IMG/VR virus record: IMGVR_UViG_3300033553_000338
Span: 93,881 to 157,880 of that record
From: a virus
DNA length: 64,000 bases
Reading direction: 5' to 3' (one strand)
This document shows positions 1 through 64,000 of this stretch, piece after piece (positions within the stretch are counted from its first letter, which is position 1; each line of letters opens with the position of its first letter). Under the pieces are notes generated by a model. That model saw only the letters and a list, made by a program, of their open reading frames with translations. It was not told the origin of the DNA and did not search any database. The position numbers and the translations under genes were made by a program.

Positions 1-225
1 CCTACCTATCCCACAACTAAAATCAGCTATTATGGTAGTTTACCCTTTAGTAGCGGATGTGCCGAATGTGACAATCTTTGCGAAATGCATTGAGATCCGG
101 TGGTTCTATAAAATCGAAAAACCACTGGGTAAATTAACCAAGAACACTTGCCTTAGGCCGAATTTGGGGTTCGGTAACTAAGCAAAGCACATTCGTAATC
201 CCGGGATGGTTTATCCCGGGTACAA
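1..225 (+). other. Leader of the tRNA cluster with three hairpins
   Basis: No convincing reading frame. Three stable stem-loops can be read: positions 97-105 pair with 120-128 (9 bp, one G.T); 152-162 pairs with 170-182 (CTTAG/CTAAG outside CCGAA/TTCGG); and 200-207 pairs with 213-220 (CCCGGGAT/ATCCCGGG, 8 bp, loop GGTTT). The last ends 5 bases before tRNA-Ser. They may be processing signals, a degenerate tRNA-like RNA or a small RNA; I cannot decide. Confidence 0.45.
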
Positions 226-314
226 GGAGAGTTGGGTAAGAGGCTTAAGCCACCGGTTTGCTAAACCGGCGTACAGATTAAACTGTACCGGGGGTTCGAA
301 TCCCTCACTCTCCG
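226..314 (+). tRNA. tRNA-Ser(GCT)
   Basis: Complete class II cloverleaf. The acceptor GGAGAGT pairs with ACTCTCC and is followed by discriminator G. The anticodon stem CCGGT/ACCGG encloses a loop with anticodon GCT, decoding AGC/AGU. A long variable arm (GTACAG.../CTGTAC) and a T arm with TTCGAAT are present. CCA is not encoded. It is the first member of a phage tRNA cluster. Confidence 0.93.
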
Positions 315-325
315 CTGAAATGTAT

Positions 326-453
326 AGGGATATGACGGAATTGGTAGACGCTAAAGATGGAGGTATGAAACAATCAAGCTGCATTGTGCATGATGTGTAG
401 AGCATGTTAGTAATATCTGTGAAGTCGTGCAGGTTCGAATCCTGCTATCTCTT
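326..453 (+). tRNA. tRNA-like element, Leu-type D arm, expanded centre
   Basis: The 128-nt element has a 7-bp acceptor (AGGGATA/TATCTCT, one G.T), a leucine-type D loop (GGAATTGGTAGA) and a perfect T arm (GCAGG-TTCGAAT-CCTGC). About 75 nt lie between the D and T arms, against roughly 45 in a normal tRNA-Leu, and no standard anticodon stem-loop can be placed there. It could be a tRNA carrying a small insertion or intron, or a tRNA-like RNA with another role. Amino-acid identity is not assigned. Confidence 0.55.
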
Positions 454-465
454 AAAATTAAACAT

Positions 466-639
466 GTATGTCTGTCCCAGTTGGGGGAGCATCTGGAGCA
501 CAAGGAAAGGGAGTCATGCCCCGGAACTTGTGTTCATGTACAATACCTGGAGTTTTTGTAAAAGTGTACATATTACACAAACTCCAATCATTGTCTTATG
601 GAAACAAAAGGATGTAGGGTTCGAATCCCTGGATATACT
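466..639 (+). tRNA. tRNA-like element with about 100-nt insertion
   Basis: Acceptor GTATGTC (466-472) pairs with GATATAC (632-638), the D arm is perfect (TCCC/GGGA around AGTTGG) and the T arm is good (TAGGG-TTCGAAT-CCCTG). The interval between D and T arms is about 125 nt. It holds two strong inner hairpins: GAGCACAAG pairs with CTTGTGTTC, and GGAGTTT pairs with AAACTCC. No anticodon arm is evident. The structured insert suggests an intron-like or tmRNA-like organisation, but it is far shorter than a group I intron or tmRNA. Confidence 0.5.
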
Positions 640-740
640 CTGATACAAAAGACGGAAACAGGCATCGGTCCGGATTTGAATGGAGATACCATAGGCTTTC
701 AGCGTAGGCTGATGATGCGGAAAACTAAGTCTTTTTATCT

Positions 741-807
741 GGACCTCTATCACTTTAGAATGGTTGCCCTTGGCTCAAGGGTTCAGGTTCGATTCCTGAG
801 AGGTCCG
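741..807 (+). tRNA. tRNA-like element, compact, atypical D arm
   Basis: Acceptor GGACCTC pairs perfectly with GAGGTCC (800-806), and the T arm is TCAGG-TTCGATT-CCTGA. The total is only 67 nt. A stem-loop GCCCT-TGGCTCA-AGGGT sits directly against the T stem with no variable loop, and the D region is not canonical. Upstream, GGTCCGG (667-673) can pair with CTGGACC (739-745), competing with the acceptor; this hints that the transcript may extend upstream. Identity unresolved. Confidence 0.4.
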
Positions 808-845
808 CTTAGTTGGTTGGTTAGTTTTTTAGTGTTGGTTTTTTA

Positions 846-916
846 GGTCTTTAGCTCAGTTGGAAGAGCGTTAGGTTCACCCCTAAAGGTCCCGGGTTCG
901 AGTCCCGGAAGGCCCC
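846..916 (+). tRNA. tRNA-Val(CAC)
   Basis: Class I cloverleaf with D arm (AGCTC...GAGC), anticodon stem TTAGG/CCTAA, loop TTCACCC giving anticodon CAC (Val, GUG), variable loop AGGTC and T arm CCGGG-TTCGAGT-CCCGG. The acceptor GGTCTTT/AAGGCCC has one mismatch and one wobble, and position 37 is C rather than a purine, so it is somewhat divergent. Confidence 0.85.
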
Positions 917-930
917 CAAATTTAGTAACA

Positions 931-1146
931 ATGTTCACAGATAAAGTAAAGACAATGACACTCTTATCAGTAATTGCAGTAATAGTTCTATACTTAACCG
1001 TCTTCTACAGTTTCATACTGCCTAAGATGATCTACAGTGAGTCTAATTTTATTGCATCAATGGGGAGTTTCCTATTCTTTACCAGTCTGATAGCACTCTT
1101 GATTTTAATTAACATTTTTAAATATTTTCTTTTTATTAATCCTTAA
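931..1146 (+). CDS. Small membrane protein, two predicted TM helices
   Basis: A 71-residue hydrophobic protein. One long apolar helix spans about residues 9-31 and a second about 42-68, separated by a short polar turn (PKMIYSESN). It ends 12 bases before the next gene, a lipoprotein. Both may act in the envelope, but I recognise no family. The A-rich leader and membrane signature support a real gene. Confidence 0.6.
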   Translation: MFTDKVKTMTLLSVIAVIVLYLTVFYSFILPKMIYSESNFIASMGSFLFFTSLIALLILINIFKYFLFINP

Positions 1147-1158
1147 ATTTTATCAAAA

Positions 1159-1563
1159 ATGAAGAAGTACATTGTTGTTTTATTGCTAGTACTTAGCGCG
1201 TGTTTGATCCCGCAGATTGACTGGGATCCTGGAGAAGGCTTGGATAAGCCTATTGTAGAAAATTGTATTGATTGCCCTGCCAGCATGGTTCAGGGGGTTA
1301 CCGCGTATCAGATGATCCACCAGGACATCAATCAGGTAGTGTATGCTCCTTTGGAGTATCAACCTTTGTCAGTGGAATCCACCGGTTTAAATCCAAAGCA
1401 AGCGACTCTACCAGAGAGTTTTCAGCGATTTCGACCCCAGAATAGTCTACAGGCGAAGTACCATCTATACAATACCATAAGCAAATTGAATCCCGAGTAC
1501 ATGGACCAGCATATTGATGCAACGGTCTTACGACACATTACAACTCAGGAATACCAGGTTTAG
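1159..1563 (+). CDS. Putative lipoprotein
   Basis: This 134-residue protein starts with a lipoprotein signal peptide: KK, an apolar stretch (YIVVLLLVL) and the lipobox LSAC with acceptor Cys at residue 15. The mature part is polar and Gln-rich, with a Cys pair (CIDCP) near residues 36-39. It is probably anchored in an envelope membrane; phage lipoproteins of this kind can act in superinfection exclusion, but no family is recognised. A terminator follows. Confidence 0.7.
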   Translation: MKKYIVVLLLVLSACLIPQIDWDPGEGLDKPIVENCIDCPASMVQGVTAYQMIHQDINQVVYAPLEYQPLSVESTGLNPKQATLPESFQRFRPQNSLQAKYHLYNTISKLNPEYMDQHIDATVLRHITTQEYQV

Positions 1564-1592
1564 CCTACAAAAGAAAGTACAATAAATAATAA

Positions 1593-1623
1593 AAATCAGG
1601 TAGGGTTTTCTCTACCTGATTTT
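1593..1623 (+). terminator. Intrinsic terminator after the lipoprotein gene
   Basis: An 11-bp stem AAATCAGGTAG / CTACCTGATTT around the loop GGTTTTCT, ending in T residues. It separates the lipoprotein from the following tRNA-like element. Confidence 0.75.
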
Positions 1624-1628
1624 CACAA

Positions 1629-1791
1629 GGGGATTAAGCTGTTGGACCAGCCCGGGGAGAATGTACCTGGAGAGTGTTTGTGGAGCGTGAAGCATATCCG
1701 AGGATTTAAGATAGCCTAAGGTAACACATAACGGTGTGTGAAATACAGAATCCTAAAAGTAGCCACTGAGGTTCGAGTCCTCAAATCCCCA
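1629..1791 (+). tRNA. tRNA-like element with about 90-nt expansion
   Basis: Acceptor GGGGATT pairs perfectly with AATCCCC, the D arm is GCTG-TTGGAC-CAGC and the T arm is TGAGG-TTCGAGT-CCTCA. Between them lie about 115 nt with further helices: CCGGG/CCTGG, ACACA/TGTGT around TAACGG, and AGGATT/AATCCT. No ordinary anticodon arm with U33 can be placed after the D arm. The architecture matches the elements at 326-453 and 466-639. The GGGG start and weak anticodon domain recall tmRNA, but there is room for only a very short tag and I see none. Confidence 0.5.
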
Positions 1792-1833
1792 CAATAATTC
1801 AGTATTTAAAATCAATCTATTAAATAAATACTC

Positions 1834-2589
1834 ATGGAAAATCAAATTACTTTAGAATTCCCAGAAAGCACTCACTTCTTAGGCAGGAATGGAATCTCAA
1901 AATGTTCCGGCCTATGCCTACAAAAGGCAGAGGCTGGAAAGTACCTGGCTATTTTTCCGATTAATTTAAAAAATCTCACGGGAAGCTCTCGTGTGGATAT
2001 CCCTGAATCAAGTATCTCTGAATTGAAAGTTGCCTTACACAGGCTGTATCCTGAAATTTCAAATAAACCAGTCCTACCCATTAAGATCTCCCCAGAAAAA
2101 CTTGAGGAGATGATCAAGCAAAATCAAGAAGAGCTTCAGAATGAGGGCATTGAGACCCCTGAGTATGACCACAGTTATTTTTGTGAAACTTGCGAAAGTA
2201 CCTCTGGGGCATGTCATCCTGTAACTGGGATGTGCTTTATTTGTGGTGCAGATGATTGGGCTCCAGTTACCAGTCCTCCTGAGGTATTGGAATTACATCC
2301 TAGTCCACCAGGGCAGGAAAAAGTTGAGGGGACAATTAAGTGTGCTATTGCTGATCTCGAAGGCATCATGCCAGTACATGACCCTGATGGAGACCGTACT
2401 CACCCAGGATGGGGGACTTTGGCTGACTTGAAGAGGGTCCTTGCCAATCTTACCGGGGACTTCAAGGAACTATTCCAGGAGCTTGAAGATGTCGAATGCG
2501 ATCATGATAAGATTGCTGAAGACTTCTATCACTTCAAACCTGGGACTCCCCGCGCAGAAATACACACCTGGATTTGCTCGCCACTTTAA
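1834..2589 (+). CDS. Zinc-ribbon protein of unknown function
   Basis: A 251-residue protein with a treble-clef or zinc-ribbon-like segment at about residues 112-135: CETC, then CHPVTGMCFICG, with paired CxxC motifs able to bind one zinc ion. The C-terminal part is acidic and helical. No enzymatic motif is visible. The leader (AATAAATACTC) has no Shine-Dalgarno. The next gene starts 10 bases after the stop, suggesting co-transcription. Confidence 0.65.
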   Translation: MENQITLEFPESTHFLGRNGISKCSGLCLQKAEAGKYLAIFPINLKNLTGSSRVDIPESSISELKVALHRLYPEISNKPVLPIKISPEKLEEMIKQNQEELQNEGIETPEYDHSYFCETCESTSGACHPVTGMCFICGADDWAPVTSPPEVLELHPSPPGQEKVEGTIKCAIADLEGIMPVHDPDGDRTHPGWGTLADLKRVLANLTGDFKELFQELEDVECDHDKIAEDFYHFKPGTPRAEIHTWICSPL

Positions 2590-2599
2590 ATCAATCAAA

Positions 2600-3028
2600 A
2601 TGGAAAAATACCTATTAATTACACTTTCTTGTCAAGAGGGGGAAAGAGCCTACACCCAGTATTGTCCCGTCATAACTATGGAAACTGACTTTAGAAAGGT
2701 AGCTGAGCAGCATGCCTCAACTTTCTGGGGAGAAAGTGGGGTAGAGGAAAACGGCTATTGGTGGTTCTTTGGTGAGACTACAGTTTGTGTTGTGGACGTA
2801 ATTGAAATCACCAAATCAGAGTATGAGATCTTCACAACGGTAAAATCCGGACGGTCCAAGCTAGGAAATGCATTGGATGTGTTAATTGAAGCCAGAAGCC
2901 TGTTTGAAGAATGGATGCCCGAGGATGAGACCTCCGCTGCAGAGTTCCAGGCAATCATAGAGAAGATCAATGTTTTAGAAACATCCCTTCCTAAGTATAC
3001 AGAAATAGACTTTGGTGAAGATGAGTAA
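2600..3028 (+). CDS. Conserved-type hypothetical protein
   Basis: The start at 2600 (ATG after ATCAATCAAA) is preferred over an upstream in-frame start inside the preceding gene. The product is 142 residues, acidic and soluble, with a Trp-rich patch (GYWWFFGETTVCVVDVIEI) in its middle. The stop overlaps the next start (ATGAGTAA). I do not recognise the family. Confidence 0.6.
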   Translation: MEKYLLITLSCQEGERAYTQYCPVITMETDFRKVAEQHASTFWGESGVEENGYWWFFGETTVCVVDVIEITKSEYEIFTTVKSGRSKLGNALDVLIEARSLFEEWMPEDETSAAEFQAIIEKINVLETSLPKYTEIDFGEDE

Positions 3029-3905
3029 ACTAACAGTACTCAGCTACGGAGCCGGTCAGGATAGTACTGCTATCCTGTACAAAATGATCTACGATAGGGA
3101 ATTTCGGAATAAGTATGTCCCGGAAGATCTGATTGTCGTGATGGCCGAGACCGGAAATGAGCATCCAGAAACTGAGGATCATGTTGAATTTACACGAGGT
3201 CTTTGTAAAACGAATAACATCCCTTTCTACCATCTGGGGTATAACTATACTCCGGACGGGTGGAAAGGAGGTTTGATAAAGTTCTATGAACGTACCTCAA
3301 CAGTAGGATCCAAAGCCTTTCCCAAAACATGCACGGATAAGCTCAAAATACAGGCCATCTACAGCTTCCTTGAGCAGTATGTCCATAAGACCTATAAAAC
3401 GGTTGCATTTGGACGGAAACGTGCCCTGAAGGAGTTTGCTAACAAGTATGGGAAGATCGATGTATTGATTGGAATCGCAGCAGGGGAGGAGAAGCGGATA
3501 GCAGTTGATGGTAGCAGCCCAAATAAGTGGATGAATCTTGCTATTCGCAGGATCTACCCATTGGTTGACCTGGGTATGGACCGGGGGGCTTGTCAGAAAT
3601 ACATGTCTATGATAGGCATGCCAATTCCAATCCCATCAAACTGTATCCTCTGCCCATTTATGAGCAAACAGGAACTGTTGTACCTATCGTTAGCTTACCC
3701 GGAATGGTATCTGAAATGGGTAGACCTGGAGCAAACAAAGATCGATGCCAATAAACACATGGGAGCTAAGAATCTGGGAGTATGGGGTAAGAAATTACTA
3801 CCTGAGATCCTGAAAGAAGCCCAGGAAAAGTTTGCTGATATGAGCTTTGAGGATCTGAAAGAGTATAAGATGTCCCATGGACATTGTGTTATGTCAAAGT
3901 ATTAA
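3021..3905 (+). CDS. PP-loop ATPase, PAPS reductase-like
   Basis: A member of the adenine nucleotide alpha-hydrolase (PP-loop) superfamily, related to phosphoadenosine phosphosulfate reductase and DndC. The loop is SYGAGQDST at residues 7-15 instead of SGGxDS. Later come a Cys cluster (NCILCPF) and a C-terminal GHCVMSK. Such proteins activate a substrate with ATP, often for sulfur transfer; phage homologues are common but their substrate is usually unknown. A DNA- or tRNA-modifying role is possible. The chosen ATG overlaps the previous stop; the in-frame TTG upstream lies inside the previous gene. Confidence 0.75.
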   Translation: MSKLTVLSYGAGQDSTAILYKMIYDREFRNKYVPEDLIVVMAETGNEHPETEDHVEFTRGLCKTNNIPFYHLGYNYTPDGWKGGLIKFYERTSTVGSKAFPKTCTDKLKIQAIYSFLEQYVHKTYKTVAFGRKRALKEFANKYGKIDVLIGIAAGEEKRIAVDGSSPNKWMNLAIRRIYPLVDLGMDRGACQKYMSMIGMPIPIPSNCILCPFMSKQELLYLSLAYPEWYLKWVDLEQTKIDANKHMGAKNLGVWGKKLLPEILKEAQEKFADMSFEDLKEYKMSHGHCVMSKY

Positions 3906-3918
3906 CAATTAGAATATT

Positions 3919-4428
3919 ATGAACGAATTTACACTTGAAGAGCTGTATGCTGCCATTGCACAATTTATGGGGTATTACCAGCCAGAGGAATTTTCTGAAA
4001 ATAGACTATTCTCATTCCAGGTTTACTTCTCAAAAGCGGAATGTCAGGAAGATTTCCCGGATGAGGTTATAAAGACCTATTACGGGAATGATATCGAGGA
4101 ATTTACCTTTATGGACTCTCCCTGGGACAAGAAGTCATTAGATGATCTGCTCCCTTGCCTTACTAAATTGATGCAAGAGACAGCTAATGCTTCCGGGATT
4201 GGTGCGTCACATGATTTTTCAATTGGGGCCAGTTCAATGTACCCACCCGGAGTTATTATATCCCGGGCAAGTGCCCGTAATGGTGCCCCAATTGCATTCT
4301 CTGTGAAGCCTGTAGACGGGGAAAATGCCTTCTACAATTCAGTTTTTGAATTATGTGCCGGTTTTGCCTTATCCAAGGTAAGTCCCGATAGTTTTAAACC
4401 TTATTTAATAATCAAAAAAGATGACTGA
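3919..4428 (+). CDS. Hypothetical protein
   Basis: A 169-residue acidic protein (ATG after AGAATATT). Features are a Glu-rich N-terminal half (FTLEELYAAI) and a Gly/Ser/Pro-rich central loop (GASSMYPPG). No recognisable motif, signal peptide or membrane segment. Its stop overlaps the start of the next gene by 8 bases, implying translational coupling. Confidence 0.6.
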   Translation: MNEFTLEELYAAIAQFMGYYQPEEFSENRLFSFQVYFSKAECQEDFPDEVIKTYYGNDIEEFTFMDSPWDKKSLDDLLPCLTKLMQETANASGIGASHDFSIGASSMYPPGVIISRASARNGAPIAFSVKPVDGENAFYNSVFELCAGFALSKVSPDSFKPYLIIKKDD

Positions 4429-4738
4429 GAAAAAATACAGAAACGAAAAAGGTAAGGAAAGCTACATAGGATCCTACCAGTTTGATGACTTTCTGGTTTC
4501 CAATACTAAGGAGCATGGTCACTGGGCTTTTAGAAAAGCTTTAGAGAGTCCCGGAGAGAAAGTCTTCATTGAATTTGAGGATACTCCGCGCAACAGTGGT
4601 AATTGGTATGCCGGATACATCAAATTTGACCCTGACACAAAGATTATGACTATGTGGGGAAATGTGCCGATAAAGTGCCCATCATCTTGCCAACATCATC
4701 GTGGATCAATCTGTCCGGTGTGTGGCCTAAACGGATAA
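4421..4738 (+). CDS. Small protein with C-terminal Cys/His cluster
   Basis: 105 residues. The N-terminus is basic, and the last 22 residues contain CPSSCQHHRGSICPVCG, a likely zinc-binding knuckle. Function unknown; a nucleic-acid or protein contact is plausible. It overlaps the upstream gene (ATGACTGA) and lies 3 bases from the downstream gene. Confidence 0.6.
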   Translation: MTEKKYRNEKGKESYIGSYQFDDFLVSNTKEHGHWAFRKALESPGEKVFIEFEDTPRNSGNWYAGYIKFDPDTKIMTMWGNVPIKCPSSCQHHRGSICPVCGLNG

Positions 4739-4741
4739 ACT

Positions 4742-4942
4742 ATGAAATTACGAGATTACATTAAATCGCTGGAAAATTTTGCAAGTAAGCACCCCGGATC
4801 CCTGGATCTCCAAGTAGTAACCAGCTCGGATGATGAGGGAAACAACTTCAACCCTGTAATTTGTGGTCCCAGTAATGGGCTGTTGGAAGGGAATGACTTT
4901 AGCACGAATACTACCAGGTTCAACGCAGTTTGCGTGAACTAA
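4742..4942 (+). CDS. Small phage protein, 'SSDDEGN' type
   Basis: 66 residues. It has the arrangement of a widespread small phage protein: an N-terminal helix (LRDYIKSLENFASKHPGSLDLQVV) followed by the conserved stretch TSSDDEGNNFNPV. Members occur in many unrelated phages without known function. The 26-bp hairpin repeat follows 13 bases after the stop. Confidence 0.6.
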   Translation: MKLRDYIKSLENFASKHPGSLDLQVVTSSDDEGNNFNPVICGPSNGLLEGNDFSTNTTRFNAVCVN

Positions 4943-4955
4943 ACCTACTGAAACC

Positions 4956-4981
4956 AACACCGGCCACAGGTCGAGTATAGA
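4956..4981 (+). repeat. 26-bp intergenic hairpin repeat, copy 1
   Basis: Matches the copy at 5225-5250 at 25 of 26 positions. The core CGGCC-ACA-GGTCG forms a 5-bp stem with one G.T pair. The single difference (T here, C there) keeps the pairing, suggesting selection on RNA structure. Confidence 0.7.
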
Positions 4982-5025
4982 AGACGCATTAACTATACGC
5001 ACTGTTAATTTTAAACTAAAATATT

Positions 5026-5226
5026 ATGAAAATCAAATTGATTTATGTGACGACAAAACAAGTTTCTGATTTCATTAATAGGGAAACTGAACGATTGAAA
5101 ATTAACAAAGGCGAATTATTAAAAGAGGTTAAATATGTATTGTTGGACTTAAAGCAGTACCCTAACGATAATCGTAATCAGATAAAATACTACACAAGAA
5201 TTTACAAAGCACTTAATCGTGCATAA
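5026..5226 (+). CDS. Small basic protein between two repeats
   Basis: 66 residues, Lys/Arg-rich, mostly helical (VSDFINRETERLKINKGELLKEVKYVLLDL). No recognised family. The gene is bracketed by the 26-bp repeats at 4956-4981 and 5225-5250, and the second repeat begins at its stop codon, so gene plus repeat may have moved or duplicated as a unit. Base composition is more AT-rich than its neighbours. Confidence 0.55.
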   Translation: MKIKLIYVTTKQVSDFINRETERLKINKGELLKEVKYVLLDLKQYPNDNRNQIKYYTRIYKALNRA

Positions 5227-5250
5227 CACCGGCCACAGGCCGAGTATAGA
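5225..5250 (+). repeat. 26-bp intergenic hairpin repeat, copy 2
   Basis: Second copy of the repeat at 4956-4981, with the perfect stem CGGCC-ACA-GGCCG. It overlaps the stop codon of the preceding small gene and lies 30 bases before the rIIA-like gene, so it could act as a processing, attenuation or recombination site. Confidence 0.7.
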
Positions 5251-5279
5251 GATATTGTTACACATTTAATTATATACCT

Positions 5280-7544
5280 ATGATTTTAAAAGACACCATC
5301 CTCCGTGAAGTATCGGGGGATATCACCAACACAGTTACAGAGAGTAAAATCAACGCCTCTAAATTCTCAAAGTTATTTGGGATCCTGTCAGGTATGTATG
5401 CAGACATCAAGGGGGCAATCATTCAGGAGTATGTTTCAAATGCCTGGGATGCCCATAAAGCTAAGGGCAACATGGAAGATCCTATTCTGATCACTTTTGA
5501 TCTGGAGGATGACATGACTGAAACGTACTCCCTCACCATTACAGACATGGGAATTGGCATGTCAGATGAGACCATGAACAAGGTGTACTTCAACTACCTG
5601 GAAACTACCAAGGAGGATTCAAATGAGTTCATTGGAGCTTTTGGATTGGGCTGCAAGTGTGCCTTGGCCTATACGGAATCTTTCGAGATTACCACGACTC
5701 AGGATGGGGTGAAGAACCATTACATTTTTTTCAAGAATGGGTTTGGTATCCCTTCGCATACCCGGGTTTACTCGGAGATCACCGATGAAGGTTCCGGAAC
5801 ATCCATTAAAATCCCTGTAAAGGGCGCTGATTACATGAGTTTTAAGAGTTTGCTGGAGACTAAGCTGTACTTCTTCCCGAATGTGGTTCTTGAGTCCAAT
5901 TTCTATACGCCCAGTGTAAAATTACCTGTATTTATGGGAAAGAACTTCATGTTCTCGCCAGACTACGTTAAAAGGCCCTATCAGTATAAGAATCACTCTT
6001 CTCCGGGTTGCGTAGTTGTAGGAAATGTAGCTTATCCACGTTTCCCAGGTGACAACATCCACATGGAGATTGCGGTCAAGCTTGCTATTGGGGATGTGAC
6101 GCTGACTCCTTCACGGGAAAGCATTGAGGATTCCACGGAAAACCGGGAAATCATCAATACCCGGATTAAGGAGGCCTATGCAGAAATACTGGGACTTAAA
6201 AATGCTACGATCCAGGATGCTTCTACATTTACGGAGTTGGTAGAAATGTACAGAACGATAAGTTTTAGTCAACTTGAATTTAAAGATGTTGTAGGTAATG
6301 TAACGTATCTTTTATCAATGCGGGATGTAAGTAATGGGGTTAAAAGGCCCACCCTTATTGGGGGAGATTCGCGTATTAAGTTTGAGGAACTTGCAGGACG
6401 GTATCGGGAATTGCTAAGGCCTGTACCTCGGGTAATTAACAGTGAAACCCTCCGGGTTAAGAATGCTGACTCCTGTTTAGGCATAAATTCTTGTTTAAGT
6501 AACGTTGAACGAACTTACCTGGTAGATTCTGAAGACTGTGTTGAGGAGATTCCTTTAATCAAGCGAAAATACTTATGTAGAAATGCCTATAATGACATTA
6601 TGTTTATTACACCGTGTCATTACGATTATTTTCTGAAAGGGGAAGTTGGGGGGATAATGAGCATTGCCCAGAAAGCCAGAGTGTTCAAGCCCTACATAGA
6701 CTACATAAAGGCAGCGTATGAAGTCAAGCACCTTGATGAGGTGATGGTACCTGAAAAATTTGAGAAGGCTGTCATTGAGGAGGAGATCGAGGACAAGGAA
6801 GCACGGGCTGCAAAGTCCCGAGAACTGAGGAAGGCACGAAAATTCGTGGCCTATAAAGTAGTTAATTGGAATGGCTCTCGGAATAACTACACTACCTTGA
6901 GATTATCTGCGGATGAACTGGTAAGAGAAAATAGGGGAAGAAGGGTTATCTACATCTGTGAAGATGAAAAGTCACAGGGGTTATTGGATGCGTATCAGAT
7001 AAGCTATTCTATTCCAAGCAGCTGGCGTAATAAATACGACTTTATCTTTCTTGCAGCTCCCTCCAAACTCTTCCAAAAGGATATCGAAGGACTGGATCAC
7101 GTAATGTCTATTCAGGAGTTCTATAACTCCAGATTCGTTCCTCTGAAAGGGTGGGCCAAAAATTATTACTACAGTCAGATTGAGTTTCATAGTGTATCCT
7201 ACAACTTTAGGAACATCATTGGCACTCAGTATGATGCATTTGATGCATTGAAGCCAAAGGAGCCAAATTTAAGGCACCCTGATAGTAACTACATCATTAA
7301 TGCTATGATTAGGGCTGAGTATAAGATGGAGGATTTCTATGATCTGAAAGCGTATGACGAAGCTTTCGCTCAAATATCCAAGGTGATTGACAACCTTTGG
7401 AGTGTAGCTTCAGTGTTAGGGGTAGGATCTTTTAACTATCAGAGCTCAAAGGGGATTTACTTAATTGCAAAGCTCCTTATCCGTTTAGGAATTCGAATTG
7501 ACAATAAACTATACACATTTTACAACGAAGAAAGGTTTAAATAA
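5280..7544 (+). CDS. rIIA: rIIA-like protein with GHKL ATPase domain
   Basis: A 754-residue homologue of the phage T4 rIIA family. The N-terminal third is a GHKL (Hsp90/gyrase-B/MutL type) ATPase: N box EYVSNAWDAHK at about 50-60 (Glu50, Asn54), G1 box DMGIGMS at 89-95 and G2 box GAFGLGCKCA at about 119-128. The rest is long and has a charged helix near residue 500. In T4, rIIA with rIIB is membrane-associated and needed on lambda lysogens carrying rex. The stop and the next ATG overlap (TAATG), the same pairing as in T4. It may protect against host exclusion; the mechanism here is inferred. Confidence 0.85.
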   Translation: MILKDTILREVSGDITNTVTESKINASKFSKLFGILSGMYADIKGAIIQEYVSNAWDAHKAKGNMEDPILITFDLEDDMTETYSLTITDMGIGMSDETMNKVYFNYLETTKEDSNEFIGAFGLGCKCALAYTESFEITTTQDGVKNHYIFFKNGFGIPSHTRVYSEITDEGSGTSIKIPVKGADYMSFKSLLETKLYFFPNVVLESNFYTPSVKLPVFMGKNFMFSPDYVKRPYQYKNHSSPGCVVVGNVAYPRFPGDNIHMEIAVKLAIGDVTLTPSRESIEDSTENREIINTRIKEAYAEILGLKNATIQDASTFTELVEMYRTISFSQLEFKDVVGNVTYLLSMRDVSNGVKRPTLIGGDSRIKFEELAGRYRELLRPVPRVINSETLRVKNADSCLGINSCLSNVERTYLVDSEDCVEEIPLIKRKYLCRNAYNDIMFITPCHYDYFLKGEVGGIMSIAQKARVFKPYIDYIKAAYEVKHLDEVMVPEKFEKAVIEEEIEDKEARAAKSRELRKARKFVAYKVVNWNGSRNNYTTLRLSADELVRENRGRRVIYICEDEKSQGLLDAYQISYSIPSSWRNKYDFIFLAAPSKLFQKDIEGLDHVMSIQEFYNSRFVPLKGWAKNYYYSQIEFHSVSYNFRNIIGTQYDAFDALKPKEPNLRHPDSNYIINAMIRAEYKMEDFYDLKAYDEAFAQISKVIDNLWSVASVLGVGSFNYQSSKGIYLIAKLLIRLGIRIDNKLYTFYNEERFK

Positions 7545-8779
7545 TGAAAGTATCATTAGTACGTATTGGAAGTAACGCCATTGTCTCTTTGGACAAAAAG
7601 AGTGTTACCTTACCGATTTCCAGTGAACTATTTTATAAGGTTCTGGAGGATAAGGTAAGAGAGTATCAACGTGATCTGGATAAGATCCTAAACGTTGGCA
7701 GTATTTCAAGATTCCTGGACAAGGTATTCCCGGATCGGGTTTCAGAACGGGTTGCGAAAGCATCTTCCCTGATGGTCAATTACCTGGTGGAGCCGGATGT
7801 AATCCTGAAAGCTGCCAATGCACAGATCCTGAAAAATTACTCAAGTGATTTCATAGTGGACTCTTCGGATAATGTGTATTACAAAAATCTTCAAGAGCCA
7901 TTCCCAAAGATTTTGGTGGATACATTGGTCGGTGTGGCTTCAGGAGATGACACTGCTTACACCATTGAGTCTCTGGTGATGTTCTGGCAAGTTCTGTCCC
8001 TGAACCCCGATAAACATATCCGGAATGGACTGTTTACCTGGCTTCTGGATAATGGATTTAGTATTACCCACGAAGGGAACATCATCTCTTACAGGGATGT
8101 AGATGAGAAATCTGCTGATGAAAATCCATTACATCAATTTCTGTTTGAGTACTTCTTAAATGCAAAGCGATGGAAAAAAAATCCAAAAAAATGCCTGATC
8201 TACAAAAAACCCGATGAAAGTTATTACTTTCGCGACATCTCCAAGCCCTCAAACAGGTATAAAAGTTTTGAGCTGTTAGGCACACTGGAGGAATTGTATG
8301 AAAAAGCCATTAAGGAATCCAAAACAATTTACACAGATCAGCGAACTGGATCCATGGATATTCTGATTGGTTCACCAGTGAAGATGAAACGTTCTAATTG
8401 TGACAACAACCAGGATAATTCGTGTTCTGCCGGCTTACACCAGAAGAGCCATAAGTACACTTACAGCTTTGGGGAAATCACGCTGACTTGTTTGGTAAGT
8501 CCTTTTCATGTTGTCGCTATCCCTATTGGGGAGCCTCAGAAGTTTAGATGTTGCCAGTACCTCCCAGTGGGCCTGACCAAAAAGATAAATGGTTCAGTTG
8601 TTCCATTCAAGTCAGGTACCTTTGAGATCAGCTACAATGGGATTGAGGATATCCAAGAGGAGCTGGAGCATGCAAAAGCTTTAGGAGTAATCTCAGAAGA
8701 GCATACCAAAGAGTCTGCCATTTCTGTACTGAATCAATACCGGGAGTACATCAAACGTTCTTCTATCGAAGTTCAGTAA
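7544..8779 (+). CDS. rIIB: rIIB-like protein
   Basis: A 411-residue protein translationally coupled to the rIIA-like gene (TAATG). It resembles phage rIIB proteins: an N-terminal segment about setting values (VSLVRIGSNAIVSLDKKSVTLP) and a central region with WLLDNGFSITHEGNIISYRDV, characteristic of this family, followed by a Cys-containing domain (SCSAGLHQKSHKYTYSFG). Its expected partner is the upstream GHKL ATPase. A copy of the TTCGTATAA motif follows directly after the stop, so the rII operon probably ends here. Confidence 0.8.
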   Translation: MKVSLVRIGSNAIVSLDKKSVTLPISSELFYKVLEDKVREYQRDLDKILNVGSISRFLDKVFPDRVSERVAKASSLMVNYLVEPDVILKAANAQILKNYSSDFIVDSSDNVYYKNLQEPFPKILVDTLVGVASGDDTAYTIESLVMFWQVLSLNPDKHIRNGLFTWLLDNGFSITHEGNIISYRDVDEKSADENPLHQFLFEYFLNAKRWKKNPKKCLIYKKPDESYYFRDISKPSNRYKSFELLGTLEELYEKAIKESKTIYTDQRTGSMDILIGSPVKMKRSNCDNNQDNSCSAGLHQKSHKYTYSFGEITLTCLVSPFHVVAIPIGEPQKFRCCQYLPVGLTKKINGSVVPFKSGTFEISYNGIEDIQEELEHAKALGVISEEHTKESAISVLNQYREYIKRSSIEVQ

Positions 8780-8788
8780 TTCGTATAA
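8780..8788 (+). promoter_or_regulatory. TTCGTATAA motif (copy 1 of 8), putative phage promoter
   Basis: TTCGTATAAT begins at the stop codon of rIIB, and TCTTAAC plus TACTTTAAA occur further downstream (about 8807-8835) with wider spacing than in other copies. The next gene starts at 8849. Confidence 0.55.
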
Positions 8789-8848
8789 TAAAACTGTATC
8801 AGCTAATCTTAACATGGATTGGCTGGTACTTTAAACACTAAAATACCG

Positions 8849-9199
8849 ATGAGTAGTAAAGAGAAAAATTCAAAAGAGGATATTATCAAGGGTAATGTTC
8901 AGATGGGCAGGTACCTGACGGGAGGGACTGGGTTATTCTGGTTACCTCAGTTCACAGAATCTTCAGGCAATGACCAATTCCTGCCCTATGAATTGAAATT
9001 CCATGAGGACATCCGGTGGATCTGGGCCGTACTGACCAAAGCATCGAATGAGGGGGTTTCTTTCCAGATCCAGAAGCACTTCTGTAAGCTGGATAGACCA
9101 GGATTTACAGTCATCTCTCGGGATGATACGAGTACTGTATTGGCCATGTGGTCCGCTTTAAAGGATTACCTGGCTTATATTGAAGTTAATAATAGATAA
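8849..9199 (+). CDS. Paralogous small-protein family ('W-h-hPVhxKI'), divergent copy
   Basis: The ATG at 8849 is chosen; an earlier TTG would lie inside the promoter-like segment. The 116-residue protein has the plan I/N-x-L-[IM] near the N-terminus, a middle stretch LPYELKFHEDIRWIWAVLTKA and a C-terminal helix (MWSALKDYLAYIE). The same plan occurs in the products at 12712, 13495 and 13855 and in small proteins often found in Bacteroidota phages. Function unknown. Confidence 0.6.
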   Translation: MSSKEKNSKEDIIKGNVQMGRYLTGGTGLFWLPQFTESSGNDQFLPYELKFHEDIRWIWAVLTKASNEGVSFQIQKHFCKLDRPGFTVISRDDTSTVLAMWSALKDYLAYIEVNNR

Positions 9200-9209
9200 A
9201 ATCAAATAT

Positions 9210-9446
9210 ATGCCTAACCCAGTAACAGACCTTCCGCTGCTTAAAAGAATGGAAGCAGACGGCCACATTGAACTCCATGCTCATACCGGAAAGAAAGTAG
9301 AAACCCTTTACGGTGCCAAGATCACTTGTTGGTACATTCAAGGCATCAAAGATGGAGGCTGGCGATTTACGTATAATCGTAAATCATACGAAGAAAAATA
9401 TGTAGATGGGAGCTTTTACCCATATCTAGTTGAATCTAAAAATTAA
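9210..9446 (+). CDS. Hypothetical protein
   Basis: 78 residues from ATG 9210 (an upstream TTG would overlap the preceding gene). Contains GAKITCWYIQGIKDGGWRF, a beta-rich aromatic stretch. Basic and soluble. No family recognised. Confidence 0.5.
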   Translation: MPNPVTDLPLLKRMEADGHIELHAHTGKKVETLYGAKITCWYIQGIKDGGWRFTYNRKSYEEKYVDGSFYPYLVESKN

Positions 9447-9451
9447 TTGCT

Positions 9452-9667
9452 ATGAGTTTATCCAAAGTAGTGTGGGAAGGTTGGACAGTTCAGCATTTCG
9501 TGGATGACCTGCAACCGACACTTGAAATGATCCAGCATAACCGTAGTTGCCACAGGCCACTAAAAACAAAAGCGGAGCTTAAAGAGTGGTGTATGGAGAA
9601 CCAGCCCTACTATAAAAAGCACATTCCAGCTGTGGTTAATCACTTTGCTAAAAAATACAATCTTTAA
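9452..9667 (+). CDS. Hypothetical protein
   Basis: 71 residues, rich in Trp, His and Lys, with a helix-turn pattern (TKAELKEWCMENQPYYKKHIP). Only 5 bases separate it from each neighbour, so it is part of a polycistronic run. Function unknown. Confidence 0.5.
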   Translation: MSLSKVVWEGWTVQHFVDDLQPTLEMIQHNRSCHRPLKTKAELKEWCMENQPYYKKHIPAVVNHFAKKYNL

Positions 9668-9671
9668 GAGT

Positions 9672-9878
9672 ATGACAAAAGAATTAAAAATAGCATTTGA
9701 AAAAATCAGGGAATACCATCCGGAAGTAACCATGGTGGTATTCAATGTGATGGGACAATGGTTCTACTCTAACGATAGTTTTGAGGCACCATCGTTTGAT
9801 GGCATGATAGATCAGGCGATACTGGAAGACGCAGCAGATTCGATTGACACACTTCCAAGCGTATACCGCTATGAATAA
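9672..9878 (+). CDS. Hypothetical protein
   Basis: 68 residues from ATG 9672. The N-terminus is charged (MTKELKIAFEKIREYHPEV), followed by a short apolar strand and an acidic C-terminus. The stop overlaps the next start. No known motif. Confidence 0.5.
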   Translation: MTKELKIAFEKIREYHPEVTMVVFNVMGQWFYSNDSFEAPSFDGMIDQAILEDAADSIDTLPSVYRYE

Positions 9879-10056
9879 TAACTCAAGACCCTCCTCTGCC
9901 GGCAGATGTCGATGCGGTCGGTACATGACGCTTGGTGAGGAGGCAATGGGAATTCGCGGGATTGGTTATGAATGTCCTAATTGCTTTCACCATAGGCATA
10001 CAACACCATTAACCAGTGAGGAATACTATGAACAGATCCGGCGTGTATTTAGGTAA
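9871..10056 (+). CDS. Small zinc-ribbon protein
   Basis: 61 residues. The pattern CRCGRYM...GYECPNCFHH supplies four Cys in CxC...CxxC spacing, typical of a zinc ribbon. Translationally coupled to the upstream gene (ATGAATAA). Possible nucleic-acid binding; no specific family. Confidence 0.55.
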   Translation: MNNNSRPSSAGRCRCGRYMTLGEEAMGIRGIGYECPNCFHHRHTTPLTSEEYYEQIRRVFR

Positions 10057-10127
10057 TTTAAAACTAAGCACAACAGCATCTATTGAATACTTTTCGAAAA
10101 TTAATTTAATCAGTAAAATCAAATACT

Positions 10128-11285
10128 TTGGAAACTTTACAACAAACAAAACAAGTATCAATCTACGGCCTGGACACAAAAGGCAACGTAAAAGTAAAAA
10201 CCTTTCATGCAGAGGATGATAAGTTTATCACTCGTTATGGCCGGTTAAGTGGTAAAATGACACCTTCGATCAAGCAGTGCCATGATAAAAACATTGGTAA
10301 AGCCAATGAGTCCCTGGCAAATGATCAGGCCATTCAAATGGTGGGTCGCGGAGTAAAGAAGGACACTGAGCAGAATGGCTATTCCATCGTTCCGGAACAC
10401 ATTGTTTTGGAAGGGGAGGGTGCTATTGCTGAGTTCTTGTTGACCAGTGTGGTTGATGATACTCCAATGCTGGCCTATCCTTACAAAAAGGAAAAGGCTG
10501 ATTACAAAAGAGGGATCCTTGCTTCCAGAAAACTGGACGGGATCCGGTGTGTTGCTATTTTCCGTAACGGAAAGCTTAAACTGCAATCACGTAAGCAAAA
10601 GCCTATTGATACCATGCCCCATATCGTAAAGGAGCTGGAACCTGTAATGAGGGCTGTTTGCGTTGCTGGTGGAATCGATGAGCTGCGGTTGGACGGTGAG
10701 TTATACAATCACGACTACCGGGATGATTTTGAGGAACTGGTAAGTGCCGTTAAGAAATACCAGCCCGGAGTCTCTGAACTTCTGCAGTACAACATATATG
10801 GCATCATTGACTTTGAGTTATGTGCCTTGGACCGTTACGGAGTTCAGAAAATGTTCTTCAACGACCTGGACACCTGTAAGGTTGTTGAGCAAATTGAAGT
10901 ATCCTCTTATGAGGAACTGATGGTACTGCATAAGCAGTGGACATCTGAGGGCTATGAAGGTGCTATGGCACTGGATGCCATGAGCTTGTATGAGCAAAAA
11001 CGATCATACAACCTGATGAAGGTTAAAGAATTCATTACCGAGGAATTTAAAATCGTTGATGTCGTTGGAATGGATGCAAGACCTGATCTGGCCATGATGG
11101 TTCTGGAAGTTCCTGAGAAAGGTACTTTCCGTGCAACTCCTAAGTGTGATGAAACCAAGAAAGCCTGGTATTTACAAAACCGAGATCAAATCATTGGTAA
11201 GCAAGGAACTGTTCAGTATTTCAGTTACACCAAATCAGGTATGCCAAGGTTGCCGGTCTTTTTGACTGTCCGTGACTACGAATAG
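10128..11285 (+). CDS. ATP-dependent DNA ligase with WGR-like N-terminal domain
   Basis: A 385-residue nucleotidyltransferase that seals nicks via a ligase-AMP intermediate. The N-terminal ~75 residues resemble a WGR-type domain (IYGLDTKGNVKVKTF...YGRLSGK). The catalytic motif I is SRKLDGIR with nucleophile Lys135; motif III-like DGELYNH has Glu191; motif IV is EGYEGAM (about 274-280); motif V is LMKVKEF (296-302). A compact OB-fold domain follows. TTG at 10128 is the only plausible start, since the first in-frame ATG (codon 44) would cut the WGR-like domain. A terminator follows the gene. Confidence 0.88.
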   Translation: METLQQTKQVSIYGLDTKGNVKVKTFHAEDDKFITRYGRLSGKMTPSIKQCHDKNIGKANESLANDQAIQMVGRGVKKDTEQNGYSIVPEHIVLEGEGAIAEFLLTSVVDDTPMLAYPYKKEKADYKRGILASRKLDGIRCVAIFRNGKLKLQSRKQKPIDTMPHIVKELEPVMRAVCVAGGIDELRLDGELYNHDYRDDFEELVSAVKKYQPGVSELLQYNIYGIIDFELCALDRYGVQKMFFNDLDTCKVVEQIEVSSYEELMVLHKQWTSEGYEGAMALDAMSLYEQKRSYNLMKVKEFITEEFKIVDVVGMDARPDLAMMVLEVPEKGTFRATPKCDETKKAWYLQNRDQIIGKQGTVQYFSYTKSGMPRLPVFLTVRDYE

Positions 11286-11295
11286 AAAACCAGAG

Positions 11296-11327
11296 ATAAA
11301 GCACCATCATTCAGGTGGTTGCTTTAT
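11296..11327 (+). terminator. Terminator after the ligase gene
   Basis: ATAAAGCA pairs with TGCTTTAT, with an inner CC/GG pair, and is followed by TTCTTTA. It lies 11 bases after the ligase stop. Confidence 0.6.
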
Positions 11328-11348
11328 TCTTTACTTAAAACCAACCAA

Positions 11349-11666
11349 ATGGAAATTGAAAAAACTCTTGTCCTGTCTACTGGACATTTAAGGGACGATG
11401 AATACAACTTACTTGAGTACTATGCATCAAAGGATTGTCTGGATATACCTTTCCGGATAATGTCGCATGAGTACGGGATTTTGATCTGCATTCTATCTTT
11501 TCAAAAAGACGATCCCACGGATATGTTGGAGGATCTTCAAACAGTGAAGGAAAACTTCCCTTCGCTTTACCCTATATTCGAATATATGCAGAGTAATGAG
11601 ATTCGGTATGTAGACTTTGATCAGGATGGCCCTGAAGAAAAAGAATTTGAATTTTTTAATTGGTAG
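11349..11666 (+). CDS. Hypothetical acidic protein
   Basis: 105 residues from ATG 11349 (AACCAACCAA leader). Strongly acidic C-terminus (DQDGPEEKEFEFF). No domain recognised. It begins a run of small acidic proteins reaching to about 14200. Confidence 0.55.
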   Translation: MEIEKTLVLSTGHLRDDEYNLLEYYASKDCLDIPFRIMSHEYGILICILSFQKDDPTDMLEDLQTVKENFPSLYPIFEYMQSNEIRYVDFDQDGPEEKEFEFFNW

Positions 11667-11668
11667 TT

Positions 11669-11911
11669 ATGAGTAAGAATAAACTAAAATATACCACTGC
11701 ATCCGGTTCGGAAGACTTTGGCTTAGAGTTCGAAAGTGATGAAGATCTTAGCTACTTCGATCTTGGTCTGGCGTACATCACGCTGCTTCACAAAGATAAA
11801 TTTGCTGCAAAGCTGTATGTGTGGTTAGACGCAGAGATGAAAGACCGCCAATATATATTATCATTAATCACACCATCACTTACCTTGATATGCTTACTAA
11901 GTTTAAAGTGA
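11669..11911 (+). CDS. Hypothetical protein
   Basis: 80 residues from ATG 11669. Acidic first half (SEDFGLEFESDEDLSYFDLG); the last 20 residues become hydrophobic (ITPSLTLICLLSL) and overlap the next gene by 22 bases. The odd hydrophobic tail may reflect an altered 3' end. Confidence 0.45.
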   Translation: MSKNKLKYTTASGSEDFGLEFESDEDLSYFDLGLAYITLLHKDKFAAKLYVWLDAEMKDRQYILSLITPSLTLICLLSLK

Positions 11912-12363
11912 CAGATTACAAGTCTTTGTCAGAGGCGTATAAAGGATGGAAGTATACTCCGGAAAATACTGGAGAGTCTTTAAATATTTGGGACATCCTT
12001 GACTTATGTGATGGTAACTTCAAATATGCTGATTTGGTGGCCTCTCGCGTGGAGTGGCAGCATCCGGCTACTTTGATTGATGAGGATCAATGCGAAGGAG
12101 AGGAAATTCCAGGAGCACCTACTATTGTAGTTTATATAATTGGAGGTTGCTTGCAGTGGGTATCTAATAATATTCCTGGACTGCGTATTGGAGTTTTGGA
12201 TGGGGATACCGAAAATTCTGATGGTAGTGATGGAGTTCACACTATCGTATTCTCGGATGGTCCGGAAGAAGTGTATTGCTATCACGGGGACGTTAACGAA
12301 TTCAATCCTGAATATGCAGAAGACCTATTTAATCAAATTTTTAAAGCTAAAGAAAATGGGTAA
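11890..12363 (+). CDS. Hypothetical acidic protein
   Basis: 157 residues from ATG 11890. Contains a beta-rich core (TIVVYIIGGCLQWVSNNIPGLRIGV) and an Asp/Ser/Gly-rich loop (DGDTENSDGSDG). Strongly acidic. Overlaps both neighbours, and the next ATG overlaps its stop (ATGGGTAA). No known family. Confidence 0.55.
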   Translation: MLTKFKVTDYKSLSEAYKGWKYTPENTGESLNIWDILDLCDGNFKYADLVASRVEWQHPATLIDEDQCEGEEIPGAPTIVVYIIGGCLQWVSNNIPGLRIGVLDGDTENSDGSDGVHTIVFSDGPEEVYCYHGDVNEFNPEYAEDLFNQIFKAKENG

Positions 12364-12709
12364 CCCAAACATTGCAGATTTTTTAGTACAAAACTGGGAA
12401 TCTGCTGTAATAGAAGCGCGTAAATACCTTGCTACAGTTGACGTTGATTTGGAAGCTATAGTAAGAAACGAATTTGATCCTGAGATTGATACTGATTACG
12501 GTGATGCAGAAGAGTACTTGGAAGATAGTTTGCTTGATATGCCAAGAATTACACTCTTTAATCAGTTCAATTATGAGTCCTACACCATCACAAAAATCAA
12601 GGATGGTCAAGTTTCTGGAATTGGTATCCTTGAAACTGATGGATTGGTAACACAGAAAGTAGAAGAACTGTCCGGGGATACCATTCTTGAAATTCTTAAA
12701 TACTTATAA
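12356..12709 (+). CDS. Hypothetical acidic protein
   Basis: 117 residues from ATG 12356, coupled to the upstream stop. Acidic, with helical N-terminal half (NWESAVIEARKYLATVDVDLEAI). No recognised motif. It lies 2 bases before the next gene. Confidence 0.55.
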   Translation: MGNPNIADFLVQNWESAVIEARKYLATVDVDLEAIVRNEFDPEIDTDYGDAEEYLEDSLLDMPRITLFNQFNYESYTITKIKDGQVSGIGILETDGLVTQKVEELSGDTILEILKYL

Positions 12710-12711
12710 AG

Positions 12712-13230
12712 ATGGAGAGCATTGTAACTGTAGACCAAGTAAAGGAAGTTTTAATATTTCTAGGGATCTATAAGGAATCTGTGGAAGAGTACGAATTGTA
12801 CCAGGTCCCTGAGTTTGAGTTTATTGAGGATACCCCAGAAGCTCAGCATTTCTATACACTGGAAGATATGAAATTTGATTCTTCCTGGGACTGGTTGATG
12901 GTACTTATTCAAAAGATTAAAGGAACAGGAGTCTATGAAGGAGTACTTGGTGATCTTAAAGATTCTTTATGGGATGGAAATTTTGATGCAACCTACCAAG
13001 AAGCAATCAAGTTCATTAAATGGTATGGGGATACCCGAATAAAAGTTGAAGACCCTAAAGAACGTCTGACTTACTCGGTAGACTACTATAATTCTGAAAA
13101 TGAGATTATCCATAAGGAGGAGATTAGTGAAGATTCAGAAGATTTGGCCAAGGAACTTTTTTTAAACTCTGGGTTTGATATTGATGATTTGGAACGGTTG
13201 GAGATATTCAGATGTAAAATATACGAATAG
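12712..13230 (+). CDS. Paralogous 'SWDWL' family protein, long form
   Basis: 172 residues. The segment SSWDWLMVLIQKIKG followed by a helix ending FIKWYGD is shared with the proteins at 13495 (TSWDLLIPVIDEI...FLKWYN) and 13855 (MSWCWLIPEVRRF). A C-terminal acidic extension of about 60 residues is specific to this copy. The family is common in Bacteroidota phages and prophages and has no assigned function. Confidence 0.6.
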   Translation: MESIVTVDQVKEVLIFLGIYKESVEEYELYQVPEFEFIEDTPEAQHFYTLEDMKFDSSWDWLMVLIQKIKGTGVYEGVLGDLKDSLWDGNFDATYQEAIKFIKWYGDTRIKVEDPKERLTYSVDYYNSENEIIHKEEISEDSEDLAKELFLNSGFDIDDLERLEIFRCKIYE

Positions 13231-13232
13231 CT

Positions 13233-13498
13233 ATGACAATAAGAGAAATTTTTGAACATCGGCTGGAAGAAGCTGGTGTTAAATATAAGCTGACTGATCT
13301 TGAAGACGGTTGGGTGCAGACTCAGGTAGTTTATGAAGAGAAAGAAAGCACTAAACAATGGAACCGTGACATCTTAGCAGTTCAAGGCCTTATTTACCAC
13401 TTCAGTAACCGGAAGTGGATTATGGGGATAAATACATGTTTATTGGGCAGAATTTGCATACCTTTCGATTTAATGAAGATAAATCAACTCACGTATGA
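13233..13498 (+). pseudogene. Small gene with a frameshift at a GGGG run
   Basis: From ATG 13233 the frame stays open past the next gene's start to 13607, but the residues after about codon 66 look non-natural. If one base were added at the G run 13424-13427, the frame would continue as DKYMFIGQNLHTFRF and stop at TGA 13496-13498, giving an ATGA overlap with the next ATG at 13495, exactly the coupling used elsewhere here. This may be a sequencing indel, a real mutation or a -1 programmed shift. The restored product (about 88 residues) has no known family. Confidence 0.55.
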
Positions 13499-13851
13499 CA
13501 CTCAGAGAAAGCACAAAACACAAGGATGTAATCAAAGAAGGGAACAATCTGATAGCTGTATTCCTAGAATGGAAAATAGAAAAACTCCCTGCCTCATTAG
13601 GGGGTAATGATGGGTGGTTTTGTGATGGGGCTTATATGTGTGAGCTAGGTTTAGAGATGTTTAATACCTCTTGGGATTTGCTAATTCCTGTCATTGACGA
13701 AATCACATCGATGAAGGAGTATTTTGAGTATAAGGATTACTCGACCGGAGTATTTTCAGAAGGTGGCATCCACATAAATACGAAGCACATCATTGAGACC
13801 TGGAAAGATGTTGTAAACTTCCTGAAATGGTATAATAAAAGAAAGGAGTAA
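13495..13851 (+). CDS. Paralogous 'SWDWL' family protein
   Basis: 118 residues. N-terminal EGNNLIAVFLEWK, central FNTSWDLLIPVIDEI and C-terminal VVNFLKWYNKRKE match the pattern of small Bacteroidota phage proteins (EGNxLIAxF ... YHxSWDWLMPVVxKI ... FIKWYN). Paralogous to 8849, 12712 and 13855. The start overlaps the restored stop of the frameshifted upstream gene (ATGA). Confidence 0.65.
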   Translation: MTLRESTKHKDVIKEGNNLIAVFLEWKIEKLPASLGGNDGWFCDGAYMCELGLEMFNTSWDLLIPVIDEITSMKEYFEYKDYSTGVFSEGGIHINTKHIIETWKDVVNFLKWYNKRKE

Positions 13852-13854
13852 ACT

Positions 13855-14202
13855 ATGGAAAAGTCAAAAATAATTGAAGGAAACTGCCTGATTGCCAGGC
13901 ACGGGGATGTACCCGAGAAAGATGGGATGTTTTACGTGCTGGAGGGTGAGTTACCCTTTGAAGAAGATGCATTGGAATACCACATGTCCTGGTGCTGGTT
14001 AATTCCCGAGGTAAGAAGGTTTCTCAATGATCTGGACTACTACAAAGTATTGACAAGACCTGCCCGTGACCTGATTTTTTCAAAGATACACAGAGCTCTG
14101 GGGGCATTGGATATTGTCCCCTTATGGAAAGAGCTGGTGGATGGTATTGAGCAATTCAATAAAGGTAAAACACAGGTTGGGACAGTATGGGATACTTTAT
14201 AG
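13855..14202 (+). CDS. Paralogous 'SWDWL' family protein
   Basis: 115 residues. IIEGNCLIARHGDVP at the N-terminus, LEYHMSWCWLIPEVRRFL in the middle, and a C-terminal helix (LWKELVDGIEQFN). Directly downstream of its paralogue at 13495 (3-bp gap), indicating tandem duplication followed by divergence. Function unknown. Confidence 0.65.
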   Translation: MEKSKIIEGNCLIARHGDVPEKDGMFYVLEGELPFEEDALEYHMSWCWLIPEVRRFLNDLDYYKVLTRPARDLIFSKIHRALGALDIVPLWKELVDGIEQFNKGKTQVGTVWDTL

Positions 14203-14387
14203 TGAAGAACAAGAAAGGAAAGCACAGTTCCCGGTCAGACTACAGAGGTAAGTTTACCTTGGAAGCTGAGGGGCTGGAAGTCCATACCCACTTTGGAAGA
14301 GAAGACTACGCAAATGCATGGGCAGGGTATTATAACAATGAATTTGGACAAGCTGAATTACGCAAACGTTTAGGATTAACACCATGA
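14187..14387 (+). CDS. Small basic protein
   Basis: 66 residues, basic at the N-terminus (VKNKKGKHSSRSDYRGKF). Overlaps the upstream gene by 16 bases and the downstream start by 4 (ATGA). Family not recognised. Confidence 0.5.
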   Translation: MGYFIVKNKKGKHSSRSDYRGKFTLEAEGLEVHTHFGREDYANAWAGYYNNEFGQAELRKRLGLTP

Positions 14388-14977
14388 AATCAATAAAAAA
14401 TTATACTGTACAAGCACAGAATTGTCATGAGTTTCCTTTAGATCATGGCACGTTGCTGCACAAGGCAATGGAGCATATCCTAAAGAAGGAATATCAAGGC
14501 CTATTTGATAATACCCTACGAGAGACAAAAGGAACCGTGGAATCCACTCAGGGAGATCTGGATACGGTTTATTCCGTTGCATCATTGTATGCTAATTTTG
14601 CGGAGGATCCCAAAAAGGCAGAAGCATTTCTGTTAAAGTGTTTTGAAAGTGTTTACCCTGATCACTTTGATATCAATTGGAAATGTACCGATCCTGACTC
14701 AAAACAATATCTACTTGAAGTCTCCCCGAAAGTTTTCAAGTTCCAGGAATGGAGACTTGTAAATCCTGACACTGAGGAGTGTGCTTTCTACTCTACTGAG
14801 ATTGACCTCAACGATTATGAAATTGAGGAGATGTGGGAAGCTGTCCGAACATTTGGGTATCCTAAAGATACTTTCAATCAATGGATGCAGGATGGATCTC
14901 AAAATGCTCTTATTGCAGAGTGTATCTTTGAATTGGATGAAGATCAAGATTATAATGAACCCTATTTAAAATTTTAA
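14384..14977 (+). CDS. Hypothetical acidic protein
   Basis: 197 residues, mainly helical and acidic, with no membrane segment or catalytic motif that I can recognise. Coupled to the upstream gene by an ATGA overlap and followed 5 bases later by the next gene. Confidence 0.55.
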   Translation: MKSIKNYTVQAQNCHEFPLDHGTLLHKAMEHILKKEYQGLFDNTLRETKGTVESTQGDLDTVYSVASLYANFAEDPKKAEAFLLKCFESVYPDHFDINWKCTDPDSKQYLLEVSPKVFKFQEWRLVNPDTEECAFYSTEIDLNDYEIEEMWEAVRTFGYPKDTFNQWMQDGSQNALIAECIFELDEDQDYNEPYLKF

Positions 14978-14982
14978 ATTTC

Positions 14983-15363
14983 ATGAAAAAAGCTATCGAC
15001 AAATTGGATGACCCTAAGCTGTACAAAGGGTTACACACCAGCACATTAATCAAGTCTTGTCAGGATTATAAGGATGCCCAGGGAGAGGCTGATCGTTGCT
15101 TCCTAATTACCACAAAGTATCTGAGATCCCTTAACATTGACTTCATTGAAGCCTTTGGGAGTAATTACTCTAAGCTGGTTCAGGTGAAGGATCCGATGGG
15201 TACCGAAAGTGAAGAAACTTATTACGTCACCGGGATCTCCGGGGGTGCGTTTCAACTTCAGTCAAAGGAAGATCCCAGTGATACCCCTACCAGAAGGATC
15301 CTTATGGATGAAGGCTTACTTCTTGAGGTTTTTGAGTTGGTAATCCAAACACGGTCAAAGTAA
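14983..15363 (+). CDS. Hypothetical protein
   Basis: 126 residues. Charged helices first, then a beta-rich segment (EETYYVTGISGGAFQLQS) reminiscent of a small barrel. The stop overlaps the start of the exonuclease gene (TAATG), so a joint function with DNA processing is possible. Not recognised. Confidence 0.55.
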   Translation: MKKAIDKLDDPKLYKGLHTSTLIKSCQDYKDAQGEADRCFLITTKYLRSLNIDFIEAFGSNYSKLVQVKDPMGTESEETYYVTGISGGAFQLQSKEDPSDTPTRRILMDEGLLLEVFELVIQTRSK

Positions 15364-16130
15364 TGGAAAGACCATTAGTTATATTTGACTTGGAAACCAC
15401 AGGTACGGATATCTCTGAGGACCGGATTGTCCAGATTGGGGTGATTAAGGTTAACACCGATGGTACAACAATCTCCAAGAAAAGCCTGGTCAATCCAGGA
15501 AGAGCAATTCCCAAGGAAGCCACGGAAGTTCATAAAATCACTGATGCTATGGTGTATGAAGCTCCAAAGTTTAAGCAGATTTCCAGTAGTTTTCATGCCT
15601 TTATCCAAGACTGTGATGTTGCTGGGTACAACTCCAACCAATTTGACGTTCCCCTGCTGATGGAGGAGTTTGAACGGGTGGGCATTACCTGGGATCTTTC
15701 AAAGGTTTCTCTGGTAGATGTTCTGGAGATTGAGCGCAAACTGAACAGCCATAAGCTTGGGGAAACCTATAAGCGGTACACAGGTAAGGAGTTGGAAGGA
15801 GCACACGATGCTTTAGCTGATGTTGCAGCTACCCGGGATATCCTGGTACACCAGATCCTTGAAATTCGGAAACTTCTTAAAAAGAATAGTCTCTCCCTGG
15901 TAGAACTTACTAATTTTATCCAAGCAGATGGTCCCAGGAAATTCGACCTGGCCGGTAAGATGATTATTGATGAAGGGGGAGTTGTCCGATGGACATTCGG
16001 AAAATACAAAGGAAAGAATATCAAGACTTACCCGGACTACGCAAAATGGTTCTTGTCAGGAAGTTTTCCAACAGAATCTAAAGCGAAGCTTAAAGAACAT
16101 TTTTCTACGGGTGCTCTAAAGTTGATTTAA
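15363..16130 (+). CDS. DnaQ-like 3'-5' exonuclease with C-terminal DUF3820-like domain
   Basis: 255 residues. The first ~170 form a DEDDh exonuclease: motif I FDLETTG (Asp9, Glu11), motif II GYNSNQFDVPLL, motif III HDALADVAATRD with His about 5 residues before the catalytic Asp. It removes nucleotides from 3' ends, as a proofreading or repair enzyme. The C-terminal ~50 residues (WTFGKYKGKNIKTYPDYAKWFL) form a small FGKYKGK domain also seen attached to nucleases. The start overlaps the previous stop. A promoter-like motif begins right after its stop. Confidence 0.85.
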   Translation: MERPLVIFDLETTGTDISEDRIVQIGVIKVNTDGTTISKKSLVNPGRAIPKEATEVHKITDAMVYEAPKFKQISSSFHAFIQDCDVAGYNSNQFDVPLLMEEFERVGITWDLSKVSLVDVLEIERKLNSHKLGETYKRYTGKELEGAHDALADVAATRDILVHQILEIRKLLKKNSLSLVELTNFIQADGPRKFDLAGKMIIDEGGVVRWTFGKYKGKNIKTYPDYAKWFLSGSFPTESKAKLKEHFSTGALKLI

Positions 16131-16147
16131 TTCGTATAACACTTTTG
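16131..16147 (+). promoter_or_regulatory. TTCGTATAAC motif (copy 2 of 8), putative phage promoter
   Basis: TTCGTATAAC-ACT-TTTGAAT, directly after the exonuclease stop and about 125 bases upstream of the methyltransferase start. TACCTTTAG follows at 16165-16173. Confidence 0.65.
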
Positions 16148-16171
16148 AATATACAAATTAGTTACTACCTT

Positions 16172-16240
16172 TAGACTCGCTTTTCAATCGAGTTATGTGT
16201 CTATTTTTAAACTGGTAAGTGTCGTTAACCCGGCACTTAC
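16172..16240 (+). promoter_or_regulatory. Structured leader of the methyltransferase gene
   Basis: Two hairpins precede the gene: ACTCG/CGAGT around 16174-16192, and GTAAGTGTCG (16215-16224) pairing with CGGCACTTAC (16231-16240), a 10-bp stem with loop TTAACC. The latter ends 16 bases before the ATG and could be an operator or translational control site; autoregulation is common in C5 methyltransferases. Confidence 0.5.
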
Positions 16241-16255
16241 TTTAAAACTCCAACT

Positions 16256-17761
16256 ATGGAAGATTCATTCAATCCCGATGATATACAATTCATCGTTGTT
16301 GATTTATTTGCCGGTGCCGGTGGTGTTACCACGGGTATTGAACGGGCAAGTTTTCTTGACAAAAAAGTCGCGGTGGTGATTGCTGCCGTAAATCATGACA
16401 TACTGGCCATTGAAAGTCATAAGGCCAATCATCCTCATGCCCATCATTTTATCGAGGATGTACGGACGCTGGAAATGTGCAAATTAATCCCCATTATTGA
16501 TACATATCGAAAGGTATATAAGAATGCCAAGCTAATCCTATGGGCCTCTGCTGAGTGTACTCATTTTAGCGTAGCCAAAGCCGGGCCGAAGGATGAGGGT
16601 AGCAGGACACTTCCGGAAGCTTTGTACAAGTACATTGATGCCATTAACCCCAGCTATGTTCTGGTAGAGAACGTAAAGGAATTCAAAGATTGGGGCCCCT
16701 GTGATGATAACCTCTGCCCAATTAAGGATAGGAAAGGGGAATACTTTAAGGCCTGGAAGAATGAGATCCGATCACGCGGCTACAAATACTCCAGCACGAT
16801 TGACAACGCTGCGGATTTTGGTGGATACACCAGTCGTATTCGATACTTTGGAGGTTTTTACAGACCGTTTGAGAAGATGGTTCACCCCAAGCGAACCCAC
16901 AGTAATAAAGCTGATGAAGGTTTAAAACCACATCTTCCTGTTAAGGATGTTCTGGACTTGGAAGATCACGGGAACTGTATTTTTGCAAAGCAGAAGAGTG
17001 ACAACACGTATCGAAGGATCTACGAGGGACTGCAGAAGCATACCCCACAGGAGTCAACCTTCTTAACCCAGTACAACGGGGCCAGCGGAAGTCACAACAT
17101 CCTGAAGCCTTGCGGGACCTTGACCACCAAAGACCGGTTTGGGAAAATTGCCGTGAGTTTTTTGGATAAGCAGTATGGTACCGGAGTTGCACAAAGCTTG
17201 GACAGACCGTCACCAACGCTGACCACCAATCCAAAAGTTCGGTTGGTGACAGCTCAGTTCATGGACCAGCAGTATGGTAATAGTAAGCCAAGGAGCTTGG
17301 ACGTACCCAGTGGATCACTGACTACAACACCCAAGCAAAACCTGGTGACAGCTCAATTCCTGGATAACCCTCAATGGGGAGGAAACTCCTGGTCCATTGA
17401 CCGGCCATGTTTCACACTGATTGCCCGGATGGATAAAGCTCCTGCGGGAATGGTTACAGTAGAGCAGCAGGAAAGTAGGCCTGACATTCCATTTTTGGAT
17501 AATGACACCCCTTATCAACGGAAGATCAAGGAGTTCATGATCCTCAACTATATTGCCAAGATTTCAATGAGAATGCTGAATATTCCTGAAATGCTGCGGA
17601 TCATGGGGTTTGGTGCAGATTATATCCTGAAAGGGGGAGTTACCGCACAGAAGCGATTTATCGGAAATGCCGTGCATTGTGATTACGCTGAGGCTTGGTT
17701 TGAAGCATTGGCTGAGGTGAATACCCCGGTCAAAGTTGAAGAATTACAGTTAGCAAGCTAA
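16256..17761 (+). CDS. DNA (cytosine-5) methyltransferase with tandem-repeat target domain
   Basis: 501 residues. Motif I is VVDLFAGAGG (15-23, SAM binding). The catalytic Cys101 lies in SAECTHFS, a variant of the usual PC motif IV; motif VI is VENV (137-140); motif VIII is SRIRYFGG; the C-terminal motif X is FIGNAV. The target-recognition region (about 269-401) is built of four ~33-residue repeats of the form F-L-D-x-Q-Y-G ... S-L-D-x-P-x-x-T-L-T-T. It methylates cytosine in host or phage DNA, likely to evade restriction. No cognate endonuclease is nearby. Confidence 0.9.
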   Translation: MEDSFNPDDIQFIVVDLFAGAGGVTTGIERASFLDKKVAVVIAAVNHDILAIESHKANHPHAHHFIEDVRTLEMCKLIPIIDTYRKVYKNAKLILWASAECTHFSVAKAGPKDEGSRTLPEALYKYIDAINPSYVLVENVKEFKDWGPCDDNLCPIKDRKGEYFKAWKNEIRSRGYKYSSTIDNAADFGGYTSRIRYFGGFYRPFEKMVHPKRTHSNKADEGLKPHLPVKDVLDLEDHGNCIFAKQKSDNTYRRIYEGLQKHTPQESTFLTQYNGASGSHNILKPCGTLTTKDRFGKIAVSFLDKQYGTGVAQSLDRPSPTLTTNPKVRLVTAQFMDQQYGNSKPRSLDVPSGSLTTTPKQNLVTAQFLDNPQWGGNSWSIDRPCFTLIARMDKAPAGMVTVEQQESRPDIPFLDNDTPYQRKIKEFMILNYIAKISMRMLNIPEMLRIMGFGADYILKGGVTAQKRFIGNAVHCDYAEAWFEALAEVNTPVKVEELQLAS

Positions 17762-17771
17762 ATATTTAATA

Positions 17772-17942
17772 ATGAACTACAAAGAGAATGTTTCTTATGT
17801 ATCAATATGGGTGATTATCATTTTGGTAACCCTAAGTTGGTCCGCATTTATCACGGTGTCCTTGTTGGACTTCTTCAATGTAATCAATGTGGCTAAAGCC
17901 CTTGAAAGTCTGAAGTGCTTATCTATATTTTTAAATAAATAA
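17772..17942 (+). CDS. Small membrane protein
   Basis: 56 residues, ATG at 17772. One clear hydrophobic helix (SIWVIIILVTLSWSAFITV, residues 11-29) and a short amphipathic tail. It lies between the methyltransferase and the DUF4494-like gene in an otherwise empty 190-bp gap. Function unknown. Confidence 0.5.
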   Translation: MNYKENVSYVSIWVIIILVTLSWSAFITVSLLDFFNVINVAKALESLKCLSIFLNK

Positions 17943-17951
17943 ATAAAAAGA

Positions 17952-18377
17952 ATGAACAAATTTGAAGTGAAGATATCCTATTTAGGGATAGATGAAAAAG
18001 GTAATGCAAAACAACAGGCAGTTGTTATGTTGGTTGATGCAGTGAGTTTCGGGGAAGCCGAAGAAAAGGCTTATAAAAAGTATGATGGTTTTGATCTTCT
18101 TTCGGTGAAGGCTATCAAGTTTTCAAAAATTTACGAGGTCTCTGCCGTTGAGGAGAGTGAGGATGAAGAAACATCAAGCTTTTTCGAGTGTACAGTTCAA
18201 TTTGTAAGCATTGATGAGAATGGTAAAAAACCAAAGGTTATCAAGCAAATCATTCTTGTCCCTGCATTGACCAATGATGATGCCAGCATCAAGCTGAAAG
18301 AGCACTTATCAGGTATGATGGTTGACTACGATGTAGTCCGGGTTTCTTTCTCCCAGATTAAAGAGATTGTCGCTTAG
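17952..18377 (+). CDS. DUF4494-like protein
   Basis: 141 residues made of two similar halves: EVKISYLGIDEKGNAKQQAV...LVDAVSFGEAEEKA and CTVQFVSIDENGKKPKVIKQ...LVPALTNDDASIKL. The strand-turn-strand followed by '[VP]DA.SF.EAE' resembles the Bacteroidota-specific DUF4494 family. The internal duplication is visible by eye. Biological role unknown. A strong terminator follows. Confidence 0.6.
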   Translation: MNKFEVKISYLGIDEKGNAKQQAVVMLVDAVSFGEAEEKAYKKYDGFDLLSVKAIKFSKIYEVSAVEESEDEETSSFFECTVQFVSIDENGKKPKVIKQIILVPALTNDDASIKLKEHLSGMMVDYDVVRVSFSQIKEIVA

Positions 18378-18394
18378 TTTTTATTTTGAAGAAT

Positions 18395-18425
18395 AGGAAG
18401 GCCATGTCATGTGGCCTTCCTTTTT
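18395..18425 (+). terminator. Intrinsic terminator
   Basis: AGGAAGGCCA pairs with TGGCCTTCCT (10 bp, loop TGTCATG), followed by a T run at 18421-18425. It ends the methyltransferase/DUF4494 transcription unit. Confidence 0.85.
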
Positions 18426-18453
18426 AATGGTCATTGTTAACAATAACATAATC

Positions 18454-18960
18454 ATGAAAGAATTTAATATTGGTGTAACCCGAATTGGGTACGCTTCAAA
18501 AACCATTTCAGTCTATACTGACACGGAAGCAGAGGCTGTAAATACGGCCATGGAGATTGCCGGCAACCTTGAATTTTCAGAACAGACAGCGGAGTACTCA
18601 GCTCCTGGAAACCTCTCTGGGGAAGACCAGAGACATGAGCAGTTTATCCGGATGTTGGATCATAACCGGGAGCTGTCCAGCTTTCTACGCGAGACCGTTA
18701 AAGCTATCCAAAGTGGTAACCTGAGAGAACTACTCAAATCCGTGAAGGGTGAAGAGTATGGCAGTAGGGTAGATACCGCAAAACCTCAGGAATGGGTCCA
18801 CACAATGAGGGATGAGTGCAATTACTCCCCGGAATACTTTGTCTGGGATTACAACGGTAATTCCATAGGTGGAGAGCCTTTCAATGTTGCTGCCGCAGTA
18901 ATACGAAGAGCCTTCAACATTTGCAATAACGTTAAAATCGAAGAGCATGAGCAAAACTAG
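18454..18960 (+). CDS. DpnD/PcfM-like domain protein
   Basis: 168 residues from ATG 18454. The first ~45 residues (FNIGVTRIGYASKTISVYTDTEAEAVNTA...) follow the pattern of DpnD/PcfM C-terminal-like small domains: strand, strand, then an Ala/Glu-rich helix. The rest is helical and polar. The stop overlaps the ArdC-like gene by 14 bases. In mobile elements such proteins occur beside antirestriction genes, but the function is unknown. Confidence 0.5.
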   Translation: MKEFNIGVTRIGYASKTISVYTDTEAEAVNTAMEIAGNLEFSEQTAEYSAPGNLSGEDQRHEQFIRMLDHNRELSSFLRETVKAIQSGNLRELLKSVKGEEYGSRVDTAKPQEWVHTMRDECNYSPEYFVWDYNGNSIGGEPFNVAAAVIRRAFNICNNVKIEEHEQN

Positions 18961-19885
18961 AAAGTTGGTTGATGTCTACCAAATGATTACGGACATGATC
19001 ATTGAACAGCTCGAAAAAGGAACTGTGCCTTGGGCTCGTCCGTGGAATGGCCCGGGAGGATTTCCCAAAAACCTGATTTCGGGAAGAGGGTATCGTGGGA
19101 TCAACCTGTTTGTACTGGGGCATTTTGCCTCTGTGTACGGGAGTCCTTATTTCTTAACCTTCAACCAGGCCAAGCGTCTGGGTGGGAATGTAAAGAAAGG
19201 ATCCAAAGGAATTCCGGTGGTCTACTGGAAATTTCTCATCTATAAAGATAAGAATGGGGATGATGATGCTGATGGCAAAACGATTCCCATGCTGAAACAC
19301 TTTACGGTGTTTAACCTGAACCAGGTGGAGAATATGCCTGAGAAGTACCTACCCAAGGAAGAGGAAGAAAGCACCATTGTATTCAATCCAATCGCAGTAG
19401 CAGAGGATTTTGTCAATGGATGGACGGACTGCCCCGAGATCCGGCACGGAGGCAATAGAGCGTATTACTCCGCTGCCAATTATGTGCAGATGCCTGACCA
19501 GGAATCTTTTAAAGCTTCCGAAAGGTACTACAGCACACTTTTTCACGAGCTGGTCCATGCTACCGGGCATTCTGACCATCTGGGCAGACATGCTATGCAA
19601 GCCAGTCACCAATTTGGCTCCAAGGATTATTCATTCGAAGAGCTTGTGGCCGAGATGGGATCAGGTTATGTAGCTGGCTTGTTGGGGATTGACAATGATA
19701 TTGAGCAGTCTGCTTCTTATATCAATGGATGGTTAAAAACATTCAAAGCGGATAAGAAAGTCTTGATGAAAGCAGCTACCCAGTCCCAAAAGGCTGTGGA
19801 GTATATGGTGGATCACCAGAAAAACCCGGAGCTGTTTAAGGAATTGTTTAACATGGACATTGAAGAAATGGAGGAAGTAAAGTGA
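18947..19885 (+). CDS. ardC: ArdC-like antirestriction protein with zincin domain
   Basis: 312 residues. The N-terminal domain (about 1-130) matches ArdC N-domains (DUF1738): YQMITDMIIEQLEKGTVPWARPW, then GRGYRGINLFVL, and VVYWKF. The C-terminal domain is a zinc metallopeptidase with HELVHATGH (His200, Glu201, His204) and a downstream glutamate helix (SFEELVAEMGSGYVAGLLG). ArdC binds single-stranded DNA and protects incoming plasmid or phage DNA from restriction. It is coupled to both neighbours. Confidence 0.85.
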   Translation: MSKTRKLVDVYQMITDMIIEQLEKGTVPWARPWNGPGGFPKNLISGRGYRGINLFVLGHFASVYGSPYFLTFNQAKRLGGNVKKGSKGIPVVYWKFLIYKDKNGDDDADGKTIPMLKHFTVFNLNQVENMPEKYLPKEEEESTIVFNPIAVAEDFVNGWTDCPEIRHGGNRAYYSAANYVQMPDQESFKASERYYSTLFHELVHATGHSDHLGRHAMQASHQFGSKDYSFEELVAEMGSGYVAGLLGIDNDIEQSASYINGWLKTFKADKKVLMKAATQSQKAVEYMVDHQKNPELFKELFNMDIEEMEEVK

Positions 19886-20310
19886 ATGTAATATCATTAA
19901 ATAAAGACCCGGAACGGGAAGAGGAAAGTTTATTGAACTCACTGGTTCCAATAGACCTGGTGGTTGTCAGAGACTGTAGTCTGATTTCAATTACCCCGAT
20001 GTATAAACGCAAAAAACAAGGAGATCCTATCGTGATTCCTGTGGAGAATGCCAGAGCATTGGCCAGAGCACTGGAGCTTGCCGTGGATCCTAACCAAAGG
20101 ATGTATGAAAAAGCGGGTATGTTTCTCTGTGAACCAGACGATCCGGATAACCCTGACTTTACACTTCGGGATGTTGTGGACCGTATCATTGATTTCGATG
20201 GGGACGGGGAAACCCCAATTGAAAATATCGATGGGGTGGTTCTATGGGAAAAAATGTCCAGTAATATTACAGTTGATGAATTTCTGGAGATGATTGAGTA
20301 TGGAAGTTAA
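19882..20310 (+). CDS. Hypothetical protein
   Basis: 142 residues from a GTG that overlaps the ArdC stop (GTGA). Contains an Ala/Arg-rich helix (NARALARALELAVD) and an acidic C-terminus. No family recognised. Overlaps the helicase start by 11 bases. Confidence 0.55.
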   Translation: MNVISLNKDPEREEESLLNSLVPIDLVVVRDCSLISITPMYKRKKQGDPIVIPVENARALARALELAVDPNQRMYEKAGMFLCEPDDPDNPDFTLRDVVDRIIDFDGDGETPIENIDGVVLWEKMSSNITVDEFLEMIEYGS

Positions 20311-21673
20311 ACTAACCAATGACCAGGCAGTAGCCAAAAAGGAAGTTGTTAACTTCCTGAGGAGTAAGGATATCAATAAGATTGAACGTACTCTGATTGG
20401 ATATGCCGGTACCGGAAAGACTTTCCTGATCAATGATATCCTTAAAGAGTTCAATCACCTGCGGGTAGCAGCAGCTACGATCAGTCACTCTGCAAAGAAC
20501 ATTCTCAAAGAGCATGTCGGACCCCATGTGGATTGTTATACGATTGCTCAGCTACTGGGCCTTCGTCAGACATACCGATATGGGAAGGAGGTATTTGTGC
20601 AGCAGCAGGGGATTGATATGACACGGCTCCCCATTTACAACGCAAACATCCTGATCATCGATGAGTGTTCCATGATTGATGAGGAGTTCCATCAAATGAT
20701 CCTAAATGCGATTCCCCCGGATGGGGAGATGAAAATTCTTTACTCCGGGGATTCTGCCCAGTTGCCTCCCGTGAATGAAGACCGGTCTGGGAAAATTGAG
20801 ATATCCCCAACATTTAAAATAGCGGATGTCTCAGAACTTCGTGAGATTGTCCGGTATGGGGAAATTATTGGAACGGTTGCTAAATTTTACAGGGAGCTGA
20901 TTGAATACCTGGATAAACGGGGTAATCCCCAGCTGGCCCTTCAGCAGATACACTCCTTCTACCCCAATTGGAATAATGGATCGGAGAGTATTGTGTACAC
21001 CAATAATTCCAGGTGGTTTTTGGAACAGGCTATCCACGATTTTTCAGAGGATACACTAGGTACCCGGATCATCACGTATCGGAATGAGACCATCGATGTG
21101 AACAACAAGGTCATCCGGGAATACTTTTATGCTGAGGATATCCCCTATGCTGTAGGTGAAGTTCTGATCCTCAATAGGCCTTTCAAACTGGCCGGAAGAG
21201 GGATGCCCAATGGTACGGTATTTCAGATTAGCCAGGTGCATGAGAATTTTACGATCATCCCCAATATTGAGCCTTTACGTGGAGAGAAGAATGAAAAAGT
21301 TATCATTCCATCTTACCATGTCTGGGGGAACATCGTCAACCTGACAACCTTGGAAGCTGGGGAACCTTTTGAGTTCAACGCCATGCATCCAAATGGCAGG
21401 GAGTACTATGATGCCTTGATGGATGAGTACAAACACCGGGCAAAAATCAGTGGCTCCTACTACAATGATATTTCGACATTGAGGGGAGCATTTATTGATG
21501 CCAATCGCTTTTACTGTGTGTCAGCCTATAAATCCCAGGGGCAGAGTATTCGAAACACCTATGTGATGTTATCAGACATCATGGACGTTCACAATCTGGA
21601 TGTTGCAACCAAGCTGCGAAGCCTATATGTTGCAGTCACCAGGGCTAAGAAAAAATGTATCGTACTAATCTAA
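20300..21673 (+). CDS. Dda/RecD-like SF1B DNA helicase
   Basis: 457 residues from ATG 20300 (an in-frame TTG lies 6 bases upstream). Motif Q LTNDQ, motif I GYAGTGKT (Lys40), motif II ILIIDECSM, motif III YSGDSAQLPPV, and C-terminal AYKSQGQS and LYVAVTRAKKK (motifs V-VI). The length and arrangement match phage T4 Dda, a 5'-3' helicase acting in replication start and template switching. It is followed 4 bases later by the DNA polymerase. Confidence 0.88.
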   Translation: MEVKLTNDQAVAKKEVVNFLRSKDINKIERTLIGYAGTGKTFLINDILKEFNHLRVAAATISHSAKNILKEHVGPHVDCYTIAQLLGLRQTYRYGKEVFVQQQGIDMTRLPIYNANILIIDECSMIDEEFHQMILNAIPPDGEMKILYSGDSAQLPPVNEDRSGKIEISPTFKIADVSELREIVRYGEIIGTVAKFYRELIEYLDKRGNPQLALQQIHSFYPNWNNGSESIVYTNNSRWFLEQAIHDFSEDTLGTRIITYRNETIDVNNKVIREYFYAEDIPYAVGEVLILNRPFKLAGRGMPNGTVFQISQVHENFTIIPNIEPLRGEKNEKVIIPSYHVWGNIVNLTTLEAGEPFEFNAMHPNGREYYDALMDEYKHRAKISGSYYNDISTLRGAFIDANRFYCVSAYKSQGQSIRNTYVMLSDIMDVHNLDVATKLRSLYVAVTRAKKKCIVLI

Positions 21674-21677
21674 AACT

Positions 21678-23891
21678 ATGATCTATTTAATTTCAAACCG
21701 GACGTATCCGGTATCTTCAAAGTATCAAATGTGTGCCTTCAGCGACTTTAAGCAGTGGGTATTGCAACAGCAAGGTTATGAACTGGACATTGAGACCAAC
21801 CTGGAGGAAGACATCCTTTTAAAGGAAATTCATGTTATCCAGTTTGGTTCCCTCTGTGGCCAATACCAGTTTGTGCTGGATGTTGAGGGGCTTACCCCGG
21901 AACAACTTGAAGAGCTGAAGGAAGTTCTTAGGAACGACAATCAAACCAAGGTAGGTTTCTATCTCCTGTTTGAGTATTCTGTCATCCTTCAGTGCTGGGG
22001 TGTCCGTATCAACAACCTGTTTGATGTGATGATCATGTTCAAGCTCTTGCTAAATGGGAGAGATCTGGAAGAGAACAATGATTTGAAGTTGGTAGACTGT
22101 TTACGCGAATACCTGGGGATTGAAATCTCTAAGGATGAGCAAACAACATTTACCAAGTTACCCATGTCCGAACGTCAGATTATCTATGCAGCAACGGATG
22201 TGATGCACCTGACCAAGTTGATAAATCTCGCGTATTCCTGGGAGTTGGAAGAGCCTTACTTTGAATGGGACCCCATGCGGAAAGCCTATCAGAATATGGG
22301 CACCCGGAGGTTTAAGCCTGCAGAGGAGATCCATGAATCCATTAAGCTTCGGATGAGGGCCTTACCTGCAATGGGTGAGATTCTGGTTAATCCGTTCAAG
22401 TTCAATAAGGAGACCTGGGATCGAAACATCGTGTGGGCACAAGGAGAAGCTGACAAGGAGTATGCTATTATGGCCGGATACATCCGCGAAAACCTTTGGG
22501 ATGAGTCAGTTGCGCTGGGATTCCTTGTTCCAGAAGATCAGATCACCATCAAGTGGACCTCAACCAAGCAACGAGCTGAGGTCTTGAAGCTCCTTTATCC
22601 GGACCTGAACAACTTCAAAATGCCGGCACTGCGGATCTACGAGAAAACCCTGGGTGAAAAGAACTACCTGAAGTATGTTCTGGACAAACAGTTTTCCGCG
22701 CTGAATGCCAGGCTGATTAGTGAGGTTCCTAACCTTTTCGAAGGTACTCCTTACTTTCAGAAGAAAGGGGAATTACTAATCAACTTCGGCTCACCTCCGC
22801 AACGATTAAAGTTGTTGCAAGTTGAGAACCCGGAATTAACATTCACCAATAAGGAAGCCTTGGAAAAAGTTGAGGGTCCTTTGGTGAATGCCTACAAAAA
22901 CTGGGTTAAGAAAACCAAGCTGGTGTCCAGCTACGGAGAGAATTTCTACAAGTACATCTGTGTGGATGGTAACATCCGTGCCCGTAGCATTGACCCTGTA
23001 CTGGTAACCGGACGAATAGCCATTAAGAAACCTGGGATGCAGACCATTCCAGCAGATGAAGGGTATTACATTGGTGACCGGTACCGGGAAGCTTTTGAAG
23101 CTCCAATTGATGACGAAGGGTACCAGTGGTGGGTGTCTGCCGTGGACTTTGGCTCACAGGAGTTAAATATTATTGCGGACATCTCGGAATGTAATGCCTG
23201 GATCTATGCCAACCAGAATGACCTGGACATCCACTCCATATCTTCGGGACTTATTTTCAAAGATAAGTGGGTAGCCGCTGGGGGAGACCCGGGTGGAGAC
23301 AAGGCCAAGGTAAAGCAGTACAGCATGGATGCCAAGGAAATGCGTGGTAAGTCCAAGACCTGCTCTTTTGGGCTGGCCTTTGGACTGGGAGCTACGGGAG
23401 CTTCAAAAAAGATGGATGTTCCAATCCCTGAGGCTAAGCAGATTATCCATAGTTTCTTCACAGGTTTACCTGAGTTGGACGTTTATTTTGATAAAGCTGC
23501 TAAATTTGGACAGGCTAACGGATGGATCGCAACCATGCCTCCGTTTAATTTCAGAAGGTATTTTCCGGAATGGAATGAGTACCGGATGAGCAACAAGGCC
23601 TTTGGCAGTATTTCCAGGGAGAGTAAAAACTTCCGAATTCAGTCCATGGGTGGGGAACAGAGCTTACAAGCTTTGTACCTGATTTACCAAGCCATCAAAG
23701 AGAGGAATGAATGGGGAAGAGTTAAGATTGTATTCTCACTCCATGATGCCACTCAATGTTTGGTGAGGGATGATTACAAAGAAGAATGGGGGCAGCTCCA
23801 TGTCAAAGCGATGGAAGAAGGGGCAATGATTAACATGAAGCATGTTAAAATCCCCGGGGACCTGACTATGACAAAAACCTGGACTAAGTAG
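21678..23891 (+). CDS. Family A DNA polymerase with 3'-5' exonuclease
   Basis: 737 residues. N-terminal DnaQ/RNase D-type exonuclease: Exo I LDIET (Asp37, Glu39) and Exo III YAATDVMHL. The polymerase domain has motif A VDFGSQEL with Asp490, motif B RGKSKTCSFGLAFGLG and motif C SLHDATQ with Asp690. Compared with E. coli Pol I, the Tyr of motif A and the motif C glutamate (HDE to HDA) are substituted, while both metal-binding aspartates remain. No 5' nuclease domain. Likely the replicative polymerase of this element. Confidence 0.9.
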   Translation: MIYLISNRTYPVSSKYQMCAFSDFKQWVLQQQGYELDIETNLEEDILLKEIHVIQFGSLCGQYQFVLDVEGLTPEQLEELKEVLRNDNQTKVGFYLLFEYSVILQCWGVRINNLFDVMIMFKLLLNGRDLEENNDLKLVDCLREYLGIEISKDEQTTFTKLPMSERQIIYAATDVMHLTKLINLAYSWELEEPYFEWDPMRKAYQNMGTRRFKPAEEIHESIKLRMRALPAMGEILVNPFKFNKETWDRNIVWAQGEADKEYAIMAGYIRENLWDESVALGFLVPEDQITIKWTSTKQRAEVLKLLYPDLNNFKMPALRIYEKTLGEKNYLKYVLDKQFSALNARLISEVPNLFEGTPYFQKKGELLINFGSPPQRLKLLQVENPELTFTNKEALEKVEGPLVNAYKNWVKKTKLVSSYGENFYKYICVDGNIRARSIDPVLVTGRIAIKKPGMQTIPADEGYYIGDRYREAFEAPIDDEGYQWWVSAVDFGSQELNIIADISECNAWIYANQNDLDIHSISSGLIFKDKWVAAGGDPGGDKAKVKQYSMDAKEMRGKSKTCSFGLAFGLGATGASKKMDVPIPEAKQIIHSFFTGLPELDVYFDKAAKFGQANGWIATMPPFNFRRYFPEWNEYRMSNKAFGSISRESKNFRIQSMGGEQSLQALYLIYQAIKERNEWGRVKIVFSLHDATQCLVRDDYKEEWGQLHVKAMEEGAMINMKHVKIPGDLTMTKTWTK

Positions 23892-23924
23892 TTTACATTA
23901 ACTCACTTTAATACCATTAAACAC

Positions 23925-24842
23925 ATGTCACGATCAATTAAATTCAAGATTACTCAAGTAGAACCATTCACTAAGGCACAGCTAAGGAGACTGTATAATA
24001 TTTCAGAATTTTTCTCCAGCAGCTTTGAGTGGTCTATTGATAAGTTTTGGGTCGGGCCGGGACCTATTGAACCTGTCCCTATACCTGGGAAGGACCCTAA
24101 GGAAGTAGCATTGACTATTTCCAAATCCATTGAAGCCTTAATGATAACAGGGTCTCACATGATTGATGCCATTGAATCATTGGAGCAGCAGGGAGTTCTA
24201 AAAAGTATTGTTCCGCTTCGATCCAATACCTACATAGGAATATGTAGGGTAGGGGGCAATGAATCCAATGCCCGTCAAGTTGTCAAAGCACTCTCAGAAG
24301 TATCCATCATGTTGAGGGATTCTTGTGTGTTTGTAGAGGATGAGGGGCATTACCTCAAAACGGATATCATCCTGAGGGAGGGTTCGGCTTTGCCAAATCC
24401 TCAATGGATCCGTAAATTAATGAACGAGGTAGGAATATTCCTAACATCTTTTAATCAGGATGTTAGGGTGATGTCCTACTCAAAAACCTTAATGAAATAT
24501 TTTATCCAGGATTGTGAAGTTCGGTTTAAAACTTACCAGCAAGTTCTCGCTTTATTGAATAGAGAGTACGGTATCAGCTTAAAGGCCATGGATGACTACA
24601 AAAACGTGGACACCATTCTTTGGCCAAGCTTCAACATGTTCACCCGATCAATCAAGGTAACTGACTTTGCTGAGTACACACCATCAATGGAAAACCTTAT
24701 CGGGGGATATCTGGGGGAATACTGGGATCTTATTCCTGGGTATGACCCGGAAACCGAAAGCTACAGACTGTTGACGGAGATTCATCAAAAGCTGAAAAAC
24801 CACAATCCTAAGATCAACGTGTTTCGTAGGGTGAGTGATTAA
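23925..24842 (+). CDS. Hypothetical protein
   Basis: 305 residues, no membrane segment. Contains helical stretches (EVALTISKSIEALMITGSHM; QVVKALSEVSIMLRDS). Located between DNA polymerase and lysozyme. No recognised family; a replication accessory role is only guesswork from position. Confidence 0.55.
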   Translation: MSRSIKFKITQVEPFTKAQLRRLYNISEFFSSSFEWSIDKFWVGPGPIEPVPIPGKDPKEVALTISKSIEALMITGSHMIDAIESLEQQGVLKSIVPLRSNTYIGICRVGGNESNARQVVKALSEVSIMLRDSCVFVEDEGHYLKTDIILREGSALPNPQWIRKLMNEVGIFLTSFNQDVRVMSYSKTLMKYFIQDCEVRFKTYQQVLALLNREYGISLKAMDDYKNVDTILWPSFNMFTRSIKVTDFAEYTPSMENLIGGYLGEYWDLIPGYDPETESYRLLTEIHQKLKNHNPKINVFRRVSD

Positions 24843-24856
24843 CCAAAAATCTTACA

Positions 24857-25420
24857 ATGCAAATAATTAAAGGATTGGCAATCTTATGCCTGGTGTTATC
24901 CACCATAACTGTAAACTCCGGAACTATTGACCGGGATTATAAGTATGAACGGTACCATGAGGCTCAGGAGTATTGTCAAATTGAAGCGTTCCATGACCTT
25001 TTTATCAGTTCAATAGCATACTTAAAGGAGGCCGAAGGTTTTTCTTCAGAGCTTTACCTGTGCCCAGCTGGGCATCTTACTATTGGATACGGTAAAAGTG
25101 TTCAGGACAGCAGTATCAACCATGTCACAGAGGAAGTGGCAGAGGTTATGTTATACCTCCACTTTGAGGATGAAATTCAATACATCGAAAGGGATCTTCA
25201 AATGTCAAGGTATGACTCACCAGGTAAGGTACTCGCATGTGCTTTATTTATTTACAACGTAGGGAGAGGTTCGTGGACAAAGAGTGCTATCAGAAAAAGT
25301 GTAAAACATGATTTGGATATCTCAGGTGAGATTATGAAATGGGTACATATTAAGAAGAAAAAATCAAAAAGTCTTTTGAAAAGAAGGCAATTTGAACTAA
25401 ATTTGTATATCGGTTCTTAA
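24857..25420 (+). CDS. Endolysin, GH24 (T4/P21-type) lysozyme
   Basis: 187 residues. N-terminal hydrophobic segment (residues 4-20), a signal peptide or signal-anchor, then a catalytic core with Glu60-x8-Cys69-x5-Thr75 (EGFSSELYLCPAGHLTIGYG), the E-8-D/C-5-T spacing of GH24 lysozymes. It cleaves peptidoglycan between MurNAc and GlcNAc. The secretory N-terminus suggests Sec export and a SAR-type or signal-peptide route, so a pore-forming holin may not be strictly needed. The C-terminus is very basic (HIKKKKSKSLLKRR). Confidence 0.85.
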   Translation: MQIIKGLAILCLVLSTITVNSGTIDRDYKYERYHEAQEYCQIEAFHDLFISSIAYLKEAEGFSSELYLCPAGHLTIGYGKSVQDSSINHVTEEVAEVMLYLHFEDEIQYIERDLQMSRYDSPGKVLACALFIYNVGRGSWTKSAIRKSVKHDLDISGEIMKWVHIKKKKSKSLLKRRQFELNLYIGS

Positions 25421-25455
25421 TTTACAGGTATCCAATATTTAAGAGGAAGGATTAT

Positions 25456-25977
25456 ATGAGCAACGTTGTTTATTCGTACAAATTTAATATCCCTCTGGGG
25501 ATCACAGAATTTCTGGGGTACCGGAGTAAGGATCAAATTAAATTTTACACCCTATACTTGGAATCGTTAAGAGATGACCGGCTGGAAGTCGTAATTTTCA
25601 AAAAGCTGTTAAGACGATTAGGTAGTCTGGGGATTATTCAGTTTCGGAAGGTGTCCAGGATCCTAAATATCCTGGAAGAGTATGAAGAGGAGAATATCCC
25701 AATGACCAATGGGTTCCGTACTGTGACGTACAATGACACAACACCGGTAGTTTCTACCAATTTAGTGACTAAAGCCAGAAGGCTTGGGTTACAAGGGGCA
25801 AATTGTCAGTCTTCTTTCCACCACCGTCTCATCAAGCTAATTACTTATCCTGCTGTGCTGATTGACATCAGCCGTACTGTGATGCTGAAATTAGTGACTA
25901 TGGGGGCAATGGATCAAGAGACTTTTAATGAGCTTGATCATGACTTTGTTAATTATCAATTAGAGGAGTTGATATAA
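25456..25977 (+). CDS. Hypothetical basic protein
   Basis: 173 residues, ATG preceded by AAGAGGAAGGATT, one of the few strong purine-rich ribosome-binding sites here. N-terminal part charged and helical; 'KFYTLYLESLRDDRLEVVIFKKLLRRLG' is amphipathic. No known domain. One base separates its stop from the SF2 helicase. Confidence 0.55.
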   Translation: MSNVVYSYKFNIPLGITEFLGYRSKDQIKFYTLYLESLRDDRLEVVIFKKLLRRLGSLGIIQFRKVSRILNILEEYEEENIPMTNGFRTVTYNDTTPVVSTNLVTKARRLGLQGANCQSSFHHRLIKLITYPAVLIDISRTVMLKLVTMGAMDQETFNELDHDFVNYQLEELI

Positions 25978-25978
25978 C

Positions 25979-27259
25979 ATGGAAAGAGATGAGCTGAGAA
26001 ATTACGTACAGAATTACACCTTGGACCAATGGGTTCTGAACGGTTATCGTGGGTTCGGACTGATTAGTATGGGGGTAGGGAAGTCTCGCATTATGGCGAT
26101 GGCCATTGTCCGCTACCTTCAGGATCATCCGGAATTCGATTATCTGGCCTATGACCATCCTATTGTGATTGTGGTAAACTCTTCGGACCTTCGGGACCGG
26201 GAAATACCTAAAGAGCTTAAGAAGTGGAAGGTTCGGATCAAGGTGAAGATGGTATGTTATCAAACAGCTTATCGATGGAAAAAGAAAATTGGGTTACTCC
26301 TTGCGGATGAAGTTGACTTTGCCTTATCGGAAGGTCAGCGGTACCTTCAAGTCTTTACAAAGTGTACCTATGATGCGTATTTGGCCCTCACAGGCACATT
26401 GGTAGAGAAAAAACAAGACATTCTCACCAGTGTATTTGGCTTACAGCCGTTCGTGCATTTTCCTTTAAGTGAAGCACAGCGGTATGGCCTGATCAATCAA
26501 ACATCAATATGGGTTCATGAAGTTCCTTTAACTCATGAGAAATATCCGGGGGCACCCTACGGAGAAGTAAGTAAGTACAAATGGATCTCTCAAAAGATCC
26601 AGGAGATGAAAGATAATCTTTCAGCCTTCTACGATTACTTGCGTGGCAGTAAATTATCCTATGAGCAGCGGGCCGCTGTCTCGGACAAACTTCAGATCCT
26701 CCGAAATCAAAAGGAGTATTGGGAATCCCGTAAAAGCAATCCGAATAATCGGATGTCAATGATGCACACGGCAAGGTCATTGTCTGACTATGCAAAACTT
26801 TTGAAAGATATGATCCTTGCAAGTTCAATTAACTGTAAGGTGATCGTTTTTGGGGAGCTGACTTCAGAGATTGACAAGATTACCGGGTACGCGTACCATG
26901 GTAAGAAAAGTGACGGAGACATCATTGAGCTATTTAATTCCGGGGAAGTCCGGGAAGTGGGAGTCGTTAGGAAAGTGAACAGGGGAGTTAACTTCGAAGA
27001 CCTAAACAATGCCATCATTCATTCCTACACCTCATCGGTGACGAATGCAGCACAGGCATACATTGGCCGGTTAGTCCGGTTGGATCCTTCAGAAGTTGCA
27101 TCCATTCATTTTTTAGTGAGCTACTACCTGGATGAAGATGGGGAGAAAATTTATTGCCAAAATCATGAGTGGGTTACAGGGATCTTTAACAGTAAAGAAC
27201 TGGAACACCTAACACTTAATTACTTTGATGGAGCAAGCCTCCAGAAAAATTTATCTTAA
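25979..27259 (+). CDS. SF2 helicase/ATPase
   Basis: 426 residues. Motif I LISMGVGKSR (Lys35), motif II LLADEVD, motif III ALTGT, and C-terminal QAYIGRLVRLD (motif VI). The middle has an inserted coiled segment (about 200-260). It is shorter than T4 UvsW and may unwind branched DNA or remodel complexes during recombination. Followed by an unknown gene and a DnaB-like helicase, placing it in the replication module. Confidence 0.8.
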   Translation: MERDELRNYVQNYTLDQWVLNGYRGFGLISMGVGKSRIMAMAIVRYLQDHPEFDYLAYDHPIVIVVNSSDLRDREIPKELKKWKVRIKVKMVCYQTAYRWKKKIGLLLADEVDFALSEGQRYLQVFTKCTYDAYLALTGTLVEKKQDILTSVFGLQPFVHFPLSEAQRYGLINQTSIWVHEVPLTHEKYPGAPYGEVSKYKWISQKIQEMKDNLSAFYDYLRGSKLSYEQRAAVSDKLQILRNQKEYWESRKSNPNNRMSMMHTARSLSDYAKLLKDMILASSINCKVIVFGELTSEIDKITGYAYHGKKSDGDIIELFNSGEVREVGVVRKVNRGVNFEDLNNAIIHSYTSSVTNAAQAYIGRLVRLDPSEVASIHFLVSYYLDEDGEKIYCQNHEWVTGIFNSKELEHLTLNYFDGASLQKNLS

Positions 27260-27263
27260 AAGT

Positions 27264-28094
27264 ATGGTTTTAGAAGAATTTGTCAAGACTTGTAAGAAGC
27301 TTGGCATCACATTAGACACTGGTTACGTGCTTTATCGCAACTACCAGAATGGCTACGGGCATATTGCTTCACTGGACACCTCGGTATATAATCAATTGAT
27401 TGTTGCTGAGATTATTGTGAATAGCAAATTGTCACGGAACGCCAAGGAGCTTTTTGAGACTGCGGAGAAAGCTTCCGGTGGCGATACCTTTGATAAGTCA
27501 AAAGCAAAGAAGCAAGCCACCGCAAAGATCATTAACCCCATAAAAATCAAGGAGATGAAGCCAAGTCCGTTGCTTGATACTATCGTTGAGGCCTTGTACG
27601 GGATTTTGATTACAGAGGATATCGCGAAATCTGCAGAGCATAAGAAGCTTCAGGACCGACTACATAAAGGGTTCAACAACTGTGGGGAGATCATTAAATT
27701 TTACACCATCTGGCATTATTTATGGCCGGCTCAGAAGGAGTCGTATAACCAGTCGTGGGCAGACCTGTACCAGGTACGTTATGATAATGTTCCCTTACGG
27801 ATTGACACTGAAGGAAAACGGGCAGATTTCAAATACATGGTTGCAAAGCTGGATGCGAGGATCTACCTGTTAACGACCTTCCTCTTCATTAAGAGTGGGG
27901 TTAAGTACGCGGAGAAGAAAACCTTCATCAAAAAGTATGAACGTTTCAAAACAGAACGGGACCATTGGGTTGAGTATACCCTGGGTCTGATCACAGATCA
28001 GGGGGATTCAATCATTAACGTGTTTGACCCTAACTTTAATCTGGCAAACAGCTCTAACGCACAGGAGAGCTACATCTCCGGAATTACAGTTTAA
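27264..28094 (+). CDS. Hypothetical protein in the replication module
   Basis: 276 residues from ATG 27264 (an upstream TTG lies inside the helicase gene). N-terminal helix with Cys (EEFVKTCKKLGITLDTGYVLY), a Lys/Ala-rich linker (FDKSKAKKQATAKI) and a helical C-terminal domain rich in aromatic residues. Position between two helicases would suit a helicase loader or partner, but sequence alone does not show that. Confidence 0.55.
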   Translation: MVLEEFVKTCKKLGITLDTGYVLYRNYQNGYGHIASLDTSVYNQLIVAEIIVNSKLSRNAKELFETAEKASGGDTFDKSKAKKQATAKIINPIKIKEMKPSPLLDTIVEALYGILITEDIAKSAEHKKLQDRLHKGFNNCGEIIKFYTIWHYLWPAQKESYNQSWADLYQVRYDNVPLRIDTEGKRADFKYMVAKLDARIYLLTTFLFIKSGVKYAEKKTFIKKYERFKTERDHWVEYTLGLITDQGDSIINVFDPNFNLANSSNAQESYISGITV

Positions 28095-28096
28095 CT

Positions 28097-29224
28097 ATGG
28101 TACAATCGCTATTCAAGAAAAATGTAATTGACTGGATCAATCATGCAAAGAACAACCCCGGGATCCCCTTATCCAGGTCCCCCAAGTTACAGAAGTATAT
28201 CAATGCTTTACAACAAGGGAAATCATACCTGGTAGGTGGGAGAGAGTCCGGGGGCAAGCGGTCCTTTGCAGATATGTTCTTTGTGCTGGATGCGTACATC
28301 AATTGGCTGGCCCTGCCTGAAGCAACCCGTCCACCGCTGAAAATCATTTACTTTAACATGGATAAGCCGTTGCACATCAAGATGCAAAAATGGGTTTGCA
28401 CCTGTATGTGGTTCTTCTATGCGGAATTTATTGATATCAATACCTTAACTGGAGGTGCAGGAAGGATTTATGATCTTGATGCAGACACGATCACCAAGAT
28501 TGAGTCTATCCAGTCCATGTTTGATACCATGATCAGCTCCGGTATTCTGAGCATTGTGGACGGACGGAAGCGGCCCATCAGTATTTATTCTGAAATTGTG
28601 GAAACTGTCAAGCCGTATGGAGTCCTGGAACAGACCGATTATGCAGAAGCCAAGTTTGTTTACTCGCAGGGGTATGAGAATATGATTACCCTGGCCATCA
28701 TTGAAAACGTGGATAAACTAAGTAATGAAACAAAGTCCGGAGAAGCAGGAAATGATTTCCAGCTCCACACTTTGATGAGTAGTTACATGGAATCTGTGAA
28801 ACGAGTCTACAAGGTGAGTCCGGTCATTATCATTCCGTCCTTCAAGTTTACAGGAGCAACCCTGAAGAAGGATATGGTACCTGATTACCGGGAGTTTCAG
28901 AATTACTACAGGGATGCGGATGTTGCAATCAATTGCTTCAACCCCTCCATGTACCGAGACATTGGCTCTGACTGGCATGGGTACTCTATTGTGGACCTGA
29001 TCACCAAGCCGGATAACATCGGCAGGTTCCGGACCATCCACATTCTTCGCAACACCAACGGGGTGGATAACATTGTTATCCCTTATCTGTTCTACCCGGA
29101 GAATGGAGTCTTTGAAGAGCTTATTTCTCCCAACGATCCCAGGTACCCAGAGTTCCAGCAAAACTTATCGAAGTTCAAAGTCGATTACATTAATTACAAA
29201 AATTCATTAACCGTAAATTCATAA
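28097..29224 (+). CDS. DnaB-like replicative helicase, altered Walker A
   Basis: 375 residues with a RecA-fold plan like the DnaB C-terminal domain: GGRESGGKRSF (47-57) at the P-loop, IIYFNMDKPLHIKMQKW as the H1a 'YFSLEM'-like strand, LAIIENVDKL as a Walker B-like strand, then IIIPSF and a C-terminal strand. The residue after the P-loop Lys is Arg rather than Ser/Thr, and Walker B Asp is replaced (IENVD). It probably acts with the primase at 31340; ATPase activity is uncertain. Confidence 0.6.
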   Translation: MVQSLFKKNVIDWINHAKNNPGIPLSRSPKLQKYINALQQGKSYLVGGRESGGKRSFADMFFVLDAYINWLALPEATRPPLKIIYFNMDKPLHIKMQKWVCTCMWFFYAEFIDINTLTGGAGRIYDLDADTITKIESIQSMFDTMISSGILSIVDGRKRPISIYSEIVETVKPYGVLEQTDYAEAKFVYSQGYENMITLAIIENVDKLSNETKSGEAGNDFQLHTLMSSYMESVKRVYKVSPVIIIPSFKFTGATLKKDMVPDYREFQNYYRDADVAINCFNPSMYRDIGSDWHGYSIVDLITKPDNIGRFRTIHILRNTNGVDNIVIPYLFYPENGVFEELISPNDPRYPEFQQNLSKFKVDYINYKNSLTVNS

Positions 29225-29228
29225 TTGA

Positions 29229-30257
29229 ATGGATCTAAAATTAAATGGAACAGTTAATTCTGTTCAAGAAACCCCTCAGAAACCTGCAGGTGGTTTAAAG
29301 TTATTGTTGGAGACAGCTCCTCAAACCACTCAGGCTACCGAAGAAGTACCTGTTAAGGAAGAGGCACCTGTTAAGGAAGAAACACCCGTTCAAGTAGAAG
29401 CACCGGTACAGGAGAAGGCCCCTGAGCCCCAGGTGGAGACTGTGGTGAAAGAGCCGTTAACGATGACTGGAAATCTATCTGCAAAGAAGATCTCAGCAAT
29501 CCCACCGGCCCAGACATTTCAGCAGGAACAGAACAAGGAGCTTGCCGTGAGGGAAACCTCCAATGAGCTTGTCGAGCTGAAGCCGGATGATATCAGCAAC
29601 ATTGAGTTTGACCCGGGCATGGGACTGGGCAAGCTGACCTTTGTGGCCAGACAAATGTTGGACAGTGGGTTACTGCCTAAAAACATCACAGAGCCTGGTC
29701 AGGTGATTGCTATTGGCCAGATGGGACATGACTTGAAGATTAGCTGGATGTCTGCCCTACAGCATATTGATAACATCCAGGGGAAGCCTACACTATCGTA
29801 TCGCCTGGTCATCGCCCTGCTGAACCGTGCAGGGTATCGTGTCAAGTTGCTGAAGAATTATGCGACTGAGAAGTATGATGATGGTAATTGGGACATCGTT
29901 ACAGAAATGGAGCTGATCGATATGAACCTCTTTGAGAAGATGAAGAAGGAAGCCACAGAGATCGCGAAGCTTCCCGAGGATGTACGCACCTTCATGGCCC
30001 CGATGCTTGCAAACATGGCCACCGTATTTAGTCGGAAGTTTGAGTTCCGGTATACCGATGCCATTTCTGCAAAGCTAATGGATAAGAAGAATTACCAGGA
30101 GCGTCCCCGTGACATGTTTCGGGCAAGATGTGTGACAGGGATGGTTAGGATGTATATTCCTGAGGTAACCATGGCCTTTTACGAAACTTCGGAGATCCAT
30201 CCCGATGTTTACCCTGAAGGATCCGCTGAGGATACTTTATACGAAGAGGTGAATTAA
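29229..30257 (+). CDS. RecT-like single-strand annealing protein
   Basis: 342 residues. Residues 1-120 are low-complexity with Pro/Val/Glu/Lys repeats (VPVKEEAPVKEE). The conserved core near the C-terminus, ending DAISAKLMDKKNYQERPRDM and then FRARCVTGMVRMYIPEV, matches the RecT/Redβ-type signature of Lys, Asn/Tyr, 'P..M...R......R..IPE'. It would anneal complementary ssDNA in recombination-dependent replication. A nuclease at 32996 and an Hjc-like resolvase at 32409 are plausible partners. A promoter-like motif follows directly. Confidence 0.75.
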   Translation: MDLKLNGTVNSVQETPQKPAGGLKLLLETAPQTTQATEEVPVKEEAPVKEETPVQVEAPVQEKAPEPQVETVVKEPLTMTGNLSAKKISAIPPAQTFQQEQNKELAVRETSNELVELKPDDISNIEFDPGMGLGKLTFVARQMLDSGLLPKNITEPGQVIAIGQMGHDLKISWMSALQHIDNIQGKPTLSYRLVIALLNRAGYRVKLLKNYATEKYDDGNWDIVTEMELIDMNLFEKMKKEATEIAKLPEDVRTFMAPMLANMATVFSRKFEFRYTDAISAKLMDKKNYQERPRDMFRARCVTGMVRMYIPEVTMAFYETSEIHPDVYPEGSAEDTLYEEVN

Positions 30258-30258
30258 A

Positions 30259-30275
30259 TTCGTATAACACTTCTT
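30259..30275 (+). promoter_or_regulatory. TTCGTATAAC motif (copy 3 of 8), putative phage promoter
   Basis: TTCGTATAAC-ACT-TCTTAAT, immediately after the RecT-like gene and 110 bases before the next ATG. A small hairpin (CCCCTCAT/ATGAGTGGGG region, 30304-30330) lies in the leader. Confidence 0.7.
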
Positions 30276-30368
30276 AATCACCATTATTTTCTTAAATTTG
30301 TATCCCCCTCATGAGAGTATGAGTGGGGATACCTTTTGTATTTAAAACCAATTTTAAATTTTTATAGT

Positions 30369-31289
30369 ATGTCAAATTTATTTAGGAACTGGAAAGACAC
30401 CAACACTTCAAATCGTTTAGAGTATGGAATTCACGAGAACGTAGCAATCAAAGATATTGATACAAAGGCTCGTAAAAAGAATGACGGTTCTGTCATGCGC
30501 GTTGCAATGTTTATCACGTACACCAAGGTGGACGAGCAACGTAGACCTCTCGCGGAGATTGAGGAATTTTTGTTCTGGCCAAAGTTTGATTCGAAGCTTG
30601 GAGCTTTGAAATCGCTGTTCTTGTACATCAATCACCTGTCAATGATCCTGTCATGTTATTATAACCCTGACGAGGTTACCGATGCTTTTGATAAGCTAAT
30701 CTCAGATGAGGGCTTCAAAACACCGGAGGATGTTGAAAAGAAGTTGAACTCAGAGAAGGCAATGAAAGCGATTGTACTGAAGATCAACGAAGCATTTGAA
30801 TCTTTTGGAACACCATTGACTGGCCTTACATCGGAGTATTTGTTCCGTCTGAAGGTAACGTGTCAGGACAACGGTCTGGGAGTGGAGATCCCAAATAGTG
30901 GCTTCATTGAAGCTATGAAAGTCCCGGTTGCACAGTCTACCCTGCAGATGACTCAGCGGGACGTTCGTGCGAAACAGGAAGCGGACAAGCCAAAGGTTAA
31001 TAATAACCTTGCCCAAGGTTCGATGCCGGGTATGCCAGGAATGCCGGGTATGCCTAATATTCCAGGATCGGCTCCCGGGGTTGTTCCCGGAGCAGTACCC
31101 GCTGCCCCACCAGCAGCAACAGTACCTCCAGCAGGAGTGCCTACAGCAATCCCCGGAGCAGTAGCTCCATCGATTCCACAGGCCACGCCAGCAGCACCGG
31201 TACAGGCTACCATGCCTATGCCTGATACTGTGACACCGGTAGCCCAAGTAGCACCACCGACACAGCCTTTTCTGAACGCAGGAGCTTAA
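30369..31289 (+). CDS. Possible ssDNA-binding replication protein with Pro/Ala-rich tail
   Basis: 306 residues from ATG 30369. The first ~210 residues form a globular domain with a beta-rich start (GIHENVAIKDIDTKARKKND...MRVAMFITYTK). The last ~90 are low complexity: tandem MPG repeats (GMPGMPGMPG) followed by Pro/Ala/Val-rich sequence. A globular domain with flexible tail between RecT-like and primase genes is the usual setting of a phage SSB, but there is no diagnostic motif and no acidic tip (ends FLNAGA). A strong terminator follows. Confidence 0.5.
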   Translation: MSNLFRNWKDTNTSNRLEYGIHENVAIKDIDTKARKKNDGSVMRVAMFITYTKVDEQRRPLAEIEEFLFWPKFDSKLGALKSLFLYINHLSMILSCYYNPDEVTDAFDKLISDEGFKTPEDVEKKLNSEKAMKAIVLKINEAFESFGTPLTGLTSEYLFRLKVTCQDNGLGVEIPNSGFIEAMKVPVAQSTLQMTQRDVRAKQEADKPKVNNNLAQGSMPGMPGMPGMPNIPGSAPGVVPGAVPAAPPAATVPPAGVPTAIPGAVAPSIPQATPAAPVQATMPMPDTVTPVAQVAPPTQPFLNAGA

Positions 31290-31303
31290 TCACTTAAAAC
31301 AAT

Positions 31304-31336
31304 GCCCCTCAGTGCAATTACTGAGGGGCTTTTTTA
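31304..31336 (+). terminator. Intrinsic terminator
   Basis: GCCCCTCAGT / ACTGAGGGGC, a perfect 10-bp stem with loop GCAATT, followed by seven T residues. The primase ATG begins 4 bases after the T run. Confidence 0.92.
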
Positions 31337-31339
31337 CCT

Positions 31340-32416
31340 ATGCTTACTCTAAAAGACATACAACAATACGTTTACGAGTCAAGCGATGTAAGGCTTTCCC
31401 TGTTACAGGACACCAATGATTATACCATTTTCTGTCATTTCATCGGCAGGAACATATTGCCCGGAGAGTTTATTCATTCCCCTATCAGGCATGACAATAC
31501 TCCCTCTTTTAACATCTATTATTCAAGAGATCCTAAATGGGATGATCAGATGATGTTTAAAGATTATAGTGGGCCATCTGGAAATGTTTTTCAGTTTGTT
31601 CAACATTGGGCCATGTACCATGAGGGGATTCCACTGGGATCCAATCAGGAGATTGTAATGTATATCAAAGGGAAACTTGGGATATCTACTGGCGTAATTT
31701 CCAGAAAGATAACAACACCTGAAAAACCGGAGTCTTCCGAGTATTTGATCTCTGTGTATCCAAAGTATCAGACACAGCATTTGGAATACTTGAATGATCT
31801 TGGGATTGATCTTGAGCTTGCAGAACATGTGTATTTCACGAAAGCCTGTGAATCCCTTATGGATGAATACCAAAGGGTTATACAGCAATTCCGTGGAACA
31901 ACAACGTTTGCTTACATTATTTACAATAAATTTAAACTGTACCAACCTTACGAAGAGAACTTCAAGAAGTTCTTTAACCATTGCCCTGCAAACTATGTAC
32001 AGGGGTTTCCCCAGTGCAGAGTTATTGGCCAGGACACTTTGATGATCACCAAATCCTTTAAGGATATTCTGGTAGTCCAAAGCCATATAGAGGAATGGTT
32101 AGACATCATTGCCCCACACGGAGAAGGGTATAACATTTCCCCGGAGTGGATCGAATGGTACTTGCAGTATAAGCGAATCATTATCATGTATGACCCGGAT
32201 TTAGCTGGACTGAAGGGGTTGAACCGGATCAGGAAAGCAATTCTGAGCCATCCAAAGTACTCCGGGCAAGAGGTCCTGGTAAGATTTATCTGGGAAGGTG
32301 CCAGAACACTTAGGGATGGGAAGATGGTTGTACCTGTTAAGGACCCCGCAGAGTATCGATTAATATATGGACGTACAAAAACTGAAGAAAGACTAAAACA
32401 AATCATTTATGGGTAG
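31340..32416 (+). CDS. DNA primase (TOPRIM, DnaG-like)
   Basis: 358 residues. The N-terminal domain has SPIRHDNTPSFNIYY and MFKDYSGPSGNVFQFV, matching the primase pattern 'SPFR.D..PSF' and 'DF.G..G...'; the zinc-binding cysteines of cellular DnaG are absent. The TOPRIM fold follows with DTLMITKSFKDILVV and RIIIMYDPDLAGLKG (DxD). It would make RNA primers together with the DnaB-like protein. The stop overlaps the resolvase start by 8 bases. Confidence 0.82.
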   Translation: MLTLKDIQQYVYESSDVRLSLLQDTNDYTIFCHFIGRNILPGEFIHSPIRHDNTPSFNIYYSRDPKWDDQMMFKDYSGPSGNVFQFVQHWAMYHEGIPLGSNQEIVMYIKGKLGISTGVISRKITTPEKPESSEYLISVYPKYQTQHLEYLNDLGIDLELAEHVYFTKACESLMDEYQRVIQQFRGTTTFAYIIYNKFKLYQPYEENFKKFFNHCPANYVQGFPQCRVIGQDTLMITKSFKDILVVQSHIEEWLDIIAPHGEGYNISPEWIEWYLQYKRIIIMYDPDLAGLKGLNRIRKAILSHPKYSGQEVLVRFIWEGARTLRDGKMVVPVKDPAEYRLIYGRTKTEERLKQIIYG

Positions 32417-32810
32417 CAAAAGGAACAGACAGGCTGGCAATAAGTATGAAGTTGACCTGGTGAATGAACTTAAGAGCATGGCGTATAGTGTAGTAACCTC
32501 TCGTAGCGAGAGCCGAAACATGGATAACAAGAAGGTGGATGTTTTTTCTCCACCAGGTACAGCGGAGAGTGAGGTATTTCCTTACTATATTCAGGCAAAA
32601 TTTACCAGTGTGAGTCCATCGTATGCAACCTTACTTTCAACAATGCCCAGTGACCGGCCAGGCCTGGTGTTCCATAAGAAAGCAGAATCCTATAAGTGTA
32701 AGGATGATAAAGTACGTCATCGTAGTGTTGGAGAATTTGTAATTATGACAAAAGAATTATTTTATGAGCTACTCAAGCGCAAAACTGGAGAAAGCGAAGA
32801 AGCTGTTTGA
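32409..32810 (+). CDS. Hjc/RecU-like Holliday junction resolvase
   Basis: 133 residues. N-terminal KRNRQAGNKYEVDLVNELKS (general base Glu), then SRSESRNMDNKKVDVF (Asp) and YYIQAKF (Q-x-K), the E...D...QxK pattern of the PD-(D/E)XK Hjc/RecU family. It would cut branched DNA before packaging or during recombination. Overlaps primase upstream and a small gene downstream. Confidence 0.78.
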   Translation: MGSKRNRQAGNKYEVDLVNELKSMAYSVVTSRSESRNMDNKKVDVFSPPGTAESEVFPYYIQAKFTSVSPSYATLLSTMPSDRPGLVFHKKAESYKCKDDKVRHRSVGEFVIMTKELFYELLKRKTGESEEAV

Positions 32811-33003
32811 CTTCGTTATTCAAGGGAATGAAAAAGTAGAAGATCTAAACCTGCTTCGCGGGGAACTGAAAGCTTCTGTAGATGCACTGTCGTCTGCGGA
32901 AGTTGTCGAACTAGGTGCCTACGTGTTCCCTAAACTCTTATCAGACAGAGACGACAATATTGTTGAAGCATTAATTTATAAACTAAAAATTCAAAATGAG
33001 TAA
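32764..33003 (+). CDS. Small helical protein
   Basis: 79 residues, helical and acidic (KAKKLFDFVIQGNEKVEDLNLLRGELKASV split across helices). Starts inside the resolvase gene (47-base overlap) and overlaps the nuclease gene by 8 bases. No family recognised; the overlaps imply strict co-expression. Confidence 0.5.
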   Translation: MSYSSAKLEKAKKLFDFVIQGNEKVEDLNLLRGELKASVDALSSAEVVELGAYVFPKLLSDRDDNIVEALIYKLKIQNE

Positions 33004-35239
33004 TCCTGTATTGAATTTTATCAACCGTACACAAACGGCACAACCTGTTGATCCCGGTAATACCCCACAAGGTCCCCAGGACAGCACACCATTACCAACC
33101 CTTCGGTTGCCTGGGATGAAGATAAATCCTATAGAAAGTCAGGATGCCGGAAGCCCCGTTATGGGTGTTCCCGGAAGCCCGTCAGGAGCTACACAGCTTC
33201 CCTCCATGGGGAGCAAGCCTACTGTTCAGGTACCCGTTCAGGAAACTCCTGCACCAGCTCCTGTTAAAGAGGAACCCGCTGTATTACCCGTAGTTGAGAA
33301 AAAAGCCCCGGAACCTGTTGTAGAAGCTAAGGCCATCCCTGCACTGGAAACATTGATGAACGCCCCTGAAAGCTTTAACAGTATTTCTGATTTCATGGAT
33401 ACCACGGAAACCGTGCCGGCAGAAGCCGTAGAACACCCTGAGGTTGAGGCTGTAGAAAAACCTGAGCCCGTGGAACCCCCGGTTGTTGAGGTTCCTGCAC
33501 CTGTTGAAGAAGTTAAAACAGCTGCCCCGAAATTACCCTTCTTAAAGCTTGGTAACTCGGGACCAATCCCCAAAGGGATTCCCGGGCTAAGTGTTGAACA
33601 AGAAGGGATCCCCGGACTGAATGTTTCGGATACTCCCAAAGCACCCGGACTGCTTGCCTCTATGAAAAATCCTTTTGGCCAAGGGCCAGTAGGAAAGTAC
33701 AAGATTGAGCTGACAGCCGATGCTACAGAGGAACAGAGGGCAATCGCGAACTCGGGCAAGGATATCGAAAGCATGTCCCAGGATGAACTTAGGGGGGTGT
33801 ACTTCATGATCAATGCTGGTCATGCTGCTCAGCACATCTATTCTGCCTCAACAATTAACCACATTGCAAAAACCGGCAGACACCCGAGTGAAGAGGACAA
33901 GGAGTTCAATAAAACGGAATGGACCTTTATTGGCAATGGTGTGCATAATGCTGTGGAAACTAAAGGTAAGAGCCTGAAGAAGCTGTTCCACTTTGGCAAC
34001 ATTGGAGAAGTTCCTGTAAAGCCTGAAACAAGTTTGTCCAAGGATCACCAGGACATGATGCGTGAAATGATTGTCAATGGACTGAGTTCCGTGGAAGCTT
34101 ACATCAAAGTGAAGGACAACCTGACTACCAAGTCAATTGAACTGGCATGGCTGGTGGAGAATTTCCAATTTCCTTGTATTACTGAACGGGCAGAGAAGGA
34201 GCACATTGTTACCTTATTGACTGAACGTTACGATGATGTAGTGGCCGGTAACTCAGTAGAACTGACTGAGGATGAACTGAACCTGACCAATGCTAAGCTT
34301 ACTAAAAAGCTTTTGACTGATGTTAAAAATGCAGAGAAAGAACTGAAGGCTGTAAAGGATTCTGAGGAATACAAAGCTGTCTTGAAAGTATCCAAGGCTG
34401 CAAGTACAGAGTACGACAAGTTCAAGGACGAGCTGCCGGCCTTCAAATCTTACCTGAACAAACAGGTGGAGTATGAAAAGCAGAAAGTGCTTATCCGTGA
34501 ACGTGCAGAAAAATCGGGTGGAGTTCTGATTGATGATATCCCATACGTTGCCAGTGGTAAGCGTTGTTATGAATCTATCGGGAAGATATACGGAGCTTTT
34601 GAGAATAGCTCGGAAGCTTTTAATGTATTTCACCCGGATGGTGTCTCCAGTAACACCTTCGAGATGTTCAGTGAGTACGTTGTATTGTTTGAGTATACTT
34701 TGTCCACCGGAAGGAAGGCATTGTTTAAGTCCATGATGGACCGGTACATTATTGACCATACCTCCAAGGTGGCTTGGGTACTTGACCTGAAGACCTACGG
34801 TAAGCCTGGAAATTTCCTACACGGAAACTATAAAGACCATGCTTACTGGAGATCCATGGCCGTGTACTACGAGGCTATCCGTGTGGACCTGGAACGCAGA
34901 GGACTGGAAGGATACATTATCCAATGCTCTCTGCTGCCCATCTCAATGGTAAGTCTGGAGGTAGGGTCCTACGGGGTACACCTGTTGAACCTGTCCAATG
35001 AGGAGATCAAGATGGGAACCAACGGAGGCTACATGAAATTCATGGGAAGCATCTTCAATGAGTACCGTCAGGTCTGTACCGCGATTAGTCCGGAGCAAAT
35101 GGAGTTATTCGTTAAGCTTGGGATGATCTCCAACAATTCTCCCGAATTCCGTGTACGTGGATGGAAGCAGGTTGTTGATGACTTCGAAGTTAAAATCAGT
35201 GGGGTAATGCCCAAAAACCAAGCAGTATGTTCTGCATAA
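32996..35239 (+). CDS. PD-(D/E)XK nuclease with long disordered N-terminus
   Basis: 747 residues. About 1-235 are Pro/Val/Glu-rich and presumably disordered (PVQETPAPAPVKEEP). The C-terminal half has MDRYIIDHTSKVAWVLDLKTY, a D-x(9-12)-[DE]-x-K nuclease motif as in RecB/Cas4-type and lambda-exonuclease-like enzymes, followed by AYWRSMAVYYEAI, the typical helix of Cas4/RecB nucleases. Central residues about 430-520 form a Lys/Glu coiled-coil. It probably resects DNA ends for the RecT-like annealing protein. Confidence 0.75.
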   Translation: MSNPVLNFINRTQTAQPVDPGNTPQGPQDSTPLPTLRLPGMKINPIESQDAGSPVMGVPGSPSGATQLPSMGSKPTVQVPVQETPAPAPVKEEPAVLPVVEKKAPEPVVEAKAIPALETLMNAPESFNSISDFMDTTETVPAEAVEHPEVEAVEKPEPVEPPVVEVPAPVEEVKTAAPKLPFLKLGNSGPIPKGIPGLSVEQEGIPGLNVSDTPKAPGLLASMKNPFGQGPVGKYKIELTADATEEQRAIANSGKDIESMSQDELRGVYFMINAGHAAQHIYSASTINHIAKTGRHPSEEDKEFNKTEWTFIGNGVHNAVETKGKSLKKLFHFGNIGEVPVKPETSLSKDHQDMMREMIVNGLSSVEAYIKVKDNLTTKSIELAWLVENFQFPCITERAEKEHIVTLLTERYDDVVAGNSVELTEDELNLTNAKLTKKLLTDVKNAEKELKAVKDSEEYKAVLKVSKAASTEYDKFKDELPAFKSYLNKQVEYEKQKVLIRERAEKSGGVLIDDIPYVASGKRCYESIGKIYGAFENSSEAFNVFHPDGVSSNTFEMFSEYVVLFEYTLSTGRKALFKSMMDRYIIDHTSKVAWVLDLKTYGKPGNFLHGNYKDHAYWRSMAVYYEAIRVDLERRGLEGYIIQCSLLPISMVSLEVGSYGVHLLNLSNEEIKMGTNGGYMKFMGSIFNEYRQVCTAISPEQMELFVKLGMISNNSPEFRVRGWKQVVDDFEVKISGVMPKNQAVCSA

Positions 35240-35250
35240 ATTTGAATTTT

Positions 35251-35574
35251 ATGAGTATGACTTACACCGCTGTTATCAGCATCCTCTTATTGGCGTTTAC
35301 GCAAAATGTCGCATTCTCCATTGTATCCCGAAGCCGTAACCGGGACAGTATCAAATACCATCTCTTTGCGGCTACCGGATCCAACGTCATCTGGTTCCTT
35401 ACATTCCGTCAACTGATCCTGGCAGACATGTCCTATATGCTACTGATTCCCTATACCCTTGGCACGGTAGCGGGAAGCGTACTGGGCGTGAAAATCTCCA
35501 TGGTCATCGAGCGATGGATTGGTGCCACAAGTGACGGTCACCTGAAACCAAAGAGTGATGGAGCGAATTCCTGA
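35251..35574 (+). CDS. Small integral membrane protein
   Basis: 107 residues from ATG 35251 (another ATG at 35227 lies inside the nuclease gene). Three hydrophobic segments: residues ~4-22, ~38-58 and ~63-85, with conserved-looking NVIWFLTFRQLI, ADMSY and PYTLGTVAGSVLG. Similar small membrane proteins occur in many large phages. A holin or envelope role is possible, not shown. Overlaps the next gene by 17 bases. Confidence 0.6.
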   Translation: MSMTYTAVISILLLAFTQNVAFSIVSRSRNRDSIKYHLFAATGSNVIWFLTFRQLILADMSYMLLIPYTLGTVAGSVLGVKISMVIERWIGATSDGHLKPKSDGANS

Positions 35575-35821
35575 AAATATTGCAAAAAAGTACGAGGGCA
35601 TAACAAACCCTCGTACTAATCGGAGAGCTATATTTAAGCACTACCGGGGAATAGATGATAGCCGGCTGGCCCCGATCTCAGGAAAGTTTAACGTGACTGA
35701 ACGGGCCATCCGTCATCTTTGGAAATTCGAAAGGGAGAGTGGGGATTACCTTCTTGGTCTTGAACTGACTTTATTTTTGGATATGCGGATATCGGAAATT
35801 GTAAATTCTACAAGCTTTTAA
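35558..35821 (+). CDS. Small basic protein
   Basis: 87 residues from ATG 35558. Basic, with possible helix-turn-helix content (SGKFNVTERAIRHLWKFERES). A DNA-binding function is conceivable. A promoter-like motif starts right after the stop. Confidence 0.5.
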   Translation: MERIPENIAKKYEGITNPRTNRRAIFKHYRGIDDSRLAPISGKFNVTERAIRHLWKFERESGDYLLGLELTLFLDMRISEIVNSTSF

Positions 35822-35822
35822 T

Positions 35823-35839
35823 TTCGTATATCAAACTTT
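35823..35839 (+). promoter_or_regulatory. TTCGTATATC motif (copy 4 of 8), putative phage promoter
   Basis: TTCGTATATC-AAA-CTTTAAT, in the 35-bp gap before the next gene. Confidence 0.6.
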
Positions 35840-35856
35840 AATCCATATATTTATTC

Positions 35857-36282
35857 TTGAAAAAAGATATCGAAAACACATCGGAATTTAGGGAAATCTA
35901 TAAGCATGCAGGGGAGCTGGTAAAGCTCAGTACCGCAATAGAATATGTATTTTTAAGCGGGTGCCCTGTAGGTGTTAAGGGAGTTGCATGTATCCTGGAA
36001 GAAGATTATACCAGGTTATCAGGAAAAGTACTTGATCATTCTTTAGAGTCCGGTTTTATGGAAGGAGAGATTTTAATCTCCATGGACAATATGGTGGAGC
36101 TTTTCCGTAAAGTATATCCCTACTTTAATTCCTTCGAGACCCTTGCATTTAAAGGGTATATAGGTTTCCGGGATTTGGAGATTAATAAAAAGCTGGGATA
36201 CAAAATTCCAGAAAAATTCTTAAAAAGAAAAAATGAAATTTCTCGTTTTTATGGGGGTAATAGGTTCTGGAAAGGACTTTAA
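35857..36282 (+). CDS. Hypothetical protein
   Basis: 141 residues from a TTG at 35857, 18 bases after the promoter-like motif; no ATG exists near the 5' end. Lys/Glu-rich at both ends, with a GCPVGVKGVACIL segment. No family recognised. Overlaps the kinase gene by 50 bases, so its last residues are uncertain. Confidence 0.5.
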   Translation: MKKDIENTSEFREIYKHAGELVKLSTAIEYVFLSGCPVGVKGVACILEEDYTRLSGKVLDHSLESGFMEGEILISMDNMVELFRKVYPYFNSFETLAFKGYIGFRDLEINKKLGYKIPEKFLKRKNEISRFYGGNRFWKGL

Positions 36283-36826
36283 TATCCAAAACGTTCGCGC
36301 AACAGAAAAATCAAGTGAGTCCTTAGCGTTTGCAGACCCTATGAGGGAAGCCTTGTGGAAAGAGTTGGGGTACACCCCTAAAAACCATGAAGCGTATGAG
36401 GCCTTTAAGGTCTCCTTGACCAAGTGCCCAATCACCGGTGACGACATCCCAGGCAGGAAGGTAATGGAGAATTACTCCAACTTCCGCAAGAGAGGAAACC
36501 CGTATGTTTGGCTGGACATGTCACTGGAAAGGATGAGGGATATTCATAGCTGTCACGACACCAAGTTTCTTTTGGTTACAGATTGTAGATTTGAGTATGA
36601 GGTAGGCTCCTTACTGGCATTAGCCGAAGAGCTGAACTCGGAAATTGAATTTACATTCTGTAACTACAAGTCTGACAAATACAATGCAACCGCACCTTTA
36701 GCCAGTGAGCGACTGGCCCAACAATTTGTAGCCTGTGGGTTTCAACACCTGGACAAAGGTTTTGATGTGTACATAAAAAAAGTATTCTCAAAGGACATCA
36801 TCGCTAGATTCAAACAAATTATTTAA
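36233..36826 (+). CDS. Deoxynucleoside monophosphate kinase-like protein
   Basis: 197 residues. P-loop VIGSGKD (residues 9-15) right after the first strand, as in T4 gene 1-type dNMP kinases, with FADPMREALWKELG as the substrate-side segment and VTDCRFEYEV as a Walker B-like strand. It would phosphorylate dNMPs for phage DNA synthesis. It precedes ribonucleotide reductase by 18 bases, forming a nucleotide-supply pair. Confidence 0.78.
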   Translation: MKFLVFMGVIGSGKDFNIQNVRATEKSSESLAFADPMREALWKELGYTPKNHEAYEAFKVSLTKCPITGDDIPGRKVMENYSNFRKRGNPYVWLDMSLERMRDIHSCHDTKFLLVTDCRFEYEVGSLLALAEELNSEIEFTFCNYKSDKYNATAPLASERLAQQFVACGFQHLDKGFDVYIKKVFSKDIIARFKQII

Positions 36827-36844
36827 TATAAAATCGACATACGT

Positions 36845-39800
36845 ATGAGTACAGAAAGTCTACAAGACTACATCTTTGTAGCTAAATACGCACGTACAGT
36901 CAATGGCAAAAAGGAAACTTGGAACCAGGCTGTATCGCGGGTTATGGGCATGCATGAGGAATTTTTAACAATTCGTCATGGGGTAAATATGGAGGACTTG
37001 GATCCTTACTTTGAGGCAATTCGTAAGGCTTACCATAAGCAGGAAATGCTGGGGGCTCAAAGGGCTCTACAGTGGGGAGGTAGCCAGTTACTTAAACATC
37101 ATTTCAGGATGTACAACTGTTTTCGAAGGGATACAAAATTTGTAACTAATGAGGGTGTAAAGTCGTTTGAAGACTTTGAGGATGGCGACAATCTAAAAGT
37201 TCTTACACATGCTAAAAATTGGAAAAATGCTATTGTTAGGAACTATGGAACTGCAGCTGTTAATGAAATTACAGTTAAACGTGGGGCAAGTAAAAGTACA
37301 ATCTACTCTACGGGCAACCATCGTTGGATAAAAAATGATGGTGTTATTACAGAAGACTTACAAATCAATGACAAACTTTTAAGAACCCCTCGTTATTTCC
37401 AAGAATTTAATTATGATACAGCTACCCCTTTTGAGAAATTATACTGGTGCTATGGCATGGTCTATGGGGATGGTACAAGAATACAGGATAAAGGAGGTAA
37501 TTTAAAGTACTCACTGATTAGATTGTGTGGGGAGGATAAGCAATTTTCAGATCGATTTGAATCATGTGGATTTAAAACATCCACAAATTTATCGTTGAAG
37601 GGGGACTGCATTGCCTATACTGGATCTTACCTAAAAACATCTCCAGACCCTTCAGTTGATTCACCAGAACTAATACGGGCATTTGTTTCGGGGTATCTTC
37701 AGGCTGATGCGTATAAAAATAGCAACCCTAACACTGGGAGCAGATTTATAGACATCCAGAGTTCCGAAATAGATCATATCGAATTTATCAGAAAATGCTT
37801 CCCTATAGCAGGTGTTTACATTGTATCTGAAAAAAACATAACCGGGGAAAAAACTAACTTAGGAACTCGACCTTATACCATTAAATTCAGATTAACCCAA
37901 GGTCAGGGATCCATGGCCCCAACCTTCAAAGTAGCATCTATAAAAAGGGAGGTAGAAATTTGTGATGTGTGGTGTCTTGAAGTTGAAGACGATCAATCCT
38001 TTATGCTTCCTAACGGACTTGCTACAGGTAATTGCGCTTCATCTTATGCTAACCGGGTGGACTTTTTCCATGAGTTGATGTATGTCCTGCTCTGCGGAGC
38101 CGGTGTAGGTTATTCGGTACAAAAACATCACGTAGGTGAGTTACCAGTTGTACAAGGACCCCTCAAAGAGAAGGTTCCATTTGTTATTGGTGATTCCATC
38201 GAAGGGTGGGGGGACTCAGTGAAAGCCTTGATGTATGCATTCTTTTACAACCAGCCTCTACCTCAGTTTGATGGAACCCAGGTACGGCCTAAAGGGGCTA
38301 TGATCAGCGGTGGGTTTAAAGCACCTGGTCCTGACCCTTTGCTGGAAGCTCTCAAACTGGTTAAGGTTATCCTGAACAATGCCATTGGCCGGAAGCTTCG
38401 ACCACTGGAGGTTCACGAGATTGCTTGTATCTTTGCGGATGCTGTTATTTCCGGAGGTGTTAGACGGTCTGCCTTACTTTCCCTGTTCTCTATTGATGAC
38501 GAGGAAATGATGAGCTGTAAAACGGGTGATTGGTGGACCAAGAAAGAGTACCTGGCCCGGGCAAACAACTCAGCGGCAGTATTTGAAGATACCCCTTATG
38601 AAAGTTATAAGCGGGTTTTTGAAAATGCCAAAGCGTTTGGGGAGCCTGGAATCGTTTTCCTGAAGCACCGGGATCAAATCTTAAACCCTTGTGCTGAAAT
38701 CTCCATGTTCCCTGTGTGGGTCAATGAGGACGGAAGCCGTGAGTACGGATTTGCTGTCTGTAATTTGACAGAAATCAACGGTGCTAAGATCAAGTCCCTG
38801 AATGATTTTAAAAGAGCCGCTTTTGCAGCTTCTGCAATGGGAACAATCCAAGCATCATACACAGACTTCCCGTATCTAGGAAGGGTAACTGAGAAGATTA
38901 TAAGACGAGATGCATTGATTGGAGTAGGAATCACCGGCATGAGTGAGAATCCTTACATCCTGTTTGACCCTGAGAATCAACGTGCTGCTGCCAAGGTGGT
39001 TGTGCAGACAAATAAAGAGGTTGCGGATATTATTGGGATCAACTACGCGGCCCGGACAACTACAATCAAACCTTCCGGAACTTCCAGCTCATTGCTGGGG
39101 ACTTCTCCGGGGATTCATCCTTTTGACTCCATGAAATATGTACGGCACGTACAGGCAAATAAGGACGAGCAAGCATGGCAAGTCCTAAAGGAGTTTAACC
39201 CTAAGGTAGTGGAAGCTAGTTTATCAAACAACCGGGATGTGGTTATCTCATTCCCTGTCGAGAAGGAGTCCGGAGTACTTACAAAGAACAATCTCTCTGC
39301 GCTGGAATTCATGGAACTTGTGAAGCTAACTCAGAATAACTGGATTGCAGAAGGTACAAATTGGGATCACTCATCTTACAAGATCAGCCCTCAGATGACT
39401 CATAATGTGAGTAATACAATCTCCGTGAAAGATCATGAATGGGAAAATGTCCAGGAGTACCTGTGGAAAAACAAGGCTCACTTCTGTGGGGTTTCATTCC
39501 TGTCAGATTCGGGTAGCCTGGATTATGTGCAAGCTCCGTTTTCAGAAGTGATCGATGAGAAAGCACTTGCTGAGAAGTATGGTGCCGCTGCAATCCTGGC
39601 TGGTGGGCTGAATGTTGATGGGATCCATGCCTTTGGGGATCTGTGGAGAGCAATCAGCTGTGCCCAAGGCATCGGGGAATCACTTGTATTTGAAAAGGGG
39701 ATGGTACTTGATGTCATTGAAAAGAACATGACTGACTTTACTAGGATCGATGAGAGACTTGGGATTACTTTTAACTTCCAGGTGGAGGGTGCTAAGATCA

Positions 39801-40078
39801 CCGATGTCTCGGAAATTGCCAATACGATCATCAATAAGCTCCAGGTAAAACGTGACTGGATGAGGCGTTTCAAAGCGTTTGCACACAAGTACCTTGGTGG
39901 GGATCTGGTTAAAACCGGCTATTGTCTAAAGCAAGTCTCCTTGTTGCATAAATGGTACCAGGTGAAGGACCAAGTTCCTGTAAACTGGAATGATGTACAG
40001 TGGGAAGATGCCTTTAAAGACGCAGGATCTGATGTAGCCGCAAATTGTGCGGGGAATGCCTGTGTTATAAACATTTAA
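36845..40078 (+). CDS. Adenosylcobalamin-dependent (class II) ribonucleotide reductase with intein
   Basis: 1077 residues including a 305-residue intein (92-396). Exteins match monomeric class II ribonucleoside-triphosphate reductase: RMYN|CASSYANRVDFFHELMYVLL, GVGYSVQKHH, NPCAEI with active-site Cys at about 616, and a C-terminal CAGNAC redox pair. It makes dNTPs from NTPs using vitamin B12, without oxygen dependence. The intein sits just before the first conserved redox Cys, so the enzyme is inactive until spliced. A terminator follows. Whether the host supplies B12 cannot be seen. Confidence 0.88.
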   Translation: MSTESLQDYIFVAKYARTVNGKKETWNQAVSRVMGMHEEFLTIRHGVNMEDLDPYFEAIRKAYHKQEMLGAQRALQWGGSQLLKHHFRMYNCFRRDTKFVTNEGVKSFEDFEDGDNLKVLTHAKNWKNAIVRNYGTAAVNEITVKRGASKSTIYSTGNHRWIKNDGVITEDLQINDKLLRTPRYFQEFNYDTATPFEKLYWCYGMVYGDGTRIQDKGGNLKYSLIRLCGEDKQFSDRFESCGFKTSTNLSLKGDCIAYTGSYLKTSPDPSVDSPELIRAFVSGYLQADAYKNSNPNTGSRFIDIQSSEIDHIEFIRKCFPIAGVYIVSEKNITGEKTNLGTRPYTIKFRLTQGQGSMAPTFKVASIKREVEICDVWCLEVEDDQSFMLPNGLATGNCASSYANRVDFFHELMYVLLCGAGVGYSVQKHHVGELPVVQGPLKEKVPFVIGDSIEGWGDSVKALMYAFFYNQPLPQFDGTQVRPKGAMISGGFKAPGPDPLLEALKLVKVILNNAIGRKLRPLEVHEIACIFADAVISGGVRRSALLSLFSIDDEEMMSCKTGDWWTKKEYLARANNSAAVFEDTPYESYKRVFENAKAFGEPGIVFLKHRDQILNPCAEISMFPVWVNEDGSREYGFAVCNLTEINGAKIKSLNDFKRAAFAASAMGTIQASYTDFPYLGRVTEKIIRRDALIGVGITGMSENPYILFDPENQRAAAKVVVQTNKEVADIIGINYAARTTTIKPSGTSSSLLGTSPGIHPFDSMKYVRHVQANKDEQAWQVLKEFNPKVVEASLSNNRDVVISFPVEKESGVLTKNNLSALEFMELVKLTQNNWIAEGTNWDHSSYKISPQMTHNVSNTISVKDHEWENVQEYLWKNKAHFCGVSFLSDSGSLDYVQAPFSEVIDEKALAEKYGAAAILAGGLNVDGIHAFGDLWRAISCAQGIGESLVFEKGMVLDVIEKNMTDFTRIDERLGITFNFQVEGAKITDVSEIANTIINKLQVKRDWMRRFKAFAHKYLGGDLVKTGYCLKQVSLLHKWYQVKDQVPVNWNDVQWEDAFKDAGSDVAANCAGNACVINI
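37118..38032 (+). other. Intein with LAGLIDADG-type homing endonuclease domain
   Basis: Starts with Cys1 (CFRRDTKFVTNEGV, block A), has STGNHRW (block B, TxxH) and ends DVWCLEVEDDQSFMLPNG (block F) then LATGN before the +1 Cys. Two LAGLIDADG-like helices are visible: WCYGMVYGDGTR and AFVSGYLQADAYK, suggesting a homing endonuclease, though the second lacks the usual 'DG'. The penultimate residue is Gly instead of His, a known but uncommon variation. The intein is more AT-rich than its exteins. Confidence 0.85.
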
Positions 40079-40081
40079 TTG

Positions 40082-40106
40082 ATGGCCCGGGCAACCGGGC
40101 CATTTT
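40082..40106 (+). terminator. Terminator after ribonucleotide reductase
   Basis: ATGGCCCGG / CCGGGCCAT, 9-bp stem with GCAA tetraloop, followed by TTT. It lies 3 bases after the stop. Confidence 0.8.
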
Positions 40107-40133
40107 ATCTATCACATTTTAAAACTTCATCAC

Positions 40134-40616
40134 ATGGAAGAAAAAACAACCCCAGTACTGGGTGAGCTACTGGGTGAGCACAAAGAGCCCATACTCGGGG
40201 GTAAATTCTTTATTAGTAAAGTGTCCGGGGAAGGTACCGCGAGGTTTGCTTTACTTCATTTTACTTCACTGGAACAGAAGACTATCAACCAGATAACGGA
40301 CCTTAGGAAACAAGCTACCTGGATTGAGAACTTTGGAATAGCTGTACCTAACTTGGGCACGATCTCATTTTACTCCTGTGAGATGGATGGAGAAATGCTC
40401 GGGGACTCTCCTTTTAAAGAGCTGACTCCCGGAAGATACCAGGCACTGTCCCATAGATTTGGACCTTACGAAATTGAGAGTGAGCTTTTTGAAGTCTCAA
40501 CATCAACGTTCAAATCCTCAGAATGTCTCTATATGTCAGCCTATGAGAAACATACGACTGTTCAAAATGAGATTGATCACTTCACAACAAAAGACCTGTT
40601 AAATGGAAGAGGATAG
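40134..40616 (+). CDS. Hypothetical protein
   Basis: 160 residues, ATG after an A/T-rich leader (TTCATCAC). Predicted soluble, with a beta-rich middle (IAVPNLGTISFYSCEMDGEML). No known family. First gene of a long run of small unknown genes (to about 46500). Confidence 0.55.
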   Translation: MEEKTTPVLGELLGEHKEPILGGKFFISKVSGEGTARFALLHFTSLEQKTINQITDLRKQATWIENFGIAVPNLGTISFYSCEMDGEMLGDSPFKELTPGRYQALSHRFGPYEIESELFEVSTSTFKSSECLYMSAYEKHTTVQNEIDHFTTKDLLNGRG

Positions 40617-40740
40617 TGAAGAGCCCAAAGCAAAGAAAAAGTACACCATTCACACGGATTTGGTCCTTGGCACTTGTGAGGAAGAGTATATGCTTGGGCT
40701 GATAGCGGAGTTGGATCGGATAGGATGTACTATAATTTAA
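40603..40740 (+). CDS. Very small acidic protein
   Basis: 45 residues starting MEEDSEEPKAKKKYTI. Overlaps the upstream gene by 14 bases and ends 4 bases before the next. Supported by position and by the lack of any other gene in the interval; function unknown. Confidence 0.4.
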   Translation: MEEDSEEPKAKKKYTIHTDLVLGTCEEEYMLGLIAELDRIGCTII

Positions 40741-40744
40741 AGAA

Positions 40745-41161
40745 ATGAAACTTTCCGAATACATTAACCAAGAAAACCCCATCCGGATGCCCCAGGTATT
40801 TCTGGAAAAAGGGGAGTACAGAATACATGATTCCATTAAGGTTGCTGGTCATGTGTTGACAACTATTGAAATCCCTGTCTTGTGGGAGAGGTTTAAAACA
40901 GATCCGGTTTACATTCATAAAGATGATGAACCGAGATTGTACACACGAGATGAGCACAGCAACCCGATCTCCAGAAGCTGCTTCTACATAAAAGACTTAC
41001 CTGCCATAGATTCCCCATTAGAGTTTGGGGAATGGCACAGCAAGTTTGCTGATGAAATAGCTATTGAACTTGCGGAAAGCGGGGCAGATAGGGAGCTTGA
41101 TTTTGACCCCGAGAGGGAGTATGAGAAAAGGTACGAGATGTACTTAAATGCACGTAAATAA
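40745..41161 (+). CDS. Hypothetical acidic protein
   Basis: 138 residues (ATG preceded by TTTAAAGAA). Mixed charge, C-terminal Glu/Arg-rich helix (DPEREYEKRYEMYLNARK). No domain recognised. Confidence 0.55.
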   Translation: MKLSEYINQENPIRMPQVFLEKGEYRIHDSIKVAGHVLTTIEIPVLWERFKTDPVYIHKDDEPRLYTRDEHSNPISRSCFYIKDLPAIDSPLEFGEWHSKFADEIAIELAESGADRELDFDPEREYEKRYEMYLNARK

Positions 41162-41166
41162 ATCTA

Positions 41167-41433
41167 ATGGGGAAAGAATGTTTTACATGCTCCTACAAGT
41201 GTAGTGAGGAGCTTGCAAAAGAGCAACGTGCTGAGATGTATGCTGAAGCCAAAGCTAAGGGTGTTAGGTTATTTCGTGCCCCTGAGCTGGTATTTCATTG
41301 TAGCATAACCGGGAAAAAGATCAGTCAAATCGATCCGGCCTGTAGTGATTACTCTGGGGATTCATTCATGGAGAACATTCGAAAAGACATCTCCAAATCA
41401 GCAAGGAAACTACGCGAAGAATTAAATTTCTAA
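41167..41433 (+). CDS. Small Cys-containing protein
   Basis: 88 residues. N-terminal CFTCSYKC and a later FHCSITGKKISQIDPAC give four or five cysteines in a pattern suitable for a zinc or iron-sulfur site. The C-terminal half is a charged helix. Function unknown. Confidence 0.55.
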   Translation: MGKECFTCSYKCSEELAKEQRAEMYAEAKAKGVRLFRAPELVFHCSITGKKISQIDPACSDYSGDSFMENIRKDISKSARKLREELNF

Positions 41434-41444
41434 ATCTTAACAAC

Positions 41445-42092
41445 ATGAGAAAACTTACATCGGAGAAAAAGTTCTCCAGTATTGCCATGACACAAATGTT
41501 TCACGAGCTATGTAGAGACTTACGGAAATTTAAAACCAAAAGAGGACATAGCATAGATAATCTGGACATTTCACTTATGTTACTTAAACAAGTCGTTGAT
41601 AAATCAATGAACGATAAGGTCTTACGTAGCAAATTCTGTACATGGATGTTACAAGGTAAAACCCTGTTATTGCTGGACATCCTTACAAGCACTTCATACA
41701 ACAATAGAAACCTGGGCGACTTCAATGCATTTTCATTTATGGATGCGGCAAACGCTGCACGTAAAAGCACAGTTCCAATCAACGTCCCTATGGATGCCCT
41801 TTTACTGGAACGAAAGGAAGATTCGACCAGTCCGGAACCATCCCTAGTAATATTTGATGAGATTATTGCTGGTCAATTTACGTCTGAATTATTTGTACCT
41901 GTATTTACTGGGGCAAGCAACGGGGTAAGGCTTTTATTACTCTCTAACTTAATAGAAAATTATTACTTTCCCGCTAAAAATGGCAGGTTTAAGTCAAATA
42001 TTCTAAGTTACCTTAAAGGTAAAGATTTGCTATTATACCACTATGTAGGATCCTACGAATCCGATGAATTAGACATTGATCCAATAGGGTAA
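41445..42092 (+). CDS. Hypothetical protein
   Basis: 215 residues. Basic N-terminal half, apolar strands near the end (GVRLLLLSNLIENYYF). No signal peptide or known motif. Slightly more AT-rich than neighbours. Confidence 0.5.
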   Translation: MRKLTSEKKFSSIAMTQMFHELCRDLRKFKTKRGHSIDNLDISLMLLKQVVDKSMNDKVLRSKFCTWMLQGKTLLLLDILTSTSYNNRNLGDFNAFSFMDAANAARKSTVPINVPMDALLLERKEDSTSPEPSLVIFDEIIAGQFTSELFVPVFTGASNGVRLLLLSNLIENYYFPAKNGRFKSNILSYLKGKDLLLYHYVGSYESDELDIDPIG

Positions 42093-42095
42093 ACG

Positions 42096-42413
42096 ATGAG
42101 TAAAAAACCAAATAACTGGGATAAAGGTTTTGTCCAAGGATACGTATGTGCCTGTGCTACGTCTTATACAGAGCATGGTGAGGATACCATCGTTGAGGAC
42201 TGCCTACGTGGGATATACAAGTCCGTGGATGATCTGAAGAAGCATGAAGTAGAGGAATCTGATATCGAAACACTCATGCCGGTAATTGAAGAAATTGAAC
42301 GCAAACGCGAATTAGTGAATGCTGAATGTGCCCATGTGTATGCATACAAGATACTGTATGACCACACTGCGGCAGATGTATGTACAGAGTGTGGAAATAT
42401 TAAAAAACAATAA
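42096..42413 (+). CDS. Small protein with C-terminal CxxC
   Basis: 105 residues, helical and acidic, ending CAHVYAYKILYDHTAADVCTECG; Cys/His spacing suits a single zinc site. Starts 3 bases after the preceding stop and ends 4 bases before the next start. Confidence 0.5.
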   Translation: MSKKPNNWDKGFVQGYVCACATSYTEHGEDTIVEDCLRGIYKSVDDLKKHEVEESDIETLMPVIEEIERKRELVNAECAHVYAYKILYDHTAADVCTECGNIKKQ

Positions 42414-42417
42414 ACGT

Positions 42418-42633
42418 ATGAGGGCTAAAAGTTTACAGAAGAAAAGCACACCCATTGAGGAAATTTATAAGTGGATCGAATCTTCAAATAATGTAGGGGA
42501 CTTTAAAATATTCATACCCCACTTCAAGCATGTTGATGAGAGTGTTCGGTTACAGCTGATTGAAGACGGTTTTAAAATATACCGTGGAGACTGGGACGGT
42601 ATAACTACTAATGCACTCATCATCGAGTGGTAA
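42418..42633 (+). CDS. Hypothetical protein
   Basis: 71 residues from ATG 42418. Contains VGDFKIFIPHFKHVDESVRLQL. No recognisable family; tight spacing indicates it belongs to the same transcript. Confidence 0.5.
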   Translation: MRAKSLQKKSTPIEEIYKWIESSNNVGDFKIFIPHFKHVDESVRLQLIEDGFKIYRGDWDGITTNALIIEW

Positions 42634-42650
42634 TCTCATAAAATGAAACT

Positions 42651-43004
42651 ATGGAAATTAAAATTTTAGTTCCGGAGAATGAAAAGGCAAACCTTGATAA
42701 TTTCATAAAATGTTGTGAATACCAAGGATTTAAAGTAGTTCGAGAAGGAGGTGGGAAACTTCCAACATTTAGTGGTTACTTCGCTGAACTTAAAGGTGAT
42801 AAGTGGGGAGATACTAAAACCGCTTTAGATTTAGCCGATGCTCAGTTCGTAGGATTCCGAGAGGGTAAATGGTCTGGAAGCATCATTCCTTTAGTGGAGA
42901 GTATGGGCCTGACTAAGAGTGAGTGGGAAACTTGGAAAACCAATTACCCCAACATGATGAATGAGTCGGATTATCAGCAGATTGAGGAACACTTTAGAAG
43001 CTAA
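42651..43004 (+). CDS. Hypothetical protein
   Basis: 117 residues, N-terminal strand (MEIKILVPENEKANL), a Gly-rich turn (REGGGKLPTF) and C-terminal helices. The LADAQFVGFREGKWSGS stretch has no parallel I know. Unknown function. Confidence 0.5.
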   Translation: MEIKILVPENEKANLDNFIKCCEYQGFKVVREGGGKLPTFSGYFAELKGDKWGDTKTALDLADAQFVGFREGKWSGSIIPLVESMGLTKSEWETWKTNYPNMMNESDYQQIEEHFRS

Positions 43005-43006
43005 GG

Positions 43007-43174
43007 ATGACAAAAAAGGATATCAAATATCTGGAGTACGTAAAGAAAAAACTGGGTGTTACCACAAAAGCGGAGGTAGTTGTTGTGGAGCATTTATTCA
43101 GAAGGGATAGAAATAGGTCTATCCTGCTCGAAAGCTACGGGGAAATAAAGGAGGATGATGGGTGGGCAATCTGA
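43007..43174 (+). CDS. Very small basic protein
   Basis: 55 residues starting MTKKDIKYLEYVKKKLGVTT, basic and helical. It fills the gap between two genes; its stop overlaps the next ATG (TGATG-type), which favours a real coupled gene. Confidence 0.45.
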   Translation: MTKKDIKYLEYVKKKLGVTTKAEVVVVEHLFRRDRNRSILLESYGEIKEDDGWAI

Positions 43175-43437
43175 TGGCTGAGTGGGCCGCGAAAACCTGT
43201 ACCCTAGTAGACTGGCCAACCAGAAAGTTTACCTGTGAGGAACTGGCTACCGGGGATACTCCGGAAAATACAAATGATTCAGGGGATCCCCTAAATTGTT
43301 CCAGGGAGTATGACGAAAATGTATGCGATGGCTGTACCCACAATAACCATGAGATAGTTGCCCATCCCGGTGGGGAGAGCACTGCTTCAGCTGAGAAGCA
43401 TCACTGTGAGCAAGGGTACTGGGAAGATGATTTTTAA
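43174..43437 (+). CDS. Small Cys/His-rich protein
   Basis: 87 residues from ATG 43174, which overlaps the previous TGA. Six cysteines and several histidines, including CDGCTHNNHE and HHCEQGYWE, suggest metal binding. No known family. Confidence 0.5.
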   Translation: MAEWAAKTCTLVDWPTRKFTCEELATGDTPENTNDSGDPLNCSREYDENVCDGCTHNNHEIVAHPGGESTASAEKHHCEQGYWEDDF

Positions 43438-43456
43438 TACTAAAACTTGACGTTAC

Positions 43457-44137
43457 ATGAATTATCAAATTATTACAGATAGAGAAAAGCTTATTGATTT
43501 CATCAACTGGCTTCCGGACCTTAAACCAGGAGAGGGCTATTACTGCTCCCTCCTGGCCCGTTCCAAGTACTGCAAGGGCGTTAAGCATATCAAGTCGGAT
43601 AAGCAGCAGTTGAAGCGATTCACCTCTTCCAAGGAGTTCCTGTTTGAGAAGATCCAACAACTAGAGTGTGCGGTAGGGAGCTACTACCAAAAGCACGTTT
43701 CGATACCACAGGAGGCTTTGGCACTCTACATCAATCCTAATCCCAGGAGTTACGAAAAAGCTGCAAAGAATGGCTTGATTAAGTTGGCCAACCTGGTTAC
43801 TCAAACCTACGGTGGGTTTAATCCACACCAAGAAATGCTCTCTGAGATTCAGAAAGCTTGCAGTCGGAAGGTGTACTTTGACATTGACTTTGATGGGGTT
43901 GATCTGGATGAGGTAAGAAGCGAGGCAATCAAGATGGTTAACAGTGACTGCTTGCACTTCCTGCAGACCAGAGGAGGGTTTCACATGCTTGTCGAACTAT
44001 CCAAGATTGATAGTCAATATGCTAAAACCTGGTACATGGCAATCACATCCCTTCGAGGTGTGGATATCAAAGGTGATAACATGATCCCAGTTGCGGGGTG
44101 CTACCAAGGTGGGTACACTCCTTCATTTTTAATGTAA
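43457..44137 (+). CDS. Archaeo-eukaryotic primase-like protein
   Basis: 226 residues. [12 protein letters not shown] offers an acidic hhhDhD motif, and [13 protein letters not shown] offers the [ST]xH-like motif of the AEP (PrimPol) fold, in the right order; [21 protein letters not shown] and [10 protein letters not shown] are conserved in a phage family of this size. The fold could support primase, polymerase or nucleotidyl-transfer activity. A separate DnaG-like primase exists at 31340, so this one may serve repair or another nucleotide transfer. Confidence 0.6.
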
Positions 44138-44150
44138 TAACACAATTATC

Positions 44151-44369
44151 ATGGTTGGAAAGACAAAAGCTATTATATCAAAGGAGCTCTACGATGCAAT
44201 GGAGCAAGCTAAGAAAGACAACAAGTACATCAACCATATCTGCACGGTACGTTGCAGATTAGGGAAAATTAAAGAATTCTTAGTCGAAGGTACAGACTTA
44301 AAGATTTCCCTTAAATGCACTCAAATCGGAGGTATGGGGACTGGGACCCATTGTTTTATCCCAGTGTGA
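44151..44369 (+). CDS. Hypothetical basic protein
   Basis: 72 residues, Lys-rich, with CTVRCRLGKIKEFLVEG and a C-terminal GGMGTGTHCF. Possible small nucleic-acid-binding protein. Not recognised. Confidence 0.45.
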   Translation: MVGKTKAIISKELYDAMEQAKKDNKYINHICTVRCRLGKIKEFLVEGTDLKISLKCTQIGGMGTGTHCFIPV

Positions 44370-44386
44370 TACTAAGATGTAATAAT

Positions 44387-44581
44387 ATGCCAAAGAAAAA
44401 GATTGAGCTAAAATTTACCCAGGTACAGATAGACAGCCTACTTTCAATAATTGAGACTATCGAGGGGATGTACGGGTGCGCGGATACTGGGGAAGACGCA
44501 GTAAACTGGGACAAAGAGATGGAGCGTGATATAAGGAACATCGACAGGATGCTAAAATCAAATGGATATAAACGAGGGTAA
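44387..44581 (+). CDS. Small helical protein
   Basis: 64 residues from ATG 44387 (AATAATATG). Begins MPKKKIELKFTQVQIDSLLSI; predicted two-helix protein. Unknown function. The stop runs into the TAA repeat. Confidence 0.5.
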   Translation: MPKKKIELKFTQVQIDSLLSIIETIEGMYGCADTGEDAVNWDKEMERDIRNIDRMLKSNGYKRG

Positions 44582-44588
44582 TAACAAT

Positions 44589-44606
44589 TAATAATAATAA
44601 TAATAA
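44589..44606 (+). repeat. (TAA)6 microsatellite
   Basis: Six perfect TAA units directly upstream of the lipoprotein ATG at 44612. Slipped-strand changes here would alter the spacing to the ribosome-binding region and could vary expression. Confidence 0.8.
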
Positions 44607-44611
44607 GTAGT

Positions 44612-44869
44612 ATGAAAAAATTATTCATGGTGGCAATGCTATTCATTGCTGTAAGTATTTCTTGTACAGATGCAACCCGTTCAAAAATCGGTGGTTACGG
44701 AGATGAGTTTAGGGTTGAAATGGTGAACTGTGATGGTACCATTACCCATACTTGGATCAGCAGCGGTAAGGTAAAAAGCGAGCAAAGTAGTGATGGTTAC
44801 TATTTTAAGGATAAAGAGAGTGGCCGACTAATTGAGGTTACGGGTAGTTTGATAATCACCAAACTGTAG
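44612..44869 (+). CDS. Putative small lipoprotein
   Basis: 85 residues. N-terminal MKKLFMVAMLFIAVSISC: positively charged start, apolar core, and a lipobox-like VSISC at residue 18. Mature part is a short beta-rich domain. Probably envelope-anchored; may act in exclusion. The upstream (TAA)6 repeat is its leader. Confidence 0.65.
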   Translation: MKKLFMVAMLFIAVSISCTDATRSKIGGYGDEFRVEMVNCDGTITHTWISSGKVKSEQSSDGYYFKDKESGRLIEVTGSLIITKL

Positions 44870-44875
44870 CTTAGG

Positions 44876-45445
44876 ATGGAAAAACTGATACAAATACCTG
44901 AGTGGCAGTTTAAAAAAATCGAAAACGCACTGAGACTCACTAGCAATACATGGAGATGTCATAGAAGAGAAACTGCGTTTGACAGGGAAGTAACAAAGGC
45001 GTATGAGTTTGCAAAGGATGCATTGGCAGGTAACTCCGTTCCGGATACCTGTAACTGTTCAAGGGGTAAGGGCATTTCCTACGAGGACGGGAAACCGTAC
45101 TGTGTTGATTGCGGGAAAGAAGTAAAAGAGCTTCCATCCTCAGACAACCTGTCCAGTTTATTAGCTAAAAAACTGGACAAAGATCCGGAGGTAACCTATC
45201 CTATTGGAGGGTTTGCTCCAGGTTACTACTCCTGCCGGTGCGTGTCCTGTGGAGATGAATTTCAAGGGGACAAACTGGCCTGTCAATGTGAACCTTGTGC
45301 TACTGCTGGAGTGGATCAAGCTCGTACAACCTCTTGCAGAGGATACGAGCCCAACATGCCGGTTTTTGATGAGCTTGAAGACCTTGCACGAAGGTATACT
45401 CCGGAGCAAATTAATGAATTGTGGGAGCTTGTAACACCTAAATAA
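44876..45445 (+). CDS. Multi-zinc-ribbon protein
   Basis: 189 residues. Two Cys clusters: TCNCSRGKGISYEDG...YCVDCGKE (about 59-80) and CRCVSCGDEFQG...CQCEPC (about 119-141). Each can bind zinc. C-terminal helix typical of short phage proteins (EQINELWELV). Likely nucleic-acid or protein binding; no known family. Confidence 0.55.
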   Translation: MEKLIQIPEWQFKKIENALRLTSNTWRCHRRETAFDREVTKAYEFAKDALAGNSVPDTCNCSRGKGISYEDGKPYCVDCGKEVKELPSSDNLSSLLAKKLDKDPEVTYPIGGFAPGYYSCRCVSCGDEFQGDKLACQCEPCATAGVDQARTTSCRGYEPNMPVFDELEDLARRYTPEQINELWELVTPK

Positions 45446-45453
45446 TAACCCCA

Positions 45454-45642
45454 GTGAAAGTCTCAACAAAAAACAAACTACTGGAAGCTTGGCAATATTG
45501 TGACGATAATGACAAGTCATCTGAATTTATGCTTGCGTATATGCAAGATGAAGCAAATGTCAATTTTGACTGTGTTGTAAATTTTATCCAAAGAACAACA
45601 CTGGAAGAAAGGCAGAAGTACCTTAAAAGTTTAACCCAATAA
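45454..45642 (+). CDS. Hypothetical small protein
   Basis: 62 residues from GTG 45454, 8 bases after the preceding stop. Acidic and helical (QRTTLEERQKYLKSLTQ end). No family. Confidence 0.45.
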   Translation: MKVSTKNKLLEAWQYCDDNDKSSEFMLAYMQDEANVNFDCVVNFIQRTTLEERQKYLKSLTQ

Positions 45643-45656
45643 TTTAAAAAAAAAAT

Positions 45657-46127
45657 ATGCTACAAATCCTAGACAGCACAGACACAATAATCCATCAAGG
45701 TGAAGACGGAGAGATGAGAGAAGCCTTTGAGTATTTAACCACACCAGGTTGGAAATTAGCAGAAACGCGAGGATACAAGATGGATGACCTTTACAGGCTC
45801 AATACAAAGTACAACAAGAAGTATAGTGGAGAGCTCCGCTTAGTCCCTGTTTCGGCAAGTACGAACCCTAAAATTACAGAAATCTCTAAAGGGGAATTAG
45901 ATGAGGCATATTTAGTAGGAGTACACAAGCATTCTTTCCGAAGTGGTAGGCCTGCCAGAATCATTGGTGTACATGTAGTTACCCGTAAGGACGGGAAACC
46001 AAAGCCCTGTTATCATATTCGGTGGGCCGATCAAGTAGAAGATTTGGTTGCAATCGAGGACAGTGCGAACTATAAGATAATCAGTTTCGAAGACATTATA
46101 GCTGGAAATATTCCAAAAGTAAAGTAG
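45657..46127 (+). CDS. Hypothetical protein
   Basis: 156 residues. C-terminal half is beta-rich (RIIGVHVVTRKDGKPKPCYHI) and resembles a small SH3-like or Tudor-like barrel, but no firm match. It precedes the ADP-ribosyltransferase-like gene by 5 bases. Confidence 0.5.
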   Translation: MLQILDSTDTIIHQGEDGEMREAFEYLTTPGWKLAETRGYKMDDLYRLNTKYNKKYSGELRLVPVSASTNPKITEISKGELDEAYLVGVHKHSFRSGRPARIIGVHVVTRKDGKPKPCYHIRWADQVEDLVAIEDSANYKIISFEDIIAGNIPKVK

Positions 46128-46132
46128 TATAA

Positions 46133-46504
46133 ATGCACAAATCAACTGAGTATACCTATCACGGGACTGGTAAAGGCCAGGCATTAAACATCCAACACGA
46201 TGGGTTTATGAAACCAAGTGAAACCGGAGAAAAGCAGCCATCAGTGAGCTTTACAAATGACCTTGATTATGCAAAATATTATGCCAGAGCAAAAGGTGGA
46301 TCGAGCAAAGAGTGTACCCTGAGGACAAAATTAACCAATGACTTCCAGCTGTCTCCACGAATAATGAACAATGCAGGTGATGAATATATCTCATTTAAGG
46401 ATGTATCATCATCTGTTTTAGAAGTGTTGGCCGGCAATGGTAGCTGGTATCCCTTGGATAGTTGGGATGTAATCTTTGATGAACCTTTAGAAACTTACCT
46501 GTAA
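46133..46504 (+). CDS. ADP-ribosyltransferase-fold (ART-like) small protein
   Basis: 123 residues. YTYHGTGKGQALNIQHDGFMKP followed by PSVSFTNDLDYAKYYARAKG reproduces the order of ART/RNA 2'-phosphotransferase-like folds: 'YHGT...A..I...G', then '[VS]..FT.....A..YA'. The motif 'YHGT' supplies the NAD-contacting His. A conserved C-terminal acidic residue is less clear (DVIFDE). It could ADP-ribosylate a host target or remove such a mark; activity is inferred from motif only. Confidence 0.5.
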   Translation: MHKSTEYTYHGTGKGQALNIQHDGFMKPSETGEKQPSVSFTNDLDYAKYYARAKGGSSKECTLRTKLTNDFQLSPRIMNNAGDEYISFKDVSSSVLEVLAGNGSWYPLDSWDVIFDEPLETYL

Positions 46505-46525
46505 AATGCCATTAAATAACAACTT

Positions 46526-46789
46526 ATGAAAATAGAATCAATCTATAACCCAAAAGTTTATCATGTTTACGAGTACTGCAAAAAATGCAATCATAGAAAT
46601 GATACCCACGATATGAATTGTCTCGAATGCTGCCCTGTTAAAAATGAAAACATTCGAGAGAGTGAGGAAGAATTTTGCACTTGCATAAATCCAAGCATAT
46701 ACTTAAGCATTTCAAGAATTACGATGTGTGCAAGTTGCGATAAGCCTTATTGTGCAAAATTCATCGGAGCGAACGTAATGCAGCCATAA
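46526..46789 (+). CDS. Cys-rich small protein, possibly first cassette gene
   Basis: 87 residues with ten cysteines: YCKKCNH, CLECC, CTCI and CASCDKPYC. Probably binds two zinc ions. The stop codon lies in CCATAACG, the same arrangement as the left R box in the following cassettes. It may therefore be the first cassette, although no site is visible upstream. Confidence 0.5.
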   Translation: MKIESIYNPKVYHVYEYCKKCNHRNDTHDMNCLECCPVKNENIRESEEEFCTCINPSIYLSISRITMCASCDKPYCAKFIGANVMQP

Positions 46790-46879
46790 CGATTTGGCTA
46801 TGTGCTGAACGTAGAGTAACGGAGTTTTGCATATAGGTAGTGCTATGTGCTTTTTATTAACAGATTAAATGAAATTAAG

Positions 46880-47068
46880 ATGAGATTTATAGCGACAATA
46901 AAATGGTTAGACAATGGAAATATACAAGATGATATTATTCTAAAAATTGGAGATATAGAAGAAGATGATGATGATATTTTCTTCTACTTAGATTCTGAAA
47001 GGGAAGTTGAAGAATTTAAAAAAGAAGGTGTTAATGATTGGGTTATTCTTGATGTAGTTAAAGAGTAA
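46880..47068 (+). CDS. Cassette gene: small acidic protein
   Basis: 62 residues from ATG 46880. Strongly acidic (GDIEEDDDDIFFYLDSEREVEEF). No family recognised. Isolated by about 90 bases upstream and 107 bases downstream of non-coding sequence, unlike phage genes here. Confidence 0.5.
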   Translation: MRFIATIKWLDNGNIQDDIILKIGDIEEDDDDIFFYLDSEREVEEFKKEGVNDWVILDVVKE

Positions 47069-47077
47069 TTGCATACG

Positions 47078-47157
47078 TTCGGCAATATGAAGCGGTTGCC
47101 AGCTAAGACGCTTCAATTTAGTAATAAGCCTATCGGCAACTGTTTTATATTGCTTGT
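47078..47157 (+). repeat. attC-like palindrome (weak)
   Basis: Nested inverted repeats: GCAATAT (47082-47088) pairs with ATATTGC (47147-47153), and GTTGCC (47095-47100) with GGCAAC (47135-47140). The R boxes are not canonical. Confidence 0.4.
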
Positions 47158-47175
47158 AGGCACAGTTAATTTCAT

Positions 47176-47451
47176 ATGATTAAAAAAGGAGATAGATTAC
47201 TCGTATGGTCTTTGCAATCTTTTTCGCACGGTGGGTTTTTAAAAGGAGAACCAGCATTTGCAAGACAAAGTTCAAATGGTGATAGTGTTATTCTTTGTGT
47301 CATTAGAAATTTCACTGGTGAATATAAGATAGACGAAAGCTATGAAGTTTATATAAAGCAAGTTGAAGGTGTAACAAAGAATAACTGGAATGCTAAGAAA
47401 AGATTGAAAAAATTTAGGAAACAGATAATGCTGAATGGTGCGATTTCTTAA
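47176..47451 (+). CDS. Cassette gene: hypothetical protein
   Basis: 91 residues, basic C-terminus (KKRLKKFRKQIML). N-terminal MIKKGDRLLVWSLQSFSHGGF has a beta-barrel-like look. No family. Flanked by palindromic sites on both sides. Confidence 0.5.
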   Translation: MIKKGDRLLVWSLQSFSHGGFLKGEPAFARQSSNGDSVILCVIRNFTGEYKIDESYEVYIKQVEGVTKNNWNAKKRLKKFRKQIMLNGAIS

Positions 47452-47455
47452 CTGT

Positions 47456-47607
47456 GCCTAACGGGTCAGGGCTATATGTCGTTTCAACCGGCATACCGAG
47501 GTCACGAATGGATGTTCAGGTTTAAATGACATATCAGCTAGTGTTGTGCTGCGTTCGATTCGTCATTCACATAATTATGGACAAAGCGTAGCCCTGGCCC
47601 GTTGGGT
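47456..47607 (+). repeat. attC-like recombination site (strong)
   Basis: Left box GCCTAAC (47456-47462), right box GTTGGGT (47601-47607), both matching the integron consensus. CCTAACGGGTCAGGGCTA (47457-47474) pairs with 47589-47606 at all 18 positions if two G.T pairs are allowed. An inner stem (47474-47480 with 47528-47534) continues the hairpin. Size and symmetry match long attC sites. Confidence 0.7.
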
Positions 47608-47654
47608 TTCATTCAAAAAAAAAACGAGAATTAAAATTTTTTAAACTTTAGTAT

Positions 47655-48047
47655 ATGGAAAAAGAATATCAAACAGCTAGCTTGAATGAACTTAGTTCCC
47701 AGTTAGCAGAATTTCAAGTAAGGATGGGATTCACAGATTCAAGCATAACGCAAAGACTTATGCTAGTTCATTCCGAGGTATCAGAAGCCTTTGAGGCGTT
47801 TAGAAGAGATCGTTACGCAAGGGTTAAAAACTATATTGAGGGATACGATCACCAAGATAATTTAGAACAGAAAAAAGCCGGATTTGAGCTGCACATTAAA
47901 GACTCGTTTGAAGATGAAATCGCTGATTCGATTATAAGGCTTCTGGCTCTTTGCGGTGAAAACAACATTGACATTGAGAAGCATATACAGTTAAAAATGC
48001 GTTACAATGAAATGCGAGGCTTCAAGTATGGAGGTAAAAAATTTTAA
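47655..48047 (+). CDS. Cassette gene: MazG-like nucleotide pyrophosphohydrolase
   Basis: 130 residues. HSEVSEAFEAFRRD corresponds to the metal-binding ExxE of MazG/dUTPase-like all-alpha NTP pyrophosphatases, and FEDEIADSIIRLLAL supplies the second ExxD helix; both are in the right order. It may hydrolyse (d)NTPs or an alarmone; MazG-like genes are frequent in both phages and integron cassettes. Confidence 0.75.
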   Translation: MEKEYQTASLNELSSQLAEFQVRMGFTDSSITQRLMLVHSEVSEAFEAFRRDRYARVKNYIEGYDHQDNLEQKKAGFELHIKDSFEDEIADSIIRLLALCGENNIDIEKHIQLKMRYNEMRGFKYGGKKF

Positions 48048-48060
48048 TGAAGTGATTTTG

Positions 48061-48113
48061 GCTTCGTGGCTCCTGCCAACGAAGCGTATGAAACCCAACG
48101 GTTTGGCTAAACG
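48061..48113 (+). repeat. attC-like palindrome with terminator-like hairpin
   Basis: GCTTCGTGGC / GCCAACGAAGC (48061-48085, one bulge) then ACCCAAC (48093-48099, a perfect left-box match) followed by GTTT-GGCT-AAAC. The complementary right half is not obvious, so the site may be rearranged. Confidence 0.4.
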
Positions 48114-48149
48114 CTGGCCGATCATAGACCCATCAAAAAAGAAAGAACG

Positions 48150-48506
48150 ATGAAAAATAAGACAGACATTTCCGAGAATAACGAACGGCTTGCGTTTGAG
48201 CCTGTGTTATATGACCGTTTGCTTTTGGAGGGGGAATCCTTCTGGCAACATCATAACAGGCTCACATTATTTGAAATCCAAGATGCTATTAATGTGATGA
48301 AGATTAGCGGGAGGCTGCCTGACTGTATGTGGGAGGACTTGCAACATATACACGCAACCAATTACGGCACTTTTTACAACCTGACAAAGAGAATGATTGA
48401 TGCCGATTACCCAGGCGTGTTTACGAAGATAAAACCGAATAGAGACTTTCTTCAGTGGATTTACGAAGGCGTTAAGGCAGCAGCAGGAAAAGCAAACGTC
48501 ATATAA
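48150..48506 (+). CDS. Cassette gene: hypothetical protein
   Basis: 118 residues, Trp/His-containing helices (LLLEGESFWQHHNRLTLFEIQDA). The stop lies in CATATAACG, a left-box-like sequence. No family recognised. Confidence 0.5.
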   Translation: MKNKTDISENNERLAFEPVLYDRLLLEGESFWQHHNRLTLFEIQDAINVMKISGRLPDCMWEDLQHIHATNYGTFYNLTKRMIDADYPGVFTKIKPNRDFLQWIYEGVKAAAGKANVI

Positions 48507-48632
48507 CGTTGGTGTATGCACCTGTTGGCTTTTAATTAGAATTACTAAACTTTAAATACCTAATAAGATGAACAAAGAAAACCAAACTACAAATAACAGC
48601 AAGCCAATGGCGTATGATACGTTGTTATATAC
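48500..48632 (+). repeat. attC-like half sites around a tiny reading frame
   Basis: TATAAC-GTTGGTGTATG (48502-48518) and CGTATGATACGTTGTTATA (48611-48629) are imperfect inverted repeats, with GTTGGC/GCCAA further inside. A 25-codon frame (MNKENQTTNN..., 48568-48645) sits mainly between them. Confidence 0.45.
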
Positions 48633-48666
48633 TGGCACGGATTAAGAACTAAAAACTTTAAAAAAA

Positions 48667-48999
48667 ATGGATTTAAGAATTGAAACAATATTTGCGGAAC
48701 AAATGAAAGGAGATACATCTTTTCAAGAAAAAGAAAGTGGTTTAAGCCTATTATTTGGTGGCACAAGTTACAATAAGCACGAAATGAGAGAAACTTGGGA
48801 TAATGGAATAAAGTACGGAATAGAAATAGGTTTAAATGTAGCAAGTTTAGAAGGGCAAAAAATTGAATTAAACCACAATACACCAGATGGAAAGAATAAA
48901 GAATTTCTTGAAAAGTTTTATAGACTTGCGGAAGAATATAAATGTGCAATACAGTATCATCCGCAAAAAGGAATGGTTGTATTAGACCGAGAATATTAG
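48667..48999 (+). CDS. Cassette gene: hypothetical protein
   Basis: 110 residues, AT-rich codons (AAA, GAA, ATA dominate), ATG after TTTAAAAAAA. Segment GLSLLFGGTSYNKHEMRETW is Gly-rich. No known family. The strongest composition contrast with phage genes is seen here. Confidence 0.5.
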   Translation: MDLRIETIFAEQMKGDTSFQEKESGLSLLFGGTSYNKHEMRETWDNGIKYGIEIGLNVASLEGQKIELNHNTPDGKNKEFLEKFYRLAEEYKCAIQYHPQKGMVVLDREY

Positions 49000-49006
49000 T
49001 GATTGT

Positions 49007-49059
49007 ATATAACGTTGAGTATAAACGGTCGTTTTAATGCCGTTTATACATTGTTGTGT
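49007..49059 (+). repeat. attC-like recombination site
   Basis: GTATAAACGG (49019-49028) pairs perfectly with CCGTTTATAC (49040-49049). Outside an unpaired spacer (GTTGA versus ATT), AAC (49011-49013) faces GTT (49053-49055), the R-box position. This is the classic small attC hairpin layout. Confidence 0.65.
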
Positions 49060-49168
49060 GTCTGTGGGCGGTGATTTAGCAGTAAACTTCTTTTGAAATA
49101 CAGAACCAAAAAAGAAAAAAGGGGAGGGGAAAACTTTATAGAGTACCTAATTTAATAAATATAATACA

Positions 49169-49477
49169 ATGAAAGTATTAACAGAAGGTCACAAGTACCA
49201 ATTGAGCGGATTTGAGAACGCTGAAAACACTCAAGAAATTCAATTCATTGAGAAAACGCCAATTGAAGGCACAAGTGAATTGAAAACGGTAAATGATGGA
49301 ACAACTAACGAGGAACTTCTTGAAGTCTTAATTGACCGAATGAATTACCTACAAGGAAAATTCCCTTGCCGTGAAAATGCTCTTGTAATTACCAAACTTC
49401 AAGAATCTTTGATGTGGTTAGAAAAACGAACTTCTGACCGTAAAAAGCGAAATGTAGAAGGTAAGCAACTGGCTTAA
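49169..49477 (+). CDS. Cassette gene: Acb2/Tad1-type cyclic-nucleotide sponge (anti-CBASS/anti-Thoeris)
   Basis: 102 residues. LIDRMNYLQGKFPCRENAL and ITKLQESLMWLEKRTSDRKK followed by VEG correspond to the helical hairpin of Acb2/Tad1 proteins, where the paired helices of a multimer bind cyclic di- and trinucleotides or gcADPR and so silence CBASS and Thoeris. The N-terminal ~45 residues form an extra beta-rich part (HKYQLSGFENAENTQEIQFIEK) seen in longer members. Located in a cassette, it could be spread independently of the phage. Confidence 0.72.
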   Translation: MKVLTEGHKYQLSGFENAENTQEIQFIEKTPIEGTSELKTVNDGTTNEELLEVLIDRMNYLQGKFPCRENALVITKLQESLMWLEKRTSDRKKRNVEGKQLA

Positions 49478-49543
49478 AGTTTTGTGAGCGTGGGCTTTTT
49501 CTTTTTCGATTATTAGCAGAAATGTTGATTTGAAAAACGGATT

Positions 49544-49605
49544 TAGCCCATTGCACACAACGGTCTGGCGGTTTGTTGTCGGTTGCCGTTACAATAAACG
49601 ACTAA
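49544..49605 (+). repeat. attC-like segment (degenerate)
   Basis: ACACAACGGTCTGGCGG (49555-49571) resembles a Bacteroidota attC left half, and GACTAAGTTGATGCG (49590-49604) has a GTT-containing right end, but the two do not pair well. Possibly a hybrid from recombination between two sites. Confidence 0.3.
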
Positions 49606-49641
49606 GTTGATGCGAATAAATAACTTAACAAATTACGCGCG

Positions 49642-50001
49642 ATGGATAGACCTACAAAAATTACAGTAATTGAAAAGAATGATGGTTATGAAATCATTTG
49701 CATGGATGAAATGTCTGGAAGTTCAATTGGAGTTGATTTGCCTGTTAATGGATATAAAGCATTAGCCGAACATTTTAAAACCGGTGCGATGGAAATTAGT
49801 TCAGACGAGCTGGGCAACTGCAATAAACCGCATGTTAGCCCATCGTTGATCCCAATTGACGAGACGTTTAACAATTGGAGATTTAATTATTCAGAATTTG
49901 GAGCAGTAGATAAAGGTGAAGATTTTAAGAAAGGATTACAAACAGGAACTTGGGCTGGTTATAATTACGCACGTGTAAGGATTAAAAACAATGAGGGCTA
50001 A
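49642..50001 (+). CDS. Cassette gene: hypothetical protein
   Basis: 119 residues from ATG 49642. N-terminal strand-turn-strand (KITVIEKNDGYEIICMDEMSG split by polar residues), a Gly/Lys-rich end (KKGLQTGTWAGYNYARVRI). The stop TAA is inside the left box GGCTAAC of the next site. Unknown function. Confidence 0.5.
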   Translation: MDRPTKITVIEKNDGYEIICMDEMSGSSIGVDLPVNGYKALAEHFKTGAMEISSDELGNCNKPHVSPSLIPIDETFNNWRFNYSEFGAVDKGEDFKKGLQTGTWAGYNYARVRIKNNEG

Positions 50002-50058
50002 CGCTGTGTGTATGGTGTCGGCTGACGATAGGAAGCTGCACTATACACGATGTTACCT
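49995..50058 (+). repeat. attC-like recombination site (strong)
   Basis: GGGCTAAC (49995-50002) faces GTTACC (50052-50057); after a spacer, GTGTATGGTG (50008-50017) pairs with CACTATACAC (50039-50048) with one G.T pair. About 60 bp long, the typical size of a short attC. Confidence 0.68.
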
Positions 50059-50084
50059 ACTGTACGGCTTATTAAAACGAAAAT

Positions 50085-50816
50085 ATGATTAGAAACACGA
50101 TACATAAAGGGGATTGCCTTGAATTGATGCCGAAACTTATTGAAGATAAAAGCATTGATATGATTTTTTGCGATTTACCATACGGAACTACAAAATGTAA
50201 ATGGGATAGTGTAATTGACTTACCTAAATTGTGGAGCGAATACGAGAGAGTAATTAAAGATAATGGCGTTATTCTATTATTTGCACAAAGCCCATTTGAT
50301 AAAGTACTTGGAGCGAGCAACCTAAATCTACTGAAGTATGAATGGATTTGGGAGAAAACTTCTGCCACAGGACATTTGAACGCTAAAAAGATGCCAATGA
50401 AAGCACACGAGAACTTGTTGGTTTTTTATAAGAACCCTCCAATTTATAACCCACAAAAAACAAGTGGGCACGAAAGAAAGGTTAGTAAAGCAGAACATAA
50501 AACCAACTGCAAGGAAAGTGAAGTGTATAATAAAGGGCAGAAGTTGACGACCTATGACAGCACCGAGAGATACCCAAGAAGCGTACAGGTTTTTGCGAGC
50601 GATAAACAGAAGGTAAAACTTCATAGCACACAAAAGCCATTATCTTTAATTGAGTATATGATAAAAACCTATACCAATGAAGGAGATTTGATACTTGACA
50701 ATGCTTGTGGAAGCGGAACTACTGGACTTGGAGCAAAAAATCTTAAACGAGATTATATAATGATGGAGCAAGACCCTGACATTTACGAAATTGCCTGTAA
50801 AAGAGTACTAACGTAG
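50085..50816 (+). CDS. Cassette gene: DNA N6-adenine/N4-cytosine methyltransferase
   Basis: 243 residues. Motif IV is DLPYGTTKCKWDSVIDL (DPPY variant, residues ~27-43), and motif I near the C-terminus is LDNACGSGTTGLGA; this IV-before-I order is the beta-class arrangement. EKTSATGHLNAKKMPMKAHENLLVFYK is the target-side region. It would methylate an adenine or N4-cytosine, giving restriction protection. No restriction enzyme lies beside it (orphan). It is one of two DNA methyltransferases in the window. Confidence 0.85.
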   Translation: MIRNTIHKGDCLELMPKLIEDKSIDMIFCDLPYGTTKCKWDSVIDLPKLWSEYERVIKDNGVILLFAQSPFDKVLGASNLNLLKYEWIWEKTSATGHLNAKKMPMKAHENLLVFYKNPPIYNPQKTSGHERKVSKAEHKTNCKESEVYNKGQKLTTYDSTERYPRSVQVFASDKQKVKLHSTQKPLSLIEYMIKTYTNEGDLILDNACGSGTTGLGAKNLKRDYIMMEQDPDIYEIACKRVLT

Positions 50817-50822
50817 TATTGC

Positions 50823-51037
50823 AGGTAACGCTAAGTATAACAAACGAAAAATTTACGACTTATGAAAACGCATTTAATTAAAGAAGAGTACAATACAGGT
50901 GAAAGAATTACGCATTTTAAGACAAGATGTGGTAAGATTAGGCACGTAATAACGAACCTACCGAACACCAAAGACAAGGATAAGGTTACTTGCAAGATAT
51001 GTAAGTAAATTTTATGTTTTGTTATACAATGTTGGGT
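50823..51037 (+). repeat. attC-like site split by a small gene
   Basis: Left half GGTAAC plus GTATAACAAA (50824-50844); right half TTTGTTATAC plus GTTGGGT (51018-51037). The 10-bp inner arms pair perfectly and the right box is a perfect GTTRRRY match. The 48-codon gene at 50862-51008 lies inside the loop. Confidence 0.6.
50862..51008 (+). CDS. Very small protein within an attC-like loop
   Basis: 48 residues beginning MKTHLIKEEYNTGERITHFK and ending TCKICK; basic, with three Cys including CKIC and one at TRC, possibly one metal site. It lies between the two arms of the palindrome at 50823-51037, so would be carried in a single-stranded attC loop. Confidence 0.45.
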   Translation: MKTHLIKEEYNTGERITHFKTRCGKIRHVITNLPNTKDKDKVTCKICK

Positions 51038-51171
51038 GCTTTTTTAATTGCATCCCAACTGTTATATGTAACAACCCTTTCTAATTCATTAGCTGATAAC
51101 AGCTTACCCACACCCGTTCGGAAAACCCATCAGGATACATTCCGATAATTTTAAACTTAACACTTAAGAAA

Positions 51172-51570
51172 ATGATTTTTGCAAAAACAGTAAGCTGCTG
51201 TGCAAAATGTAACAGCGAAGATATTGAAGTAAGAGGATGGATTACTATCAATACAAACAAGCCAGCTCCAGGTAGTGAGTTCCAGGACATTGAGGATCAA
51301 GAAACCTGGTGCCCTCATTGTGAGGATCATACCGGTCTGGAGAAACTTAATATTTATACCCATGATGGGGAGATAGGAATTATTGATCTTGACAATGGTC
51401 CCATCTTATTTTCCAGCGGGAAAGAATTTGTTAGGTGGGCTCGTCAGATCTTCAAAGAGAATGAGGAGGATGATACTACTTTACTACCAATCACAACCTT
51501 CCAGGAAGCTTGTGTGTACATCCAGGAGTATTGTTCCAATCTGTCTCTTCAGTCAAAGGAATTACTATAG
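51172..51570 (+). CDS. Zinc-ribbon protein
   Basis: 132 residues. SCCAKCNSEDIEVRG (residues ~8-22) and ETWCPHCEDHTGL (~44-56) form two CxxC knuckles of a zinc ribbon. Acidic C-terminus. First gene after the cassette array; codon use returns to the phage pattern, so the array probably ends near 51060. Confidence 0.6.
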   Translation: MIFAKTVSCCAKCNSEDIEVRGWITINTNKPAPGSEFQDIEDQETWCPHCEDHTGLEKLNIYTHDGEIGIIDLDNGPILFSSGKEFVRWARQIFKENEEDDTTLLPITTFQEACVYIQEYCSNLSLQSKELL

Positions 51571-51590
51571 TGCTATTTACTCAAGTTATT

Positions 51591-51607
51591 TTCGTATAAC
51601 TGATCTT
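51591..51607 (+). promoter_or_regulatory. TTCGTATAAC motif (copy 5 of 8), putative phage promoter
   Basis: TTCGTATAAC-TGA-TCTTAAC-CAG-TACTTT, the fullest match together with copy 8. It lies 71 bases before the ATG at 51662. Confidence 0.72.
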
Positions 51608-51661
51608 AACCAGTACTTTAAAGCCAAATCAATTTAACTATTTAATAAAAAAGTAACAGCT

Positions 51662-52375
51662 ATGAAAATGAAAGTATGGGCCAGAGTAGGCTGCAATTTT
51701 ATGATTGACTGCGAGAATACCGAAGAAGCTATCAAGGAAGCCCTTGAAAAGGAAGTCGTAAAAATACCGTATGCCGGTAATAATCACTACATCCCAAATC
51801 CTGAGGAGAGTGTAAAGGATTCCGATGGGGGATACGTCCTTGAAAATTCTTGTGATGATCTGGAGTTTGTAGGCCAAGGGAATGGGCATACCAATGTTCC
51901 TGTTTTTCCAAACGGATTTACAGATTTCCTGGAGGCTTACCATGAGATTGCTACATCGATCTACCTATTAATTGATAAAGAAACACCTGGAGTTGCTTTA
52001 GAGGAGCACTATGACGGAGGTTCTGGACGGATGTGGGAGTTGGCTCAGGAATGGGCTATGGAATTCGAAAAGCTCTTTAAAAACGCGATCTGGGGGGATG
52101 ACCTTGTGTCTGAATTCTATGATCTTATCGATGCCTATATCGCTTTGAAAAACCGTGGGGTTGACTTCACTCTTGTATACGGTAAATGCGAGAAAGGGCT
52201 ATGGCATTTCATGAGCACCCTTTACAACGGAAGTAAGTTTAGATTCTCAGTAGATGCTACAGACTGTGGTGACTACAAGGAAGAGGACTATGCAAGGATC
52301 AAGGCGGTCCTTGAGGTTATGAAGCAAGATCTGGATGACGGGGTTATATCAACACTTGTACAACAATTAACTTAG
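51662..52375 (+). CDS. Hypothetical acidic protein
   Basis: 237 residues. N-terminal beta segment (KVWARVGCNFMIDCENTEEAIKEAL) resembles ferredoxin-like or DpnD-like small domains; the rest is acidic and helical. Followed by its neighbour after 2 bases. No firm family. Confidence 0.55.
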   Translation: MKMKVWARVGCNFMIDCENTEEAIKEALEKEVVKIPYAGNNHYIPNPEESVKDSDGGYVLENSCDDLEFVGQGNGHTNVPVFPNGFTDFLEAYHEIATSIYLLIDKETPGVALEEHYDGGSGRMWELAQEWAMEFEKLFKNAIWGDDLVSEFYDLIDAYIALKNRGVDFTLVYGKCEKGLWHFMSTLYNGSKFRFSVDATDCGDYKEEDYARIKAVLEVMKQDLDDGVISTLVQQLT

Positions 52376-52377
52376 TT

Positions 52378-53238
52378 ATGAAAAAAACAATAGATTTCGA
52401 ATCCTGGCTTCCGGGATTCCCAGGATATTACAACACCCGGATATCGGATGTACTGGATAAGAAGGAAGACAATTTTTACAATAAGATCAATCAGGCCAGG
52501 GAATCAAAACACCTGGTACCAATTGATCCCGGAGACTCCAATATGGGGTACTTCAAAATTTACGCGGAGCTTGTCCCTATCTTCTGTAAGGTAGTAGAAG
52601 AGGAGCTTATCAAAAAGGGGATCCAGTGTCAGGTAGTTAGCGGGGCTTTGAGCAGCCCCAAGTATTACAACTATTCAAACGATTCCATTAACGCTACCTT
52701 TAAGTTTACTCAGGAGGGGTTAAAGAAACTTCAAGACACAGCACTGAAAAGCAGCAAGTTAAAGAATTACATCAAAGAGACATACACATCCTGCCCTGGT
52801 TTTATTTCCCATTACTCTAATGATGTAGAATCCTGGAAAGAGGATACCGATAACTTCTCCAACTTTGAAAACGATGACCACCTTCTTGGGGCCATTCTGC
52901 AAGGGATGTTTGGAGATTCCCTGCAAAACAAGGTCGTGACCCGTGTGAAAAACAAATCTGTGGATCAGCTATTTAGAAAGCACTGCTTAAACTATGATGA
53001 TCTGAGAAACAACCTGAAGTGCAGGGTGTGTGACCATTTTCACGATATTTCTGTTAAAGATTCCTCACCACCCCTTGTCTGCGAAATGTGTGATGTACCT
53101 CTGGATGCCAGCTATTACCAGGAGTACCAGGAGCATGTACAGCATCAGGGTAAACTTTATCTTCAGCTGACCGGGAAGAGAATACGGGAGTTCATCTCCT
53201 TTGAGGTTTGGGCTTTGAGGCAGAGTCCGGCACTTTAG
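52378..53238 (+). CDS. Protein with C-terminal zinc ribbon
   Basis: 286 residues. Near residues 218-242, LKCRVCDHF and LVCEMCDVPL give a CxxC...CxxC zinc ribbon. The N-terminal part has polar Asn/Lys-rich stretches (YYNYSNDSINATFKFT). Function unknown. Starts right behind the previous stop and ends before a promoter-like motif. Confidence 0.55.
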   Translation: MKKTIDFESWLPGFPGYYNTRISDVLDKKEDNFYNKINQARESKHLVPIDPGDSNMGYFKIYAELVPIFCKVVEEELIKKGIQCQVVSGALSSPKYYNYSNDSINATFKFTQEGLKKLQDTALKSSKLKNYIKETYTSCPGFISHYSNDVESWKEDTDNFSNFENDDHLLGAILQGMFGDSLQNKVVTRVKNKSVDQLFRKHCLNYDDLRNNLKCRVCDHFHDISVKDSSPPLVCEMCDVPLDASYYQEYQEHVQHQGKLYLQLTGKRIREFISFEVWALRQSPAL

Positions 53239-53268
53239 TACTGAGGCATTGTATTAACTATCAAATAA

Positions 53269-53285
53269 TTCGTATATTTACTCTT
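53269..53285 (+). promoter_or_regulatory. TTCGTATATT motif (copy 6 of 8), putative phage promoter
   Basis: TTCGTATATT-TAC-TCTTAAT, 44 bases before the phosphoesterase ATG. Confidence 0.65.
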
Positions 53286-53312
53286 AATGTACTACAAATA
53301 AGTGTTTAAAAG

Positions 53313-54758
53313 ATGAGTAAATTACAGAATGTCATCAGTGCTTATATCAAAGCCGAACCTTTGCTTAATAATACAAGTCTAGCCAAAACAATTCAAGAAG
53401 AGTACCCAGAACTGAAGCTTAGCATCAGGACCTTGCGACATAAAATATCACAGCAACGGTTAGCTACGTCTATCAACAACAAACCTGAAGAGTCTGAAGG
53501 GACTTCCAAATATGTTGTTGCTGGGGACTCTTATAAGATTGGGCACCCTCGGGGACTGGTATCTCTTAAGATCTCAATGGTGGACGATATCTTCACTGAC
53601 TATTCCAAGTTTGGGAATAAATTGACCGGAGATGAGATTATTGCAAAGTACGACCTTATGCCACATGAATGGCTGGCACTCAAGAATTCCATGAACCTGT
53701 ATAAAACTTCGGATATTGTTTCTCCGCATACCAAGGAAAACACTCCGAAAAAAGAGCTGGAAGAAATCCTCACTGAACGGATGGATAAGCTTTTCAGGAA
53801 CAAGGGAATCATCAACAAAAAGTATCGTCAAACCATTGAGCGTGGCTACAAAGCCGTGATTCAAAAAGACATGGACCGGGAAGGTGAACGTCAACAGCTT
53901 GTTTTTGAGCTTTTTGAAAACATTTCAATCCTTTCCGATAAGGCCTATGTCAATAAAATAAGCCCTGATCTGGATAGTAAGACAGGGGTAGTGATTATCT
54001 CGGACCTTCATTTTGGTGCCCATATCCGTCAGCATAAGTCTGTACCTCAGTACTCCATGTTCGGAGTCCAACAAGCTCTGGAACGTGCTGCGGTAAAGAT
54101 CAACCAGTACGGGTATTCCAAAATAATTGTGGTACTTTTGGGGGACCTTATCCACACGTTTACCGGGAACATGCACCACGAAATGTGGAGAGAGGTAGAT
54201 GTTCAGGAGGGTATTGGAGGGAAACTGGTCATCAATACCGTTGATCTACTTTCAGGGTTTTTAACCAGCATTCACAATATTGAGGAAGTTCACGGAGTTG
54301 CTGGTAACCATGACAGACATTCCCCTGAAAGAGAGAGGGTAGGGCAAGAGCTCTCCCTGATCATCTATGAAATGCTGAAAAGAACGGTTCCGAACATTGA
54401 CATCAACTTCCACGGCCTGAAAGGTATGATCTCCCGTGAGGGGATCAATTACATTTTAAGCCACGGAGAGCATGGCCTGGATAACCGGGATGTCTACCGG
54501 ATGATTAACCGGTTTGGGAACCCTAAAGGGTTTACAATGGTACTGAAGGGCCATAAACACTCCAGGATGATTGGATCTGCGGAAGATAACTACGACAATC
54601 GTAGGATGCATTGCCCTTCGTTTTTCACGATGGACAACTACACGGACTCCCTCGGATTCCACGCCTGTGCGGGATTTCTTGTGTGTGAGTCGGAGTTGGA
54701 TGAGGACAGTGGAGAGATACTTCCAATTATTCATGATCATTCTGTGAGAATTTTTTAG
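53313..54758 (+). CDS. Calcineurin-like metallophosphoesterase with N-terminal HTH-like domain
   Basis: 481 residues. The five metal motifs are present in order: ISDLHFGAH (Asp231, His233), LLGDLIH, VAGNHDRH, LSHGEHG and LKGHKHS. Such enzymes include SbcD/Mre11-type nucleases and other DNA phosphodiesterases. The first ~50 residues (VISAYIKAEPLLNNTSLAKTI then IRTLRHKISQ) look like a helix-turn-helix, suggesting DNA targeting. An SbcC partner is not seen in the window. Confidence 0.8.
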   Translation: MSKLQNVISAYIKAEPLLNNTSLAKTIQEEYPELKLSIRTLRHKISQQRLATSINNKPEESEGTSKYVVAGDSYKIGHPRGLVSLKISMVDDIFTDYSKFGNKLTGDEIIAKYDLMPHEWLALKNSMNLYKTSDIVSPHTKENTPKKELEEILTERMDKLFRNKGIINKKYRQTIERGYKAVIQKDMDREGERQQLVFELFENISILSDKAYVNKISPDLDSKTGVVIISDLHFGAHIRQHKSVPQYSMFGVQQALERAAVKINQYGYSKIIVVLLGDLIHTFTGNMHHEMWREVDVQEGIGGKLVINTVDLLSGFLTSIHNIEEVHGVAGNHDRHSPERERVGQELSLIIYEMLKRTVPNIDINFHGLKGMISREGINYILSHGEHGLDNRDVYRMINRFGNPKGFTMVLKGHKHSRMIGSAEDNYDNRRMHCPSFFTMDNYTDSLGFHACAGFLVCESELDEDSGEILPIIHDHSVRIF

Positions 54759-54765
54759 AAAAGTT

Positions 54766-54782
54766 TTCGTATAATAGAAATT
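54766..54782 (+). promoter_or_regulatory. TTCGTATAAT motif (copy 7 of 8), putative phage promoter
   Basis: TTCGTATAAT-AGA-AATTAAT, in the 39-bp gap before the RNase H ATG at 54798. Confidence 0.62.
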
Positions 54783-54797
54783 AATGATTAAATTTGA

Positions 54798-55325
54798 ATG
54801 GAAAAATTGGTAATTTATACAGACGGATCTCATTTCAAAGATCGAAATTACATTGGATATGGGGCCGTTTGTCAGTACCAGGATAAGATTTACAATCTAT
54901 CAGGTAACGTTACTCAGAAAGCTTTTGCTGACTTTTATGGACTTGGGATTGAGGTGAGTAATCCTACAGCAGAAATGGTTGCAGCAACAGCTTCAATAAG
55001 GGAATTTACGAAATGTAAACTTCCTGTGCATATTGAGATTGTTGCAGATTACATCGGGGTTAAAGAGTGGTGTGAGCACAACTGGGAAGCGAAGAAATTG
55101 TACATCCGGGAGATGGTTTTATCCATTGATCGGTATACCAAGGAAATTAAAAAGAAAGGTGGTAAGGTTACATTCAGACACATCAAGGGACACCAAAGAG
55201 GTGCAAGCACTGACGCAATTATGAATAACTTGTCGGATGTTCAGGCTAAATCCCCAAAGAATGAAAATGAACTTAAACCACTTATCGAAAAAATAAATGA
55301 AATGGCCTTTGAGCTAGTTGATTAA
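54798..55325 (+). CDS. rnhA: Ribonuclease HI
   Basis: 175 residues. IYTDGSH gives catalytic Asp9; AEMVAATASI gives the catalytic Glu; EIVADYIGV gives the second Asp; KGHQRGASTDAIMNNLSDVQA holds the His loop and last Asp. The order D-E-D-(H)-D is diagnostic of RNase H. It removes RNA primers and R-loops in phage replication. Promoter-like motif 7 lies just upstream. Confidence 0.85.
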   Translation: MEKLVIYTDGSHFKDRNYIGYGAVCQYQDKIYNLSGNVTQKAFADFYGLGIEVSNPTAEMVAATASIREFTKCKLPVHIEIVADYIGVKEWCEHNWEAKKLYIREMVLSIDRYTKEIKKKGGKVTFRHIKGHQRGASTDAIMNNLSDVQAKSPKNENELKPLIEKINEMAFELVD

Positions 55326-55342
55326 TAACTAAAAATTGCACA

Positions 55343-55981
55343 ATGATTAAATTTGCAGGGGATATGACCCTAGATGATTACAATGCTCTCGTTGGAACCA
55401 AGAAGTTTACAGAGATCGCTGAGTTCCTTAAGAAAAACAACCTCACAGATTCGTTCGTAACCAGCTTCTTTGCCACAGCTGACAAGGAAAATGTAGATGG
55501 ATCCCCGGAACAGTCAGCAATGTTTTTTGATGTATGTGATGAACTGGCCTCAGCTGGCCTACTGACTAAAGATCAAGTTCAGCATATCAAGTCAGGATCA
55601 ACTGACCAAGATATGAGTTGTCCAGGTTGTGACGATGAAGAATTTTGCCCTCAGCTAAGCTCAGGGGTGGATGAGATCTACTCACTGGTTACTGAGGAAG
55701 AGTACGCGAAAGCTGATCGTATCCTGGCAACCCATGAACCGGGATCAAAGGATATGCGGATTGCAATCCCCGGTAACAACATCGAAAGCATCACATCCAA
55801 GCTTGTTGATGGCAGAACACTATACATTGACTGTGAGAATGACTGCCCCATTACCGGCAGGAAAGTATCCCACAAAGTAATCCTTCCCCGCCATCATGTG
55901 ACACCTGACCAATTGGATCTTGATGTCACCGATGGAGTGTTAACCATTGAGTTTGTTCCCGTTATCGAAATCGTTATTTAA
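55343..55981 (+). CDS. Protein with C-terminal Hsp20-like domain
   Basis: 212 residues. About 135-211 follow the small heat-shock (alpha-crystallin) plan: MRIAIPGNNIESITSKLVDG as first strands, KVILPRHHVTPDQLDLDV, then the hallmark DGVLTIEFVPV. The N-terminal half is acidic and has a Cys cluster (CPGCDDEEFCP) near residue 93. Such chaperones protect unfolding proteins; in phages they may aid assembly or DNA-protein complexes. The fusion to a Cys-containing acidic region is unusual. Confidence 0.6.
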   Translation: MIKFAGDMTLDDYNALVGTKKFTEIAEFLKKNNLTDSFVTSFFATADKENVDGSPEQSAMFFDVCDELASAGLLTKDQVQHIKSGSTDQDMSCPGCDDEEFCPQLSSGVDEIYSLVTEEEYAKADRILATHEPGSKDMRIAIPGNNIESITSKLVDGRTLYIDCENDCPITGRKVSHKVILPRHHVTPDQLDLDVTDGVLTIEFVPVIEIVI

Positions 55982-55991
55982 AAATCATATC

Positions 55992-56207
55992 ATGTTAAAA
56001 ACTTTATTTTTTGAAGTAGTATACCTGGTTAAGTTCCATGCGGCACTTAAAGATGGTAATGTAACCAAAGCTTCTCTTCACTTTGCGAAGTACAAAGAGA
56101 ATAGTGACAAATCAGAACAAGCCGTTAATGCCCGGTTGCAGGATGCCCGAGTGATGCTGAACCGGCAGACCGAGACGGTCAATCAAATGAAAGCTGCTTT
56201 GCAGTAG
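55992..56207 (+). CDS. Hypothetical small protein
   Basis: 71 residues from ATG 55992. Helical, with a Gln/Asn/Ala-rich C-terminal half (NARLQDARVMLNRQTETVNQM) likely a coiled coil. Followed by a terminator. Confidence 0.5.
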   Translation: MLKTLFFEVVYLVKFHAALKDGNVTKASLHFAKYKENSDKSEQAVNARLQDARVMLNRQTETVNQMKAALQ

Positions 56208-56227
56208 AGTATTCTGTTCCAATACCT

Positions 56228-56256
56228 GAAAAGCCTGTTATGATGATAGGCTTTTC
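56228..56256 (+). terminator. Intrinsic terminator
   Basis: GAAAAGCCT / AGGCTTTTC, 9-bp stem, T-rich downstream (TTTAAAT). Confidence 0.7.
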
Positions 56257-56313
56257 TTTAAATCACCCATACGGAACCCGAGTGTTTCGGAATCTCCGGT
56301 AAAACAAATCACC

Positions 56314-56895
56314 ATGTTAAACAAATATTTGATTGTTGCTATCATTGGACTTGCAGCGACTATGGGACTGCTTACTAATAAGTTAAAAGGGGTTACAGCG
56401 GATGCCGTTCGATGGGAGCAAAATTACAAGGAGTCACATTTAACCAACCAGGATCTTAACTTCAAGGTATCTGAATTTGAGGATTACCTGAAAACGAAGG
56501 ATACCCAAATTTCCGATTTGCTGGACAGTCTGAAAATTAAACCTAAGACGGTTGAACGGATTGTCAAGATCAAGGTCACCGAGATTGATTCAATTCCCTA
56601 TGAGGTTCCTACAAAACCTGTAATCGTAAACCAGGACACGGTGTTCCAATTTCTCCATGCCCAGAAATGCTATGAGGTAGGTGGGTTCGTGAAGGTCAAG
56701 GATGATAACTGTTCCCTGGTGTTTACAAAATTCCAGTACAACAATGAGCTGTCCGAAGTCTATTACCAGGAGCGCAAGGAATGGAAACTGCTATTCTTTA
56801 AAACCCGGTTTTTAGGGAAGAGAGAACTATCTGTTGAGAGGGTAAGTAAATGTGGGGATACCGAGTACAAGACAATCAATATCATTAAAAAATAA
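56314..56895 (+). CDS. Membrane-anchored, coiled-coil protein (possible i-spanin)
   Basis: 193 residues. One N-terminal transmembrane helix (KYLIVAIIGLAATMGLLTN, residues 4-22), followed by a polar coiled-coil (residues ~35-75) and a beta-rich C-terminal domain (FVKVKDDNCSLVFTKFQYNN). The layout matches inner-membrane spanins of Bacteroidota phages, which link the membranes in the last lysis step. No o-spanin lipoprotein overlaps it. Confidence 0.5.
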   Translation: MLNKYLIVAIIGLAATMGLLTNKLKGVTADAVRWEQNYKESHLTNQDLNFKVSEFEDYLKTKDTQISDLLDSLKIKPKTVERIVKIKVTEIDSIPYEVPTKPVIVNQDTVFQFLHAQKCYEVGGFVKVKDDNCSLVFTKFQYNNELSEVYYQERKEWKLLFFKTRFLGKRELSVERVSKCGDTEYKTINIIKK

Positions 56896-56900
56896 CGATT

Positions 56901-56986
56901 GGATGGCTCATACAGTATTCCCCGGTCGGTGCACCGGCATAGCTTAACGGGGTTTAGTGTGGAAACTGCGGACCCAGCGGCCATCC
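56901..56986 (+). ncRNA. Structured intergenic RNA upstream of the Tad2-like gene
   Basis: GGATGGC (56901-56907) pairs perfectly with GCCATCC (56980-56986), closing an 86-nt domain. Inside, CCCCG (near 56920) can pair with CGGGG (near 56950), and CGGTGCACCG is a palindrome. It starts 5 bases after the preceding stop and ends 35 bases before the next ATG, followed by TTTCTTTT. It may be a cis-regulator, terminator or tRNA-like RNA. Not a typical cloverleaf (no TTC T-loop). Confidence 0.5.
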
Positions 56987-57021
56987 TTTCTTTTATATTA
57001 TTCACATAAAATCAATGTTAT

Positions 57022-57348
57022 ATGAAATTTGGAGATGCAATTAAAGCACTACAACAAGGTAAAATGATTCAGCGTACAGGCTGGAATGGTAAAGGGATGT
57101 TTGTTTTTATGCAGGTACCTGCAAAGGTCCCCGCAGAGGTTATCCCGAACATGACATCTCTTCCGATGGAAGTAAAGGAAGAATTCGAAAAAAGGTGTGC
57201 TGATCCCAATAACTCTATTCGGGGAATTTACTACACGGATCAACTTGCAATCGTGACCAGTAATAATATTGTCACTGGATGGTCCCCGTCCATAGTAGAT
57301 TGTATGGCAAATGACTGGGATTTATATGGAGAAACAATCACATCATAA
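57022..57348 (+). CDS. DUF2829 protein, Tad2-type anti-Thoeris sponge
   Basis: 108 residues with the family pattern: FGDAIKALQQGKMIQRTGWNGKGMFVFM at the N-terminus and VTGWSPSIVDCMANDWDLYG at the C-terminus. Tad2 proteins of this family form multimers that sequester the gcADPR signal of Thoeris; some members bind other cyclic nucleotides. A 48-bp insert-like loop (EFEKRCADPNNS) lies in the middle. A structured RNA precedes it and a second DUF2829-like gene follows 10 bases downstream. Confidence 0.75.
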   Translation: MKFGDAIKALQQGKMIQRTGWNGKGMFVFMQVPAKVPAEVIPNMTSLPMEVKEEFEKRCADPNNSIRGIYYTDQLAIVTSNNIVTGWSPSIVDCMANDWDLYGETITS

Positions 57349-57358
57349 TTCATAAAGT

Positions 57359-57571
57359 ATGGTATTTGGAGAAGCTTTTGAGCAAGTAAAAAAGGGTAAG
57401 GCCATGAGGTTACCTCAATGGGCCGAAGATGTTAAGATACTGGCACAGTATCCGGACGAACACAGTAAGATGACTGCACCGTATCTCTATGTGGAGAGCC
57501 GGTTTGGGCGAGTCCCGTGGAAGGAAACGTTTATTGAACTGTTTTCAGACAAGTGGGAAATTACAGAATAA
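57359..57571 (+). CDS. Second DUF2829-like protein, short form
   Basis: 70 residues. FGEAFEQVKKGKAMRLPQWAEDVKI and ELFSDKWEITE keep the ends of the DUF2829 pattern, but the GWNGKGM loop is changed to LPQWAED and the 'WSPS' segment to 'VPWKETF'. It may be a diverged partner or bind another ligand. It ends 1 base before the shared terminator. Confidence 0.6.
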   Translation: MVFGEAFEQVKKGKAMRLPQWAEDVKILAQYPDEHSKMTAPYLYVESRFGRVPWKETFIELFSDKWEITE

Positions 57572-57600
57572 AAGAAAGCCGGCTAGTAGCCGGCTTTCTT
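57572..57600. terminator. Bidirectional terminator between convergent genes
   Basis: GAAAGCCGGCT / AGCCGGCTTTC, 11-bp stem with loop AGT, T-rich on both strands. It separates the + strand Tad2-like unit from the minus-strand replication initiator, whose last codons overlap it. Confidence 0.88.
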
Positions 57601-58584
57601 AGTTCGGTGCTTATAATATAAGTCTTCAAATACCTTAGTTGTATTCTTAATCTCCCCAAAGGTACCCCGCTTATTTCGGATCGTGAGTAAGATAGAGTAA
57701 AATTCCTGTTTGGGGACAACCCTGGAGATACCCTCTGCCACATCTTTTAAAAAACTAAACTCCGAAATTAGAATCTCTGCCATGCGGGATACGTCATCCT
57801 CACAGTTAATTTGAATTTCCATGGAAGGTCCCCGCACCGGTGCTGAAATGGTCTCCGGAAACTCAATAAATCGTTGCCCTCCCTTTCTGTAAATTTCTTC
57901 AGGATTGATATTAATGATCTTGAATATGATTTCCGACACAGCCTTGCCAACACGGGTAGTACTGTACTCAACTGTAATTCCTGTAGACTCATTAATCATT
58001 CGGACGGATGTATCCAGACATCTTCGTTTGAAGTCGCAGAATCTGGGGTACTTATCCTCAACAAACATCCTCTTTCGGAGATCTTCCAGAGAGATTCGGT
58101 ATTCTTGGTTTTTCTGGTTCTTAATCATGCTGATCAGATCCCATATTTCATGGGCATAGATGCTTTGGAAAATGGAGCTTTGAAATCGTTGCATCGTAAA
58201 GCCTGGTCCAAGGTTCACAAAGTTCTTTTTACCAAGATCTGTAAACTTAAACTGGATCCCCATTCCGTTGAACAGGAACTTTGTTTCCCCAATCAGGCTC
58301 CCGAGGCTAATACCTTCGTGGTCAGCTCCGGAAACTTCAATATCTTTCATGACACTGAACACCTGTCTGAACTGATCGTAGTTGGTGACAGTTATCCCAA
58401 TAAGCTCAGCAATCTCTTTTAAGGTAAATTCTACGTAATCGATATCTTTCTTAGCCTCCACCTTGGTAAGGATGGCATTCAGTACATTCCGCTGAGCAAT
58501 ACTCATCCGCTTATGTGAGAGGATAAAATTATTGCTTTTTGATATAAAGGCTTTTTCTTTTGAGTATCTTTCCAGCGTATTCAT
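57583..58584 (-). CDS. repB: RepB-type (Rep_3 family) replication initiator
   Basis: 333 residues. N-terminal SNNFILSHKRMSIAQRNVLNAILTK and the following 'EFTLKEIAELIGITVTNYDQF' are the hallmarks of Rep_3/RepB initiators: two winged-helix domains that bind iterons. Later IYAHEIWDLISMIKN and YRISLEDLRKRM give the second winged helix. It is transcribed away from an iteron array at 58691-58929 that lies directly upstream, the usual layout of an iteron plasmid. Such proteins bind iterons, melt DNA and repress their own promoter. It is the only clear minus-strand gene. Confidence 0.88.
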   Translation of the reverse strand: MNTLERYSKEKAFISKSNNFILSHKRMSIAQRNVLNAILTKVEAKKDIDYVEFTLKEIAELIGITVTNYDQFRQVFSVMKDIEVSGADHEGISLGSLIGETKFLFNGMGIQFKFTDLGKKNFVNLGPGFTMQRFQSSIFQSIYAHEIWDLISMIKNQKNQEYRISLEDLRKRMFVEDKYPRFCDFKRRCLDTSVRMINESTGITVEYSTTRVGKAVSEIIFKIININPEEIYRKGGQRFIEFPETISAPVRGPSMEIQINCEDDVSRMAEILISEFSFLKDVAEGISRVVPKQEFYSILLTIRNKRGTFGEIKNTTKVFEDLYYKHRTKKAGY

Positions 58585-58690
58585 AGTACAATTATACTGA
58601 ATTCTGACTAAAGAAATGACATTTAAACTATTAACAATTTTCCATGTCCTTGATCAGATATTTGATAATGAGCGATTTAGTTATGTGGTT

Positions 58691-58929
58691 TTATGTGAGT
58701 TGTCGTAGTTTATATGTAAGATGTCGTAGATAGGCACAGATTGGCAAGCAATAAATACTGGTTATCAGTCTCTTATGAGTTCCACTAATTTATTAACAAT
58801 GGATATTTATGTGAGATGTCGTAGTTAGTATGGATAATGTCGTAGTTCTTATGTAATCTGTCTCTCCAAATCATGTTGGGTGTCGTAGTTTTTATGTGAG
58901 ATGTCGTAGTTTATATGTAATACGTCTGT
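58691..58929. repeat. Iterons of the putative replication origin
   Basis: Consensus TTATGTGAGATGTCGTAGTT, in 21-bp phase. TGTCGTAG occurs at 58701, 58722, 58817, 58838, 58881 and 58902 (first base), and two degenerate copies keep the spacing at 58859 (TGTCTCTC) and 58923 (CGTCTGTT). The array falls into two blocks separated by about 75 bases (58740-58800). It is upstream of repB and fits a Rep_3 iteron origin. Confidence 0.88.
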
Positions 58930-59145
58930 TTGAAGCCTTGTATGAATCTGATAAAAAGGCACTTAGCACTCCTGAAATATAGAAATAAAGGAAATAAAAG
59001 AAATAAGGAAATACCAAGCCAGGTTTTTTATTTTAAAGATTGCAAAGAAAATAGGAGTAACCAGGTAAGTACGACACGAGTAACCGGGTGTGACAGACAG
59101 TGACACTAACAGACAGTTACCAGTGCTTTATTGAGAAAGTTTTTT
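58930..59145. other. AT-rich and repeat-rich part of the origin region
   Basis: No gene. 58976-59010 has repeated purine-rich units (GAAATAAAG, GAAATAAAAG, AAATAAGG), a candidate duplex-unwinding element. Further on, GAGTAACC occurs twice (59049 and 59080 regions) and ACAGACAGT twice (59092-59117), suggesting binding sites for another protein. Confidence 0.5.
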
Positions 59146-59176
59146 AAAAAGACATTGACTTAGTGAATGTCTTTTT
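59146..59176. terminator. Hairpin terminator bordering the origin
   Basis: AAAAAGACATT / AATGTCTTTTT, 11-bp stem with a 9-nt loop; works in either orientation by its A and T flanks. It lies 37 bases before the next gene. Confidence 0.65.
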
Positions 59177-59213
59177 GTAGCTTTGTCTCAGTTATTAACC
59201 AATAAAACCGTGT

Positions 59214-59792
59214 ATGTCTGTACATTCTGTTCATGTCGGTGCCCCCAACAATGAGTTCTGGGGCCTTGTAGACGAGCTGTTTCTTTTGAATAGCTCCTAT
59301 GCCCAGCGATGGCTGTCCCTGGTCTTGCGAACCAAGCAGGTCATAGAAGTCACCATAGAGGATATCCGAAGCTTAATGCTTATTGAAGAAGCGGAGTATC
59401 CCCAGAAATCAGACCTTATTAGAAGGGTGTTCTATGAGCCTGTTGAGGAGGTGAATTCATCCACTTCCTTTACCATCCACTTTGGCTACCTACACAACAG
59501 CCGTAAACCCATCCACGGGTTCTGTATTTACAAGACCCGGGATAACGTGCGAAAGTCCCTTGGGGAAGCTCTGGGGGCAGAGCACTTGACTCAAATAGCC
59601 AAAGAGTATGGATTACCCGACTCTTATTACTTACTTGCGGCCCAGCACCCTTTGACGGTAGCCGCTTTATTTCAGGCCAACAGGGATATAAAAACAGGGA
59701 AGGTTAGAATCCACACATCCCCTCATTTCTATATGAAGCGGGTCGTGGACAACTCTGTGGCATTTCTGGAGCCAGTGTTGGATTTTATTTAA
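59214..59792 (+). CDS. Hypothetical protein beside the origin
   Basis: 192 residues, ATG after AAAACCGTGT (an earlier in-frame GTG exists). Slightly basic, with LVDELFLLNSSYAQRWLSLVL and DVIRSLMLIEE-like helices. Its position beside the iterons would suit a replication or partition accessory, but no motif supports that. Neighbour at 59814 follows after 21 bases. Confidence 0.5.
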   Translation: MSVHSVHVGAPNNEFWGLVDELFLLNSSYAQRWLSLVLRTKQVIEVTIEDIRSLMLIEEAEYPQKSDLIRRVFYEPVEEVNSSTSFTIHFGYLHNSRKPIHGFCIYKTRDNVRKSLGEALGAEHLTQIAKEYGLPDSYYLLAAQHPLTVAALFQANRDIKTGKVRIHTSPHFYMKRVVDNSVAFLEPVLDFI

Positions 59793-59813
59793 TGTAAACC
59801 TTAACTTTGAACT

Positions 59814-60659
59814 ATGATTTTTGATAAAGAAAAATGGCCCGTATTGTATGCCCTGCAAAACAACATCGGGTTTTTCGACATGGCCACCCGGGGAGTTATC
59901 CATAATCCCTATGACTTCATGGATCACTTCGCGGGATTTCAGGCCTTCCTGGAACAGTTCGTAGGTATGCGGAATTGCGGGAATATGTATATCACCGAGA
60001 AGATCCGTCAAATGGTGGACTACCACCCGAAGATCTACCCGGTACTGGAACGCGAATCCCGAAAGCCCGAGTTCTGGCCAGAGTTTCATGGAACCATTTC
60101 CTACGTTGTTATTGAGGGGAATGACCGGTTAAAGATGACCGTGCTTCTGGATATCATCCCCAGGGAGGAGTTTAACGGGAAGAAGTACTTCATGATCTCT
60201 GTCTTTGCCGGTGAGCTGTTTGTAGGGTATTTCGCTGCGGAAGATCTGGGTGATAGGGTAGATGTGCTCCAAAGTTTGCCCGGGCCGGTGGGTAAGTTCC
60301 CAGACCAGATCAAGGCGATCATGGACACCTTCACGTTCTGTAAACAGCTGCTGTTCTTTTTAGACCACTGCGATGAGAAGACCAAGTACATTCTGACAGA
60401 CTCCGTTCGAAGGGTAAAAACGGCCAATGGGGATAAGTTCATCAATCCGATGAAGCTCAGCAACATGCAGATCATTGATTCGTCTTACTTTACGACAACT
60501 ATCCGGACCGGAGAATTCCCGGTCAGTGGGCACTGGAGGATGCAAGCGTATGGCCAGGCACGGCAAAACCGCAAACTGGTATGGATCAAGGATTTTGTGA
60601 AGTTCGGATACACCCGTAAATCAGTCATTACCGGGGAGGAAGGTCATGGGGAAGAATAA
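59814..60659 (+). CDS. Hypothetical protein
   Basis: 281 residues, GC-richer than average. Contains beta-rich stretches (TISYVVIEGNDRLKMTVLLDIIP) and aromatic residues. The stop overlaps the next gene by 14 bases. No family recognised. Confidence 0.5.
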   Translation: MIFDKEKWPVLYALQNNIGFFDMATRGVIHNPYDFMDHFAGFQAFLEQFVGMRNCGNMYITEKIRQMVDYHPKIYPVLERESRKPEFWPEFHGTISYVVIEGNDRLKMTVLLDIIPREEFNGKKYFMISVFAGELFVGYFAAEDLGDRVDVLQSLPGPVGKFPDQIKAIMDTFTFCKQLLFFLDHCDEKTKYILTDSVRRVKTANGDKFINPMKLSNMQIIDSSYFTTTIRTGEFPVSGHWRMQAYGQARQNRKLVWIKDFVKFGYTRKSVITGEEGHGEE

Positions 60660-61047
60660 CGAGTTAACCCCCGAGCAAGTCTACTGGCACATCATACATC
60701 TTGAGAACCCGGAATTGTCCAGGTCCTCACGAACGGAGTATTTCCAGATCAAACGGTATGAGTGGGAGGAAAGGGTATTCAAGTTTGGTAAAGAGGATCC
60801 AAGGATCGGGGAGACCTATAAAGCATTCTCAGAAGAGGATGTCCATCGATACGCGGAAATGCAACAGTCCGGAAGTGACTTCCCCGCATTTGTGGCCCTG
60901 GCCAATGGTACCGATGACAAGCTATTTCTGCTTGATGGGAAGCACCGGATTGAGGCTTCAATCATACTTGGAGTGGAGATAACAGGATTCATTGGAACGG
61001 TTCCGGATGAAGTTGAAGCATTTAAAAACTCTATTAATTATGGATGA
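60646..61047 (+). CDS. ParB/sulfiredoxin-like domain protein
   Basis: 133 residues. FLLDGKHRIEASIILGVE matches the 'xDGxHRxxAA' phosphate-binding motif of the ParB N-domain/sulfiredoxin fold, with an upstream helical half. On plasmids and phages such proteins can be ParB-like CTPases, nucleases or nucleotide-binding enzymes. There is no DNA-binding HTH domain attached, so a classical partition role is not shown. Confidence 0.6.
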   Translation: MGKNNELTPEQVYWHIIHLENPELSRSSRTEYFQIKRYEWEERVFKFGKEDPRIGETYKAFSEEDVHRYAEMQQSGSDFPAFVALANGTDDKLFLLDGKHRIEASIILGVEITGFIGTVPDEVEAFKNSINYG

Positions 61048-61387
61048 TTTATTTAAACAAGCTGAACTGGTAAAGCAAAGACTTCTGTACCATTTCAAAG
61101 GTACCTCAGATAGATGGGTAATTCCTCCTGGGCTCCCTTTTATGCAGGAATTTTTGAATGAGGTAGACCAACTATGTACCCTGAACATGGATGCAATCAA
61201 TGCTATGGTCTGGGTATCCTTTGATTGGACCAAGGTTGAGACACGCCCAACAGAGTGTGGTAAGTACCTGGTATGTCGCAAAGATGGTAAGGTTCATTGG
61301 GAAACCTGGAATGGGAATGGCTGGGCCTATAATCACAATGAGATTCGATTCTGGTCAAAAATTAATCCACCAAAAGTATGCACATAA
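61040..61387 (+). CDS. DUF551-like protein
   Basis: 115 residues from ATG 61040, overlapping the upstream stop. The second half (WVSFDWTKVETRPTECGKYLV...WNGNGWAYN...FWSKINPP) follows the DUF551 plan 'W..v....P....Yl......w....w.....tHW..lP.PP'. These small phage domains are widespread and uncharacterised. Confidence 0.6.
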   Translation: MDDLFKQAELVKQRLLYHFKGTSDRWVIPPGLPFMQEFLNEVDQLCTLNMDAINAMVWVSFDWTKVETRPTECGKYLVCRKDGKVHWETWNGNGWAYNHNEIRFWSKINPPKVCT

Positions 61388-61569
61388 GTACAATCGATGC
61401 CCAGTGGACTGTACACTGGTTGGGAATTCCTTACTTTGTAGAATCCGTGTATCGCGGCCATCTGTACGGAGTGGTTACCTCTGAGGAGGATTCTGTGGAT
61501 CCGGTTACTTCCGGGAAGATTCTACATAAGTTTTTCAAGTTGAAGTTAAATAAATCAATGATCACCTAA
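61378..61569 (+). CDS. Hypothetical protein
   Basis: 63 residues, ATG overlapping the preceding stop by 10 bases. Aromatic and beta-rich at first (WTVHWLGIPYFVESVY), basic at the end (FFKLKLNKS). Not recognised. Confidence 0.45.
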   Translation: MHISTIDAQWTVHWLGIPYFVESVYRGHLYGVVTSEEDSVDPVTSGKILHKFFKLKLNKSMIT

Positions 61570-61571
61570 CA

Positions 61572-61952
61572 ATGAAGTCAATAGAAGAGCAAATACAAAT
61601 ACTGTCTGAGCAAATTAGCCTGGGGAATATGTTTGCATGGCAAGATGGGGATAGTGGTATGTTTGAGGCCATCTCTAGTAATCAAACATCCTCCTCTTAT
61701 GAAGAGGCACAGCAAGATCTCGCTGAGGAATTGTACAGTGATAAGGATATCTCAAAATGGCCAGGATGGTCTAAGAAAGATCTGTTTCTACACTGTGTTA
61801 AATTCTCGGACAGCGATGAAAATAAGCATACCTGGATTTATAACTTGCAGGAATGTCTGGACGAGTTAAGGGAGGAAAATGAGATTTTAAAATTTCCTAA
61901 GTGTGGTGCATGTGGAGGATATCACGACCCTGATTGGTACTGCCATCCTTAA
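61572..61952 (+). CDS. Acidic protein with C-terminal Cys/His cluster
   Basis: 126 residues. Acidic helices precede KCGACGGYHDPDWYCHP, a CxxC...C/H knuckle. Function unknown. A terminator follows. Confidence 0.55.
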   Translation: MKSIEEQIQILSEQISLGNMFAWQDGDSGMFEAISSNQTSSSYEEAQQDLAEELYSDKDISKWPGWSKKDLFLHCVKFSDSDENKHTWIYNLQECLDELREENEILKFPKCGACGGYHDPDWYCHP

Positions 61953-61965
61953 TGATTACCTAAAA

Positions 61966-62004
61966 TAAAAGCCCCGGAAGACTTTAGTCAACCGGGGTTG
62001 TTTT
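61966..62004 (+). terminator. Intrinsic terminator
   Basis: AGCCCCGG pairs with CCGGGGTT (one G.T) across a 14-nt loop, followed by a T-rich tract. Confidence 0.75.
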
Positions 62005-62085
62005 ACATCAATCACAATATCACACTGTGAGTTAATACTGCAAACCTAAATAAAGTTTATCAAATAACCAAATAATTTTAACCTT

Positions 62086-62637
62086 ATGGGATTATCATTT
62101 GAAACAACAGGAAAATACACCTCTGAAAGGCATGAAGCAGCCTTACGAAACGGAAAATATACCGCTGGGCAAGCATCACAGAAGCTTAGGAAAAGTGGTG
62201 TTAAGATATATGCCAAGGAATTAGTTGAAGCCTTTAAAGTACTTCACGGACGGGAACCGGAATGGCATCATTCTGGTTTTTATAAAAAGTCAAGTGGAGC
62301 AACAATGGGCCGGACTTTCTTTTTTAGTGAAAGCCAACTTGAAGAATTGGAAACCAGGATGCCGGAAGTTAAACTTCTTCTGAAAGAAATAGAGGCAGAA
62401 GAACTCGCAAAGGCAGAGACAAAAATTCAAGGTTTCTACTGGGTTTGGGAGTCTGATTACTTAGGCCGTTACGGTAAAAAGCGCAATTATAAGGTTCTAA
62501 AGATCTATGAAGGAAACGAACTTAATAAGCCAAAAAACTTTGTCTCTTGTAATAATCGTATATTTGAAAATGTGAAAGAAAAAGAGGGAACCCAGTATTT
62601 TGGTTGGGATGAACCAAAACTTCACCAATTTGCATAA
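62086..62637 (+). CDS. Hypothetical protein
   Basis: 183 residues (ATG after AACCTT). Basic N-terminal region (ASQKLRKSGVKIYAKELVEAFKVLHGREPEWHHSG in several segments) resembling a small DNA-binding helix bundle, then an acidic helix and a beta-rich end with WVWESDYLGRYGKKRNYKVL. No confirmed family. Confidence 0.55.
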   Translation: MGLSFETTGKYTSERHEAALRNGKYTAGQASQKLRKSGVKIYAKELVEAFKVLHGREPEWHHSGFYKKSSGATMGRTFFFSESQLEELETRMPEVKLLLKEIEAEELAKAETKIQGFYWVWESDYLGRYGKKRNYKVLKIYEGNELNKPKNFVSCNNRIFENVKEKEGTQYFGWDEPKLHQFA

Positions 62638-62657
62638 ACATATTAAAACTTTAAACA

Positions 62658-62921
62658 ATGCAGTACCCTAATAAAATATATGTGGTCGAGGAGACCGTTA
62701 AGAATCCGTTTGGAGAATCCGGGCATTTCGTTATTGTTATCGCTGCATCAAGCAGCCAGATAGCTAAAAGCCATGTAAAGGATCAGGTAGGTATCGATGC
62801 TGAACCTACCTTGTTGATGAGTGCAGTGTACCCTACAATCTGGACTTCCGATGGATCCAAACCTATGCCAGTTCAGGCAAAGATCCTTTCAAACAGCAGT
62901 GTGGAAATTCAGAATAAATAA
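62658..62921 (+). CDS. Hypothetical protein
   Basis: 87 residues, beta-alpha-rich (YPNKIYVVEETVK, HFVIVIAASSSQIAKSHVKDQ), resembling a compact DpnD-like fold. The A-rich leader (AACTTTAAACA) is typical of this genome. Confidence 0.5.
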   Translation: MQYPNKIYVVEETVKNPFGESGHFVIVIAASSSQIAKSHVKDQVGIDAEPTLLMSAVYPTIWTSDGSKPMPVQAKILSNSSVEIQNK

Positions 62922-62943
62922 TGAAATTGAAAAAACTTAAATT

Positions 62944-63447
62944 ATGGGATTAGACATCTCGGATGAAGTTAAACAACTTATCCAAAACAATGTAGCAAGT
63001 GAAGATTTTAATACGATACCTGGCCGCTTTGATAAATTAGAATCCGGTAACTATGGCTTTATCATTGAGTGGGAGAAGGTTTCTAAAACCTTTGTGCAAC
63101 GGGCCGAAGAGAACTTGGCACTGATTGATAAAAGAAAGCAAGCAAGGCAGCTGCTGAAGACTATCCAGGTTGGGGATTACCTGGAGCGTAAAGATGGAAG
63201 TGTTAGCAGAATAACCTATCACTGGGGGAAATCCGTACAGGATGGTGGAGGTGCAGGAAGTTTTTATCTGGACTCATCAGGTGCCGCTTCTTACTCGGGA
63301 AGTCTTGATGATCCAATCTCTCTGACAAAGATTGTCCCTACAGAGGAGGAGAGGGAGGGACGGTTCTGGTTATTCTCCTGTGACTGGTCCGGGGCCAATC
63401 GCGGAATCGATTTCTGTATTAATGTGAAAGTTTGGAAAGAAGTATAA
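62944..63447 (+). CDS. Hypothetical protein
   Basis: 167 residues. N-terminal helical part; a C-terminal beta-rich part with GDYLERKDGSVSRITYHWG and Gly/Ser-rich loops (DGGGAGSFYLDSSGAASYSG). Unknown family. Twelve bases separate it from the next gene. Confidence 0.5.
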   Translation: MGLDISDEVKQLIQNNVASEDFNTIPGRFDKLESGNYGFIIEWEKVSKTFVQRAEENLALIDKRKQARQLLKTIQVGDYLERKDGSVSRITYHWGKSVQDGGGAGSFYLDSSGAASYSGSLDDPISLTKIVPTEEEREGRFWLFSCDWSGANRGIDFCINVKVWKEV

Positions 63448-63458
63448 AAAGACAACCT

Positions 63459-63698
63459 ATGAAAAAGTACGCACAAGTGTCCGTAGATTTGGTAGCTGAA
63501 ATAGCACAAAGTATCACACCCAGGTTACTCCATAAACCCTTTCAGGGGGAGGTAAACTACAGTCCCTGTGAGGTGAAGATCCTTGAGGATGACCATGCAA
63601 CCATCTGGGTAAAGTGGGGAAGTAAATACGACTGTCGCTTTGAAGATCTCCCGGCTGTAGTTATGGGCACCATAGCCGATGCGGTGTTAGGTGAGTAG
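63459..63698 (+). CDS. Hypothetical protein
   Basis: 79 residues from ATG 63459 (GACAACCT leader). Contains VNYSPCEVKILEDDHATIWVKWG. No recognised domain. A promoter-like motif follows after 42 bases. Confidence 0.5.
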   Translation: MKKYAQVSVDLVAEIAQSITPRLLHKPFQGEVNYSPCEVKILEDDHATIWVKWGSKYDCRFEDLPAVVMGTIADAVLGE

Positions 63699-63740
63699 CC
63701 CTGCAGATAATTGATCGTTGAATATTTAATTGCAATTTGT

Positions 63741-63757
63741 TTCGTATAACAAATCTT
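63741..63757 (+). promoter_or_regulatory. TTCGTATAAC motif (copy 8 of 8), putative phage promoter
   Basis: TTCGTATAAC-AAA-TCTTAAT-CAT-TACTTT, 53 bases before the next ATG. Together with copy 5 it defines the fullest consensus. Confidence 0.72.
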
Positions 63758-63793
63758 AATCATTACTTTTACAATCAAATTAATTATAAGTCT

Positions 63794-63982
63794 ATGGCTA
63801 CAGTGACCACAAAATCAGGGGTTACAACAATCTTCTGCAGCAAATGCGGATGTACGGATTCTGACCACATCAGTGTAGCCAGCAATCGGTTCAAGGGTGA
63901 AGGATGGGTATTGAATTCCCCCAAGCCTAAGAATAAGTTGACCCACCTGTGCCCAAAATGTAGCACAGTTTTGAAAAGTTAA
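63794..63982 (+). CDS. Small zinc-ribbon protein
   Basis: 62 residues. FCSKCGCTDSDHI and HLCPKCSTVL form a clear CxxC...CxxC zinc ribbon; first Cys pair near residue 15, second near 54. Typical of small phage transcription-linked or DNA-binding proteins; role unknown. It is driven by promoter-like motif 8. Confidence 0.6.
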   Translation: MATVTTKSGVTTIFCSKCGCTDSDHISVASNRFKGEGWVLNSPKPKNKLTHLCPKCSTVLKS

Positions 63983-64000
63983 ATCAAACCCGTCCGGTAA

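What the first reader, a model, noticed from the sequence alone, without database searches (positions are those of the whole stretch)
46526..51060. Integron-like (attC-type) gene cassette array inside a phage-type genome
Between phage-like genes lies a 4.5-kb AT-rich stretch of about ten single-gene units, all on the + strand, each followed by a long imperfect palindrome with integron-like ends. The sites at 47456-47607 (GCCTAAC...GTTGGGT), 49007-49059, 49995-50058 and 50823-51037 have the R-box, unpaired spacer and inner arm layout of attC. Established knowledge: attC sites are recombined by IntI as folded single strands, and clusters without integrase (CALINs) occur in Bacteroidota. A phage or phage-plasmid carrying such an array could pick up and spread cassettes, including anti-defence genes, using host integrases.
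Basis: partly seen in the sequence, partly recalled or inferred. Interest (0 to 1): 0.9.

Follow-up and report, generated by a model that had tools for sequence, protein, structure and literature searches.

The report
Inverted integron-cassette array in a phage
A large virus of bacteria carries a row of swappable genes, including one that probably disarms bacterial immunity, joined at integron-type DNA hairpins; unlike in known bacterial integrons, each gene travels with the hairpin in front of it, so these viruses seem to share their own pool of swappable genes.

Summary
The finding is real. Window 46.5-51.06 kb holds a cassette array of 8-10 units with six clear attC-type hairpins. Each R' box (GTTRRRY) pairs perfectly with the R'' box (RYYYAAC) at the far end of the same unit (12, 10, 9, 8, 7 nt), not with the R'' of its own hairpin. 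This is the signature of hybrid attC sites left by cassette recombination; the array scores 93.9, against 45.7 at most elsewhere in the 157.9-kb record and 47.7 at most in 100 shuffles. The carrier is a large phage with a crAss-like terminase; no tyrosine recombinase was found in the record. Two cassettes (a Tad1 anti-Thoeris homologue and a DNA methyltransferase) recur in unrelated phages at 91-92% DNA identity, homology stopping at the boxes. The same organisation occurs in dozens of viral contigs, cultured Cellulophaga phage phi13:2 and a 635-kb phage. CALINs in phages were known (Qi 2023, PMC9892861); the inverted polarity I did not find described. Recombination was not tested.

The parts
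46526..46789 (+). unit 1 gene: 87-aa Cys-rich protein, no family
46783..46853 (-). probable degenerate attC (GCCATAAC ... GCATATAG-GTAGTGCTATG)
   Evidence: sequence; R' box not to consensus
46880..47068 (+). unit 2 gene: 62-aa protein, no family
47071..47166 (-). probable degenerate attC, arms 47082-47100/47135-47153; its right end TGTAGGCACAGTTAA is complementary to TTAACTGTGCCTA at the end of unit 3
   Evidence: I6, I14
47176..47451 (+). unit 3 gene: 91-aa protein, no family
47456..47607 (-). attC site (GCCTAAC ... GTTGGGT), 152 nt
   Evidence: closure 12 nt with 48099
47655..48047 (+). unit 4 gene: MazG-like pyrophosphatase
   Evidence: PHROG 3301, E 1.5e-23
48093..48212 (-). attC site (ACCCAAC ... 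GTTATAT), spacers 5/3 nt; the ATG of the unit 5 ORF lies inside its loop
   Evidence: closure 10 nt with 48507
48150..48506 (+). unit 5 gene: 118-aa protein, no family
48501..48630 (-). attC site (ATATAAC ... GTTATAT), 130 nt
   Evidence: closure 9 nt with 49013; folds no better than shuffles
48667..48999 (+). unit 6 gene: 110-aa protein, no family
49007..49059 (-). attC site of the widespread hairpin family with loop TCGTTTTAATG
   Evidence: closure 8 nt with 49561
49169..49477 (+). unit 7 gene: Tad1 (Thoeris anti-defence 1) homologue
   Evidence: PDB 8kbb, E 6.4e-13, residues 41-99; PF24729 8e-6; recurs at 92% DNA identity in L037/L038
49555..49612 (-). degenerate attC (ACACAAC ... GTTGATG)
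49642..50001 (+). unit 8 gene: 119-aa protein, no family
49996..50058 (-). attC site (GGCTAAC ... GTTACCT); stem covaries with its homologue in L194
   Evidence: closure 7 nt with 50829
50085..50816 (+). unit 9 gene: DNA methyltransferase (N6_N4_Mtase)
   Evidence: PF01555 1.7e-29; the whole unit 50000-50829 recurs in L194 at 91% DNA identity
50823..51037 (-). attC site (AGGTAAC ... GTTGGGT), 215 nt, with a 48-aa ORF (50862-51008) inside its loop
51031..51059 (.). terminal gene-less remnant GTTGGGTGC...GCATCCCAAC; end of the array
   Evidence: sequence
50002..50828 (+). example of the mobile unit as inferred: C-hairpin-GTTACCT-methyltransferase-AGGTAA
   Evidence: homology edges with L194

Best explanation
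The region is a cluster of integron gene cassettes without an integrase (a CALIN) in a large phage, probably of a Bacteroidota host, with attC sites inverted relative to the genes. Inferred mechanism: the attC hairpin folds on the gene-sense strand (the 'bottom' strand in the usual convention) when that strand is single-stranded. A host-supplied integron-type tyrosine recombinase cuts in the R box (AA|C on the + strand) of two sites, and the unit C-hairpin-GTTRRRY-gene-RYYYAA leaves as a circle whose R'' and R' boxes pair perfectly. It is re-inserted at another attC, in the same or another phage. The genes all read with phage transcription, so each captured unit can be expressed at once. The cargo is accessory and partly counter-defence (Tad1 sponge, DNA methyltransferase). 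Shown here by sequence: hybrid attC sites, unit-precise exchange between unrelated phages, stem covariation, inverted polarity, no recombinase found in the record. Inferred: the recombinase is supplied by the host, the strand used, expression, and the benefit to the phage.
For: Hybrid-site signature and statistics. Closure test on viral hairpins chosen only by hairpin sequence: R' to downstream R'' of at least 9 nt in 52% versus 4.6% permuted; same-site R''/R' of at least 9 nt in 2.6%. Unit-precise sharing. Hairpin travels with the downstream gene: L037/L038, L093/L150, L146/L158, L091/L156, L112/L147 and window/L194. Polarity: flanking ORFs co-oriented 136 versus 3; spacer asymmetry 99/121 in phages versus 22/23 the opposite way in bacteria; box-flanking bases. 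Stem covariation: 98.9% of cells paired, 39 double changes versus 10 shuffled. No PF00589 match in the record or in 27 of 30 array-phage records. Phage identity: RIIA/RIIB, DNA polymerase, portal, terminase, major head protein. Related hairpins lie in P12002L, one of whose attC sites was recombined by IntI1 in E. coli (PMC9892861).
Against: No recombination was observed, and the IntegronFinder/HattCI model could not be run. The recombinase is unidentified, and most viral records are fragments. In some cassette pairs (window/L038, window/phi13:2, L108/L135, L114/L161) homology starts at GTT and the upstream hairpin has been replaced, which single-site recombination at AA|C does not explain. Site 47456-47607 and the three degenerate sites do not show clear polarity. 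I do not know which P12002L site was the one tested with IntI1.
Confidence: 0.8

Rival explanations
1. The same cassette logic, but moved by another tyrosine recombinase (Xer-like, or the XerA/IntI-like Bacteroidota enzymes that lack the integron-specific domain) rather than by a true IntI.
For: The one bacterial genome found with the same hairpin family (G122) has an array site and cassettes beside a 367-aa recombinase that matches XerA and integron-integrase models but skips profile positions 175-231 of TIGR02249, 227.6 bits against a cut-off of 265.
Against: IntI1 recombined an attC from P12002L, a phage that carries this hairpin family (PMC9892861). The sites keep the attC layout.
Confidence: 0.15
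2. The palindromes are transcription terminators or RNA-processing hairpins between ordinary phage genes.
For: They lie between co-oriented genes and several form stable hairpins.
Against: The two boxes of one hairpin mostly do not match each other but match the far end of the neighbouring gene unit. Homology between phages stops at the boxes. A terminator predicts the opposite.
Confidence: 0.03
3. Phage mosaicism by homologous recombination, using the conserved hairpins as short linkers, without a site-specific recombinase.
For: The loop TCGTTTTAATG and spacers are conserved across units, hairpins are sometimes swapped at GTT, and no integrase was found in most records.
Against: It does not explain the matched R' and R'' boxes 300-800 bp apart that change together between homologues (GTTACCT/AGGTAAC versus GTTAGCT/AGCTAAC), or edges at the base of the box rather than inside the conserved hairpin.
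Confidence: 0.08

Closest known systems
CALINs in phage genomes (Qi et al. 2023, PMC9892861; Tetrasphaera TJE1, Polaribacter P12002L, Pseudoalteromonas H101)
   Same: Clusters of attC without an integrase in lytic phages, methyltransferase cassettes, some sites recombined by IntI1.
   Different: Longer array, Tad1 cargo, unit-precise sharing among unrelated phages. Polarity inverted relative to genes here and in P12002L; TJE1 is canonical. The paper notes 'divergent directions' in P12002L but its main text does not describe an inverted pool.
Bacterial (sedentary or class 1) integron cassette arrays
   Same: R boxes, unequal spacers, arms, hybrid attC sites, closure signature.
   Different: There the gene precedes its own attC and is read from Pc; here it follows its own attC. 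No intI found in the record; no attI was sought.
Tad1 (Thoeris anti-defence 1; PDB 8kbb, 7uav)
   Same: C-terminal hairpin domain conserved, E 6.4e-13.
   Different: The N-terminal part does not align by sequence; here it is cargo of an attC cassette.
pdif (Xer) modules of Acinetobacter plasmids
   Same: Single genes between recombination sites, recombinase supplied by the host.
   Different: pdif sites are about 28-bp double-stranded sites (own knowledge); here 50-215-nt hairpins with attC boxes.

Membership tests
CALIN (cluster of attC sites lacking an integrase) | At least two attC sites close together with R'' RYYYAAC and R' GTTRRRY boxes and pairing arms | tested here: met
   six sites in 3.6 kb, most boxes at or near consensus, chain score far above null
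CALIN (cluster of attC sites lacking an integrase) | No integron integrase gene nearby | tested here: met
   no PF00589 match in the whole 157,880-bp record; the record may be incomplete
CALIN (cluster of attC sites lacking an integrase) | Score above threshold with the attC covariance model of IntegronFinder or HattCI | not testable with these tools
   models not in Rfam or on the machine; own chain detector used instead, which also finds class 1, G122 and TJE1 arrays
Integron cassette | Cassette closes into a circle whose attC has matching R'' and R' (hybrid sites when integrated) | tested here: met
   closures 12, 10, 9, 8, 7 nt; 52% versus 4.6% permuted in viral hairpins
Integron cassette | Gene lies 5' of its own attC (classical polarity) | tested here: not met
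   hairpin moves with the downstream gene; motif and spacer polarity inverted
Integron cassette | Recombination by an IntI on the folded bottom strand | not testable with these tools
   only indirect: an IntI1-active attC reported in P12002L (PMC9892861), a phage with this hairpin family
Complete integron | intI gene in cis | tested here: not met
   no tyrosine recombinase in the record
Complete integron | attI site in cis | not tested
   no model or sequence to search with
Tad1 | Homology to Tad1 of known structure | tested here: met
   E 6.4e-13 over residues 41-99; just below the Pfam cut-off for PF24729
Tad1 | Binds the Thoeris signal molecule | not testable with these tools
   needs an assay

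The most novel reading that the evidence does not exclude
Phages of Bacteroidota, including very large ones, share a cassette pool of their own, separate from bacterial integrons, in which every gene is inverted relative to its attC. The inversion puts the recombinogenic attC strand on the gene-sense strand, which transcription (and lagging-strand synthesis, if the fork moves with the genes) exposes as single strand. The array is thus in the highly recombining orientation that chromosomal integrons avoid (PMC11023631). It works as an exchange system for counter-defence genes, driven by host recombinases.
Probability: 0.5. Interest if true: 0.87.

Novelty: new variant of a known kind. Interest (0 to 1): 0.77.

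Why it matters
Integrons are known as devices by which bacteria shuffle genes, including resistance genes. Here phages appear to run the same chemistry with the polarity turned round, trading anti-immunity genes as exact units among unrelated phages. That would explain how counter-defence genes jump between phages without shared flanks. It gives a simple criterion (hairpin in front of its gene, AACG...TGTT in gene orientation) to find such arrays, and makes it testable why cassette genes point one way in bacteria and the other way in phages, and how cassettes arise.

Tried and rejected
Rfam scan: only two tRNAs, no attC family. Looking for close relatives of the phage through genes flanking the array found none in IMG/VR, so the same locus could not be compared in sister phages. 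The idea that phi13:2's tyrosine recombinase next to its array is an IntI was dropped: no NCBIfam match. TIGR02249 hits in G031/G032 have no arrays beside them in the regions read. A terminator reading was rejected by the closure test. The classical unit (gene plus 3' attC) was my first model and was rejected when homology repeatedly ended at R'' and included the upstream hairpin. H101 showed one chain above the shuffle maximum of 47.7 but with AT-rich, non-consensus boxes, so the published H101 sites could not be identified or used as a polarity control. A first count of stem pairs in a script used a register one base off and was replaced. Estimating how much commoner the hairpin is in viruses than in bacteria was dropped: collection sizes are not comparable (1 of about 540 Bacteroidota genomes, versus 79 viral loci).
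Full report
What was checked. The window is the last 64 kb of a 157,880-bp virus record. The record encodes RIIA, RIIB, a Dda-like helicase, DNA polymerase, ribonucleotide reductase, portal, terminase, major head protein, GroEL and thymidylate synthase. Its terminase is distantly related (about 30-34%) to phages from faecal samples, among them crAss-like ones, and records with a match include Bacteroides and Flavobacterium phages. It is therefore a large phage, probably of a Bacteroidota host. No tyrosine recombinase was found in the record.

The array. Between phage genes ending at 46504 and starting at 51172 lie nine + strand ORFs plus a 48-aa ORF. A detector that asks for a hairpin bounded by AAC and GTT boxes, and then for complementarity between the GTT box of one hairpin and the AAC box of the next, chains five sites from 47456 to 49612 (score 93.9; closures 12, 10, 9, 8 nt) and two from 49996 to 51037 (closure 7 nt). 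The best chain elsewhere in the record scores 45.7 and the best of 100 shuffles 47.7. The two boxes of one hairpin match each other poorly (GCCTAAC/GTTGGGT, ACCCAAC/GTTATAT, ATATAAC/GTTGTGT, GGCTAAC/GTTACCT, AGGTAAC/GTTGGGT; the exception is ATATAAC/GTTATAT). This is what integrated integron cassettes look like: each attC is a hybrid of two cassettes, and only the excised circle has matching boxes.

Other phages. Scanning IMG/VR with a hairpin pattern taken from three hairpins of the window and one of phi13:2 gave 79 loci; 28 have chains above the null maximum, up to 8 sites. More arrays came from Tad1, methyltransferase and MazG queries. Cultured Cellulophaga phage phi13:2 has one, Polaribacter P12002L has related hairpins, and so does a 634,780-bp phage genome. 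A terminase was confirmed in four of 16 array records with one model; others may be fragments. In hairpins chosen without regard to closure, 52% close with a downstream R'' by at least 9 nt against 4.6% after permutation, while only 2.6% do so within one site. Eighteen distinct 46-nt hairpins share the loop TCGTTTTAATG but have covarying stems: 98.9% paired cells, 39 cells changed on both sides against 10 in shuffles; the outer part of the stem was fixed by the search pattern, the inner part was not.

Exchange of units. The Tad1 unit is 92% identical at DNA level in L037/L038 and the methyltransferase unit 91% in L194, with unrelated DNA outside. In the cassette pairs read by eye the 3' edge of homology lies at, or a few bases past, the R'' AAC (two looser, L037/L038 and L130/L153). 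In the automatic list of 65 pairs many, but not all, end at AAC (that list also holds pairs that are not cassettes and repeats of one phage). The 5' edge lies at the AAC in front of the upstream hairpin in L037/L038, L093/L150, L146/L158, L091/L156, L112/L147 and window/L194, and at GTT in four pairs where the hairpin was replaced. In window/L194 the shared hairpin has a compensatory stem change; in L203 the R'/R'' pair of the methyltransferase unit has changed together, 770 bp apart.

Polarity. Class 1 integron sites and the bacterial arrays of genome G122, read in gene direction, have AACA...CGTT; the phage sites have AACG...TGTT. Spacer asymmetry agrees: 5' longer than 3' in 99 of 121 phage sites, 3' longer in 22 of 23 bacterial sites. 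For the 80 viral hits of the pattern, which was sought on both strands, flanking ORFs point with the pattern 136 times and against it 3 times; in G122 they point against it, as they appear to next to the Persicobacter plasmid hit. In G122 the four identical hairpins share the sequence upstream in gene direction and diverge downstream, as classical cassettes should. So the attC sites in these phages are inverted relative to the genes, by three lines (breakpoints, box-flanking bases, spacers). The bacterial yardstick is small: one class 1 array, one genome and one plasmid. Tetrasphaera phage TJE1 has canonical polarity, so this is not a rule for all phages.

Cargo. Unit 7 is a Tad1 homologue (PDB 8kbb, E 6.4e-13), unit 9 a DNA methyltransferase and unit 4 a MazG-like pyrophosphatase. 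The other units have no family.

Mechanism and limits. That the units move by integron-type recombination is inferred from sequence. Qi et al. showed IntI1 recombination for attC sites of P12002L and TJE1, but which P12002L site was active could not be matched here. Only 3 of 30 array-phage records had a tyrosine recombinase, so a host enzyme in trans is likely. A candidate type is the XerA/IntI-like enzyme in G122, which lacks the integron-specific segment. Chromosomal integrons keep the active attC strand on the leading-strand template, and inverting one raises excision (PMC11023631); the inverted phage arrangement would put the active strand on the gene-sense strand. Whether this is why the polarity is inverted is speculation. 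Hairpin replacement at GTT is unexplained.

Novelty. CALINs in phages, with methyltransferase cassettes, are known (PMC9892861). I class it as a new variant of a known kind.

Noticed in passing
window 226-314 and 845-916: Two tRNA genes near the start of the window.
   Followed up: no
window 48150-48212, 48569-48645 and 50862-51008: Start codons or whole short ORFs lie inside the attC loops, e.g. the peptide MNKENQTTNNSKPMAYDTLLYTGTD and a 48-aa ORF; in unit 5 the gene seems to start inside its own upstream attC.
   Followed up: partly
L181 1575-2678 (genome G122): A Bacteroidota genome with canonical-polarity arrays has, beside one attC-like site, a 367-aa XerA/IntI-like recombinase that skips the part of the integron-integrase profile where the integron-specific domain lies.
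   Followed up: partly
L291 5509-8292 (LR745206, 634,780-bp phage): A very large phage genome carries a short inverted-polarity attC array.
   Followed up: partly
L083 4075-5361 (Cellulophaga phage phi13:2): A tyrosine recombinase gene lies just after the cassette array; it does not match integron integrase models.
   Followed up: partly
window 49013-49055 versus L038 and L100: The hairpin in front of the Tad1 gene differs from that in L037/L038 but is identical to one in L100, with the break near GTT: hairpins are sometimes swapped independently of the gene.
   Followed up: partly
L011 (Chitinophagales MAG contig): Two or more related methyltransferase segments with attC-like hairpins of inverted polarity in a contig binned as bacterial; possibly a phage contig.
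   Followed up: no
L004 and L005 (same record as the window): The phage encodes a GroEL chaperonin, and its terminase is at most about 34% identical to phages in the collection, so it may be a new lineage.
   Followed up: no
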